Part shown: in pieces, positions 1 to 44,575 of the stretch
How the letters are laid out: every line of letters begins with the position of its first letter
Position numbering within the stretch: the first letter of the stretch is position 1
Origin: a virus
Length of the DNA stretch: 44,575 nucleotides
Virus record (IMG/VR): IMGVR_UViG_3300037189_007871
Location: 1 to 44,575 of that record
Strand: one strand, 5' to 3'
Made by a program: the position numbers and the translations under genes
The notes under the pieces: generated by a model
Told to the model about the DNA's origin: nothing
The model's database searches: none
Seen by the model: the letters and a program-made list of their open reading frames with translations, nothing else

Positions 1-87
1 ATGTCACTGGCAAGCCCGACATATCCCCACGATAAATGTAATCAAGACCGGCCCCGGTGAATGTATAAATGCGGATTGCATACACAA
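1..87. repeat. Terminal overlap, left copy
   Basis: Bases 1-87 are repeated exactly at 44489-44575. The repeat lies inside a coding sequence (the repressor) and carries no end-like structure, so the likely reading is an assembly overlap of a circular or circularly permuted molecule, giving a unit length of 44,488 bp. Confidence 0.95.
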
Positions 88-235
88 CGGGTAGTTGCCC
101 CCCGCCGCGCTCCCATACATTATATTGATCTGGGGTAGCCCCTATTATTCTAGCTAATGCTGCTTGGGACTTTATTCCCTTAGCCTCACGAATTAGCTTT
201 AGTCTTAAACCGACTTTTTTCCATTCTTCTGACAT
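1..235 (-). CDS. CI-like XRE repressor, N-terminal part (gene crosses the join)
   Basis: Read on the minus strand from the ATG at 235-233, the frame stays open to base 1 and continues in the same frame at 44488, ending at the TAG at 44444-44442, for 93 aa in total. The N-terminus is a classic XRE helix-turn-helix (residues about 8-62, with SQAALARIIGATPDQ followed by a VWERG recognition-helix end and LPVVYAIRIYTFTG), then GLDYIYRGDMSGLP, which is typical of small phage repressors. A GGGAG Shine-Dalgarno lies 6 nt before the ATG. Position between the rightward and leftward early promoters, each with the same palindrome, makes it the likely lysogeny repressor. It has no peptidase domain, so induction is probably not by RecA-stimulated self-cleavage (inference). 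No gene other than this one was seen in 1-424. Confidence 0.85.
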   Translation of the reverse strand, partial: MSEEWKKVGLRLKLIREAKGIKSQAALARIIGATPDQYNVWERGGGQLPVVYAIRIYTFTGAGLDYIYRGDMSGLPVT

Positions 236-387
236 GACGTCTCCCAAGCCAACCTGGCGGTGATGGCCCCAATAGGGATCTGTTAACCTTTATTCCCGTC
301 CATAGATTTTAGCAATAATTAAATAGTCCCGGGATATACCTATAACATTTCGGTTTTACATAAGCTGTATCCCTAGCACATTTCAGA

Positions 388-417
388 TTGACAATACCTA
401 AAAGATTTAGGTATTTC
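388..417 (+). promoter_or_regulatory. Rightward early promoter with 21-bp operator
   Basis: A perfect TTGACA -35 box (388-393) is directly followed by a perfect 9-3-9 palindrome, ATACCTAAA-AGA-TTTAGGTAT (394-414), and a weak -10 (TATTTC, 412-417). Transcription would start close to the ATG at 425, which has no Shine-Dalgarno, so the first gene may be read from a leaderless mRNA. A near copy of the operator lies in the leftward promoter at 44416-44436. A repressor dimer bound here would cover the promoter. Confidence 0.7.
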
Positions 418-424
418 TCAAATC

Positions 425-673
425 ATGAGCAAACAAATCAAATCAGTTGAAGGTGTGATTGCTGCTTTGGGCGGTCGTCGCGCCGTCGCCACCATGTTCG
501 ATTGCAATCCAAAGGCCATCGATCACTGGGTTTGGAATTCCGTCATCCCCTCTCATGCGTATCCAGGCGTTGTTCAAGCTCTTGAACTGCGCGGCGCAAG
601 CGTTGGGCTTGACCTTTTTAATTGGGGTCACGGCGCGAAAGTAGTGAACCCAAGAAGGCGTCTTGCTTCTTAG
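425..673 (+). CDS. Cro-like HTH protein, first gene of the rightward early operon
   Basis: This 82-aa basic protein has a Cro/YdaS-like helix-turn-helix: VIAALGGRRAVATMFDCNP is helix 2 and turn, and KAIDHWVWNSVIPS is the recognition helix, about residues 10-50. It sits opposite the repressor gene and directly downstream of the palindromic operator, the usual place for the lytic anti-repressor. There is no SD before the ATG. A terminator-like hairpin follows (718-747), so expression of the downstream operon may depend on readthrough. The assignment as Cro rests on position and fold; the bound site is inferred. Confidence 0.75.
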   Translation: MSKQIKSVEGVIAALGGRRAVATMFDCNPKAIDHWVWNSVIPSHAYPGVVQALELRGASVGLDLFNWGHGAKVVNPRRRLAS

Positions 674-717
674 AACCTCCCGCGCGGGTCTTTAGCATCT
701 TTCCCCCGCGCCAACTT

Positions 718-755
718 CCCCGGTCACGCTTGGTAACGTGATCGGGGCTTCTTTC
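718..755 (+). terminator. Terminator-like hairpin after the Cro-like gene
   Basis: An 11-bp stem CCCCGGTCACG / CGTGATCGGGG (718-728 with 737-747, one G-T pair) with an 8-nt loop is followed by CTTCTTTCC. It separates the Cro-like gene from the next gene of the same strand, like tR1 in lambdoid phages. Confidence 0.6.
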
Positions 756-771
756 CGCCAGAGGAACTGTC

Positions 772-1188
772 ATGCAAGTTATCGATTTTGTTCCATCAGA
801 AAAGTATTCGGTCAACAGAGATAAAAAGTTTGACCTTCAATTAAGCGATGCGCTGATTGATGAGAAAAGATTAGGCGACATATTTGCCGCCAAGAAAATC
901 GAGAAGATCGAATTAAAAACAGAAGAATGGCAATGGGAAAAAACGGGCAACATCTGCATTGAATTTAGATGGCGCGGCGCTCCCTCTGGTATTGCTATCA
1001 CTGAGGCTGATTACTGGGTGCATGAGCTTACCCGCAGCGACAATACGCTGTGCTATCTCATGTTTCCAATTGAGAGATTAAAAGAGCTTTGCCGCGTTGC
1101 TTATAAAGCAGGCGATGTGCGGTTTAATGTTGGAGATAATGGCTATTCAGATGTGATCCTTCTCAAATTGAAGGACATATTGAATTGA
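772..1188 (+). CDS. Conserved phage protein, possible PD-(D/E)XK nuclease fold
   Basis: This 138-aa protein starts at an ATG with AGAGGA 6 nt upstream. It has an early acidic stretch (DLQLSDALIDEKRLGD, residues about 21-36), then KIEKIELKTEEWQW (about 43-56) and a beta-strand/helix segment GNICIEFRWRG...GIAITEADYW. The order Asp, then E-x-K in a strand, then a helix, resembles small PD-(D/E)XK resolvases or nucleases. This is a fold guess from pattern only. The gene overlaps the RusA gene by 4 nt, so the two are translationally coupled and probably serve the same DNA-processing role. Confidence 0.7.
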   Translation: MQVIDFVPSEKYSVNRDKKFDLQLSDALIDEKRLGDIFAAKKIEKIELKTEEWQWEKTGNICIEFRWRGAPSGIAITEADYWVHELTRSDNTLCYLMFPIERLKELCRVAYKAGDVRFNVGDNGYSDVILLKLKDILN

Positions 1189-1595
1189 TCGACAAGGCTT
1201 TTATTGCTTTCAAGATACATGGCCCTGCGACTGCTTTCGCCCGCGCTGGTGCGATGGGCAAGCGAAGGTTCACGCCGCCAAAGCAAGCGGCGCATATGTA
1301 TGTGATCCAGCAAACAGCCATTGCAAAAATGAATATGGATGGCGCTTCAATAATTGAAGGCCCAGTCCAGGCAACTATCCGCGTTTCTTATCCCTATCCA
1401 TCTTCTTGGTCGAACAAAAAGAAAGCTGACACCAAGTGGAAGGTTTCGCGTCCAGACTGCGACAATCACGCAAAGATAATCCTCGATGCGCTGAATGGAA
1501 TTATCTGGGTTGATGACGCTCAGGTGGTCGAACTGAACGTCCAAAAACAATACGGCCTTAATGCAGAAACACTGGTAACAATACAGGAGCTATGA
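1185..1595 (+). CDS. rusA: RusA-family Holliday junction resolvase
   Basis: This 136-aa protein carries the RusA signature: SRPDCDNHAKIILDALNG followed by IIWVDDAQV (residues about 85-115), in which the Asp residues of PDCDN and DDAQV form the metal site and the Lys of HAK is conserved. It resolves Holliday junctions made during recombination or replication. The start is a TTG at 1185 overlapping the previous stop, with AAGGA about 10 nt upstream; no in-frame ATG lies near. Length fits the family (about 120-140 aa). Confidence 0.92.
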   Translation: MIDKAFIAFKIHGPATAFARAGAMGKRRFTPPKQAAHMYVIQQTAIAKMNMDGASIIEGPVQATIRVSYPYPSSWSNKKKADTKWKVSRPDCDNHAKIILDALNGIIWVDDAQVVELNVQKQYGLNAETLVTIQEL

Positions 1596-2137
1596 TGTCC
1601 GCCAGCATCTTAATACAACCAATGACAAAAGATGAAATGATTGCCGCCGCCAAAGCTAGATGGCAGCGCATGGGCATGGTGCGCGCTTCGCCAGTTGTGA
1701 GGATTAATCCTCCAATGCCTGTCGTCAAAGAGATCAGCAAAGCTATCCAGGTAAAGCCACCAAGGCCAATGCCAGCGAATAGAACGTCGCCTGAGATGTA
1801 TTATTACACTCTGCCAACGCGCCGCAGTTCAATGGCTGAGATCCTGCGTCTGGTCTGCGAAGAGTTTGGACTAACTGAGGCTGAGATCATGGCGCATCGT
1901 CGCCACAAGAAGCCATGCACAGCGCGGCAAATTGCAATGTATCTCGCTAAAAAGACGTGCCACCATAGCTATCCTCATATCGGCAAGTTTTTTGGTCGAG
2001 ATCATACGACCGTTCTTCACGCTATCAATATCACTGAGGTTAGGATTGAGCGCGATCATGCCTTTCAGCGCCATGTTTATGCTTTGAGATCCCGCCTGGC
2101 TCACGCCCCTTTAACGCATCTTTATTGGGGGGCTTGA
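1595..2137 (+). CDS. DnaA domain IV-like DNA-binding protein
   Basis: This 180-aa protein has a C-terminal half matching the DNA-binding domain IV of the replication initiator DnaA: ARQIAMYLAKKTCHHSYP, then IGKFFGRDHTTVLHAI, preceded by a helix with MAHRRHKKPCT. The AAA+ ATPase domain is absent; the first 60 residues are Pro/Arg/Met rich and look unstructured. It may bind DnaA boxes to recruit or block host DnaA, or regulate transcription. ATG 1595 is chosen over the overlapping ATG 1592 because the AGGAG at 1585-1589 then has a 5-nt spacer. The next gene encodes a GcrA-family protein. Confidence 0.88.
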   Translation: MSASILIQPMTKDEMIAAAKARWQRMGMVRASPVVRINPPMPVVKEISKAIQVKPPRPMPANRTSPEMYYYTLPTRRSSMAEILRLVCEEFGLTEAEIMAHRRHKKPCTARQIAMYLAKKTCHHSYPHIGKFFGRDHTTVLHAINITEVRIERDHAFQRHVYALRSRLAHAPLTHLYWGA

Positions 2138-2138
2138 G

Positions 2139-2528
2139 ATGGCTGCTTGGTCTGCTGAGGAAGATGCGAAGATAGCCGAGCTATTAAAGCGCGGCAATTC
2201 GTTCGGCGTTATCGCCAAGGTTTTAAACCGCACTCGCAATTCAATCATAGGTAGGTCGCACCGCCTGGGCTTGGCGAACTTTGTGCCTGAGCCAAAGCTG
2301 GCTGAGATCGAGGCTAAAGATCCCGGCGTTGTGGAGATCATTGTCCCACCGCCTGAGCCTATCTGCGAAGGCGTCAACATCATCGACATTAGGGATGGAC
2401 AGTGCCGCTTCTCGACGGGGCGCAATAGTAACGATGAGCTTGTGTTCTGCGCTGAGACTGTGAAAGAGGGCAGCGTTTATTGCCCGGAGCATCATGGCAA
2501 GGCTTTCTATGCGAGGGCTAAGCAATGA
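2139..2528 (+). CDS. GcrA-family cell-cycle regulator homologue
   Basis: This 129-aa protein begins with the GcrA helix-turn-helix (AAWSAEEDAKIAELLKRG, then IAKVLNRTRNSIIGRSHRLG, residues about 2-45). After a linker it ends with the Cys/His part: GQCRFSTGR (about 88), ELVFCAETV and SVYCPEHHGKAFYA. GcrA is an alphaproteobacterial sigma70 cofactor that acts at GANTC-methylated promoters to drive cell-cycle genes. Phage copies could redirect host transcription. It lies 1 nt after the DnaA-like gene and overlaps the next gene by 4 nt. Its presence is good evidence for an alphaproteobacterial host. Confidence 0.9.
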   Translation: MAAWSAEEDAKIAELLKRGNSFGVIAKVLNRTRNSIIGRSHRLGLANFVPEPKLAEIEAKDPGVVEIIVPPPEPICEGVNIIDIRDGQCRFSTGRNSNDELVFCAETVKEGSVYCPEHHGKAFYARAKQ

Positions 2529-2695
2529 AGCACACAGACAGCCAGCAACTACAGGCTATCCGCTTTTGTCGGCGGTTCCTTATCAACGCTATCAAGCCCA
2601 CCAAGAAAGAGCGTGAGTTCATTGAGGACGTGCTTGCCACGATAGAGGCGCGGATTGAGAAAGCGCAGGAAGCGAGGCTTTCCAATGGCCGCTGA
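2525..2695 (+). CDS. Small helical protein, unknown
   Basis: This 56-aa reading frame starts in an ATGA overlap with the GcrA-like gene and ends in overlap with the next gene. It is charged and predicted helical (QAIRFCRRFLINAIKPTKKE, then a Glu/Arg-rich helix ending in EARLSNGR). No motif is recognised. The tight overlap on both sides and absence of any other reading for 2529-2684 support it as a real gene of the early operon. Confidence 0.65.
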   Translation: MKHTDSQQLQAIRFCRRFLINAIKPTKKEREFIEDVLATIEARIEKAQEARLSNGR

Positions 2696-2897
2696 CATAT
2701 TCGCCTTTGTGCCGCACCATTTCAAAAACTATTACGAGAAGCTGGGCTGGGAATATCACGGCAAGGACGATGGCTTCTGCGCTTGCTACGTTTGGCGTGG
2801 CGGCGGCGCTCCTATCCTTCCGACTATAGAGGATTGGCAAAGCGCCCATGCCTTCGAGTGCGATCCTCAAGATTATTGGGGGGAAGCTGATGTCTAA
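2685..2897 (+). CDS. Small conserved-looking protein, unknown
   Basis: This 70-aa acidic protein is rich in aromatic residues (HHFKNYYEKLGWEYHG, WRGGGAPILPTIEDW). The ATG at 2685 overlaps the end of the preceding gene by 11 nt, and the last 8 nt overlap the HNH gene. No domain is recognised. It is probably translated by coupling within the operon. Confidence 0.65.
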   Translation: MAADIFAFVPHHFKNYYEKLGWEYHGKDDGFCACYVWRGGGAPILPTIEDWQSAHAFECDPQDYWGEADV

Positions 2898-3459
2898 TTC
2901 TTCTCAATCAAAAAATAAACGTCAGTCTATATCAAAAAAATTACGTTTTGATGTTTTCAAACGTGATGGCTTTGAATGTCAATATTGTGGCGCGCATCCT
3001 CCGGCTGCAATTCTACATTGTGACCATATTAATCCTGTTGCTAATGGCGGTAAAAACGACATAGACAACCTTATAACATCTTGTGATGCCTGTAATTTAG
3101 GAAAGGGTGCCAGGCTTTTATCTGTTGTTCCGCAAAGCCTATCCTCTAAAGCTGCTGATATTGCAGAGCGAGAGGAACAGATTGCTGGTTATCAGTCTGT
3201 AATGGCAAAAAAACGCGAGAGGATAGATGGCGAGGCTTATGAGATTTTAAAAGTCTTTTGTGAACAGTATTCCATTGATGGAATACCAAAACAAAACTTC
3301 ACAGCAATAAAGAATTTTATCCAAAAACTTGGGTATGATGAAGTTATTGAGGCTTCTGAAATTGCAATTGGCAAGTTGCCATATTCTTACAGCCCGTCAT
3401 TTAAATACTTCTGCGGAATATGTTGGAGCAAACTTCGTGAATTGACGGAGGGCTGCTAA
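2890..3459 (+). CDS. HNH endonuclease
   Basis: This 189-aa protein has an HNH/McrA-like nuclease near its N-terminus: FKRDGFECQYCG (first zinc pair, about 23-34), LHCDHINPVANGG (catalytic His), then NLITSCDACNLGKG (Asn and second zinc pair, about 65-78). The remaining 100 residues are helical and may bind DNA. Base composition is visibly richer in A/T than in the flanking genes, and the gene splits the early operon, which suggests a mobile or free-standing homing-type nuclease. A role in packaging is less likely since the terminases are elsewhere. The start ATG 2890 overlaps the previous stop. Confidence 0.88.
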   Translation: MSNSSQSKNKRQSISKKLRFDVFKRDGFECQYCGAHPPAAILHCDHINPVANGGKNDIDNLITSCDACNLGKGARLLSVVPQSLSSKAADIAEREEQIAGYQSVMAKKRERIDGEAYEILKVFCEQYSIDGIPKQNFTAIKNFIQKLGYDEVIEASEIAIGKLPYSYSPSFKYFCGICWSKLRELTEGC

Positions 3460-4208
3460 TGGCGCGCGTCTGGATGCCCATGTATTGGGGCGATTATCAG
3501 AAAAAGACCAGTCATCTTAGCACAATTGAGCATGGCTCTTACATGCTTTTGATTGGACACTATTGGATCAACGGTTCTCTTCCTGAGAGCGATGATCGCC
3601 TGGCCCGCATATGTCGCCTTACCCTAAAAGAGTGGCTTGAAATCAAAGATGTCATCTCTGAATTCTTTTATGACGGGTGGAAGCACAAGCGAATTGAGGA
3701 AGAGATAGAAATATCTGTCCAAAATTCCAATACTGCCAGAGAAAAGGCTAGAAAGAGATGGGGTAATAACGATGCCGCAGCAATGCCGCAGCAATGCCGC
3801 AGCAATGCTGTAGCATCTCCCCAGCATATGCCCAGCATATGCCCTTCACCTTCACCTTCACCTTCACCTAGTGTTGGTGGTGTTGTTGCAACGCCAACGC
3901 CGCGCAAGTCTGCGCGTCGTCTCTCCCCAGATTGGACTTTACCTGACGACTATCGGAAGGCCGCTTTGGAAAAAGGGCTATCCGAAACTGAGATCAGCAA
4001 TCAAGCGGAGCGCATGTTGAACTGGTCGCTATCCTCCAAGAATGGAGCGAAGCTGGATTGGTATCGGACTTGGTTGAACTGGATAGCTGATGCACCGCGT
4101 CTAGGATCGACAGGGAAGCCCGCACAGCGCGATTTAAGGAACGTGCCGGACAATCTGCTATCCAATGAACAATACTGGGCTAAGCGCCGCCAATTGAGGG
4201 AGGCGTGA
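3459..4208 (+). CDS. DUF1376 family replication protein (YdaU-like)
   Basis: This 249-aa protein has an N-terminal winged-helix DUF1376 domain (WMPMYWGDYQKKTSHLSTIE, then GSYMLLIGHYW and LPESDDRLARICRL, residues 5-80). Related phage proteins sit in replication modules and are thought to act in primosome or initiation complexes. A low-complexity linker (about 105-150) is made of short DNA tandem repeats (3770-3866) encoding AMPQQCRS and (PS)n. The C-terminal part (LSPDWTLPDDYRKAALEKG, then WYRTWLNWI) is typical of phage replisome-loader proteins. The start overlaps the HNH stop by 1 nt. Confidence 0.85.
   Translation: MARVWMPMYWGDYQKKTSHLSTIEHGSYMLLIGHYWINGSLPESDDRLARICRLTLKEWLEIKDVISEFFYDGWKHKRIEEEIEISVQNSNTAREKARKRWGNNDAAAMPQQCRSNAVASPQHMPSICPSPSPSPSPSVGGVVATPTPRKSARRLSPDWTLPDDYRKAALEKGLSETEISNQAERMLNWSLSSKNGAKLDWYRTWLNWIADAPRLGSTGKPAQRDLRNVPDNLLSNEQYWAKRRQLREA
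3770..3866 (+). repeat. Three adjacent short tandem repeats in the DUF1376 linker
   Basis: CAATGCCGCAG is repeated with an 11-nt period (3781-3802 plus partial copies), CCAGCATATGC twice with an 11-nt period (3821-3842), and CCTTCA four times (3843-3866). The 11-nt units are not multiples of three. The arrays are slippage-prone and code for the linker between two domains. Confidence 0.9.
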
Positions 4209-4684
4209 TGTCTGAACCTGGTATCCGTTCGATGGCGGATCTTGCCGCCGCGTTGAACCGCGTTCGAATTAGACAAGGTATGACGCTGCTAGAGTTAGAT
4301 CATCTGGCAGCGTTGCAAAATGGTTACAGCGCAAAGATCGTTTGTGGGTTAAAGTCTCTTGGCCCGCTATCCTTATCGGGCATGTTGATGGCTTTAAACT
4401 GCGAATTGCGGGTTGTGCTTGCACCTGGCAAGCAAAATGATAATGCCAGCAATCAAGTAACTTATGAAGTTTTCCACAGAGAAGAACGGAAAAAGATAAG
4501 TAGTGCTGGCGGAAAGGCCAGGGCTTTGTCGCTAACTGCTTCGCGGCGTCGTGAGATTGCTAAATTAGGGGCTTTGGCAAGGGCTGCTAAGTATGAAAAA
4601 GCCCGGTGCTTAGGAAATAAGCTGGATAAAATCAAAAAGGTTGTCTTGAATAGCGGTAATGGCGGGCAGGGTGAATTGTTTTGA
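4208..4684 (+). CDS. XRE-like DNA-binding protein, last gene of early operon
   Basis: This 158-aa protein has an N-terminal XRE-like helix-turn-helix (MADLAAALNRVRIRQGMTLL, then LDHLAALQNGYSAKIVCGL, residues about 9-50) and a very basic C-terminal half with KISSAGGKARALS and AKLGALARAAKYEKA. It ends in QGELF. Such proteins are common at the end of alphaproteobacterial phage early operons and are of unknown function. ATG 4208 is preferred to GTG 4205 because GGGAGG then lies 5 nt upstream. Confidence 0.75.
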   Translation: MSEPGIRSMADLAAALNRVRIRQGMTLLELDHLAALQNGYSAKIVCGLKSLGPLSLSGMLMALNCELRVVLAPGKQNDNASNQVTYEVFHREERKKISSAGGKARALSLTASRRREIAKLGALARAAKYEKARCLGNKLDKIKKVVLNSGNGGQGELF

Positions 4685-4770
4685 TTGCCGCTTAACCCTA
4701 TCCTGTAGTTGGTTGGCGGGAGCGATCCACGTCGATGCCTATGGCGGCTCAGTCCTTCTAGCTGCCGGGG

Positions 4771-4805
4771 CGGGGGGACTTCTGGCGGAGATCCCCCCCG
4801 ATCTT
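4771..4805. terminator. Hairpin between convergent operons
   Basis: CGGGGGGA (4771-4778) pairs with TCCCCCCCG (4792-4800, one C bulged) and is followed by ATCTTTCTTA. It lies between the stop of the rightward early operon (4684) and the stop of the leftward accessory operon (4808), so it probably serves rightward transcripts and possibly both. Confidence 0.65.
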
Positions 4806-4807
4806 TC

Positions 4808-5089
4808 TTAGCGATTATAAAAATATTGGATCGTGCCGCCTGCGTCACTACTCCACCAAGACGACCCGTCATTATTGAAGCCATTGCAAACCCCGGCTGA
4901 ACAAGCTGCCCATCCGCCTGTGTTGCGCGGCGCTTCTTGAACAACCACTGGATCACGCGAGATTGCCGCCTGCGCGTTGGCTTCCGCTGCGTTCCAATCC
5001 ATTGTCGGCTGATAGGGCGGGATAATATCTTCCGCTTGAACTGCCGAACTGCTTAACCCTATCATTAGAGCGATTGATAACTTTTTCAT
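4808..5089 (-). CDS. Small secreted protein, candidate lysogenic conversion factor
   Basis: This 93-aa protein has a clear Sec signal peptide: MKKLSIALMIGLSSSAVQA with an A-x-A cleavage site before EDIIPPYQP. The mature part is about 74 aa with two Cys six residues apart (ACSAGVCNG) that could form a disulphide, many Asn/Ser/Trp, and an aromatic end (QYFYNR). No family is recognised. It lies 3 nt downstream of an XRE regulator in an operon probably expressed in the lysogen. That position suggests an envelope function such as superinfection exclusion or host fitness (inference). Confidence 0.75.
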   Translation of the reverse strand: MKKLSIALMIGLSSSAVQAEDIIPPYQPTMDWNAAEANAQAAISRDPVVVQEAPRNTGGWAACSAGVCNGFNNDGSSWWSSDAGGTIQYFYNR

Positions 5090-5092
5090 GCG

Positions 5093-5314
5093 TTATCGTC
5101 CTTTCTTTGGTTCTCGATATAAATCCAAATAATCGCAGCCGAGCGCGTGTGCGACGGCTGCTTGATTGTCCCTGGTTGGCAGTCTTGCGCCGCTTTCCCA
5201 ATTGCTAATTTGACCTTGGCTAATGCCAACAGCCTCGGCTAGTTCAAGTTGTGCAATGCCCATACGCTCACGCCATGCGCGGATATAGAGACGGGGTGGG
5301 GGCGGGTGTTTCAC
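5093..5314 (-). CDS. Small XRE-family regulator
   Basis: This 73-aa protein is almost entirely one XRE/Cro-C1 helix-turn-helix: YIRAWRERMGIAQLELAEAV, GISQGQISNWESGARLPTRD and AAVAHALGCDYLDLY (residues 10-66). It overlaps the upstream capsid-mimic HTH gene by 4 nt and is followed after 3 nt by the secreted protein. It is probably a second regulator of the accessory operon or of immunity. Its target site is unknown. Confidence 0.85.
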   Translation of the reverse strand: MKHPPPPRLYIRAWRERMGIAQLELAEAVGISQGQISNWESGARLPTRDNQAAVAHALGCDYLDLYREPKKGR

Positions 5315-5775
5315 AGCATTTCCTTAATAAAGTCCTTTAGCTTTCTGTTCTGCGCCTCAAGCTCTGCAATTCTTTCTAGGTCAGGTTGCCTAGCCATGTT
5401 TTCTACAAGGATACGCGCCGGGCTGTCTTTATCCAATGCCTGCGCGTATTCCATAAGACCATTTCTTGTTTTCTGTTCTTTGTCTTTGAGTTGATATATA
5501 GGCGCATTAAAAGCTGCGTGTCTGTTTAGTCTTTGACCGCCTCTCAGCATAGCCTCTTGATTGCCGCTGTGGAGCCATCTTGCCTCGCCTCCTATGGCGT
5601 CGGTTATTTGAACACAAGCCTCTAGTGATGCGCCGCGCTCGCCGCGCATATATGCTCCGCATGTGACGCGATTTAACCCTGTTACCCTTGCAAGCTCCGC
5701 GGGAGATGTTATGCCCTCCTGGTTTGCAAGGTGATTTAATCTCTTTGCGAATTCTTCAAACGGATATTTCTTCAT
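5311..5775 (-). CDS. XRE HTH protein carrying a capsid-protein-like segment
   Basis: This 154-aa protein has four parts. Residues about 5-70 form an XRE helix-turn-helix (AELARVTGLNRVTCGAYMRG). Residues 71-106 are a linker. Residues 107-133 (LMEYAQALDKDSPARI, then LVENMARQPDL) match major capsid residues 14-40 (LLEYAKTMDQDSPTRI, then FVENMAAESDL) at 17 of 27 positions. Residues 134-154 look like a short coiled coil (RIAELEAQNRKLKDFIKEML). Codons for shared residues mostly differ at third positions, so the likeness is kept at protein level. AGAAGGA lies about 10 nt before the ATG. It could be an immunity regulator, a capsid-sensing switch or a capsid-assembly inhibitor; none is shown. Confidence 0.85.
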   Translation of the reverse strand: MKKYPFEEFAKRLNHLANQEGITSPAELARVTGLNRVTCGAYMRGERGASLEACVQITDAIGGEARWLHSGNQEAMLRGGQRLNRHAAFNAPIYQLKDKEQKTRNGLMEYAQALDKDSPARILVENMARQPDLERIAELEAQNRKLKDFIKEML

Positions 5776-5814
5776 GTGTTTTTGTCCTTCTGTTGTCTTG
5801 CCTGGCGCAAGCTG

Positions 5815-5835
5815 GGAGGGCGTCCAGCGCCCTCC
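5815..5835 (-). other. Intergenic hairpin, accessory operon module 1
   Basis: GGAGGGCG / CGCCCTCC form an 8-bp stem with a 5-nt loop. It is followed on the minus strand by a leader with GCGCCAGGC and CAACAGAAGGA ahead of the gene at 5775. The same arrangement recurs before the genes starting at 6630 and 7625. Confidence 0.7.
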
Positions 5836-5844
5836 GTGTTTGCG

Positions 5845-6036
5845 TCAATATCCGTGGGCGCGTTTAACGTCCTGGATTGCTTTTAATGCGCTGTCATATA
5901 TTGCCGGGTCTTTTTCATATTCTTCAATATAAACCCGCGCTAACGTAGTCTCAGGCAATCTTTTTACGTCTGTCCATCCCCAGGCGTCGAGATATTGCTT
6001 AATCTCCCGGCGCAAGTTGTGATCCTGCTTTGTCAT
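5845..6036 (-). CDS. Small protein, unknown
   Basis: This 63-aa charged helical protein starts MTKQDHNLRREIKQYLDAWG and ends with AIQDVKRAHGY. No known family is recognised. It follows its upstream neighbour by only 3 nt, in the same operon, and is followed by the hairpin at 5815-5835. Coding is supported by the tight packing and codon use like its neighbours. Confidence 0.7.
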   Translation of the reverse strand: MTKQDHNLRREIKQYLDAWGWTDVKRLPETTLARVYIEEYEKDPAIYDSALKAIQDVKRAHGY

Positions 6037-6039
6037 TGT

Positions 6040-6315
6040 TTAAACCTCCGCTTGATCTTCTGCATAGGCGCTCTGAATTCGGTCATTGGTGACGCAACAA
6101 TAAAGCCCGGGGTCTTCCCAGTTTATTTCTATTGCCTCAATGCTTGCGTCACAGTGGCGGCGTTTATTGTGCGCTGTGATAATCTCCCGCCATATTTCCC
6201 GCGCGCCTTGGATGGATAGCGCCTCGCCTTGTCCTGTTATAAAATAAAGCGGATAGCCTCCGGGCCATGCGTATTTGTCGCGGATTGCTGTTTTGATTTT
6301 GTCTAGGGCAATCAT
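6040..6315 (-). CDS. Conserved hypothetical protein
   Basis: This 91-aa protein has GYPLYFITGQGEALSI, then REIWREIITAHNK and EINWEDPGLYCCVTNDRI. This pattern resembles a hypothetical protein found widely in proteobacterial plasmids and prophages. The Cys pair and Asp/Glu-rich end (IQSAYAEDQAEV) recall a small metal-binding fold, but no function is known. It lies 3 nt from both neighbours, indicating one transcript. Confidence 0.8.
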   Translation of the reverse strand: MIALDKIKTAIRDKYAWPGGYPLYFITGQGEALSIQGAREIWREIITAHNKRRHCDASIEAIEINWEDPGLYCCVTNDRIQSAYAEDQAEV

Positions 6316-6318
6316 CGA

Positions 6319-6630
6319 TCAAGCCTCCGCCTGGTAGTAGCTGTTTGCCGCTGCGACTAGGTGCTGCGCTGTATCTAATACGCCCCGGTGCTGTGCGGTC
6401 ACGTTCTTCTCTGTGCATCTGTCCATAGAGTGGGCAATGCTATGGCGGTGGAAGTCTTGATACATTGTAAAAGAAAAGCCGTGTTCGGTTAGTGTTACCG
6501 CCTGGCAGCTAGTCGAGATTTGTCCATTGTGCCGCTTCATGGTTAGCAATTTTAAAACCCTGCCATTATCAAGCGGCAAGTTTGTCTCGGCTGTCCAGCC
6601 ATTGCGGGCGTCTTTGTATATGCGTGTCAT
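6319..6630 (-). CDS. Conserved-looking hypothetical protein
   Basis: This 103-aa protein begins MTRIYKDARNGWTAETNLPL and contains VLKLLTMKRHNGQISTSC and SFTMYQDFHRHSIAHS. The start at 6630 is chosen because CAACAGAAGGA lies just upstream, although the frame is open further. It looks like a compact alpha/beta protein. No family is recognised. It belongs to the DUF932 operon. Confidence 0.75.
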   Translation of the reverse strand: MTRIYKDARNGWTAETNLPLDNGRVLKLLTMKRHNGQISTSCQAVTLTEHGFSFTMYQDFHRHSIAHSMDRCTEKNVTAQHRGVLDTAQHLVAAANSYYQAEA

Positions 6631-6687
6631 TGTGTGGGTTCCTTCTGTTGCCAGGCTGGCGGGCCTGGGGTGCTGAATTACACCATG

Positions 6688-6709
6688 AGGGGCGCATTGC
6701 TGCGCCCCT
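6688..6709 (-). other. Intergenic hairpin, accessory operon module 2
   Basis: AGGGGCGCA / TGCGCCCCT form a 9-bp stem with loop TTGC. It lies just downstream of the DUF932 stop and upstream of the CCAGCCTGGCAACAGAAGGA leader of the next gene. It is nearly identical to the hairpin at 7689-7709. Confidence 0.75.
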
Positions 6710-6719
6710 GGTGCTGTAA

Positions 6720-7625
6720 TCAAGCTGCTGTGCGGTGTTGGCTGCTTGCCTGTTGGGCGAAGAATTCAGCAATACGCCATAGCGCCTTGTTCACTTTCAC
6801 GTCCTGGTCAATGCCTTTGATCTCCCTGGTCGTTGTCATGCGACCACGCTGGGCGCGTCCGCGCTCGTCGTAGGTCACTGGATTGCGCGCCATCAACCCG
6901 CCGCGGATCGCGTTCTCTTGGATTACGTTGAAGCGTGTCCAAAGATCCGTTGCCGTGTCGTCCTGGCGCTTAGGGCGGAGCAACTGCTCTGCTTTGATCG
7001 GCGTCGTAGCATTGCCGAATTCATCGCGGGGAAAGCGTATTTCATGCGCTAGGTCTGCGAGTAATCCGGCTGCTTCTGGGTTGACGTTAATCTGTCCCCA
7101 GTCCTGCGGCGCTGCGAGAAGGTTCTGCGCTTCGCCTAATACGCGATAAGTCCCCTCGATAACATTATCTAAGGCGTTGCCACTGTGGCGAACCTTAACG
7201 CTGTCAATGGTGCTGGTTTGCGCAACAAGGCTGTTTAGGCATCGTATGCGAAACATGCCCGCCATTAGGTCATAGGCTGACGTGCCGTCATTGGCGTTTT
7301 TAAGGATGATCTCGCAAACATTGTCGCCGACCTTATAGCTCTCGACGTTATCAAAGCGACGAAGGCGGATCATATGCTTAGTGAAGGCGCGTTTACCCTC
7401 GTCACGCGATCCACCCTGACGGGCTGCAACTGGGAAAAAGCCTTCTTTGCGTAGTCCCTGCAATACTTCAATTGTTGGGATCGCGCGGAAACGCTCGGAT
7501 CGGCTCTCATGCGCCTCCATTGCAAAGATCGACGGCGCTGCTTTGAAAAGCTGCTCGTCTGTCATTGGCTGCGCTGTGTCAAAGCGGGCTGAGTTGCTGT
7601 AGATGGTGTTTGATCGGAAGTTCAT
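6720..7625 (-). CDS. DUF932 family protein
   Basis: This 301-aa protein matches the phage/plasmid DUF932 family: AAPSIFAMEAHESRSERFRA near the N-terminus, then IPTIEVLQGLRKEGFFPV, then KHMIRLRR, CEIILKNANDGTSAYDLMAG and FRIRCLNSLVA. The family is common on plasmids and temperate phages and its role is unsettled; a link to DNA metabolism or anti-restriction has been suggested. AGAAGGA precedes the ATG. It is the largest gene of the leftward accessory operon, flanked by near-identical hairpins on both sides. Confidence 0.88.
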   Translation of the reverse strand: MNFRSNTIYSNSARFDTAQPMTDEQLFKAAPSIFAMEAHESRSERFRAIPTIEVLQGLRKEGFFPVAARQGGSRDEGKRAFTKHMIRLRRFDNVESYKVGDNVCEIILKNANDGTSAYDLMAGMFRIRCLNSLVAQTSTIDSVKVRHSGNALDNVIEGTYRVLGEAQNLLAAPQDWGQINVNPEAAGLLADLAHEIRFPRDEFGNATTPIKAEQLLRPKRQDDTATDLWTRFNVIQENAIRGGLMARNPVTYDERGRAQRGRMTTTREIKGIDQDVKVNKALWRIAEFFAQQASSQHRTAA

Positions 7626-7688
7626 TTTGTCTATTCCTTCTGTTTAATTACGCCGGGGAATTCCTGGGCGTGATGCTGGCGCATCATG

Positions 7689-7709
7689 AGGGGCGCAATG
7701 CGCGCCCCT
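7689..7709 (-). other. Intergenic hairpin, accessory operon module 3
   Basis: AGGGGCGC / GCGCCCCT form an 8-bp stem with loop AATGC, and a second small hairpin (TGATGC / GCATCA) lies next to it. They precede the AAACAGAAGGA leader of the DUF932 gene. The sequence ATGAGGGGCGCA and GCGCCCCTGGTG is shared with module 2. Confidence 0.75.
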
Positions 7710-7718
7710 GGTGATGGG

Positions 7719-7892
7719 TCAATATCCGAGTTGGTCGCGGGCTGTGTTGAATGATCTGCATTTAAAGGTGACTAAGCTCGTTTCTTTGGTTTCCCGGTTA
7801 TAAGCTGGGCAATACCATTCAACATGATCGCCTTTAATCACGGCATCAAAGCCATGTGAGAGAATGAATAGGCGCAAGCGGTGAAGGCTCAT
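7719..7892 (-). CDS. Small protein, unknown
   Basis: This 57-aa protein reads MSLHRLRLFILSHGFDAVIK, then GDHVEWYCPAYN and TFKCRSFNTARDQLGY. It starts 1 nt after the stop of the membrane-protein gene (TAATATG), with AGAGAGGG just upstream, so it is translationally coupled. Two Cys and several aromatic residues suggest a compact fold. No family is recognised. Confidence 0.7.
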   Translation of the reverse strand: MSLHRLRLFILSHGFDAVIKGDHVEWYCPAYNRETKETSLVTFKCRSFNTARDQLGY

Positions 7893-7893
7893 A

Positions 7894-8025
7894 TTAAAAC
7901 CCTCTCTTAACTAGGCGGATTGCTTCCAGGCCATAATAAACGGCAAAGCAAAGAGCGGTGACTGTTGTTGCGCCCATTACGGCGATTGCGCCGAGTATCC
8001 ATACAAGATCGAGATAATTGCACAT
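7894..8025 (-). CDS. Single-pass small membrane protein
   Basis: This 43-aa protein is mostly one hydrophobic segment: LVWILGAIAVMGATTVTALC (residues about 7-26) followed by FAVYYGLEAIRLVKRGF. The ATG at 8025 is chosen because ACCAACAGAAGGA lies 9 nt upstream; the longer open frame to 8103 lacks this. Positive charges after the hydrophobic part predict a cytoplasmic C-terminus. Function is unknown. Confidence 0.65.
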   Translation of the reverse strand: MCNYLDLVWILGAIAVMGATTVTALCFAVYYGLEAIRLVKRGF

Positions 8026-8164
8026 TAATTTTAGTCCTTCTGTTGGTGGAAGCTGGCGGCCTTCCATGTGCAGAGTAAAGACATAACTCATTGCGTAATG
8101 CAATAGCTAAAACAACAAAAACAGCAATAAAAATGAAAATAATGCAATCGGCTAATAAGATCAG

Positions 8165-8365
8165 CTATTTAGCAGGCGCTCTTTTTTCATCAATGCGGGC
8201 TAAGAGCTTTACCAGGTAGGCCTTACGTGCGCCCTGGGCGTCGATGTTGTGCTTTGTGCAATGTGTTTGGATTGTTTGCCTGGTGACGTTTGCCAGGCGC
8301 GCGGCTTCTGCTTGTGTAATGATCCCAGCGCTTAATAGGCGCAATACTGCTTGTCGTTTTGTCAT
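8165..8365 (-). CDS. HTH regulator heading the leftward accessory operon
   Basis: This 66-aa protein has a simple helix-turn-helix: RQAVLRLLSAGIITQAEAAR, then LANVTRQTIQTHCTKHNIDA (residues about 4-44), ending in a basic tail (ARIDEKRAPAK). The ATG at 8365 lies at the centre of a perfect TTTGTCA-TC-TGACAAA palindrome, so the protein probably represses itself. A longer frame from 8407 is open but has no SD. The gene is divergent from the late terminase gene and could also control that promoter. Confidence 0.75.
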   Translation of the reverse strand: MTKRQAVLRLLSAGIITQAEAARLANVTRQTIQTHCTKHNIDAQGARKAYLVKLLARIDEKRAPAK

Positions 8366-8420
8366 CTGACAAATGGTTAAAATTCGTCTGACAAAAGTAA
8401 AACGCACTCCGTTTTGTCAA
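8358..8420. promoter_or_regulatory. Operator cluster and promoter for the accessory operon
   Basis: A perfect 7-2-7 palindrome TTTGTCA-TC-TGACAAA spans 8358-8373. Further half sites are TGACAAA at 8389-8395 and TTTGTCA at 8413-8419. On the minus strand TTGACA at 8420-8415 is a consensus -35 box. The arrangement fits autoregulation by the HTH protein at 8165-8365. Confidence 0.6.
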
Positions 8421-8574
8421 GTGTTTCGGTTGCAAGATAGTGACGCAATAACGCTCTGATAAACAACGCTATTCCCCCACGTGTGATGTGGTGCGTTGGA
8501 ATTGATACGCAAAAAGGGCTTTTCTCTCGCGCGACGACAACTCTCTTTTCTGAGTGAGCGACTAGCGAGCGAAG

Positions 8575-9213
8575 ATGCAACCAATAGACAACCTGGCGCA
8601 AGCTGTAGTTGCGAAGACCTGGAGCAACGGAAGCGCCGAGCCTAAGCCCTACCGGGAAGGCCGCAAGGGATCATATCTCAAAGCTGCGTTGGGCCCGCTA
8701 AAGGAACTAACGCCAAAGCATCGATTGCTGATCGATTACGTGCTGCATGGCGTTCCTGAGAATAAGGCGCATCTACTCGATGGCGTTGAGAGGCTAAGCC
8801 CCATTGAAGATGATCTGACCAGGACAAGACCGCTGCTACCTGGTGAGCCATTAAAGATCGAAGAGGCTGCCAAGGTTCTCTTCATGCGGATCAGACATGC
8901 TCGCCATCTCTTCTCTCAGCAAGTGTTCCTCAAAGCCTACAACGCCGAAGTGCAAGCCATCCGTGATGGCGCGAAGGCGGACGCCATGCGCCAAGTTGTA
9001 ACGCTCATGCAAACCGCAGGTGATGGCTCCGCAGCATGGGCTAAGGTTAACCTACAAGCGGCATCAATGATCCTGGGCGAACCTGGAGATAAGCAATCAA
9101 GCGTTAACGTAACGGTTAATAATGCGATCCAGTTGCAGCCGGGAATAGTTATCAGACTGCCAGCAAGTGCAGCGCAGTCACCGCTCGAGATACAAGGAAA
9201 CGCCGATGAGTGA
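8575..9213 (+). CDS. terS: Putative terminase small subunit
   Basis: This 212-aa protein has an N-terminal segment LGPLKELTPKHRLLIDYVLH resembling the HTH of small terminase subunits, a helical middle (KVLFMRIRHARHLFSQQVFL) and a C-terminal strand (VNVTVNNAIQLQPGIVIRLP) of the kind seen at the end of phage small terminases. It is the first late gene, with the large subunit 4.6 kb downstream. The small subunit binds the packaging site, so the 8408-8574 leader may hold pac or cos. The assignment is by pattern and position. Confidence 0.65.
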   Translation: MQPIDNLAQAVVAKTWSNGSAEPKPYREGRKGSYLKAALGPLKELTPKHRLLIDYVLHGVPENKAHLLDGVERLSPIEDDLTRTRPLLPGEPLKIEEAAKVLFMRIRHARHLFSQQVFLKAYNAEVQAIRDGAKADAMRQVVTLMQTAGDGSAAWAKVNLQAASMILGEPGDKQSSVNVTVNNAIQLQPGIVIRLPASAAQSPLEIQGNADE

Positions 9214-9511
9214 CGAAGTATTCATACCAGGTGCGCCGGAGCTTGAAGAATACGCAACGGCAATGAAGCTCGCCGGGATAACTCATGCCGATCTAGTCAA
9301 GGCAAGCGCAGAAATAAGTGATGCGGTAACGCAAGGGGCGAGTGTGCAAGGGGTGAGGGTGGTGCTTAACACAGGCGCGCGAGACGCCGCCAACATTTCA
9401 GCGGATGCCATCGAAGCTGCTCGGCGCGAAGTGGTGAAGGCTACGAATGCGATCCAGTCTCGGTTCGTGATGGGCATCGTTCCAAGCATCCGGCAGGGTG
9501 ATGCCGGATGA
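9206..9511 (+). CDS. Hypothetical late protein
   Basis: This 101-aa acidic helical protein starts MSDEVFIPGAPELEEYATAM and contains DAANISADAIEAARREVVKA. The ATG at 9206 has AAGGA 8 nt upstream and overlaps the small terminase by 8 nt. The Ala-rich helices suggest a virion or assembly role, but no family is recognised. Confidence 0.7.
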   Translation: MSDEVFIPGAPELEEYATAMKLAGITHADLVKASAEISDAVTQGASVQGVRVVLNTGARDAANISADAIEAARREVVKATNAIQSRFVMGIVPSIRQGDAG

Positions 9512-9732
9512 TTATCAGTCTTAGCAATGAGATACACGCAAGGCATACAGCTAGGCAGGCTGTTGAGTGGCCCGGCCTAGCCTCAATGCGTGAAATAAAA
9601 ACGCAAACTGTGGACGAAACGCTTTTGCCTGTCGATGCGCGGCTCGAGCGCACCCCGGGGGGAAAATCGCCGCACCCCCCAAGCTCCACCCCCCAACACG
9701 CGCACAGTTCAAAAAAGTTTTTTAACATCTGA
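9508..9732 (+). CDS. Possible small protein, low confidence
   Basis: This 74-aa frame starts in an ATGA overlap with the previous gene. The second half is Pro/Ser/His-rich and is encoded by C-rich DNA (9650-9700) that looks noncoding. It could be a true coupled gene or simply an open frame over a leader. The next gene at 9747 has its own strong GAGGAG site. Confidence 0.35.
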   Translation: MIISLSNEIHARHTARQAVEWPGLASMREIKTQTVDETLLPVDARLERTPGGKSPHPPSSTPQHAHSSKKFFNI

Positions 9733-9746
9733 AAAATCGAGGAGCG

Positions 9747-9947
9747 ATGAGACAGGCTTCGTTGAGTGCTGAAGAGAAGTTGAGGGCGGCGCATGCGTAT
9801 TTAGTTTACGGCGTTGAGCAGCATGTGTTGGCTATGATTTTTGGCGTTAATTCTGGCCGGATAGCTGAGGCGGTTAAGGAGGTTCGGATTGCGTGTGGTT
9901 TTGAGATGAAGGTGGAGGGTAGCGGCGATGATGGCTTGGATCTTTGA
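9747..9947 (+). CDS. Small HTH-like phage protein
   Basis: This 66-aa protein has EEKLRAAHAYLVYGVEQHVL, then AMIFGVNSGRIAEAVKEVRI, a helix-turn-helix pattern found in small late-region phage proteins of unknown role. GAGGAG lies 4 nt before the ATG. The acidic end (SGDDGLDL) overlaps the start of the next gene. Confidence 0.75.
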   Translation: MRQASLSAEEKLRAAHAYLVYGVEQHVLAMIFGVNSGRIAEAVKEVRIACGFEMKVEGSGDDGLDL

Positions 9948-10104
9948 TTTGGTTCGCCGGAAGCTGGGACATTGGTTGATTAGCGATGAAGAGGCTGATG
10001 ATCGGCGGCGTGAAGAAGAGCGGGCGAAGAAGCAGAAGGAGATTATGGATGCGCAGGGTGATGTTGAGGACACGGCTCGGGATCTTGATGGCGGTGGTTT
10101 CTAG
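9931..10104 (+). CDS. Small charged protein, possible spanin partner
   Basis: This 57-aa protein has a short amphipathic N-terminus (MAWIFDLVRRKLGHWLI) and a long charged helix (EEADDRRREEERAKKQKEIM) ending in DVEDTARDLDGGGF. Phage inner-membrane spanins often have a coiled coil and a similar Asp-rich end. Here the membrane anchor is not convincing. The lipoprotein gene that follows starts inside it, in another frame, as nested Rz/Rz1 genes do. Confidence 0.6.
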   Translation: MAWIFDLVRRKLGHWLISDEEADDRRREEERAKKQKEIMDAQGDVEDTARDLDGGGF

Positions 10105-10276
10105 TGGCTTGGTCGGTTGCAATACTGTTGGCGACGGCGGTGTTTGTTCTTCTTTGAGGCAATATTCAGTTGAAGAGCAGAAGCGGGCCGCTGCTGAGAT
10201 CCGGGCTAATCCAAATGGCGAGTTGGCGAAGTTTGTTCGGGACTATGGGAATGTGAGGAAGGCTTGCAGGGTATGA
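10049..10276 (+). CDS. Lipoprotein, candidate Rz1-like outer-membrane spanin
   Basis: This 75-aa protein has an N-terminal MRRVMLRTRLGILMAVVSSG followed by LVGC, a lipobox with lipidated Cys24. The mature part is short and helical (SSLRQYSVEEQKRAAAEIRA). AAGGAG lies 7 nt before ATG 10049, which decides the start. It overlaps the preceding charged-helix gene by 56 nt in another frame, the nested layout typical of spanin pairs. Spanins disrupt the outer membrane at the last step of lysis. Assignment is by architecture. Confidence 0.7.
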   Translation: MRRVMLRTRLGILMAVVSSGLVGCNTVGDGGVCSSLRQYSVEEQKRAAAEIRANPNGELAKFVRDYGNVRKACRV

Positions 10277-10464
10277 TGGAGATTTATGAAATTACGATTG
10301 AGCGGAATGAGAATGAGTTTGCTGTGAAGAGCTATAATTTTCCGCATGATAACTATGGAAAAAAAATATTAAGTATTTTGCTGGCTCAGGTTTCTCAGCA
10401 CTTGCAGGATGAAATTGAGGGCAATGTTTTTATTGAGGATGCGAAAGAGAAGGAAAAGAAATAA
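10273..10464 (+). CDS. Small protein, unknown
   Basis: This 63-aa protein begins MMEIYEITIERNENEFAVKS and ends in a charged tail (EDAKEKEKK). It looks like a small alpha/beta protein. It starts in an ATGA overlap with the lipoprotein. No family is recognised. Confidence 0.7.
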   Translation: MMEIYEITIERNENEFAVKSYNFPHDNYGKKILSILLAQVSQHLQDEIEGNVFIEDAKEKEKK

Positions 10465-10466
10465 TT

Positions 10467-10721
10467 ATGACGAAATTTCAAGAGACTTTTGATTGGGAAG
10501 ATGTATTGGATGAGGCTGTTATCACCGACGACCAAGCTCATGGAATACATGATTTAATTTGCGAATATGAATATTTGATAGATTTATTGATAGAGCGTGC
10601 GCAAGAGGCTGGCGTTAAGTTGGAACTAGACCACGATGGTCTTTCTTTTCGTGTTCATGCGGGCCGCGTTAATTATCGCCCTACACGGCAGATTTTTCGA
10701 CCAAGGATTGTAAAACACTAG
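10467..10721 (+). CDS. Small acidic protein, unknown
   Basis: This 84-aa protein contains ETFDWEDVLDEAVITDDQAH and DLICEYEYLIDLLIERAQEA, both helical and acidic, with a basic C-terminus (RQIFRPRIVKH). It starts 2 nt after the previous stop. No family is recognised. Confidence 0.7.
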   Translation: MTKFQETFDWEDVLDEAVITDDQAHGIHDLICEYEYLIDLLIERAQEAGVKLELDHDGLSFRVHAGRVNYRPTRQIFRPRIVKH

Positions 10722-10729
10722 GTGCGTTT

Positions 10730-10822
10730 ATGAATGAGCGCCGTTTCGTCATGTTGGGTTTTGCGCTGGGTCTGATTTGGGCTGGCGGGATCACACTCAT
10801 GACGTGGATGGTTTTCAAATGA
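10730..10822 (+). CDS. 30-aa membrane peptide, holin-like
   Basis: The frame reads MNERRFVMLGFALGLIWAGG, then ITLMTWMVFK: a single membrane segment flanked by N-terminal Arg and C-terminal Lys. It ends in an ATGA overlap with the fibre gene. Its place beside the candidate spanin suggests a lysis role, but it is very short and could be a leader peptide that couples translation of the fibre gene. The GGTGCGT motif (10721-10727) directly precedes it. Confidence 0.5.
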   Translation: MNERRFVMLGFALGLIWAGGITLMTWMVFK

Positions 10823-13176
10823 GCGACGAAGTAAAGCGCGGCCCATATGGCCCGGCACTTTCATTGCAGAAGGTAAATAATGTTGGCGGGATTACGCCCG
10901 AGATTTGGATAAGGGGCGACGACATTGGTGCGCCTGGAAGTGTTTATCCAGATGGGACAAAGCCTAATTCTTCGTTGGGCTGCGTTAAGGCTGGAAAGAA
11001 TATTACGATTGATGCCGATGGCACGATTAATTCCACTGGCGGCACAGGCGGTTCGACAGACTGGAAAGATATTACCAACAAGCCCGCGACGTTTCCTGTT
11101 GCTGCGGCGACTGTTGATACGCTGGGCGGAATTAAGCCTGGTAAGAATTTAACCGTTCAAGCTGATGGCACTCTTGATGCGAGTGGCGGGGGAGAGATTA
11201 CTCCTGCAACGCCGACAGTGCTTGGCGGCATTAAGGTTGGCGCTGGTCTTAACGTAACGGGCGATGGCACGTTATCGACGCAAGACGCGGTGCCGAATTG
11301 GTCAGACATTATCAATAAGCCCGCAACTTTCCCTGTTGCGATTGCTTCTGAAACGCAGCTTGGTGGCGTTAAAGAAGGTGCTGGAATTAATATTCAGCCA
11401 GACGGCACAATCAGCACAGTTAGCGCCGCGCCGACATGGGAAGAGATTGAGAATAAGCCCGCTGCGTTTCCTCCACCAGTTGCCAGCACCAATACGCTTG
11501 GTGGCGTTAAGCAGGGCGCGGGTGTTGCGATTGGCCAAGATGGAACAATCAGCACAAACATCCAGCAAGTCGATTGGGATATTATTGTTGATAAGCCGAC
11601 TGCTTATCCTCCTACGATTGCGAGTGAGACAGAGGTTGGCGGCGTTAAGGCTGGTAACAATATCAGCATTGACCTTGACGGCACGATTAATGCGGCTGCG
11701 GTGGATTTGCCGATTGCCACGACTTATGTGCTTGGCGGCGTAAAGATTGGCGCGGGCATTACTGTTGGCGAAGATGGCACTATTGGCACTGAGGCGGCTG
11801 CGCCTTATTGGCTTGATATTGTCGATAAGCCTAAAGCCTTTCCACCAACGATTGCACAGTCTGCGGTTGTTGGCGGCATTATGCCAGATGACAAGTTCTC
11901 GGTTAATGAGAGTGGCGTTTTATCCGCCAAGCCTTTTAAGGGTAAGTCTTTCCAGGTCGTCCAGTATAATGACGATGGCGAGATTAGCGGCAGCGCGACA
12001 TTACAAAATAGACACGGCAATCTTATTCTGGGCGGCGTTGAGCCAACCAATAAGGCTGGCGAAGAGATTACCTATGGCGGTCAGATTACGTTGCTTGATG
12101 CTTCCGGCGCGTATTCCGCTGGCATTAAAAACGCCAGCTTTGACTATACGCTGCTTCTTTCAAATGGGCCGAATATCAAGAAAGGCTTTATGCCTTTTGT
12201 AACCCAGGTTGAAAACGCTGATGTGTCTTTATCCTTTGGCCCTATTGCAGATGCGATAGGCTATGCGACCAAAGACAAGCTGGGCGTGGCTCAGGTTGGC
12301 GGCAACATTGACGTTGATACGAAAGGCGTCATCAGCGTTAAGACGGCTGATAAGGGTGTTAGAGGACTTGTAACGCCTGGCGCGTCGATTGATGTTAATG
12401 ACGGTGTTATCACGCCAAGCCTTGCGACGTTGGCTAGTCCTGGCATTGTTCAAGTTGGCAGCGGGTTATCTGTTGACCAGAATGGCGTTATCTCCACGAC
12501 TAACGCAATCGCCTTTGTAAATAAGAAGGTGTTTGATAATAATAATCCGTATCCTAAGAACTTCACTTGGCAGATACCAGAAGGTGTTGACTACTTCCGC
12601 GTGAGCGTATGTGGCGCTGGCGGGGCTGGTGGCTGGGGCAATGAAAATGCCAGCACAGGCCCAGGTGGTGGCGGCGGCGGCGGTGGTGCTTATGCCGAAG
12701 CAATCTTTTATGCTTATAAGTTTGATGATGGTTCCGTATTTGATGTTGTTGTTGGTGGAAACAGCACAGGCGGGGCTAACGGCGGCACTTCTTCTTTCAC
12801 GCTGCGCGGCAAACCAGGCAATGCTTATCTGTTTTGTCCTGGCGGGACTGCTGGCGAGAGCGGTCGTGAAAAATCCCAAATTGATAAGGGGTATTCAAAC
12901 GGCGGGGCTGGTGGCCGACCAGCAAATAACGGTATTGATTTAGACAAAATGCTCCCGCCTAATCTTGTATTTGGCGGCGATGGCGCTCCTGGCTTTTCCG
13001 TAAAAAACTACAAAGGCGATAAAACTGTTGGCGGTGCTGGCGGCAATTCATTCGCAGGAAACGGTAATTGGGGCGGCTATGGCGGCTATGGCTATGGCTC
13101 TACTGGCGGCGGCGAAGCTAACGGTAAAACTGGTATTGCTGTTGCTGGCAACGCATTTGTGATTATCGAGTGGTAA
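10819..13176 (+). CDS. Repeat-containing fibre/adhesin with glycine-rich C-terminal domain
   Basis: This 785-aa protein has about eight copies of a short unit LGGVKxGxGIxIxxDGTI, alternating with about five copies of WxDIxNKPATFP (residues about 50-390). Such repeats occur in phage head or tail fibres. A middle domain (about 395-560) is followed by strand-rich repeats and, from about 600, a glycine-rich domain (VSVCGAGGAGGWG, GGGGGGGGAYAEA, GGAGGNSFAG), probably polyglycine-II helices like those of the S16 gp38 adhesin. It probably binds the host surface. It is unusual in lying before the large terminase. A second glycine-rich protein lies at 36425-37264. Confidence 0.82.
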   Translation: MSDEVKRGPYGPALSLQKVNNVGGITPEIWIRGDDIGAPGSVYPDGTKPNSSLGCVKAGKNITIDADGTINSTGGTGGSTDWKDITNKPATFPVAAATVDTLGGIKPGKNLTVQADGTLDASGGGEITPATPTVLGGIKVGAGLNVTGDGTLSTQDAVPNWSDIINKPATFPVAIASETQLGGVKEGAGINIQPDGTISTVSAAPTWEEIENKPAAFPPPVASTNTLGGVKQGAGVAIGQDGTISTNIQQVDWDIIVDKPTAYPPTIASETEVGGVKAGNNISIDLDGTINAAAVDLPIATTYVLGGVKIGAGITVGEDGTIGTEAAAPYWLDIVDKPKAFPPTIAQSAVVGGIMPDDKFSVNESGVLSAKPFKGKSFQVVQYNDDGEISGSATLQNRHGNLILGGVEPTNKAGEEITYGGQITLLDASGAYSAGIKNASFDYTLLLSNGPNIKKGFMPFVTQVENADVSLSFGPIADAIGYATKDKLGVAQVGGNIDVDTKGVISVKTADKGVRGLVTPGASIDVNDGVITPSLATLASPGIVQVGSGLSVDQNGVISTTNAIAFVNKKVFDNNNPYPKNFTWQIPEGVDYFRVSVCGAGGAGGWGNENASTGPGGGGGGGGAYAEAIFYAYKFDDGSVFDVVVGGNSTGGANGGTSSFTLRGKPGNAYLFCPGGTAGESGREKSQIDKGYSNGGAGGRPANNGIDLDKMLPPNLVFGGDGAPGFSVKNYKGDKTVGGAGGNSFAGNGNWGGYGGYGYGSTGGGEANGKTGIAVAGNAFVIIEW

Positions 13177-13178
13177 GT

Positions 13179-13802
13179 ATGAGCGACTTAGTTTTCGTTC
13201 CTGCTTATTGGCCTGTATTCAAGACGGCGGAACTCCGCCGTTTTGATTACACTGTCGATGATGGGACGTTACCTAAGATGACATCAGTGTTTAGTTATGA
13301 TGTCGGCTCAGACAGCATGTTGTATTCTGACTACGATGATAAAGGCGTCTTGAATGACGTTTGGTATTATCAATATCGTCCTGGTTTTGGCATAGCCGAA
13401 TATCGGGACGATTATCCCGCCAAAAAGAAAAAGGTTGTAATGGAGCCGCCGATAGGCTGGGGCGAATTTGCAACCATTGGCGGAAATTATCAAAACTCAC
13501 CAAAGATGAACCCATTTCAATCCTGGCCGCCAAGTATGGCGCAGGGTTGGCAATATATTTGGTGGGAAGATCATCTTGATACTTTCACCCAGCGCGATGG
13601 CACTGTGTATAAAGATGTGCTGCAATTTCTTTATACGCAAAGCTGGGATGGGGGTAGGGCGAGTGGCGCGCGTTACTGGATGGCGCTTGGAATTGGGCCT
13701 GTGTCTCAGCAATGGGTAGCACAAGCGCCAGATGGTTCAATTGTTACGACAACGCGCATGGATGGCAAGCTGTCCATTTTTAATAATGCAATGGTTGCTT
13801 AA
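13179..13802 (+). CDS. Hypothetical structural protein
   Basis: This 207-aa protein is rich in Tyr and Trp (VFVPAYWPVFKTAELRRFDY, DVWYYQYRPGFGIAEY, GWQYIWWEDHLDTF) and looks all-beta. The ATG at 13179 is chosen over GTG 13170. It follows the fibre gene directly and overlaps the terminase by 1 nt. It may be a fibre-associated or receptor-binding accessory; no family is recognised. Confidence 0.7.
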   Translation: MSDLVFVPAYWPVFKTAELRRFDYTVDDGTLPKMTSVFSYDVGSDSMLYSDYDDKGVLNDVWYYQYRPGFGIAEYRDDYPAKKKKVVMEPPIGWGEFATIGGNYQNSPKMNPFQSWPPSMAQGWQYIWWEDHLDTFTQRDGTVYKDVLQFLYTQSWDGGRASGARYWMALGIGPVSQQWVAQAPDGSIVTTTRMDGKLSIFNNAMVA

Positions 13803-15319
13803 TGGCTGCATTAGACATTGATGAATACGGACGCAAGATTTATGAACCAGACGGTGCGGTTCTTTCTGATTACCTTGTTGACCGTCGCCATGTTTCTATT
13901 ATTCGCGGGCCTATTGGATCTGGGACTTCAAGTTGTTCCTGTATAAAGATTGCAATGTTAGCTGCGGAGCAAAACAAGTCTCCGCTTGATGGCATAAGGC
14001 GCTCACGCTGGGCGGTGATCCGTAACAATTACCCGGCCCTACGCAACACGACTGTTAGAACTTGGCTCGATTGGTTTCCCGAAAATCTCTATGGGAGATT
14101 TAATTGGGGAAAGCCAATGTCTCACGTTATGAAATGGGCTGATGTTGAGTGCGAGATTATCTTTTTGGCGCTCGATGACGAAGCCGACATTGCCAAGCTC
14201 AGATCACTAGAGCTTACGGGCGTCTGGTTTAATGAGCTTGAATATATTCCAAAGATTATCTTTGACGAGGCTGAAAGCCGAACGGGCCGCTTCCCTGCGC
14301 TGAAGGATGGGGGGTCGCGCTGGTCTGGTGTGCTGGGCGATTTGAACGCGCCTAATGAAGATCACTGGCTTGTGATGATGACGCAAGAGGTTCCTTATCC
14401 AGACGAAGTGCAGGAAGAGGATCGCAGCTTTTGGCCCAAAGACTGGGGCTATTATGTCCAACCGCCAGCGTTGGTTGAAGTGTTTGCATCAGATGGCAAG
14501 ACCGTTGCGGATTATATTCTTAACCCAGAAGCGGAAAATGCGCGGTGGCTAGAAGAGACGTTTTATTTAGAGAAGCGGCGCGGCAAGTCCAAACAATGGA
14601 TTGATAGCCGTCTGATGAACCGCATTACCTTTGTGGTTGATGGCGATCCCGTATGGCCGATGTTTAGGAGGGAAACGCATGTTAGCCCGAAGCCTCTTAT
14701 ATTTAATCCTTCTTACGCTATCACTGTTTCTTTGGATTTTGGTCGCCGTCCATCTGCTCTTATCGGACAAGAAATCGGCGGGCGGCTCTACGTGCTGCGA
14801 GAATTTAGAATGTATGGCGTCGGCGCGGCGACGTTTGCCCCTGCGCTAAAGCGTTTCTTGGATCAGCATTTCCCCGGTGGATTGTATCGTTTTACTGGCG
14901 ATCCAAAGGGGCAGGATCGAGGGCAGGCGGATGAGCGAACGGCCTATGATATTTTCCGCGCGCATGGGATGCCAGTCACGCCAGCGCCAGTTAAGAATAA
15001 TCACATACAAACGCGCATTACGGCTGTTGAGCAAGCACTTAATGAGCTTGTTAACGGCGGCCCCAGGCTCGTTATAGATCCATTAAATTGCCCGACTTTG
15101 GTTGCTGGCATGTCTGGCAAATATCAGATGCGGAAACTAATGTCCGGCGACGATCCAACGCCGGAGAAAGATAAGTATTCCGATATATCTGATTGCTTGC
15201 AATATATGGTTTTATTCTTGGGGAATGGGCGGGTTTTAAATGGCGCGCTGGTTGATAACACTCCTAAGTATCTGAGAGTATCTAGGCCAGATAAATCAAT
15301 GCGCCGGATTAACGCATGA
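13802..15319 (+). CDS. terL: Terminase large subunit
   Basis: This 505-aa protein is the packaging motor ATPase and nuclease. The P-loop region is RGPIGSGTSS (35-44), the adenine-binding region DGIRRSRWAVIRNNYPALR (63-81), and Walker B TGVWFNELEY with catalytic Glu145. The RNase H-like nuclease follows: VSLDFGRRPS (about 310), RFTGDPKGQDRG (about 365) and KYSDISDCLQYM (about 460) supply the acidic residues. The usual P-loop Lys is replaced by Thr42, which is odd. Length fits podovirus large terminases. It overlaps both neighbours by 1-4 nt. Confidence 0.93.
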   Translation: MAALDIDEYGRKIYEPDGAVLSDYLVDRRHVSIIRGPIGSGTSSCSCIKIAMLAAEQNKSPLDGIRRSRWAVIRNNYPALRNTTVRTWLDWFPENLYGRFNWGKPMSHVMKWADVECEIIFLALDDEADIAKLRSLELTGVWFNELEYIPKIIFDEAESRTGRFPALKDGGSRWSGVLGDLNAPNEDHWLVMMTQEVPYPDEVQEEDRSFWPKDWGYYVQPPALVEVFASDGKTVADYILNPEAENARWLEETFYLEKRRGKSKQWIDSRLMNRITFVVDGDPVWPMFRRETHVSPKPLIFNPSYAITVSLDFGRRPSALIGQEIGGRLYVLREFRMYGVGAATFAPALKRFLDQHFPGGLYRFTGDPKGQDRGQADERTAYDIFRAHGMPVTPAPVKNNHIQTRITAVEQALNELVNGGPRLVIDPLNCPTLVAGMSGKYQMRKLMSGDDPTPEKDKYSDISDCLQYMVLFLGNGRVLNGALVDNTPKYLRVSRPDKSMRRINA

Positions 15320-15708
15320 CCAATGACACAAACGACTGGGCTATTGTTTTCTATCCAGAAACTAATACCTGGTGGCAAAGGCTATGCCCTGGGGAATTCA
15401 AGCATGTGGCGCTTATGCGTTACTTTGTCGATACGGATACATGGATGTATCTGGACTTAGATTTTGGCGGTGTCCATTGCTTTATTCGGCCTGCGACGGA
15501 AGAGGGTATGTTGCCGATAGCTCAGACAGTGGGTAAATGCGCGATCCTTAAATTCAAGGTGAAGGATCGCAAGCTGGCGTTTCGCGGCATGTTTACCTGT
15601 GTGCAATTTGTCAAACATGCGCTTGGTTTTAATAAGCCCTGGGTGCTGTTTCCCGATCAGCTTTATTGGAGCTTACTCAAGAATGGAGCCGAACATCTGA
15701 AAAGCTAG
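15316..15708 (+). CDS. Phage protein with possible permuted papain-like fold
   Basis: This 130-aa protein has a GEFKHVALMRYF segment (His about 30) and, later, FTCVQFVKHALGF (Cys about 95), then LFPDQLYWSLLKNGAEHL. The order His-strand then Cys-helix, with C-x-x-FVK-ALG, resembles permuted NlpC/P60-type cysteine peptidases or acyltransferases, where Cys comes after His. This is a pattern-based idea. It lies between terminase and portal and ends before a terminator-like hairpin. Confidence 0.7.
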   Translation: MTNDTNDWAIVFYPETNTWWQRLCPGEFKHVALMRYFVDTDTWMYLDLDFGGVHCFIRPATEEGMLPIAQTVGKCAILKFKVKDRKLAFRGMFTCVQFVKHALGFNKPWVLFPDQLYWSLLKNGAEHLKS

Positions 15709-15737
15709 TGCGTCGATCTATCTCTGAGCCTTTCATA

Positions 15738-15772
15738 CCCTCCCGCCAGTTAATTCTAGCCGGAGGGTTTTT
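15738..15772 (+). terminator. Terminator-like hairpin that contains the next gene's SD
   Basis: CCCTCC (15738-15743) pairs with GGAGGG (15762-15767) and is followed by five T residues (15768-15772) and then by the ATG at 15774. GGAGGG is also the Shine-Dalgarno of that ATG, so the hairpin can both end transcription and hide the ribosome site. Confidence 0.65.
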
Positions 15773-15773
15773 C

Positions 15774-16181
15774 ATGGGCGGTGGCGGCGGTGGCGACGGC
15801 GGGATGGGCGCTATGATGATGATGGTTATGATGATGCAGCAGCAACAGCAGATGCAGCAGATGATGGCCCAGCAGCAAGCACAGTTCCAGGCTCAGCAAC
15901 AAGCTCAGGCCGAACAAGCTGCACAGCAGCAGGCACAGCAACAGAAAGAACTTGACGCACAGCAGAAAGCTTCAATTCAGAGGCAAGTCGCTCAGGTTCA
16001 AGCTGACGTTTCAAGTGGCACCTGGAACATGCTGCGCCAATTTGGTCAAAGCAATTCCATCCAAGGGGCTAATCAAAATCTAGGAACCGTGGCGACTGGC
16101 TCGACGCCTCCCGCACAGATCCTTCCGCTTCAATCAGCACTGAATTCCGGCGCGCTTAATAACAGCGGCGGTGTTCTTTAA
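15774..16181 (+). CDS. Gln/Met-rich coiled-coil protein
   Basis: This 135-aa protein begins with glycine (MGGGGGGDGGMGAM), then a Met run and a long Gln/Ala helix (QQQQQMQQMMAQQQAQFQAQ and similar, residues about 22-85), ending in a Ser/Asn/Gly-rich tail. It probably forms a coiled coil. Its place between terminase and portal suggests a virion or assembly factor. Start ATG 15774 follows GGAGGG with a 6-nt spacer. Confidence 0.75.
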   Translation: MGGGGGGDGGMGAMMMMVMMMQQQQQMQQMMAQQQAQFQAQQQAQAEQAAQQQAQQQKELDAQQKASIQRQVAQVQADVSSGTWNMLRQFGQSNSIQGANQNLGTVATGSTPPAQILPLQSALNSGALNNSGGVL

Positions 16182-17857
16182 TGGCTGAAATGGAAGTTCC
16201 AGACGAATACAACCAACGATGGGCGATGCTTGAAAATCAAGCTCGCCGTCGATTGACAGATGCGCGTCGGCAGAAAGCGCCTTTTGAATATGATATGCGC
16301 GAGGGTTATGTGTTTACTGCCCCACATCGTGCGATGACGGTTAGTTCAACCGCAGCTAAGCCTCAAGGTAAAGTTTACGACATTCCTCAAATTTACACGT
16401 CGCTAGGCTTTGAGATGGCTGGCGATTTCCCGACCGTCATCATTAACACGTTCTTCCCACAAACACAGCAATGGCTTGTTCGCCGTCCGGCTTCTTACAT
16501 TCCACCTGACCAGCGTTTGATGGTTGAGCGTATGGCGGCTCATGCTGATGAGACAATATTTAAATCCATTCTTGCCAGTAATCTTTATGCTGAGTGCGGT
16601 AAAGCGTTTAACCCAGACCTTGCTTTGGGAACTGTCGGTCTTTGGATAGATCAGCACCATACTTGGAAGCCACCTGTTTGTCAGTGTGTTCCTATCAGAG
16701 AGCTTGAAATCAACATTGGCCCAACGGGCGAGATTGATGATCGCTTTGTGGTTCGATGGACGCGCTACCGTTATTTGCAAGATGTTATCCCGAATATCCC
16801 TATTCCGAAAAAGGTTCGTGAGAAGGGAGAGAAGGACGACAACAAAAATGTTGTCGTGGTGTGGGGTTTCTGGCGCATTTATGATGATAGCGGCGTTGAG
16901 AAATGGCAGCATACGATTACGGTCGATGGTCATTTAGCGCATGAAGCTGAGATTAAAGGCGCTGGCTCATGCCCGCTTATTGTGGCGCGCTTTAACGCTA
17001 CGCCTGACTGGGCTTGGGGTGTTGGGCCATTAATCCAAAGCCTTCCCGATCTTCGCGTTGTTGATGAGCTTACGAGGATGAAGCAACGCAATGTCGATTT
17101 TGCTTTATCTCCACCAATTAGTTTTCCAGATAGCTCTTTCGCCAATATTCAAGACGGCATTGAGAGCGGCATGGCTTATGCGATCCGTCCAGGCGAAGAG
17201 GGCGCGATCAAGAACCTGTATGCGTTTCCGCCAATAGATGCGGCTATTTATTTAACCCAGGATTTAGAAAGCCGGATCAAGAGATTGTTCTTCCTTGACT
17301 GGCCTCAGCAAGATGGCAAGACGCCGCCAACTGCAACACAGTGGTTGGATGAGATGACGCTGGCGCAGCGCCGCATTGGAACGCCTGGCTTGGTGTTCTG
17401 GCAGGAATTCTGTGCGGGCGTATTCATGCGCTACAATTACTTGCTGGAAAAAGCAGGAGACGTTGAGAAGATTACGATTGATGGCCGAAACGGCAATCGT
17501 CATACCATTGCGATGCTTCCTTACAATCCTGCGATGCGCTCCGCTGAGCAAGAAGAAGTGGCGCTATTCTCACGCTTTGCTCAAATCGGCGCTGGCGCTT
17601 TCCCAGAAGAGTGGAAACTGGCGACTGACGGCACAAAGACGCTTCAGCAAATCGCTAACAAGATGGGCATTAATTCCATATGGCAGCAACGCGATGACGC
17701 TGACATGGAACAAGCAATGCAGCAATTGCAAGCGATGAAGGGCGGTATGCCCGCGGGTGGGCCTGCGATGCCGCAAGGCGGTGGCCCAATGCCAATGCCT
17801 AATGCTGGGCCTACAGAAGCTCCAATTCCTCAATATCAAATTAAAGGCAGCATGTGA
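16181..17857 (+). CDS. Portal (head-tail connector) protein
   Basis: This 558-aa protein matches the podovirus portal family: YNQRWAMLENQARRRLTDAR and the stretch to residue 35 near the N-terminus, then a central KAFNPDLALGTVGLWID, VRWTRYRYLQDV, PDLRVVDELTRMKQ and a C-terminal helical region with LDEMTLAQRRIGTPG (about 390) ahead of a Gly/Pro/Met-rich tail. The dodecameric ring forms the DNA gate between head and tail. Position upstream of scaffold and capsid supports the call. Confidence 0.88.
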   Translation: MAEMEVPDEYNQRWAMLENQARRRLTDARRQKAPFEYDMREGYVFTAPHRAMTVSSTAAKPQGKVYDIPQIYTSLGFEMAGDFPTVIINTFFPQTQQWLVRRPASYIPPDQRLMVERMAAHADETIFKSILASNLYAECGKAFNPDLALGTVGLWIDQHHTWKPPVCQCVPIRELEINIGPTGEIDDRFVVRWTRYRYLQDVIPNIPIPKKVREKGEKDDNKNVVVVWGFWRIYDDSGVEKWQHTITVDGHLAHEAEIKGAGSCPLIVARFNATPDWAWGVGPLIQSLPDLRVVDELTRMKQRNVDFALSPPISFPDSSFANIQDGIESGMAYAIRPGEEGAIKNLYAFPPIDAAIYLTQDLESRIKRLFFLDWPQQDGKTPPTATQWLDEMTLAQRRIGTPGLVFWQEFCAGVFMRYNYLLEKAGDVEKITIDGRNGNRHTIAMLPYNPAMRSAEQEEVALFSRFAQIGAGAFPEEWKLATDGTKTLQQIANKMGINSIWQQRDDADMEQAMQQLQAMKGGMPAGGPAMPQGGGPMPMPNAGPTEAPIPQYQIKGSM

Positions 17858-18159
17858 TCTTTCCTGACGATGAAGAGAAGGCCGGACTAAAGCGTTTAGG
17901 TCTTTATGCAGACGCTCAATATCTCTCACAGGTCTTAATCCGCAATCTTCAATATGTCGTTCCATACGACGCAACGCCCGGTGCGTTGGAAAGAAACGAG
18001 GGACGCCGCAGTTTCGCGCTCGAACTACTCAACTTGATGGAGCTTCGAGAGCAACCGCATGACAGAAAACCTGACGCAGCCGAACTCGCCCGAACCCGCA
18101 CAGGGAACATTTCAACTGGACAACGCGGTATCAAACGGCGTCTCCCCGGCGACAAATAA
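17854..18159 (+). CDS. Conserved phage head-module protein, unknown
   Basis: This 101-aa protein (GTG start in a GTGA overlap with the portal) begins MIFPDDEEKAGLKRLGLYAD, then AQYLSQVLIRNLQYVVPYD and GRRSFALELLNLMELRE. Small proteins of this pattern occur between portal and scaffold in related podoviruses. Its last 33 residues are Arg/Lys rich and are encoded by the same DNA as the start of the scaffold gene, in another frame (18059-18159). Confidence 0.75.
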   Translation: MIFPDDEEKAGLKRLGLYADAQYLSQVLIRNLQYVVPYDATPGALERNEGRRSFALELLNLMELREQPHDRKPDAAELARTRTGNISTGQRGIKRRLPGDK

Positions 18160-18829
18160 CGCGCCTCTTGCGCCCGAGCGGCCTTCATGGGTTTCCGATG
18201 AGTATTACGATCCTCAGCGTGGCGTAAAACTCGATGCAATTGGCTCAAAATTTAAAGAGCTAGAAGCATTTAAAAAGCAGCAAGACGAATTAGCCGCATC
18301 TCGCCGGGCTGAAATGCCTGAGACGCCAGACGGCTACGGCGCATTGCCAGAAGGAACAAAACTACCAGAAGGATTTACGGTCGATACAGAAAATCCAATG
18401 TGGAAGTTTTTACAAAAAGTATCTCACGAAAAAGGTCTGACAAAAAAGGAATATGCGGATCTTGCACAAGGTTACATTAATCACGCGGCGGAAGCGCAGA
18501 AAAGTTTTGCTGCGAAAGTAGATGGTGAAACCAAGGAACTCTTCAAGCAACTTGGTGACAATGGATCTCAACGCATAGACGCGCTCGGCAACTGGTTTCG
18601 CCAATCCTTTGGCGACAAGGTTGGTTATCAACTGTCTCAGACATTGTTCACGCCTGACATCGTTAAGGCAATGGAAGCAATGCAAAAGTCTCTCACTTCT
18701 CAAGGAACGGTTTCGTTCAACGGAATGGGACGCGATGGCGCTGGCGGCGGCGACATCGAAGGCTGGGACAAGATGACGTTCGAGCAACGCTGGAACGCAC
18801 GATCACAGCAAGATCGCCGCGCAAACTAA
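18059..18829 (+). CDS. Capsid scaffolding protein
   Basis: This 256-aa protein has an unstructured Pro/Asn-rich N-terminus, the segment PSWVSDEYYDPQRGVKLDAI, a coiled coil (KFKELEAFKKQQDELAASRR), EKGLTKKEYADLAQGYINHA, and a C-terminal helical end (DKMTFEQRWNARSQQ), a layout typical of podovirus scaffolds. It sits directly before the capsid gene. Its start overlaps the previous gene by 101 nt, and the SD before ATG 18059 is weak, so coupling is likely. Confidence 0.82.
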   Translation: MTENLTQPNSPEPAQGTFQLDNAVSNGVSPATNNAPLAPERPSWVSDEYYDPQRGVKLDAIGSKFKELEAFKKQQDELAASRRAEMPETPDGYGALPEGTKLPEGFTVDTENPMWKFLQKVSHEKGLTKKEYADLAQGYINHAAEAQKSFAAKVDGETKELFKQLGDNGSQRIDALGNWFRQSFGDKVGYQLSQTLFTPDIVKAMEAMQKSLTSQGTVSFNGMGRDGAGGGDIEGWDKMTFEQRWNARSQQDRRAN

Positions 18830-18845
18830 GTAGAGGATTATAATT

Positions 18846-19832
18846 ATGGCAACTGTCTATTCGAGTGTATCGGCTCCGATTACACTCCTTGAATATGCAA
18901 AGACGATGGATCAAGATAGTCCAACTCGTATCTTTGTTGAGAACATGGCCGCCGAGAGTGATCTCATGGCGTCTATGCCTTTCCTTCCTGCGATGAATGG
19001 TAAGCGCGCCTATATGGACATTGCTACTGTTCCGCAAGTCGGCTTCCGTGGACTGAACACAGGCGGCGGCGAAGCGACTGGCAACTTTAACCTTCGTGAA
19101 GAAGATACATTCTTCGTTGACGAATATGTTAAGGTTGATCGCGCGATCATGGATCGTCTTGGCCCAGATCACGAAGCTCGTCAGATCAAGCTCAAGACAA
19201 CTGCGCTTGCTCAGATGTTTACGGCTTCGTTCATTAAGTCGGACAATGACGTTAATCCAACGTCTCCGAATGGTATTCAGTCACGCTGCAACAATCTCGC
19301 TACCAATGCGGGAACGGGCGGCAATCTGCTTCACAATTCGGTTACGGCTGGCGGCGGCGCTTTGTCGCTTGCTAATCTCGACATCTTGTATTGGCTCGTC
19401 AATAAGCCAACGCATTGGCTAATGCCTCGCGGTCTTATGCCTTATCTTGACGCTTCTGCGCGCGATCCACAGTTAACCAATAACACTGTGACCTACGACA
19501 TGGCAGATCCGTTGGGCCGTCGCGTTATGCGCTACAAAGGCTTACCGATCCTGTTCGGTTATGAGCCAGATGACAGTCCAGACATGCTTCCTTTCTCGGA
19601 AGTTGGCGCTGGCGGTGGCGCTGCTCAGACGGCTTCAATCTACTGCGTATCTTTACGCGATGGTGGATTGTATTCGATTGAGCAAACGCCTCTTACGGTT
19701 CGTCCAGAGGGTCAGTTAATCGGCGCTCCGTTTAACTCAACGCATATCAAATGGGACTGGGGTATTGCACGCGAACATCCTCGCGCTGTCGCTCGCCTTA
19801 CGTCTGTCACAGCCACGAAGATCGCGGCTTAA
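18846..19832 (+). CDS. Major capsid protein
   Basis: This 328-aa protein follows the scaffold. Its N-terminus APITLLEYAKTMDQDSPTRI leads to MASMPFLPAMNG, VPQVGFRGLNTGGGEATGNF (about 59-78) and DEYVKVDRAIMDRLG, a pattern of the HK97-fold capsid proteins of podoviruses. Later segments NKPTHWLMPRGLMPYLDASA and HIKWDWGIAREHPRAVARLT fit the C-terminal half of the family. AGAGGA lies upstream of the ATG. Residues 14-40 are mimicked by the HTH protein encoded at 5311-5775. Confidence 0.9.
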   Translation: MATVYSSVSAPITLLEYAKTMDQDSPTRIFVENMAAESDLMASMPFLPAMNGKRAYMDIATVPQVGFRGLNTGGGEATGNFNLREEDTFFVDEYVKVDRAIMDRLGPDHEARQIKLKTTALAQMFTASFIKSDNDVNPTSPNGIQSRCNNLATNAGTGGNLLHNSVTAGGGALSLANLDILYWLVNKPTHWLMPRGLMPYLDASARDPQLTNNTVTYDMADPLGRRVMRYKGLPILFGYEPDDSPDMLPFSEVGAGGGAAQTASIYCVSLRDGGLYSIEQTPLTVRPEGQLIGAPFNSTHIKWDWGIAREHPRAVARLTSVTATKIAA

Positions 19833-19856
19833 TCACAACGCAAGGAGACTACGACA

Positions 19857-20375
19857 ATGCCTTTAGGCCCATTTATTGGAAACAACGGCGCACCTGTTCC
19901 GTTTAATCCGCCAACAAAGGTTGGCACATTTGACGCTGCAAACTGCTTTACTGGTGGTTTAACGCCTCAGACGTTCACGGCTTCCGGCTATTTTCAAGAG
20001 GGCGGCGCTCCCGCAACGCTTGATGTTGGCCCAGGTCTTTTCGATGGTTACTGGATCATCGACTTTACTGCGCGCAAGCAGACGGGAACTGAGGAATATA
20101 CTCTTTATCTTCTCGGTTCTAACGATCGTGCATTTGGTGCTGGCAACATTGAGATGTTGTCGATCCAAGATTTTGGCGCAGCAAGATCGGCTGTTCAGCC
20201 TTCCGGCGTTACCTGTGGCGCAAGCCCTGCTGTTAATAGCGGGGAAACAAACTACGTTGCCACTATAAACTTTAAATCTGGCATCGTGTATCGTTATATT
20301 CGCGCTTGGATTGACGTTGCTGGCACGACGCCATCTGCAACTATCAATAGCTGGCTAACCTACGACGCTGGTTAA
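19857..20375 (+). CDS. Putative head decoration or auxiliary capsid protein
   Basis: This 172-aa Gly/Thr-rich, probably all-beta protein lies directly after the capsid gene with an AAGGAG site. Segments include LFDGYWIIDFTARKQTGTEE, YTLYLLGSNDRAFG and YRYIRAWIDVAGTTPSATIN. Proteins of this kind in related phages follow the major capsid gene and are thought to decorate the head. Position is the main evidence. Confidence 0.7.
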   Translation: MPLGPFIGNNGAPVPFNPPTKVGTFDAANCFTGGLTPQTFTASGYFQEGGAPATLDVGPGLFDGYWIIDFTARKQTGTEEYTLYLLGSNDRAFGAGNIEMLSIQDFGAARSAVQPSGVTCGASPAVNSGETNYVATINFKSGIVYRYIRAWIDVAGTTPSATINSWLTYDAG

Positions 20376-20385
20376 GGGGTAAACA

Positions 20386-20580
20386 ATGGATAGCGGTAAT
20401 ACATTTTGGGTTACAGGTTACTACAAAGATCCTGTCAAGGGCGCTGTTCCTGTTACAATGCACGGTATTGACTTGGCTGATGCGATCCGTCGCTTCCCAG
20501 ATCAATATAGCAAGACAGAGACTTTTCTCGGCCAGGTTGCTAAACCAGAAGAGAAAAAGGCACCAACTCAAAAAGCGTAA
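20386..20580 (+). CDS. Small head-module protein
   Basis: This 64-aa protein has an AAGGGG site before the ATG and reads FWVTGYYKDPVKGAVPVTMH, then GIDLADAIRRFPDQYS and a Lys-rich tail. It resembles no family that I can name. It is the last gene before the strong terminator at 20602-20626. Confidence 0.7.
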   Translation: MDSGNTFWVTGYYKDPVKGAVPVTMHGIDLADAIRRFPDQYSKTETFLGQVAKPEEKKAPTQKA

Positions 20581-20601
20581 ATCTGCGTCTTATAAAACAA
20601 G

Positions 20602-20626
20602 AGCCGGGGCAAAACCCCGGCTTTTT
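20602..20626 (+). terminator. Rho-independent terminator after the head genes
   Basis: AGCCGGGG (20602-20609), loop CAAAA and CCCCGGCT (20615-20622) form a perfect 8-bp stem followed by a T run to 20626. It would sharply reduce transcription into the tail genes and allow high capsid expression. Confidence 0.92.
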
Positions 20627-20640
20627 GGTGCGTCGATCTA
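20627..20640 (+). promoter_or_regulatory. Recurring GGTGCGT motif at a late-gene junction
   Basis: GGTGCGTCGATCTA follows the terminator and precedes the tail genes. The 13-mer GTGCGTCGATCTA is repeated at 15708-15720, and GGTGCGTT occurs at 8490, 10721 and 33144, all at intergenic points of the late region. It could be a late promoter or activator element. Confidence 0.35.
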
Positions 20641-20667
20641 GCCCATCCGCACGACTAGCTTCGCGTC

Positions 20668-21384
20668 ATGGCTGACAATCCCTTAGAAACAATCAATACG
20701 CAAACGCCTCAACGGCGGGTTTATGATCTAAGCGACAAGCTCAAGATCATAAATGAAGCCCTCATCAACACCGGGAACAACCCGGTTAACGTCTATGATG
20801 ACACGTCTGATGAGTGGATCGCCGCCGACAATGCCTTTGAGCAAAATGTCCTCTGGCTTTTAGGCCAGCGCGACTGGAACTTTGGAACGGCACAAACTGG
20901 CCTACAGCGCCTTGGTGACAGCAATTACCCTGGCTTTAAAGACGTTTTTGCTAAGCCTGTCGATTGTATTCAGTTAATCAATGTATGGCGCGTGGACGAC
21001 CAGGAAAGATTAGATCGCTGGGTTAAGTCTTATTCTCACGCGATGGCCGATGTCACCCCGCCGTCTCTTACTTATACGATCATAGGCGACAATATCCATA
21101 CAACTGCGCCGATGGGCGTATCATGTAAATATATGCCTTTCCCTGTAGGCGCTCAGGAATGGTCTGTAGGATTTGTTGGCTGCTTGCGGGCAAAGATCGA
21201 GGCCAACTTATATCGCTCATTAAATGAGGATCTTAATACTGCGGCAGCTTGGGAAAAATATGCCGATGAATTAATGCGGCAAGCAATTTCCAGAAACGCT
21301 CAGGAAGATCCGACAAAAGCAATGTTTAAGTCTAGGCTCGAAAAAACCAGAATGATCCGTAAGTTTGGGAACTGGCTCAAGTGA
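20668..21384 (+). CDS. Tail tubular protein A-like (adaptor)
   Basis: This 238-aa protein matches the T7 gp11-like adaptor family: LSDKLKIINEALINTGNNPV, then QNVLWLLGQRDWNFGTAQTG, FKDVFAKPVDCIQLINVWRV and a helical C-terminus with LRAKIEANLYRSLNEDL. It joins the portal to the tail nozzle. It is followed by a GTGA overlap with the nozzle gene, as expected for the pair. Confidence 0.85.
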   Translation: MADNPLETINTQTPQRRVYDLSDKLKIINEALINTGNNPVNVYDDTSDEWIAADNAFEQNVLWLLGQRDWNFGTAQTGLQRLGDSNYPGFKDVFAKPVDCIQLINVWRVDDQERLDRWVKSYSHAMADVTPPSLTYTIIGDNIHTTAPMGVSCKYMPFPVGAQEWSVGFVGCLRAKIEANLYRSLNEDLNTAAAWEKYADELMRQAISRNAQEDPTKAMFKSRLEKTRMIRKFGNWLK

Positions 21385-23600
21385 ATAGCACTGCTGATTT
21401 AGACGTCCAGGTTGATTTCTCTGGCGGGCAGATAAACCAATCTGCTCGGCGCAGACTAGATGTTGATACAGTTAGGAGCGGCGGTAAGACTGCTCTTAAT
21501 TGGCAAGTTACAGCCACAGGACAGCTAATCCAGCGCCCAGGAAGAAGCCTGGTTTCTTATACTGATTGCCCGCGCGGAGACTTTATTCGCGTTTCTACGG
21601 GTGAAGAATTCTCGCTGCGCTTTGCCGCAAACCAAGTAACGATTACCGATCTTCTTGGCAGGGTTGTTGTTAGTCAAAACGATCCGACAAAGATCATATG
21701 GGATCAGAATAATCTTGATCGTATTGTTTGGACGCAAGCCCAGGATGCAATCTATATGTGCTTCCCGCGTATGCGTCCTTATATTGCTGCCTGGGATCGT
21801 TCTGCGCGCACATGGTCGTTTTTTCAGTTTTCCTTTGACCAAGGCGCGGGGGCGATCAAGATGCCCTTTTATCGCCGAGCGGTTCTTGGCGCTGTTATCT
21901 CATACGATGCGACAAAGGGCGATGTTACACTTACATGCTCCAAGCCATATTTTTCCGCCAACATGGTTGGATCAACGCTTTCCATAGTTGGGCAGCAAGT
22001 AATCTTAAAAGAATATATTTCTACGACTAAGATGAAGGCGACGATTAATTATCGATTGCCGGAAAGCATTGCCATTGTCGTGGAGAATACAGATCCGTTT
22101 TTACCAGGAATGATCTGTCAGTTTGCGTCTGCGGGCGTTAAGTTTGAGGTTGGGACTGTTGACGCGACCAATAAATCAATTGTTGGCATACTTCTTAATA
22201 ACATCGTTTTTGAGCCAGCGGCTTTCCCAGATCCGTATAAGGGCGATAGTATTGTTTCTCCGCTTGGATCTTCATTTACGTCGCGCGTCCCTGCTAAAGC
22301 AGATCCGGGTTCTCCGACTGTTCAGTGGCAAGAAGAATTTTTTTCAGCTAACCAGGGCTACCCTGAGAGTTGCAGTTATGATCGCGGTAGGCTGATTTTT
22401 ACTTCTTTTCCGCAAGCAACGAATGCAATCCTGTGGTCGCAGCTAGGATCTCCTAATAGTTTTTGGATTGACAGTATTGCTGCAACAACCCAGCCCGGCG
22501 CTGGCGGCGATGCAAGGTCGGCAATATTTGAACTTATCTCTGGTTCGCCAGATGTGTTCTTTGTCGAGGGTTGGCAGCAAGGTCTTTTCACTTTTACCCG
22601 TCGCGGAATTTTCTACACTCCAATTAGCCAGCAATATCCTGTGCAGCCTGGCAACATTACGTTCGACAAGATTTCGGATGACGGCGCGGCAAATGTGCGT
22701 CCAGTCACCATTCAAGATGCAATCCTATTTATCAATTCGGGATTAAACCGCATTGGCGCTGTGCGTCCTACTGGTTCGGCAACACGTCCGTTTTTGGCTT
22801 ATGACTTTACAGATACCCATACTGATCTTTTTAAAACGCCAAGACAGCTAACCGTTAGAACGAGTGACGGTGAGCGGCCTGAGCGCGTGATTTATGTGGT
22901 CAATGCTGACGGCACATTGGTTGTGGGCAAAGCTATATTTAGCCAACAGACTTTGTTTGTTGGCTGGATGCCCTGGACAACTGAGGGAATTGTTAAGTGG
23001 GTTTCTGCAAAAGGGCCGAATGTTTTTTACACAACGCAAAACTTAGGTAAAACTGGGCCATACTACGCGCTAGAGGCTGAGACTGAGCGCATATTTTTAG
23101 ATCACGCATTGCTTGTCAATGCAAATAATGGTCAAGCAAATCCTCCACCTGGCAAAGGTTTGTATTATAAAAAGCCAACCGGGAGCCTTGTCACTTTAAT
23201 GGACGGTAATATTGATTATGGCGAAAGGCCAATAGACAATAATGGGTTTATTATATTCAATCCCAGCGAAAGCCTTACAAGCGGAACGCTAATTGCTGGG
23301 ACGTTTACCAAGTCTGTGTTTGAGCCTTTTAGTTATTTCCAGAAACAGGGTGATCGAACAAGGCGTATTAGTATTAATCGCGCACTTATCAATGTGGAAG
23401 GATCTACAGATTTCATGCTTGGGAACAAGGTTTTCCCTTGTCAGAAATTTGGAGATGATGGATCTGGACAGCCTGTATTGATGGATGGAACTTATCGCAT
23501 CAGACTGGCCGGACGTGCTTGGGAACAAACCGTCCCGGTTACAAAGCATAGGCCTGGGCCGATCACGATCTGCGAATTGACGTTGGAGGTTTCTAACTAA
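21381..23600 (+). CDS. Tail tubular protein B-like (nozzle)
   Basis: This 739-aa, mostly beta protein follows the adaptor. It has the N-terminal pattern of the family: VDFSGGQINQSARRRLDVDT, then TATGQLIQRPGRSLVSYTD, and later SCSYDRGRLIFTSFPQATNA, ILWSQLGSPNSFWIDS and HLYVW-free strands rich in Gly/Thr. The protein forms the hexameric tail nozzle in T7-type phages. It starts at GTG 21381. The C-terminal TKHRPGPITICELTLEVSN is typical of nozzle ends. Confidence 0.85.
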   Translation: MNSTADLDVQVDFSGGQINQSARRRLDVDTVRSGGKTALNWQVTATGQLIQRPGRSLVSYTDCPRGDFIRVSTGEEFSLRFAANQVTITDLLGRVVVSQNDPTKIIWDQNNLDRIVWTQAQDAIYMCFPRMRPYIAAWDRSARTWSFFQFSFDQGAGAIKMPFYRRAVLGAVISYDATKGDVTLTCSKPYFSANMVGSTLSIVGQQVILKEYISTTKMKATINYRLPESIAIVVENTDPFLPGMICQFASAGVKFEVGTVDATNKSIVGILLNNIVFEPAAFPDPYKGDSIVSPLGSSFTSRVPAKADPGSPTVQWQEEFFSANQGYPESCSYDRGRLIFTSFPQATNAILWSQLGSPNSFWIDSIAATTQPGAGGDARSAIFELISGSPDVFFVEGWQQGLFTFTRRGIFYTPISQQYPVQPGNITFDKISDDGAANVRPVTIQDAILFINSGLNRIGAVRPTGSATRPFLAYDFTDTHTDLFKTPRQLTVRTSDGERPERVIYVVNADGTLVVGKAIFSQQTLFVGWMPWTTEGIVKWVSAKGPNVFYTTQNLGKTGPYYALEAETERIFLDHALLVNANNGQANPPPGKGLYYKKPTGSLVTLMDGNIDYGERPIDNNGFIIFNPSESLTSGTLIAGTFTKSVFEPFSYFQKQGDRTRRISINRALINVEGSTDFMLGNKVFPCQKFGDDGSGQPVLMDGTYRIRLAGRAWEQTVPVTKHRPGPITICELTLEVSN

Positions 23601-24196
23601 TGGCTTCTTCCGGCGCAGATATGAGCGTTATGGCTGGCGGGATCAGCGCAATGGGTATTCAAATGAACGCCCAGGTTCAAGCGCAGAATATACGCCAGCA
23701 AGGTCAAGACGCTTTATTCCAATATCAGTATGAGGCAGGGCAACAAAAGCTCGCCGCTAAAGCTGGGCAAATACAAGCTACCCAAACCGATCTTTACATG
23801 CGCCGTAAGAGCGCCACCAACATGGGCAATATTCAAGCTGTCATGGCAATGAGTGGCGGCGATCCAAACAGTCCATCGTCTTATGCTGTGCAGAATTGGA
23901 TACAAGGGCAAGACGACGAGAGCCGAGATCAGACAGCCTGGAACTACAGGATGGACAATCAAAGCAAGGAATTCGCTGGCAATCTTTATATGTTGCAGGG
24001 TTACAAAGCGATGAATGTTGCAAGCTATAATGCAATAGCGACAATTGCCACAGGCAATATGGCTGCGATGGGCGCATTGATGTCGAGCATAGCTCAGGCA
24101 GATCAAATGAGAACGCAGAAATCTCAAGCACGTTTCCAAAATATAATGAGCATGGCATCTAGTGGCTTAGGGATACTTGGCGGATTTTTAGGGTAG
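23600..24196 (+). CDS. Internal virion protein (small)
   Basis: This 198-aa helical protein has Gln/Ala-rich helices (QNIRQQGQDALFQYQYEAGQ, KLAAKAGQIQATQTDLYMRR) and a glycine-rich hydrophobic end (MSMASSGLGILGGFLG). T7-like phages encode a comparable small ejection protein ahead of two very large ones, as here. It probably leaves the head with the DNA and helps form a channel across the envelope. Confidence 0.75.
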   Translation: MASSGADMSVMAGGISAMGIQMNAQVQAQNIRQQGQDALFQYQYEAGQQKLAAKAGQIQATQTDLYMRRKSATNMGNIQAVMAMSGGDPNSPSSYAVQNWIQGQDDESRDQTAWNYRMDNQSKEFAGNLYMLQGYKAMNVASYNAIATIATGNMAAMGALMSSIAQADQMRTQKSQARFQNIMSMASSGLGILGGFLG

Positions 24197-24203
24197 GTGA
24201 ATA

Positions 24204-27200
24204 ATGGCAAATCGTTTTGGCCCTTCTGCTGAGCCACAATTAACAAAGCTGCCGCAACAACAGCTTGACCCTAATGTGTTTCGTCGCGGCGATCTGAAAT
24301 CAACAGGTGACGGCTATATCGCATTTGCCAGAGGCATTGCGGATACAGGACAGGCAATGCACGCCCGCGAGATGGCGGGTATTCAGCGCCAGGGCGCGAT
24401 GATGGGCTTGGGTATGAAAGCCCTGGGCATGGTTGCTGGCAAAGCTCAGGATAGCATGAAGCAGGCTGAGAATGAGCATAAGGGCCAGATTGCTTATCAA
24501 GTAGATCCACAGTCCGGCGAGATGACGGCTGTAGGAAACGCAGACGGCGCGTTTGCTGGCGCTCAGAATTTATTTAGCGGCGGCGCGCTTGGTGATAGTT
24601 TCCTTGGCGGCTTGTTTGGTGGCGGTAGCACTGGCGGCAATTCTGCAAGCATAACAACGCCTGCTCAAAGCACAAAGACAACTGACGCATACGTTGCGCC
24701 GGAGCAAGGGAAGCCAACTGCCGCACAATCTGGCGTTATGGCGACTGTTTATGCTGGGCCTGCCGCATTTAAAACTAAGATTGAAAACGATGTTTTTGAA
24801 CTTGGCAACAAGTTTCAAGGCGACCCGCAAGGATTTTATGCGGCCCAGAATGAGTATTTTAAAGGCCTTAGACAGCAATTCCCTGACGGCGCTGCTGCAA
24901 GGGTTGTTGACGCTGGATGGGAATATTCAAACGGTCTATTCAGAAATATCTTAGGCAAGGATCAAGAGCGGTCTTTAAAAACTGGCTTTGAAGATGTTAA
25001 GGAACGCGTTGAGAGAAGCGGCCAAAGAATTGCTACGCTTGCGAGAACCTACGATGGCGATGATGTCGAAGGTTATATTAAAGCTACGCCAGCATGGAAA
25101 GAATATGAAAGCTCTGTAAACCAGATTGCAGATACGCCAGCTTGGAATTCTACCTTTAGCAAGGAAAGAGCTAGGACAACCCTTGAAGATGGTATGCAGA
25201 CCGTTAGGGATCAAAACCTAATTGGACGCGCTATTGCAACGAGAGATCAAGAAGGCATAGACGCGGCGCATAAAAAGATTGATGACGCCACAATTAATAA
25301 CCCCAATTATATTGGCGGCCCTGCAAAAGCCGAAGCTGTAAGGCAAGCTGCTTATTCCCGCGTTGCGTTTTTCACTGAACAGCAAAAGCATGTTCGTGAA
25401 GGATTTAATCATGACGCAAACCTTATGCTTACGACGCTTAGGGAAGAAACACTTTCGACGTTTTCAAATGAAAAGTTAATGGAATTTGCCGTCCAGGCCA
25501 GAAAGAATTATGCGCCAGAAGCCGCAATGGCTTTTGAGAGCATGGCTAAGGTTCGCAATAGAACGCTAGAAACCGTTCGTGGCCTGCCAGCCGTTCAAGC
25601 ATTTAAGACAATTATGGGAGACGGGCCTCAGCTATATCTTGATATGGCGACTGGTAAAGCGAAGCTGGGCATTGAAGATCGGCGTATTACGCAGCCATCT
25701 CAATCTCAATTGCCAAGCGACCCAAGCCAGGCGGCCCCATCTGGTTATGCCTGGGATCTCGGCAAGCAAGGCGATAAGCCTATGCTTTTCCGCCAGTCTG
25801 ACGGCAAGCGGTTTGAACCTGGTTCAAGTGTTGAAGGCCCGCCAACGCATGGCGGTCGCAGGGAATTTAGTGCTGCCAGCCTGGATCATTATTTAGATGT
25901 AACGCATGGCATTGAAAACCCAACGGGCAATCCTCGCGCTGTTAGTCCAACCGGGGCGCGCGGAGACTTTCAGTTCATAAGCTCGACATGGGCGAGATAT
26001 GGTCAGGGAGATATTAACAACCCTGCTGATAATAGAGCGGCTGCTGGCCGCTTAGCGATGGATAACGCCAACCATTTGTCAAAAGCTCTTGGCCGTCAAC
26101 CAACTGAGGGAGAGGTCTATTTAGCGCATCAGCAAGGCGCGGCTGGCGCGGCTGCGTTACTTAATCACCCAGACATGAACGCTGCTCAGGCGCTTGCAAC
26201 ATATGCTGGCGTGTCACCTTCACGCGCTCAGCAAGCAATCCTGGTCAATGGCGGCAATTCGCATATGACCGCCGGGCAGTTTGCGGAGAAGTGGATCACG
26301 CGCTTTGAGACTGGCAAATCAGTTCCGTCTAATTATGCTGGCGGCGCTGGATTTAGTGGAGACGCTGGGGCGCGCTTTGTAAATGGATTGCCGCCTGCTG
26401 GCGGTATGCCAAGCATGACGCCAGAGTGGACAGGCCCGAATTCGTCTGTGGCATTTCCGATGGAAGAGATTGCTGCTAATCCATACTTACTGTCGGAAAG
26501 CCTTAGACAAATCCAGGCTGATACAAAAGGCCAAGCAGATACAATCAAAGCTCAGCTTCCCATGATGGAGCATTTGATTAGAACTGGGACGCCGCCAGAT
26601 AGCGATATGCTTGCGGCTGCAATACAGTTTTCAAAAGCGCACCCAAAAGAACTTCCTGACCTAGAACAACAATTCCGCGCAATATCTGACGCCTCTCATA
26701 AGGCGTTTGAATTGCAGGGCAAAGACGCAAACGAATATATCAACACAGCTGTTCGCAAAGCTGTTGAAAGCCCAGACCTTTATTCGCGCATTTATGCGAA
26801 AGAGTTAATGGAGCAAGTAAACGGCGCTGCTAAGCTGGCTACGACAAACCCGCATGAATATGCTTTGCAGGCAGGGCTAACGACAAGCAAACCGCTTGAT
26901 TACGGCGCTATTTTAAACCCAACACAATTCGGTCAAGGCGCAAATAGCGTTTCTGTTGCCGCCACTGTGTTCGGGCAACGTCGCGTTATTGCAGACGCGA
27001 TGTCTCAAAACACTGGTATGCCAAAAGCTGCCGTCATGTTTCCACCGTCAGAGATGAAAAACCTGGCGAATATGATGGTTGGCATGGATGGGCCGACTGC
27101 ATCTATATTCTTAGGCTCGATTGGCGCTACGCTTAAACGAGATGAATTCCAGCAAATACTAAGCAACAATGATTTTGGCAATGCCATCGTTGGCTTGGCG

Positions 27201-28109
27201 CACTCCACAGATCCAACGAAGGTGACGGCTGCTTATAGCTTTATGGAAAAGGCTTATACGAATAATCCGATTGCTTTTGACAAAGAGTTCAAAGGCGAGA
27301 AGGAGCTTATGGCGCGCTGGATGAATGACGCACGTTTTTATGGTCAAGAAGATGCTATGAAGCTGCGCCAGCAAGAAGTCCTTACGCCATTCCAAGAAAA
27401 AGTTTATCAGCAAAATCTAACCAAGGCGCGCGAAGAGTTAAAGACAATTGAGGTTGGCGATGTTCTTAGCCGTCTCAAATTATCTGCGCCGCCAGATGGA
27501 AGCCCTGTAAGTTTTCTTTCAGAGGGCAAAGGTTTTTTTGGCGCTGGCGATACGCCAATGGCTCCTAATGAAAGCGATTTTGCTAGTGGCTCTGTATTAC
27601 GTCAAGCCTATGTTGAAACTGTCGCTGGCTTTATGGCGCGTGGAACGCCGCAAAATATATCTGAGCAAAAGGCCACGGAATTCTTGCGGGCTAAATATGC
27701 CAAGTCGCATTTCAATGAAGGCCGCGTTATGGCTTATGCGCCTGAGCTTAAATATTCAGACGTTGCCTCTCGCACAGCATTTATGATGCAAGCAAATAAA
27801 CAGATTGAGGATGCTGCTCAGAAAAATGGAATTATGATTGATGGTGGCGGGACGTTTATGCCTGGCATGGAAAGCGGATCTTTCCTATTGGCGGACACGC
27901 AAACAGCCAATGAATTTGGAACGCCTGGGTTGCACCCATCATGGGTTGTTCAAGTTCGGGATGTGGCTGGACAGACACATATTTTGTATAACGAAGATGG
28001 AAGCCCATTACGCATTAGGTTTAATCCTCAAGCTGAGAATGGGAATGTTACTGCGATAAGCCGCGACATTGAAAAGAACAACGCTAATTCACATTGGTGG
28101 ACGCGCTAA
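24204..28109 (+). CDS. Large internal virion protein with lytic transglycosylase domain
   Basis: This 1301-aa protein has an embedded lysozyme/transglycosylase-like domain at about 560-700: HYLDVTHGIENPTGNPRAVS (catalytic Glu in HGIEN), RGDFQFISSTWARYG, and EVYLAHQQGAAGAAALLNHP. T7 gp16 carries a similar domain that cuts peptidoglycan during DNA entry. The rest is long, helical and Gln/Ala-rich. It overlaps the next giant gene by 1 nt. Confidence 0.85.
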   Translation: MANRFGPSAEPQLTKLPQQQLDPNVFRRGDLKSTGDGYIAFARGIADTGQAMHAREMAGIQRQGAMMGLGMKALGMVAGKAQDSMKQAENEHKGQIAYQVDPQSGEMTAVGNADGAFAGAQNLFSGGALGDSFLGGLFGGGSTGGNSASITTPAQSTKTTDAYVAPEQGKPTAAQSGVMATVYAGPAAFKTKIENDVFELGNKFQGDPQGFYAAQNEYFKGLRQQFPDGAAARVVDAGWEYSNGLFRNILGKDQERSLKTGFEDVKERVERSGQRIATLARTYDGDDVEGYIKATPAWKEYESSVNQIADTPAWNSTFSKERARTTLEDGMQTVRDQNLIGRAIATRDQEGIDAAHKKIDDATINNPNYIGGPAKAEAVRQAAYSRVAFFTEQQKHVREGFNHDANLMLTTLREETLSTFSNEKLMEFAVQARKNYAPEAAMAFESMAKVRNRTLETVRGLPAVQAFKTIMGDGPQLYLDMATGKAKLGIEDRRITQPSQSQLPSDPSQAAPSGYAWDLGKQGDKPMLFRQSDGKRFEPGSSVEGPPTHGGRREFSAASLDHYLDVTHGIENPTGNPRAVSPTGARGDFQFISSTWARYGQGDINNPADNRAAAGRLAMDNANHLSKALGRQPTEGEVYLAHQQGAAGAAALLNHPDMNAAQALATYAGVSPSRAQQAILVNGGNSHMTAGQFAEKWITRFETGKSVPSNYAGGAGFSGDAGARFVNGLPPAGGMPSMTPEWTGPNSSVAFPMEEIAANPYLLSESLRQIQADTKGQADTIKAQLPMMEHLIRTGTPPDSDMLAAAIQFSKAHPKELPDLEQQFRAISDASHKAFELQGKDANEYINTAVRKAVESPDLYSRIYAKELMEQVNGAAKLATTNPHEYALQAGLTTSKPLDYGAILNPTQFGQGANSVSVAATVFGQRRVIADAMSQNTGMPKAAVMFPPSEMKNLANMMVGMDGPTASIFLGSIGATLKRDEFQQILSNNDFGNAIVGLAHSTDPTKVTAAYSFMEKAYTNNPIAFDKEFKGEKELMARWMNDARFYGQEDAMKLRQQEVLTPFQEKVYQQNLTKAREELKTIEVGDVLSRLKLSAPPDGSPVSFLSEGKGFFGAGDTPMAPNESDFASGSVLRQAYVETVAGFMARGTPQNISEQKATEFLRAKYAKSHFNEGRVMAYAPELKYSDVASRTAFMMQANKQIEDAAQKNGIMIDGGGTFMPGMESGSFLLADTQTANEFGTPGLHPSWVVQVRDVAGQTHILYNEDGSPLRIRFNPQAENGNVTAISRDIEKNNANSHWWTR

Positions 28110-31100
28110 TGGCTGACGAGACTTATCAAAGAATTCTCCCAACGCCTCCTAATCCAGTCGATCTACCGCAATACCAGGATCGTCCCGATTTAGCTGGGGC
28201 GGCAATGACGCCACAGTTTCCAACGCCTAACACTAGCGCGCCTAAATTTACTGAACCGTCTTTTGGCGACAAGGCTAACGCTTTATTACATGAAAATGAT
28301 TTCTATGTTTTAGGTTCACTTGCCTCTGATTACTTTTATCCAACCGTTAAAGACCAAACGCCAGATCCAGACTTTCATCCCATCGAAGCGGCTAGGGGAA
28401 CCTGGGCTGAGAATGAAGTTTCTAAGCTGGTTGGCTTAAAGAACCGCGCTGAGTTTGATGACTTCATTGCGCGAGGACAAGAGCATATTAAAAACGATGA
28501 GATATTGGCGGCTGGCGGGTGGGGAACAACTGCGCTTCGCTTAGCGAATGGTATGGTTAGTCCCGCCGTCGTCATGCCAGCTTTTATGGGGCCAAGGCTT
28601 TTGGGGACGGCTGGCCGTCTTGCGTTAGCGGGCGGGGCTACCGCCGCTATTTCTGAACCGTTCTATCAAGCCGAAGATCCTACTAGGACAATGGGCGATG
28701 CTGCGTTTTCTATTGGCGCTGGCACTATTGGCGCTGTTGCTCTCGGAAAGCTGTTTAGATGGACGCCGCCGGAAGAGGTGGCAAAGGTAACGCAATCGAT
28801 CAAAGAAGCGCGTGGAGAAGTCGCACACGTTGAAAGAACGCAAGGCAATCAGACTATTGTTAGCGTTGCTGACGATGCCGCTGCCGTCCATTTAGACGAC
28901 AATCCTATTGGCCCAGACGCGGTTGCTGTAACGGAAAGATTAAAAGCTACGGATGGCTCTGAGTATAAGATTGAAGGCGACCAGGTAACAGAATTAAAGG
29001 GCGATGTTTCGGTAGATCCAAACGCCAGAATTACGGACAATGCGGAGCTTGATACTGGCGGCGTCCAGCCAGGTCGCCCCATAGAGGCAACTGGCACTGG
29101 CGGATCTGTTGGCGCGGCAAGCGCAGATGATCGCTCACTGGCCCCGCGAGATGTAACGCCTACGCCGCAATTACGTCTTGTTAGGGATAAGATTGGCAAT
29201 ATCGTTGATGGCTTTGTTAAGACAAGAGCTGGCGGTTACGTTGCGGATCTTGTTACACCAATTGGCCGCATGATGAACACCATTGGCACAAGCCCAGTCG
29301 GTGACGTGTTAGAAAATAGCATGTCGAAGTCTGCGCGCGCCGCAATGCTTAACCTGGCAGAGACATCGATCCGTATTGTTGATGAAAAGTTAGGCAAAGT
29401 AAAAGCAAGTGGCGGCGGCGCTGTCGAGACATATAAGAAGATTGAGAACGATGCGCTTCAATACAATGCTGTTCGTTCGGTAGAGCTTGCCTATGCTGAA
29501 CATGCTTATGGCTCGGCAGCAAATGAGCCTAAAGCCCGTTTGATTGGGTCTGACTATTGGCCTGGTCGGCCCCAGGACAAAATGACATATGAGCAATTTA
29601 ATGAGCGTGTCTTTATCGCCCTTAATAATGGTGACAAGGATTTACTTGGGCAGGCTAATTTTGGCGCGGCAGATGCAGCGGTAGAGAAGGCGGCAGCGGA
29701 AGTCCGTGTGCATTTTGACAAATGGGCTGAAAGGGCAACCAAGGCTCAGTTTGAAGATGGCACAACAATGTTGTCCGATGCTTTTAAAGCTCCGCGCGGC
29801 GCGCTGAGCTATGCGCCTCATATGTATGATAATGCTAAGATCGATGGCAATTGGCCTGCGTTTGTTGGCATGTGGAAAGAAAGCCTGCGCGTTGACCAGG
29901 AAGCAAAAGCAGCGGCTAAAGAGCGGATCATTGATTATAAAGATCAGCACGAAGAGCTAACGAATAGAATAGCCGAAGCTAATAAACGCATGGCGGCTAT
30001 TGATCGCAGAATTAAAGAAATTGATATACGCCAGTCTGAGCGTGACATGGTTGGCAAGGCTCAGCAATCTCAGGAAGAGAAAGCGATTGATCGCGTTGAA
30101 AGCGCCAAGACGCTGGCTCAGGAAGTTCGAGATGACATCGAATTCCTGCGAAGCTCTCTTGATGAGAATAGCGCAGAAGTAAAGATGTTGGAGCGTGAGT
30201 TAGCTCAGCTTGAAAAAGAAGCTAGGCCAATCTCAGCGAAAGAACTGGCTCAGATTGAGAAGGAAGAGCTAGAGCGTTTCATCGTAGATCCTGAGCATAA
30301 AAAGGCTCTTGAGATTGCGGTAGGCCGTCGCAAGAGAGAAGAGCCTTCCAGTATTTTAGAGTGGATTGCGCGCGAAGGCGGCGTGTCTGATCCTGGCGGC
30401 GAATTGATGAGCGCGCTAGGAAAAGGCGCAAAGCCAATTAAATATTATACCGTCATCCCAGGCGAGAAGCAGATCGTTGATGGCAAGGAAGTCAAGACGA
30501 AAAGCAAGCGCCTGACGCATAAATTAATTGTTCCGCTAAAGAACGAGCTAAGAGAAAACAATACGTTCAACGCCTGGGCGCAACGCTTTCGTGAGATGGC
30601 TCCTGAGCGTTTTGGAGATGAAGTTCCTGACGATAATGAAGTAATCGATATTATTTCGGAAGCTATTAACGGGAGAGAACCTGACTGGTTCCGTGACATA
30701 CAGCCTGGCGCTGAGACGAATAGAGTTGCGGATGCTTATATGCAGGCGTTTGAGAACCTAGACGTTAAACCAAAGAACCTTAAAGAGGCGATGAAGGCGC
30801 TTTCATCCGGCGTTGATGAGCGTGTCCTCGACCGTCTTAACGAAAGCCTCGGCGCTGGCAGCAAGGCTGGCCGCGCTGGTGAAGAGTTGGTGGATAAGAA
30901 TGCCGCTCGCGCTGAGGCTAAGCGTTATATATCCAAGCTAATTCAAGATCGCCGTGTTGCTGATGCCCGAACTGTTGGCGCTAATGCGGCAAGCAAAGAC
31001 ATAGGTGTATTAAAGACTGAAAACCGGGGTCGTATTGGACAGCTTGAAGATCGTCGCGCCAATCTCGAAGAGGTGCGTATGATGCTTGAGACGGTAGAAA

Positions 31101-33142
31101 AATCTCTGCAATCAAGAAACAATGATGTGTGGAGTAAGATTGAAAAAGAATTGGAAGGTTGGCAGGGCGACACGACAAACGAGTTTCGGAGAGCCTTAAA
31201 AGAACGTGCTGACATTGAACAAAAGCGCGTCATTGATGAGGTAATGGGAAGAAGCGAAGCTAGATCAGGACGGCTTAGGACATCAGACGATGCAGCGCGC
31301 CGGGCTATTGATAGCATTATCGCCAGCCATCGGGATCTCTCTGATACGGAATTGGCTGATAAAGCATTAGAGATTGCGCACAATGTTCGCGGCGCTCCTG
31401 CTGGACGACTGAGCTATGACGGCGATGCTGTCCCTCATGGAAAATCCGTTGGCATGACAGACAATGGTGAGCGCGGATCTTTTAAAGATAGAACTGTTAA
31501 TATTCCCATTGAAAAAAAGATGCAGTTTCTCACTACAGATATGCGTGAAGTCATGGCGTCATACGCCAGGACGGCACAGACAGACGTATTGCTGGTTGAG
31601 AAATTTGGCAGCTTAGACTTTGAGAATGTTTTTAAGAATGTGCGGGCTGAGTATAGCCGCGAGATGAAATCTAATGAGGCGCGGCTAAAGCGCGGCGATA
31701 TTAGTCGGCAGACATACGAGCGCCAGCAAGAGAGTATTCGCAAGCAAATGGAAAAGGACGAGACAAATCTTAAAGGTGTTCTCGAGCGTGTGCGTGGTAT
31801 TTACGGCTATAACCCAGATCAACTAACATCTGGCGTTGCTGCATTTGCCCGCGATCTAAACAATATTAATACGCTCACGTCTCTTGGCCGCGCGATGCTC
31901 AATTCATTGAATGACGCTGGCGGTATGGCGGCCATGCGTTATGGCGTGACTAAAGTTTTGGGCCAGCAATGGATGCCCTATATCAATTCATTTATGAACG
32001 CCAACCCTAGAGCGTTTAACGCGGAGGTTAGACGACAGGCGCGCGAGATGTCGATTGGCATGGAGACGGCGCTTACTTTGATGACGCATAATATGGATGC
32101 GATCAGCAATGTGCGCGTAGGCAACAGGTTTTCAAAGACGCTTGCCTATGGCGCTAGTCGTTTCCAGGTGGCGAACGGCCTAGTTCTTTGGACTGACATG
32201 GTGAAGTCGGCGGCTATGCTTCCTGCGTCACGCAATTTTGCGGACGCTGCTGAGCGTTTCCGTCTAGGCAAGCAAACCCAGCGTGACATTGAGAATATGG
32301 CTGAGGCCAATATCCCAGACTACGTTGCAATAAAGATTGCTAATGAATGGAACGCTCATTCTACAGAGATGAATGGCGCAAAGTTTGCCAACATTGATAA
32401 GTGGAATGACCAGGAAGCGGTTAAGTATTTCAAAGCCGCCATGCGTAAAGAGGTTGATACGCTTGTTATCACGTCTGGCGTTGGCTCTTCTCCATTATGG
32501 ACGGCTTCTACGCTGGGCAGATCCATAGGCCAATTTAAGGCTTATATGTTTGCAGCGCATGAGAAGATGTATCTCGCCAACATGCAGAGACTAGATCACC
32601 ATGTTGGAACTGGCATGGCGTTTAGCTTAGGCTTGGGCGCTATGTCGTATGCCCTTTACCAATGGTCAAAGGGCGAAGAGATTTCAGACAATCCCGCCCA
32701 GGTGTTTAAAGAAGCGTTTGATCGCGGTGGTATGGCGGCGAAGTATAACGAGGTGAATAAGATTTTATCAAAAGCCACTGGCGGCAATATGGATATTGGT
32801 AGGGCTATTGGCGCAACCGCTCCACTAACGCGCCGCCAAGATAACAGCGTATTGGCTGACGTGTTCGGCACAGGCGCAAACCTTATTGAGAAGGGTTTGA
32901 AGGTTGGTGGTCACATTGGCGCTGGTCTAGCTGCGCCAAAAGGCAAAACATTCACTGATTATTTCACAGGCAAGGACGTAAACGACATACGCACGTCAAT
33001 AGGCATAGGGCAAAATCAATTCTTTCCTGGCGGGTTGCTCTATGATGGTGCGGAAGTCGGGATCACGCATCTCTTTGGCATACCGCGAACGCCAAAACAG
33101 AAAGAAAAAGCAAAACGATTTGATCGCTGGATGGGCAATTAG
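28109..33142 (+). CDS. Giant internal virion (ejection) protein
   Basis: This 1677-aa protein is the largest product. An N-terminal part (to about 380) includes hydrophobic Gly/Ala segments (GRLALAGGATAAISEPFYQ), the centre (about 600-720) is a strong coiled coil (Glu/Lys/Arg heptads), and the C-terminal third has LGRAMLNSLNDAGGMAAMRY, LGRSIGQFKAYMFAAHEKMY and a hydrophobic TGMAFSLGLGAMSYALYQW. This resembles the T7-like core or ejection proteins. No enzyme motif is certain. ATG 28109 is preferred over the GTG at 28094. Confidence 0.75.
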   Translation: MADETYQRILPTPPNPVDLPQYQDRPDLAGAAMTPQFPTPNTSAPKFTEPSFGDKANALLHENDFYVLGSLASDYFYPTVKDQTPDPDFHPIEAARGTWAENEVSKLVGLKNRAEFDDFIARGQEHIKNDEILAAGGWGTTALRLANGMVSPAVVMPAFMGPRLLGTAGRLALAGGATAAISEPFYQAEDPTRTMGDAAFSIGAGTIGAVALGKLFRWTPPEEVAKVTQSIKEARGEVAHVERTQGNQTIVSVADDAAAVHLDDNPIGPDAVAVTERLKATDGSEYKIEGDQVTELKGDVSVDPNARITDNAELDTGGVQPGRPIEATGTGGSVGAASADDRSLAPRDVTPTPQLRLVRDKIGNIVDGFVKTRAGGYVADLVTPIGRMMNTIGTSPVGDVLENSMSKSARAAMLNLAETSIRIVDEKLGKVKASGGGAVETYKKIENDALQYNAVRSVELAYAEHAYGSAANEPKARLIGSDYWPGRPQDKMTYEQFNERVFIALNNGDKDLLGQANFGAADAAVEKAAAEVRVHFDKWAERATKAQFEDGTTMLSDAFKAPRGALSYAPHMYDNAKIDGNWPAFVGMWKESLRVDQEAKAAAKERIIDYKDQHEELTNRIAEANKRMAAIDRRIKEIDIRQSERDMVGKAQQSQEEKAIDRVESAKTLAQEVRDDIEFLRSSLDENSAEVKMLERELAQLEKEARPISAKELAQIEKEELERFIVDPEHKKALEIAVGRRKREEPSSILEWIAREGGVSDPGGELMSALGKGAKPIKYYTVIPGEKQIVDGKEVKTKSKRLTHKLIVPLKNELRENNTFNAWAQRFREMAPERFGDEVPDDNEVIDIISEAINGREPDWFRDIQPGAETNRVADAYMQAFENLDVKPKNLKEAMKALSSGVDERVLDRLNESLGAGSKAGRAGEELVDKNAARAEAKRYISKLIQDRRVADARTVGANAASKDIGVLKTENRGRIGQLEDRRANLEEVRMMLETVEKSLQSRNNDVWSKIEKELEGWQGDTTNEFRRALKERADIEQKRVIDEVMGRSEARSGRLRTSDDAARRAIDSIIASHRDLSDTELADKALEIAHNVRGAPAGRLSYDGDAVPHGKSVGMTDNGERGSFKDRTVNIPIEKKMQFLTTDMREVMASYARTAQTDVLLVEKFGSLDFENVFKNVRAEYSREMKSNEARLKRGDISRQTYERQQESIRKQMEKDETNLKGVLERVRGIYGYNPDQLTSGVAAFARDLNNINTLTSLGRAMLNSLNDAGGMAAMRYGVTKVLGQQWMPYINSFMNANPRAFNAEVRRQAREMSIGMETALTLMTHNMDAISNVRVGNRFSKTLAYGASRFQVANGLVLWTDMVKSAAMLPASRNFADAAERFRLGKQTQRDIENMAEANIPDYVAIKIANEWNAHSTEMNGAKFANIDKWNDQEAVKYFKAAMRKEVDTLVITSGVGSSPLWTASTLGRSIGQFKAYMFAAHEKMYLANMQRLDHHVGTGMAFSLGLGAMSYALYQWSKGEEISDNPAQVFKEAFDRGGMAAKYNEVNKILSKATGGNMDIGRAIGATAPLTRRQDNSVLADVFGTGANLIEKGLKVGGHIGAGLAAPKGKTFTDYFTGKDVNDIRTSIGIGQNQFFPGGLLYDGAEVGITHLFGIPRTPKQKEKAKRFDRWMGN

Positions 33143-33207
33143 CGGTGCGTTTAAATAGAAGGGATTAGACGCCAGAAATATCGCACCTTATTCATTGGTG
33201 AGATAAT

Positions 33208-36200
33208 ATGGCCGTTATTCCTCCCGTCCCTCCCGTAGCAGACGCCGACCGAATTTTCACAATTGAGCCGACCGGGCCTGTTCTACAAATAGAAGTTCCG
33301 TTCCCAATCTATGGTGACGCTAGGGATATTTATATTAAGGTGCCTAGTGGTGAAATTAGCGCCGAGAAGTGGACGTTAATTTCAAAATCCGGTTCTCCGA
33401 TTTCAACATTGCCGCAACCAATTACTGACGGCGTTATACAATTTAATGAGCCAATTGGCGGCGTTTCAAAAATATCAGTTATTGGTCGCATACGCCCTCG
33501 CCAATTGATTATGCCGACCGCTTCTGGAATTGCTCGGAGAGAATTCAACCAAGAAAATGGTTTTATTGTTTCCGCTTTGCGGGAATTTTATTCTCGTTTT
33601 GATAATATTCCATCTGGCCCTCCTGGCCCTCCTGGCAGAGAGGGCGCTGTTGGCCCGCAAGGAAACCAAGGGCCGGAAGGTTTGCAGGGCAGGCCCGGTA
33701 TTCAAGGCCCGATGGGTATTGCTGGCGAGCGTGGCGCACAGGGTGTTATGGGGCCGCAAGGCCCGATGGGTAATGAAGGCCCAGAAGGGCCGTCTCTCCC
33801 TGGCCCACAGGGTGAAGCTGGCCCGAAGGGTGAGCAAGGGCCGCGTGGTGTTCAAGGCACAGCGGGCGACACTGGCCCCGAAGGCCCAGACGGGCCTCCT
33901 GGCCCACAGGGCGAGCAAGGAGCAAGAGGGCCGGAGGGCGATCAAGGCCCACAGGGTATTCCAGGCCCAGAGGGTGATCCTGGCATACAGGGGCCAATGG
34001 GGCCGCAAGGAAAGCAGGGCGCTCCTGGTCAGATTAGCGATCTTGTTGGCTCGTTTAAAAATCATACGCCAGATGAATTGCCTGTCGATGGTTTAATTCC
34101 ACAAGACTGGGAAGGGCCGGGAGATCCCCCTGCGCCATATCAGATGAAGCTCGATGAGAGCCTAGTCTATATCGGGACGGTTGCTGATGGCCGGGTTGGT
34201 GGCCTTTTATCTCAGCATGTTTTTATCTTTAAGGGCGCGCAAGGCTGGATTGACGCTGGGCAGATACAAGGCCCAGAGGGGCCGATTGGGCCACAAGGCG
34301 TTGCTGGCCCGCGTGGGCCTCAAGGCGAGCCTGGTCAGAAAGGCGATGACGGGTCTGTAGGCCCAGAGGGGCCACAGGGGCCGCAAGGTATTAGAGGCCC
34401 GGCTGGCCCAGCGGGTCGCACAGGAGACGAAGGGCCGGAAGGCCCGCGTGGTTTTGACGGCGCGCAAGGGCCGCAAGGCCCACAAGGCCCAGCGGGGCCA
34501 AAAGGCGACCAGGGGCCACAAGGCGTAGATGGTCAGCAAGGGCCAAAGGGTGACGATGGCCGAGATGGGCCACAAGGCCTTCAAGGAATTCAAGGAAATA
34601 TTGGCCCACAGGGGCCGCGTGGAAATGAGGGGCCGCGTGGTGTTCAAGGAAACCAGGGTGATCCTGGTATTCCATGCAAAGTAGCAGGAGAATTTTTCAA
34701 CAGAACTCCTGCTGAGCTTCCTGTTTCTGGGCTTATCCCTAAAGATTGGGATGGCCCTAATGAACCGCCAAGAAATATACAGTTAGCCGTTAATGACGGG
34801 CTGATTTACAACGGGACAAGAGTGCCTGGTAAGACTGGGCATCTGTATGTGTGGATTGGGAATTTTGGCGAAGAGACAGACGGCTGGGTAGATGCTGGCA
34901 AGATCGTAGGGCCGGAAGGCCCGCGTGGAGCGACAGGCAGCCAAGGCGAGCAAGGCCCACAAGGTGATAATGGGCCAGAAGGCCCACAAGGCCCAGCGGG
35001 GCAGGACGGGCCAGAAGGCCCGCGTGGCCCAGAGGGGCCGCAGGGCAATGATGGCGAACAAGGTATCCAAGGCCCGCAAGGCGAACAAGGCATACAGGGC
35101 ATACAAGGCGAACAAGGCCCGCGCGGCGAGCAAGGAGATCAAGGCCCAGAAGGCCCACAAGGTATCCAAGGTCAAGACGGGCCAGAAGGCCCACCTGGCC
35201 CCGAAGGCCCGGCGGGCAAGTTTTCTAATTTGCGCGGCGAATTTGTAAATAGGCTGCCAAGCGAATTACCAGCAGACGGCTTTATTCCAAAAGACTTTGA
35301 TGGCCCTGGCGAGCCTCCTATCGATGTTCAGTTGGAACCTAAAGACGCGCTTATTTATAACGGGACAGCCGCTACGCAATACATAGGTCATTTATTTATA
35401 TTCACTGGCGAACCAGGGATTGAGATTGACGGCTGGATTAACGGCGGTGTTATCGTTGGCCCACAAGGGCCGCGTGGCCCAGAGGGGCCAGAAGGCCCAC
35501 AAGGCCCAGTCGGCGTAAAGGGCGACCAGGGCGAGCAAGGCCCAGAAGGAATACAGGGTCAGGAAGGGCCGGATGGGCCGAGAGGGCCAGACGGCCCACA
35601 AGGTCGTCAAGGCGAGAAAGGCGACGAAGGCCCGCAAGGGCCGCAAGGCCCGGCAGGAAACGATGGGCCGCAAGGCCCACGTGGGCCACAGGGTGACGAA
35701 GGCCCACAAGGCCCGCAAGGCCCACAAGGGCCGGTCGATCCAAACGCCTTGGATAAAAGAAACAATCTTTCAGATTTGCAAAATGCTGGAATTGCAATTC
35801 AGTATTTAGGTGCGCTGGATAAAAATAGGAACTTGCAAGACCTAACAAATGCAGCGACGGCAAGAGCCAATCTTAGTCTGGGTGACGCTGCAATACGAAA
35901 TGTCGGAACAACGGTTGGAACTGTTGCGGCTGGCAACGATCCTCGTTTTGATAGTAGTGGTTATGACGGCAAGGTTGAAACAAAAAGTGTAAACGGTGGC
36001 TATACTCTCATAGCTTCTGACACTAATAAACTTCTGCGCGTTGAGAGCGCGGGAACAATTACCGTTCCTTCAAGCCTCGGTCTTGGTTTTCATTGCTGGA
36101 TTTACAACGCCGCAAGCGGAGGTGGGAACATTACGGTTGCCACAAACACCGTTTTTGAGATTGGCTCATCTGGCAATGCTTATGTCTCCAGCTTTGCCTT

Positions 36201-36423
36201 AAAAACAATCGGCATTGTTGAGCTTTTTATTCAAGACGCTGGCGGGAAGTTTACTGTAAGCCCTCTGCATCCTTCTAGCTTGCTGCCAGCAGCAGCTCCG
36301 GGCGCTTCTTTGTGGTTGGACAGTGCTGCAAAAATCCCTGCATACGCCGACAAGGTTATTATATCTGGCGCAGATCCAGATCCCGGGCAGGGCGATCAAA
36401 ATTGGATATGGTTCAAGGTCTAA
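33208..36423 (+). CDS. Collagen-like tail fibre
   Basis: This 1071-aa protein has a T7 fibre-like N-terminal head-binding domain (about 1-130: [30 protein letters not shown]) followed by four G-X-Y runs (about 137-273, 352-486, 565-669, 750-842). Three copies of a roughly 80-residue insert separate the runs: PxELPxDGxIPKDxDGPxEPP, LIYNGT, DGWxxxGxI. The C-terminal part (about 843-1071) has the [13 protein letters not shown] motif common near fibre tips and a beta domain. A long collagen triple helix rod is expected. The long frames on the opposite strand are shadows of the repetitive DNA. Confidence 0.9.
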
Positions 36424-36424
36424 C

Positions 36425-37264
36425 ATGGCTAAGGTATTTGTTTATCTGACCAGTGGCGCGCAATGGACTGTTCCGCAAGATTGGAACAATTCAGACAATA
36501 GCGCCCAGGTTGTTGGCGGTGGTGGAAATGGCGGAACTTATGCTGGCGGCACCATTAATGGTGGTGGTGGCGGTGGCGGTGGTGGATACGCGCTAAAACA
36601 AAACATTGCTTTAACAAAAGGCCAAGTAGTTAACTTCTCAATTGGCCCCGCAGGCGGGTCAACTTGGTTTGTAGATCCCTCGATTGCAAATGCCACAGGC
36701 GGTGGTTCGGGCGCTGGTGCTGCACCTGGCGCTGGTGGCGCGGGAACTGCTGGTGAATATCGCTATACAGGTGGAAATGGTGCCGCAGGCAGCGGCAATG
36801 ATAGTGGCGCTGGTGGCGGCGGCGGCGCTGCTGGCCCTTATGGAAATGGAAATCCTGGCTTTGGCCCTCAACAAGGGCCGGGGTCTGGTGGTTCGGGTGA
36901 TGCCGGGCAAGGCGGCACAGGCGGCAATGGCGGTGGTGGCGGCGGCGCTGGAAACGAATTTGGCGGTGGCTACGGTTGCGGCGGTGGCGGTGGCTCTACA
37001 GGAACTTTTGGCGGTCAGGGCGGCCCAGGCGGATCATACGGCGGCGGTGGTGGTGGAAGTTGTAATAACCAAGGGACAACGCCCGGCTACCAAGGAATGA
37101 TCTGCATTGTTTATGAGCAACAGACATCTCCAACAACAAATCTTTCAATTAAAAACGGCGGAAGCTGGATTAAGCCAAAAGATATATGGGTAAAAAACGG
37201 CGGCTCTTGGGCTAAAGCCCAGGGCGTATGGATTAAAAACGGTGGTTCATGGATCAAGCAATGA
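36425..37264 (+). CDS. Glycine-rich tail protein with C-terminal NGGSW repeats
   Basis: This 279-aa protein has a short N-terminal strand region (VFVYLTSGAQWTVPQDW), a very glycine-rich middle (about 30-230, GGGGGGGGGY, GGYGCGGGGGSTG) with alternating strand segments, and three C-terminal repeats of IKNGGSWxKxxxIW. Such glycine-rich proteins at fibre ends are probably polyglycine-II adhesins, possibly assembled on the collagen fibre. It begins 2 nt after the collagen fibre stop. Confidence 0.85.
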   Translation: MAKVFVYLTSGAQWTVPQDWNNSDNSAQVVGGGGNGGTYAGGTINGGGGGGGGGYALKQNIALTKGQVVNFSIGPAGGSTWFVDPSIANATGGGSGAGAAPGAGGAGTAGEYRYTGGNGAAGSGNDSGAGGGGGAAGPYGNGNPGFGPQQGPGSGGSGDAGQGGTGGNGGGGGGAGNEFGGGYGCGGGGGSTGTFGGQGGPGGSYGGGGGGSCNNQGTTPGYQGMICIVYEQQTSPTTNLSIKNGGSWIKPKDIWVKNGGSWAKAQGVWIKNGGSWIKQ

Positions 37265-37746
37265 TCGAACACAGAGAAGATCGTTTTTTAGTTGAAGATG
37301 ATGGAAGAATATTCCGTTGGAATAAAACTAAAGATAAGTGGGATGAGCAACCAGCTTATGCAGTTTATGCAGACGCTCACGTTACTTTTGCTCAGCTAGA
37401 TAGTGACGGCCAGTATGTTTGGGAAACAAATATACACATATCTGCTTGCATAGATGACGCCAATAATCACTCAGAAGAATTCGGAATAGCATATTGCAAA
37501 GAGCTTTTTGGAGAGCATACGCTTTGGGCGCAAAGCGGTGGTGTTCGGAATAGAGCTGAACCTGGTCGATACTTAGATAAAGAAAAAAACTTATTTCTTT
37601 ATAAACAACCATTTCCTTCTTGGTCTTTATCGCCAGAGAACAATTATCAATGGCGTCCGCCAAAGGCTTATCCAAACGATGGGAAAATGTATCAATGGGA
37701 CGAGAATAGTTTGTCTTGGATAGATTTTAAGATGGACGATAAATGA
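37261..37746 (+). CDS. Tail-module protein, possible fibre-associated protein
   Basis: This 161-aa protein starts in an ATGA overlap with the glycine-rich gene. It contains DGRIFRWNKTKDKWDEQPAY and, near the end, NYQWRPPKAYPNDGKMYQWD followed by ENSLSWID, a WxPPxxYPxDGxxYxWDExxxxW motif found in tail-fibre proteins of several phages. It may be an assembly chaperone or a minor fibre part. Confidence 0.75.
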   Translation: MIEHREDRFLVEDDGRIFRWNKTKDKWDEQPAYAVYADAHVTFAQLDSDGQYVWETNIHISACIDDANNHSEEFGIAYCKELFGEHTLWAQSGGVRNRAEPGRYLDKEKNLFLYKQPFPSWSLSPENNYQWRPPKAYPNDGKMYQWDENSLSWIDFKMDDK

Positions 37747-38462
37747 ACCTATCTGTTTTCTTTTCCTCTGTTCGCAAGTCCATCTTTACAACTGGCTTAA
37801 CAAAAGGCCAGGTCGATGGAATAGAAAAGATATTAGATTACTGGAAAAGCGAACACTCAGACGTAACGCTAGATCAGATGGCGTATATCTTAGCGACGAT
37901 CTATTGGGAGACGGCGCACAAGATGGTGCCAGTGAAAGAGGCTGGCGGGGAGCGTTATCTAAGATCCAAGCGTTATTATCCCTATATTGGCGTTGGGCTT
38001 GTCCAGGTAACGTGGTCGCAGAATTGGAAACGCTGGGGAATTGGCAAAGCAGAGGACGGCTTGTCATGGCCGATAGCATTGCGCGCGACGTTTGAGGGAA
38101 TGTTGCAAGGTGCTTTTACTGGCAAGAAACTCTCAGATTATATCGGCAATGGTCGCCGTGATTTTATTGGCGCGCGTCGTATTATTAACGGCGTGGATCG
38201 CAACAAAGAGATTGCTGCAATTGCAGAGAAATTTAGAACTGCATTGCGTGATGCTCAGAGTGATGCGCCTGTGTTGGATGACGTAGCGCAAGAGCAATCG
38301 TATCCTGAGTTTAAAGATTGGCTGTTAGCTGCACTGCGCGAGGATGAAGAGGTGCGCGAGGCAATCCTGGCGCTTGTCTATCCAGAAGAGGAACCGACTG
38401 AGGAAACGGAACCTATGATGGCCTATGATGACGAGCCGCACGAAGAATATGGACAAGCCTAG
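37743..38462 (+). CDS. Endolysin, glycoside hydrolase 19/lysozyme-like
   Basis: This 239-aa protein has a chitinase-19-like muramidase domain: LDQMAYILATIYWETAHKMV (catalytic Glu in the WETA motif, about 59), then YIGVGLVQVTWSQNWKRWGI, the G-x-x-Q-x-T-W motif of phage endolysins, and RRDFIGARRIING. It cuts the peptidoglycan at the end of infection. There is no signal peptide, so a holin is needed. The last 60 residues are acidic (PEEEPTEETEPMMAYDDEP), an unusual tail. Confidence 0.88.
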   Translation: MNLSVFFSSVRKSIFTTGLTKGQVDGIEKILDYWKSEHSDVTLDQMAYILATIYWETAHKMVPVKEAGGERYLRSKRYYPYIGVGLVQVTWSQNWKRWGIGKAEDGLSWPIALRATFEGMLQGAFTGKKLSDYIGNGRRDFIGARRIINGVDRNKEIAAIAEKFRTALRDAQSDAPVLDDVAQEQSYPEFKDWLLAALREDEEVREAILALVYPEEEPTEETEPMMAYDDEPHEEYGQA

Positions 38463-38865
38463 ACCGCCCAGGCGAGGCTACCCGCCTGACTACCCAGAAC
38501 CTACCCAATATGACCAGCCTAGTTATCCACAGATTAGCGGCGGAACGGTCAATACTGTAACGAGCCGGATCTTCGAGGCTTATAAAATCAACCCCATTAT
38601 GATCGCTATGATCCTACTGCTTTTGTCAATCATCGGGGCGCTGGGTTATTACATGATGAGGAACGATGACAGGATCTATGGTTACATCGCCCTGCGCGAT
38701 ACCAGGGAGCGTGATCTAAATGATCGGCTAATCGAGATGGCGCTAAAGTGCCGCGATCAACCGACAGATAAAAGCGCATATCCTCAACCAAAATTCCCGG
38801 AGCTATCCACTGGCGGCAAGTCATTTGAAGATCCGCCGTCTCCCCCTAGAAGAGATGCTAGATAG
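38449..38865 (+). CDS. Single-TM protein, candidate holin or spanin
   Basis: This 138-aa protein has a Pro/Tyr-rich N-terminus, a strong membrane segment (PIMIAMILLLLSIIGALGYY, about 49-68), a charged helix (IALRDTRERDLNDRLIEMA) and a Pro-rich end. It overlaps the endolysin gene by 14 nt, the usual place of holins or i-spanins. The helix after the membrane segment suits a spanin; the position suits either. Confidence 0.7.
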   Translation: MDKPRPPRRGYPPDYPEPTQYDQPSYPQISGGTVNTVTSRIFEAYKINPIMIAMILLLLSIIGALGYYMMRNDDRIYGYIALRDTRERDLNDRLIEMALKCRDQPTDKSAYPQPKFPELSTGGKSFEDPPSPPRRDAR

Positions 38866-38925
38866 TGCCGGATCTATGCTAATAAAATCAACAAAATGTT
38901 GCCGGATCTATGCTAATGAAATCAA
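38866..38925 (+). repeat. Two 26-bp direct repeats beside attP (arm-type sites)
   Basis: TGCCGGATCTATGCTAATRA followed by AATCAA occurs at 38866-38891 and 38900-38925, 25 of 26 bases identical, 34 nt apart. They lie 15 nt from the tRNA-derived core and are likely binding sites for the integrase N-terminal domain or excisionase. Confidence 0.8.
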
Positions 38926-38939
38926 TGGGCGGAACTAAA

Positions 38940-38983
38940 TTCCCAAGCTGAAAACGAGGGTTCAATTCCCTTCGCCCGCTCCA
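38940..38983 (+). other. attP core: 3' half of tRNA-Gly(CCC)
   Basis: This stretch reads as tRNA from the anticodon loop to the CCA end: loop TTCCCAA (anticodon CCC), stem GCTGA, variable AAAC, T arm GAGGG-TTCAATT-CCCTT, acceptor CGCCCGC, discriminator T and CCA. The T73 discriminator and CCC anticodon indicate tRNA-Gly. The bases before the loop do not continue the tRNA, so identity begins there. This is the integration site, next to the integrase. Further sequence to 39061 contains CGTCCGGCG twice. Confidence 0.88.
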
Positions 38984-39061
38984 AAAATTTCAACAACTTA
39001 CAAACTTTTGAATGACTACACGTCCGGCGACGTCCGGCGGTTTGTTTCGGATGCGTTCTAA

Positions 39062-40261
39062 TCACTTCAAAGCAAGTCGCAATTGAGCAACGCGGCGCGA
39101 CTGTTCGAGCTTTTTACCGCGCATGTATCGCATTGTTGTTTTGCTATCAGAGTGACCAAGCGTTTCACGAATATCATCGAGTGTGCTGCCTGCTGTCGCT
39201 GCCTCTGTCGCTGCGCCTGCGCGGGCGTCCATCGACCATACGTCGCGCGGCAATCCAGCAAGATCCGCAATCTGTCTCCAAGCTGGCGAGTAACACCTAT
39301 CAGCGTATGGCCTGTCAGCTTTCTCATCGATGATAAGCGGGCCAATACGTTCCGCTTCATTGATGGAAGTAATGATCTCCATAACCATTGGACACAGCGT
39401 CAGATCATGCGCGACTTCCTGGCCTGTCTTGGTCGTTCGTTTATAGAACTGCCACTCATCAGAGATGTCGGCCCAGGTTATCCCATTAACCCATTGCTGA
39501 TTGTTCAAAGTATAATTTGATCTAGCGCCTGACGCCGGGATAGGGAGCCATTCGCCTATCACGTCTTTCTGACGCATGGCGCACTCGAACTGGATAGCTG
39601 TTGCAAGGGCCAGGGAGAGCCGTCCATTAGCCAAAGCTGTTTTGATAAAGGTCTGCGCCTGGTCGCGCGTCATTGCGCTCTGCCGTGGCCTTGGCCTCTC
39701 GAACTGTGTGTTGTGCAAGATGGCATGGACGCGGGCGCATCCGTCAACCTCGGCTGCTACGCCAAAGCTAAAGACCCTGCGTAGCATTTCAACCACACGA
39801 TAGGCGGTATGAATATGCTCTTCACCTGTTGGCCCATCTGGAAAGCGGGCCTCGTTATACCAGCGGCGGATGACGGCGAGATTGATGGCGTCGATTTTGA
39901 CTGTGCCAATACGCTCTTCAACCCAGTCGAGAGAATGTGAATAGGTTCTGCGCGTGTTAGGTTTAACCCTGCAATTGAAAGGGCTTTCTGGGCGCAGGCG
40001 ATATTCCCTAAATAATTTTGAGATTGTTATTTCAGACAGGTGTTCGTAGTCGCCTTCCTGGCGCGCGATCCATTCAAGCATTTCCGCCTGGTAAATAGCG
40101 CAAATAGAGGCAAGCTCTTCCTCAGTCTGCGCTATTACTCTGATTGATGACGGCGCGTAGTTGAGGGCGCGGGCGCGCTTGTTGGCTTCCCAGTATAGGC
40201 GCACTTCGCCGTTCGCGTTTGTCTTTCTGACTAGCCCCGGTATTTTTGAAACCTGTTTCAT
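39062..40261 (-). CDS. int: Tyrosine-family integrase
   Basis: This 399-aa tyrosine recombinase inserts the phage at tRNA-Gly. Its C-terminal catalytic domain has FECAMRQKDVIGEW (first Arg), VWSMDARAGAATEAA (second Arg), LGHSDSKTTMRYMRG (His and the nucleophile Tyr), in a subfamily where the usual HxxR His is not His (here MDAR). The middle has the SAM-like core-binding region (PNTRRTYSHSLDWVEERIG). ATG 40261 is chosen because GGAGAAGG lies just upstream. It is the last gene of the leftward operon and its stop lies 79 nt from the attP core. Confidence 0.93.
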   Translation of the reverse strand: MKQVSKIPGLVRKTNANGEVRLYWEANKRARALNYAPSSIRVIAQTEEELASICAIYQAEMLEWIARQEGDYEHLSEITISKLFREYRLRPESPFNCRVKPNTRRTYSHSLDWVEERIGTVKIDAINLAVIRRWYNEARFPDGPTGEEHIHTAYRVVEMLRRVFSFGVAAEVDGCARVHAILHNTQFERPRPRQSAMTRDQAQTFIKTALANGRLSLALATAIQFECAMRQKDVIGEWLPIPASGARSNYTLNNQQWVNGITWADISDEWQFYKRTTKTGQEVAHDLTLCPMVMEIITSINEAERIGPLIIDEKADRPYADRCYSPAWRQIADLAGLPRDVWSMDARAGAATEAATAGSTLDDIRETLGHSDSKTTMRYMRGKKLEQSRRVAQLRLALK

Positions 40262-40466
40262 TGTCCTTCTCCGCTGGCGTGGAGGATCTGCGTTCGCGTG
40301 AATAGAGAAAATCTTGAACTGCAACCCAGTGTCTTCGATCTTGGAACAATGGTGAGCGCCGGGGAAGACCCGAACGCTCTAAAACTATTGCTGTCGCCGT
40401 CCATTCAACGACTGTCATTCCCAGGCGCTTGGCGATTTCCCTATCCGAAAGATAGATGTCACCCAC
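40122..40466 (-). CDS. Excisionase-like HTH protein
   Basis: This 114-aa protein starts at GTG 40466, with AAGGAG 7 nt upstream. It has a short winged HTH: YLSDREIAKRLGMTVVEWTA, then VLERSGLPRRSPLFQDRRHW (residues about 5-47), as in phage excisionases or directionality factors. After about residue 60 the frame overlaps the integrase start by 140 nt and looks nonconserved (Arg/Ser rich). It probably bends attP to promote excision. Confidence 0.72.
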   Translation of the reverse strand: MGDIYLSDREIAKRLGMTVVEWTATAIVLERSGLPRRSPLFQDRRHWVAVQDFLYSRERRSSTPAEKDNETGFKNTGASQKDKRERRSAPILGSQQARPRPQLRAVINQSNSAD

Positions 40467-40470
40467 ACTG

Positions 40471-40950
40471 TTACTCCTTGATCCTTGTTTTGATAACCGA
40501 CACGGTATCGAACAATTCCATAAGCTCAGGGATGACATCTAGCGCGCCAGCAATTGCCATTGCGCGTTTGATATTAGCCTCAATCCTGGTGATTTCATCT
40601 AGCAATACGCCATGCTTTATTGATGGCGTTGAGTGTCGCAATGTATCAATCGATATATAATTCCCACCTTCATTTGATGCTGGGCTTGATACAAATTTAG
40701 GGCTGATAAGTTTTATACTATCAACAATAACTTCAATTCTAACGCTTCTGATTAACTGCGCTGCGCGTTGCAAACCTAATTGTTGAATTGCTTCATTGCC
40801 GTCCCAAACAAATTCGCCATGCAAAATATTGTTTGGGTTTTTAGCTGCCTCAAAAACAGCCTCACTTCTTATCGACCCATCTACATCAGCGCAAAGTAAA
40901 ATAGCTTCTCTAACCAATTGCGCTTTTGTTGTTTTTTCAATTGTTGCCAT
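40471..40950 (-). CDS. Phage protein, unknown
   Basis: This 159-aa protein starts with MATIEKTTKAQLVREAILLC and has IRSEAVFEAAKNPNNILHGE. The middle has HPS-type polar loops and the end is a helix (MELFDTVSVIKTRIKE). No known domain is recognised. It is richer in A/T than its neighbours. It is the first gene after the pentanucleotide tract, with AGGGG upstream of its ATG. Confidence 0.8.
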   Translation of the reverse strand: MATIEKTTKAQLVREAILLCADVDGSIRSEAVFEAAKNPNNILHGEFVWDGNEAIQQLGLQRAAQLIRSVRIEVIVDSIKLISPKFVSSPASNEGGNYISIDTLRHSTPSIKHGVLLDEITRIEANIKRAMAIAGALDVIPELMELFDTVSVIKTRIKE

Positions 40951-40982
40951 AATAAATACCCCTGTAATTTATTAGATAAATT

Positions 40983-41421
40983 CCACGCCGAGCCACTTAC
41001 TCCTATCGTTGTCCTGCCTTACAGTTCCCTTCCTTTCCTGCCACGCCATTCCTCTGCGCTGCACATCGTTCCTGTCCTAACCATTCCTGCCAAGACGTTC
41101 CAAACTGCACCATTCCAATCCTCGTTACGCCACACCCATCCTGCCTCGCCAAGCCATGCCAGATAGTTCCCGACCCGACCCCGCAATACCTTTCCATTCA
41201 GTACCTTTCCATTCCTGCCTCGCCTGTTCTTTCCAATGCCCGCAATACGTCGCGTCGCCTTTCCTGCCTCGCCGTCCAAACTTTGCCTTTCTCCACCTTT
41301 CCTTTCCGTTCTTCACCACGCCCATCCTGCCTTTCCCTTACTCGCCAGTCGCGTCCCCAACTTTCCACTCCATTCCTGCCATGCCTCGGCTCACCGAACT
41401 AAGTCGTGCCTTAACTGTCCC
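40983..41421 (-). repeat. Noncoding GGNNN-periodic tract
   Basis: On the minus strand a GG (CC on the plus strand) falls nearly every 5 nt across about 440 bp. I followed the register by hand: plus-strand CC positions keep the same residue modulo 5 for tens of bases, and each change is a step of 4 nt, usually at CCTGCC. Units differ in the other three bases (GGAAT, GGAAA, GGCGA, GGCAG). The open frames that cross it are artefacts of this periodicity. It lies in the recombination operon between two genes and would be transcribed. Function is unknown. Confidence 0.9.
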
Positions 41422-41429
41422 CGCCGCGC

Positions 41430-41461
41430 TTAAGCCGCGCCAGTTTCCCGACGCGGCTTAA
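41430..41461 (-). other. Perfect hairpin next to the GGNNN tract
   Basis: TTAAGCCGCG and CGCGGCTTAA form a perfect 10-bp stem with a 12-nt loop (CCAGTTTCCCGA). It sits between the stop of the 262-aa gene and the pentanucleotide tract. There is no U tract, so it is a boundary or RNA-stability element rather than a standard terminator. Confidence 0.75.
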
Positions 41462-41466
41462 CTCAA

Positions 41467-42255
41467 TTATTCTGCTGCAATAGCAAATGATCCTGGTAGC
41501 GTTGGTTTAAGTTCACGCTCTACAGCCGTATCAAAGAACCATTGCATTAGCTCATCAGTCTCATCGTCAAACGAAAGAGGATTTTCGATTGCGTCAATCT
41601 GAGCTTCGCGTCCTTGATGTTCTGTAATCCGCAACCAATCTGCGTCGTCTTGGCTAACCAAACGGAAACGCCCAAAGCTGCCGCCTTTCTGTGGTCGCCA
41701 ATCACCAATTCCGACAATCGTTCCTGCCGCTGCCAAAAGGTTCAACACTTGGCTTTCTTTAACCAGGTTAGAAACAATTTGTATTTCAAGAGCGCAGGCC
41801 CATTCCCTAAAGATGGGGCGTGTTCTCATGTCTGGAACGCTATTCATTCCGCTACTGCGAACCATGCGACAAAACATCGTTGGCAATCCATAGAAATGGA
41901 CAGTGTGCGACGTGATGCCAGTTAAGCGCATGATTGCTGCGCGTGTTGCGCCAGGCATATCTACTGCGGCTTGACCAATAGCTTTATGAAAACAATTTGT
42001 CGGGAGATGAACCGCCGTAGGGTATTCTTCCGAACGGCTCAAATATAACCCGCTGCGATATTCTGCAATCGGATCATGCTTTAACGATGTTGCCTTTTCA
42101 GCGCGGTTCTTTTTTGGCGCTGGCATTAGCATTTCTTGCCGAGCCTTTTCACTAAAGCGGTTCATGATTAGCGGCGTTTCACCAACCACTAAACAATTCA
42201 GCTTGCGTGTGTGCAACTCGGTTACTTCTACTGATACTTCTTTTGCTTTTGCCAT
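41467..42255 (-). CDS. Conserved phage protein of the recombination module, unknown
   Basis: This 262-aa protein has GETPLIMNRFSEKARQEML near the N-terminus, then GLYLSRSEEYPTAVHLPTNC, AIMRLTGITSHTVHFYG, and ends the core with TIVGIGDWRPQKGGSFGRFR. The acidic segment and hydrophobic end follow. Proteins like this lie near annealing proteins in many phages, and the function is not known. It lies between an SSB-tailed protein and the GGNNN tract, so it may bind single strands or that tract. Confidence 0.8.
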   Translation of the reverse strand: MAKAKEVSVEVTELHTRKLNCLVVGETPLIMNRFSEKARQEMLMPAPKKNRAEKATSLKHDPIAEYRSGLYLSRSEEYPTAVHLPTNCFHKAIGQAAVDMPGATRAAIMRLTGITSHTVHFYGLPTMFCRMVRSSGMNSVPDMRTRPIFREWACALEIQIVSNLVKESQVLNLLAAAGTIVGIGDWRPQKGGSFGRFRLVSQDDADWLRITEHQGREAQIDAIENPLSFDDETDELMQWFFDTAVERELKPTLPGSFAIAAE

Positions 42256-42307
42256 TTTAGTTGTCCTCTTCTGGCGAAGTTAATTTATTAAAAGCTATCA
42301 CGATTGA

Positions 42308-42553
42308 TTAAAACGGAACGTCATCGTCTAATTCTACTTTGACGACTTTCTTAACTGGCGAAGATCCGTCCTTTAGGCGGAACTTTAGCGAGAGGAACTT
42401 GCCGCCGTTACGGGCCTCACGTTCCTTCCCGTCAATCCAGAATTCAGTTCCATCGATCCAGGTTCCTGAGCCTCTGTGTTCTGGATGCCAGTCCTCAGTC
42501 TTTCGTTCGTTTGCACTAAGCGAACCTGTGCCTTTCTTATCGAATTCTGCCAT
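42308..42553 (-). CDS. Small protein with an SSB-type C-terminal tail
   Basis: This 81-aa protein contains TEDWHPEHRGSGTWIDGTEF and NGGKFLSLKFRLKDG, resembling small proteins of phage recombination modules, and ends in VELDDDVPF. The last six residues, DDDVPF, are nearly the same as the E. coli SSB tail (DDDIPF) that binds recombination and repair partners. It may be a miniature SSB or a decoy that draws host SSB partners. AAAGGA precedes the ATG. Confidence 0.75.
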   Translation of the reverse strand: MAEFDKKGTGSLSANERKTEDWHPEHRGSGTWIDGTEFWIDGKEREARNGGKFLSLKFRLKDGSSPVKKVVKVELDDDVPF

Positions 42554-42556
42554 GTC

Positions 42557-43183
42557 TTATCCTTTCAAGTCGGCGTCGATATTGTTGTATTCAGTTCTGA
42601 CGGCTGCGATGTCTGCTACCGTCATGCGGTCACGCTCCGCTTTGGTGTCTTTCGTCCAGGTTTTAAGCTGGGCGCGTGTCGTGATCTCTGCCAATTGCGC
42701 CATGAATTTCTTGCGCGCTTCTGTGCTTTGTTCCTCATTCATTGGTTCAATAACTGGCTCAGGTTTCTTTGGTGGCGGCGCTGGAACTGGCTTTGGCGCA
42801 TCTTCGGCATCGTTGTCTGGAAAGTCTGATGCAAGCATTGTGATTGCTGCGCTTTGATACCTCCTTGAGTAAGTCAACGACGCTCCGATTTCTTGTTGCT
42901 TGGCCGGAAATGCGCAAACGGGATAATCACTGCTGATCCACTCGCCTGACTTATGGCCCAGGATCGTTTTCAGCATTAAGATGTTGCCTTCAACATATGT
43001 TGTTTGTGTGAGGCAAAGCCCATGCTTGTGTAGGGCAGGACGCAATACTTCAAACTGCGCCGGAAGATCAGCATATTTAGATTTTAAATGCGGATTGATG
43101 CAGCGTTTCTCGGCGTCTTTCAAATCGCCATTGAATGAAGAAAGCGCTGTAAATATCGCCGTTACTGTTTCGGAAGTGTTCAT
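42557..43183 (-). CDS. erf: ERF-family single-strand annealing protein
   Basis: This 208-aa protein has the ERF pattern: INPHLKSKYADLPAQFEVLR, then PALHKHGLCLTQTTYV, TILGHKSGEWISSDYPVCAF and QEIGASLTYSRRYQSAAITM (residues about 28-120), followed by a Pro-rich linker and a helical tail (about 150-208). ERF anneals complementary strands during phage recombination and circularisation. It overlaps the nuclease gene by 4 nt, as expected for a nuclease/annealing pair. Confidence 0.9.
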   Translation of the reverse strand: MNTSETVTAIFTALSSFNGDLKDAEKRCINPHLKSKYADLPAQFEVLRPALHKHGLCLTQTTYVEGNILMLKTILGHKSGEWISSDYPVCAFPAKQQEIGASLTYSRRYQSAAITMLASDFPDNDAEDAPKPVPAPPPKKPEPVIEPMNEEQSTEARKKFMAQLAEITTRAQLKTWTKDTKAERDRMTVADIAAVRTEYNNIDADLKG

Positions 43184-43689
43184 TTCGCCTCACGAATTGT
43201 TATTGCGCCTGACTTTGAACGTGATGCCTTAATGCCGTGGCCGTATGCCTCAGCAACATCATCTTCAACCAGGGCTTTGATTTCTTTGACTGACGTTTCA
43301 AATGCTTTCGCGTAGCCTTTATTGGCTAACCAGACATGAGCTTGCTCGGCCCAGGCGTTTGATTGTGTCATGTCAACCTTGCGAACTGCGTCAACCTTTG
43401 GCTTAGGCGCTTCAAATGCTACAGGCTCTTCGCCAGTCTCAACGCAATTCCAAAAGTGCCGCTCGATCTCGACAAGCGCGGCGATATATTCATCGTCACG
43501 ATCTACTTCAAAATATTCATATCGATCATTGCCAAAGAAAACGCTCAGGTATGCGCCGTCTGCGTCTGTGACCTTGATGTTATGTTGAAGCTGGGCATAC
43601 CAATAGGGAACGCAATCCTCAGCTTTGCGAAAAGCGTTGGTGTGCTTTGCTTCAAAGATCCACTTACGTTTCTTTTGTGGCTTATTCAT
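43180..43689 (-). CDS. YqaJ-type exonuclease, C-terminal part
   Basis: This 169-aa protein begins MNKPQKKRKWIFEAKHTNAF. The E-A-K of FEAK is the E-x-K half of the PD-(D/E)XK active site, and what follows (YWYAQLQHNIKVTDADGAYL, then SVFFGNDRYEYFEVDRDDEY, then VEIERHFWNCVETGEEP) matches the C-terminal half of YqaJ-family viral recombinases. The start overlaps the preceding frame by 8 nt. With the N-terminal frame it would form one family-length nuclease. Confidence 0.85.
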   Translation of the reverse strand: MNKPQKKRKWIFEAKHTNAFRKAEDCVPYWYAQLQHNIKVTDADGAYLSVFFGNDRYEYFEVDRDDEYIAALVEIERHFWNCVETGEEPVAFEAPKPKVDAVRKVDMTQSNAWAEQAHVWLANKGYAKAFETSVKEIKALVEDDVAEAYGHGIKASRSKSGAITIREAK

Positions 43690-43990
43690 CTTCCCATACC
43701 ATTCCGTCTAATGTGCAAGACATAAAAGGCTCATCGAAGCTGCTACGCTCCGCTTGCTGATCTTTCACAGTTTTGCCGGAAATTTTTTCAAACCATGAAA
43801 TATTCAGAGGCTCGGTGAATGATCCCATCTGAACCATCAGCACGTCTGACAAATCTTCTGGCTCACGTTCGCCGCGTTTCTCTAACCATAGATTGCGGAT
43901 ACGCTCTTTATCCCCGCTCATAAGAGTGTTCGCGTCACTGCCGCCAATTGATGTCATGCGGCGTTTAACTTGCTCAGGCGTTAATGCCAT
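43682..43990 (-). CDS. YqaJ-type exonuclease, N-terminal part
   Basis: This 102-aa protein has RRMTSIGGSDANTLMSGDKE, then LVMVQ-like QMGSFTEPLNISWFEK and finally FMSCTLDGMVWEDE before a TAA. The Asp of TLDG is the first active-site acid of the YqaJ nuclease. The rest of the site is in the next frame (43180-43689). It has a strong GGAGG site before its ATG. The family is usually one uninterrupted protein. Confidence 0.85.
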   Translation of the reverse strand: MALTPEQVKRRMTSIGGSDANTLMSGDKERIRNLWLEKRGEREPEDLSDVLMVQMGSFTEPLNISWFEKISGKTVKDQQAERSSFDEPFMSCTLDGMVWEDE

Positions 43991-44204
43991 CTGTCGCCTC
44001 CATTACTCTATTGAAAGCCGCCATTGCTCTTGCGTAACGCTCAAAATCTATTTGCGGGATAGATAAAACGATGCCTGGATAGCCTGTGGCGTCTTCAATG
44101 GTGACAAAGAGCTTGTCTGTTTTGTTTGTATGTCCCCCGGTTTCTAGGAATGACATCTTGATGTCGCCGTCTAATGAAAAATGAACCGCGCTAATCATCT
44201 TCAT
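43974..44204 (-). CDS. Small protein of the recombination operon, unknown
   Basis: This 76-aa protein begins MKMISAVHFSLDGDIKMSFL and has KLFVTIEDATGYPGIVLSIP, then ERYARAMAAFNRVMEATDG. It looks like a small alpha/beta protein. It overlaps the nuclease gene by 17 nt and starts in a TGATG overlap with the membrane-protein gene. No family is recognised. Confidence 0.75.
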   Translation of the reverse strand: MKMISAVHFSLDGDIKMSFLETGGHTNKTDKLFVTIEDATGYPGIVLSIPQIDFERYARAMAAFNRVMEATDGINA

Positions 44205-44368
44205 CAGAATGATCTCCGCTTTGAGTTGATTTCGGATTGCAGTTTTTCACGCAGGAATTTCTCATCCATGCGGCGCATGTTTCTAATGTTGCGGAACATT
44301 GAGATAGCCAAAGTCCCCAGGACTATGGCTGAAAATCCTAGAAGGATTTCAGTTAAATATGTAAGCAT
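44204..44368 (-). CDS. Small membrane protein, first gene of the leftward operon
   Basis: This 54-aa protein has a membrane helix (EILLGFSAIVLGTLAISMF, about 7-25) followed by a basic helix (NIRNMRRMDEKFLREKL). AAGAGGGAC lies before the ATG at 44368. It is the first gene after the leftward promoter and overlaps the next gene by 1 nt. It could be a lambda Kil/SieB-like early membrane protein (inference). Confidence 0.7.
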   Translation of the reverse strand: MLTYLTEILLGFSAIVLGTLAISMFRNIRNMRRMDEKFLREKLQSEINSKRRSF

Positions 44369-44376
44369 TTGTCCCT

Positions 44377-44412
44377 CTTAGTGCTTCGCAAATCAGCGAA
44401 GTTGGCACTAAG
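44377..44412 (-). other. 5' leader hairpin of the leftward operon
   Basis: CTTAGTGC (44377-44384) pairs with GCACTAAG (44405-44412) and TTCGC with GCGAA, with a bulge GTTG on one side and loop AAATCA. It would form at the very start of the leftward mRNA and just before the AGAGGG ribosome site. Confidence 0.75.
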
Positions 44413-44415
44413 AAG

Positions 44416-44441
44416 ATACCTAAAAGATTTAGGGTTGCAAG
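44416..44441 (-). promoter_or_regulatory. Leftward promoter with second copy of the operator
   Basis: ATACCTAAA-AGA-TTTAGGGTT (44416-44436) is the operator of 394-414 with two bases changed in one arm. On the minus strand TTGCAA (44440-44435) could be a -35 box and TATCTT a -10 box 16 nt later, with the operator between them. A third degenerate CTAAA/TTTAG pair lies within the repressor gene at about 44449-44464. Confidence 0.65.
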
Positions 44442-44575
44442 CTATTTACTAAAATTATTTAGGGATATTTGGTTAATATCTGTTGCCAATGTCACTGGCA
44501 AGCCCGACATATCCCCACGATAAATGTAATCAAGACCGGCCCCGGTGAATGTATAAATGCGGATTGCATACACAA
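44442..44575 (-). CDS. CI-like XRE repressor, C-terminal part (gene crosses the join)
   Basis: These bases hold the end of the 93-aa repressor whose start is at 235. Bases 44489-44575 duplicate 1-87. The frame continues GLDYIYRGDMSGLPVTLATD, then INQISLNNFSK and TAG at 44444-44442. The short polar tail after the HTH shows that the protein has no separate C-terminal peptidase or large oligomerisation domain. Confidence 0.85.
   Translation of the reverse strand, partial: VYAIRIYTFTGAGLDYIYRGDMSGLPVTLATDINQISLNNFSK
44489..44575. repeat. Terminal overlap, right copy
   Basis: Identical to bases 1-87. It should be removed once when the sequence is circularised. Confidence 0.95.

Follow-up and report, generated by a model that had tools for sequence, protein, structure and literature searches.

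The window, by which we mean the whole stretch of 44.6 kb of DNA that was analysed, is the record of a temperate phage and carries genes for an integrase (39062-40324), a terminase, a portal, a scaffold candidate, a major capsid protein (MCP) and tail proteins. A leftward operon extends from about position 8365 to 4808, and the third gene from its end (5311-5775, minus strand), which has a good Shine-Dalgarno sequence (AGAAGG), encodes a 154-aa XRE/HTH regulator whose C-terminal part resembles the N-terminal arm (N-arm) of the MCP. The assignment as a phage regulator is based on the translation, on an HTH_3-type DNA-binding domain at residues 21-68 (PF01381, E=1.9e-5, 25 bits against a cut-off of 23) and on a match to phrog_2328, a family of transcriptional repressors (E=3.3e-7), while the curated cut-off of the RstR family (NF041951) is not reached (18.7 bits against 80). 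The nearest relatives of the HTH part are S24-type and RstR-like repressors, whose C-terminal parts differ from that of the 154-aa protein, and the S24 domain is absent from it. The end of the protein, encoded like the rest on the minus strand, is composed of a segment (the tail; 5377-5457, codons 107-133) with likeness to residues 14-40 of the MCP, and an amphipathic, leucine-zipper-like C-terminal helix (5314-5376, codons 134-154; ERIAELEAQNRKLKDFIKEML), which probably dimerises the regulator. A helix at residues 133-153 is present in the structural model as well, which is of low confidence, the single-sequence prediction for the 154-aa protein being poor (pLDDT 52).

The leftward operon

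The regulator gene had been described as standing beside another regulator and a secreted protein, and its neighbours are as described. The second XRE regulator (5093-5314, minus strand; 73 aa; HTH_3, E=1.5e-13) is matched at the corresponding position of the closest near-complete related phage by a 53% relative, and its start overlaps the stop of the 154-aa regulator in the sequence GTGA, so that joint translation of the two proteins is probable. The operon ends with a gene (4808-5089, minus strand) for a small secreted protein with a signal-peptide-like N-terminus.

At the head of the operon, the probable first gene (8165-8365, minus strand) encodes a small HTH-like protein from an ATG start inside a listed 80-aa ORF, and small ORFs comparable to it are present in three other records (L188, L192 and L193). 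Three copies of an operator-like repeat, TTTTGTCA, in direct and inverted orientation, lie at 8357-8419 and flank a TTGACA hexamer in front of this gene; they are likely to be operators, and may belong to the HTH protein of the first gene rather than to the 154-aa regulator. Further single copies of TTTTGTCA occur at 1623, 18438 and 38621. A ribosome-binding leader on the minus strand, AACAGAAGGA, recurs before several genes of the operon (5785, 6640, 7635 and 8035), and has five matches in the window, where 0.11 would be expected.

The capsid protein arm and the scaffold candidate

The MCP (18846-19832, plus strand) is of the epsilon15 gp7/BPP-1 type (NF045672, E=5.3e-33; phrog_212) and is modelled with an HK97 fold; the only solved chain found for it by sequence is the BPP-1 MCP (3j4u), at E=0.13. 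Its N-arm segment (residues 14-40; 18885-18965, plus strand) is conserved throughout the MCP family, with Y17, R28, V31, N33, M34, S38 and D39 invariant and F30 and E32 nearly invariant in MCPs down to 59% identity, and the model places helices at residues 14-18 and 26-37 (pLDDT about 80). Directly upstream of the MCP gene lies that of a probable scaffolding protein (18059-18829, plus strand), which has weak matches to phrog_3742 and phrog_458 and a docking-like C-terminus, where a IEGWDKMTFEQR-like (DKMTFEQR-like) motif follows a Gly-rich linker (motif region 18620-18829). This C-terminal motif is conserved in nearly all relatives, at an overall identity of only 27-63%.

In SPP1 the scaffold binds the N-terminal helix of the MCP in the procapsid, and this helix unfolds on scaffold release (PMC6813328). 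In 80alpha it is the scaffold's C-terminal helix that contacts the helix of the N-arm (PMC5644958), and the same kind of scaffold/N-arm contact has been described for P22 and phi29 (PMC12749128). In BPP-1, the nearest solved relative, the N-terminal loop contacts a cement protein in the mature head (PMC3863775); a putative cement protein of the phage studied here is encoded at 19857-20375. Given the scaffold/N-arm contact in other phages and the conserved C-terminus of the scaffold candidate, it is plausible, by an analogy that carries the function of the N-arm over from phages with very distant MCPs, that the scaffold C-terminus and the MCP N-arm form a docking pair in this phage too.

Likeness between the regulator tail and the N-arm

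Residues 107-133 of the regulator (LMEYAQALDKDSPARILVENMARQPDL) and residues 14-40 of the MCP (LLEYAKTMDQDSPTRIFVENMAAESDL) are identical at 17 of 27 positions in an ungapped alignment, a likeness first noticed in the sequence-only reading and confirmed here by re-alignment and BLASTP. For the pair alone BLASTP gives 42 bits (E=1e-9), with one gap the alignment lengthens to 21 identities in 40 positions (regulator 107-145, MCP 14-53), and in a search of the phage's own record the match has E=6.6e-7. Helices are predicted at corresponding places in the regulator tail and the MCP N-arm. A short API motif found in both proteins, which had been counted as part of the likeness, was dropped, given that it is not collinear, its distance to the segment that follows being 13 residues in one protein and 1 residue in the other.

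The nucleotide sequences of the two segments agree at 53 of 81 positions, which correspond to 17, 25 and 11 of 27 at codon positions 1, 2 and 3, respectively. As had been claimed, identical residues are mostly encoded by codons that differ at the third position: the codon differs in 11 of the 16 identical residues other than Met and is shared in the other five. Synonymous sites between the tail and the arm are saturated, which rules out a recent gene duplication as the origin of the tail and upholds the view that the likeness is held at the protein level and is no recent DNA copy. Since residues were kept and silent sites changed, the copy is either old or derived from a diverged phage; the retention of residues in the face of saturated synonymous sites suggests that the tail is under constraint.

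Because a likeness picked out visually in one particular pair of proteins may owe something to selection, three further checks were made. An N-arm HMM constructed from 33 MCP sequences, all outside the phage's own clade, matched the regulator with 30.9 bits (E=6.4e-9), while 20,000 shuffled regulator sequences scored 10.5 bits at best; in the window this HMM had no other match besides the regulator and the MCP. The tail is thus significantly matched by N-arms of MCPs other than its own, consistent with the earlier claim that it copies a capsid element. The 10 differing residues of the segment were also found to fit the profile of MCPs from other clades, much more closely than residues drawn at random (p=0.0004) and more closely than conservative changes of a generic kind (p=0.008), in a test that is conditioned on the 17 identities and in which the segment ends, chosen by the match, somewhat favour conservative differences. 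The changes at non-identical positions, previously described as mostly conservative, therefore follow substitutions seen in other MCPs. Finally, an all-against-all comparison within 18 related records, comprising 691 ORFs and 15,427 protein pairs, detected no other cross-function match like that between regulator and MCP, the remaining within-record matches looking like structural paralogues located close together or spurious antisense ORFs. A weak HMM match in G034 (E=0.097) was rejected as chance, and a pair in G028 was found to consist of antisense ORFs.

That two amphipathic helices resemble each other by chance or convergence might be suspected from the single instance, the shortness of the segment and the choice of this pair out of many possible ones, but it is very unlikely in view of the E-values of the clade-excluded HMM (6e-9) and of the pair (1e-9), of shuffled scores nowhere near the observed one, of differences that are conservative and MCP-like, and of the lack of a comparable cross-function pair among those of the 18 records. 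These sequence comparisons give good support to the view that the tail is homologous to the N-arms of the MCP family.

Not all of the near-invariant positions of the N-arm are found in the tail, which keeps seven of the nine and has L in place of F30 and P in place of S38. The loss of these two residues is consistent with a tail that came from an MCP gene fragment and was kept only as a helical linker or dimerisation element, with no capsid-assembly partner, and so is the fact that the tail runs on into the zipper-like helix, in a protein of a type that needs dimerisation and that is devoid of the S24 domain of its nearest relatives. However, a generic helix has no need of the seven positions that were kept, and the differences in the tail are described better by MCP-specific substitutions than by conservative change of a generic kind; we regard this explanation as possible but doubtful.

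Distribution of the tailed regulator

IMG/VR, GenBank phages, plasmids, GTDB genomes and related phages yielded no second XRE protein that carries this tail. These searches included an exact peptide scan, a motif pattern, an HTH-based alignment and scans of GenBank phages and plasmids, as well as alignment searches with the tail and the N-arm in IMG/VR and GTDB. In the 385 and 397 genomes that represent the class and the order of a Bradyrhizobium genome, only weak matches at chance level were obtained. Across the searched collections the 154-aa regulator is thus a singleton, by scans of limited sensitivity of which the pattern-based ones miss diverged relatives. The proposal that the tail is a common one among XRE proteins was rejected, as no scan of these collections gave a second example, within the same limited sensitivity. 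What the sequence-only reading had named as the main observation that would speak against it, namely that the tail is common in XRE proteins with no matching capsid in the same genome, was not borne out, no such protein being found in the searched databases.

Related MCPs are present in two Bradyrhizobium genomes, and a search based on the neighbouring genes identified two relatives with a syntenic operon that does not include a gene for the tailed regulator. The closest near-complete relative (G002, MCP 93% identical) is arranged in the same way and encodes a related 73-aa XRE protein and a small secreted protein, but carries a peptidase-like gene where the window has that of the 154-aa XRE protein. 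The other one (L192) has the neighbouring 6040-6315 gene at 78% identity and a gene for a small secreted protein, and both XRE genes are missing from it. Since two relatives have the same operon without the gene, the latter can be seen as an accessory gene inserted into a layout that is otherwise conserved. In G002, positions 32683-35369 encode a 543-aa protein and the peptidase-like protein where the window has a DUF932 protein and the 154-aa XRE regulator, and this is a swap site for accessory genes. A small secreted protein forms the end of the operon in all three phages (4808-5089 in the window, 35635-35901 in G002 and 6701-6961 in L192), with dissimilar sequences.

Proposed function of the regulator

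Since the N-arm is the scaffold-docking helix in well-studied phages, the scaffold is a likelier partner of the tail than free capsid protein. By analogy with those phages we propose tentatively, and with less than even confidence, that the 154-aa protein is an XRE regulator with a grafted MCP N-arm, and that its tail binds the partner of this arm, most likely the C-terminal motif of the scaffold. A phage HTH regulator would have acquired, in its C-terminal part, a segment related to the MCP N-arm, which lies in front of the probable dimerisation helix. If the N-arm is the scaffold docking element in procapsid assembly, the tail would be expected to bind the same partner, for which the best candidate is the motif conserved at the C-terminus of the putative scaffold (18059-18829). 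Against this reading count the single instance of such a regulator, the L and P in place of F30 and S38, the poor model of the regulator, the great distance of the MCPs from which the N-arm function is taken, and the contact of the BPP-1 loop with the cement protein. The sequence-only reading had supposed that the regulator poisons capsid assembly of a superinfecting phage or senses free capsid protein; of that reading, a real likeness, held at the protein level and to a capsid element, has stood, and the partner has shifted from free capsid protein to the scaffold.

Such binding could have two outcomes. In one, the regulator would act as a sensor of the late stage, as free scaffold produced at that time could detach it from its operator. 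In the other, the regulator in a lysogen could tie up the scaffold of a superinfecting relative. It is rather doubtful, taken as a whole, that the regulator reads the state of head assembly by means of a tail that serves as an N-arm decoy for free scaffold, thereby coupling the supply of late proteins to the genetic switch or else blocking superinfecting relatives.

The protein might instead act in interference only, its tail entering or capping scaffold or MCP intermediates of superinfecting relatives as a form of lysogen immunity and its DNA binding serving just its own expression. Mimicry has precedents in capsid interference, where CpmB copies a scaffold motif and Ccm is a captured MCP, and the leftward operon that contains the gene is made up of variable accessory genes; the known examples, however, are satellites acting on their helpers, and a phage-encoded poison of the phage's own scaffold must be switched off on induction, and we consider this alternative unlikely.

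Comparison with known systems

If the grafted arm of the regulator does bind scaffold or capsid protein, the control of phage transcription would be tied directly to head assembly, a link for which no described example was found in our literature search; nor did this search find a chimera of a regulator and a capsid protein. Defence proteins of the CapRel(SJ46) type are toxin-antitoxin fusions that bind the MCP and carry no MCP segment, and they are similar to the regulator proposed here in that the activity of a regulator-like protein would depend on capsid-assembly proteins. The RstR and phrog_2328 repressors are, like the 154-aa protein, short phage regulators with an N-terminal XRE HTH domain, but they have no counterpart of the MCP-like tail, and the RstR score is 18.7 against 80 bits.

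Further parallels to the tail are found among proteins of satellites. Ccm of SaPIbov5 (Nat Commun 2021, PMC8569155) likewise derives from a capsid protein that was captured and serves away from a phage's own head operon, but it is a full-length HK97-fold protein that is built into the shell, whereas here an arm of 27-40 residues is carried by a regulator. CpmB of SaPI1 (eLife 2017, PMC5644958) is small and dimeric, imitates a docking motif found in a protein of capsid assembly, and competes at the scaffold/N-arm interface; in contrast to the regulator, it has no reported HTH domain, is encoded by a satellite and not by a phage, and copies the scaffold side and not the MCP side. If our tentative reading is true, the regulator would be the mirror image of CpmB, mimicking the shell side of the interface instead of the scaffold side.
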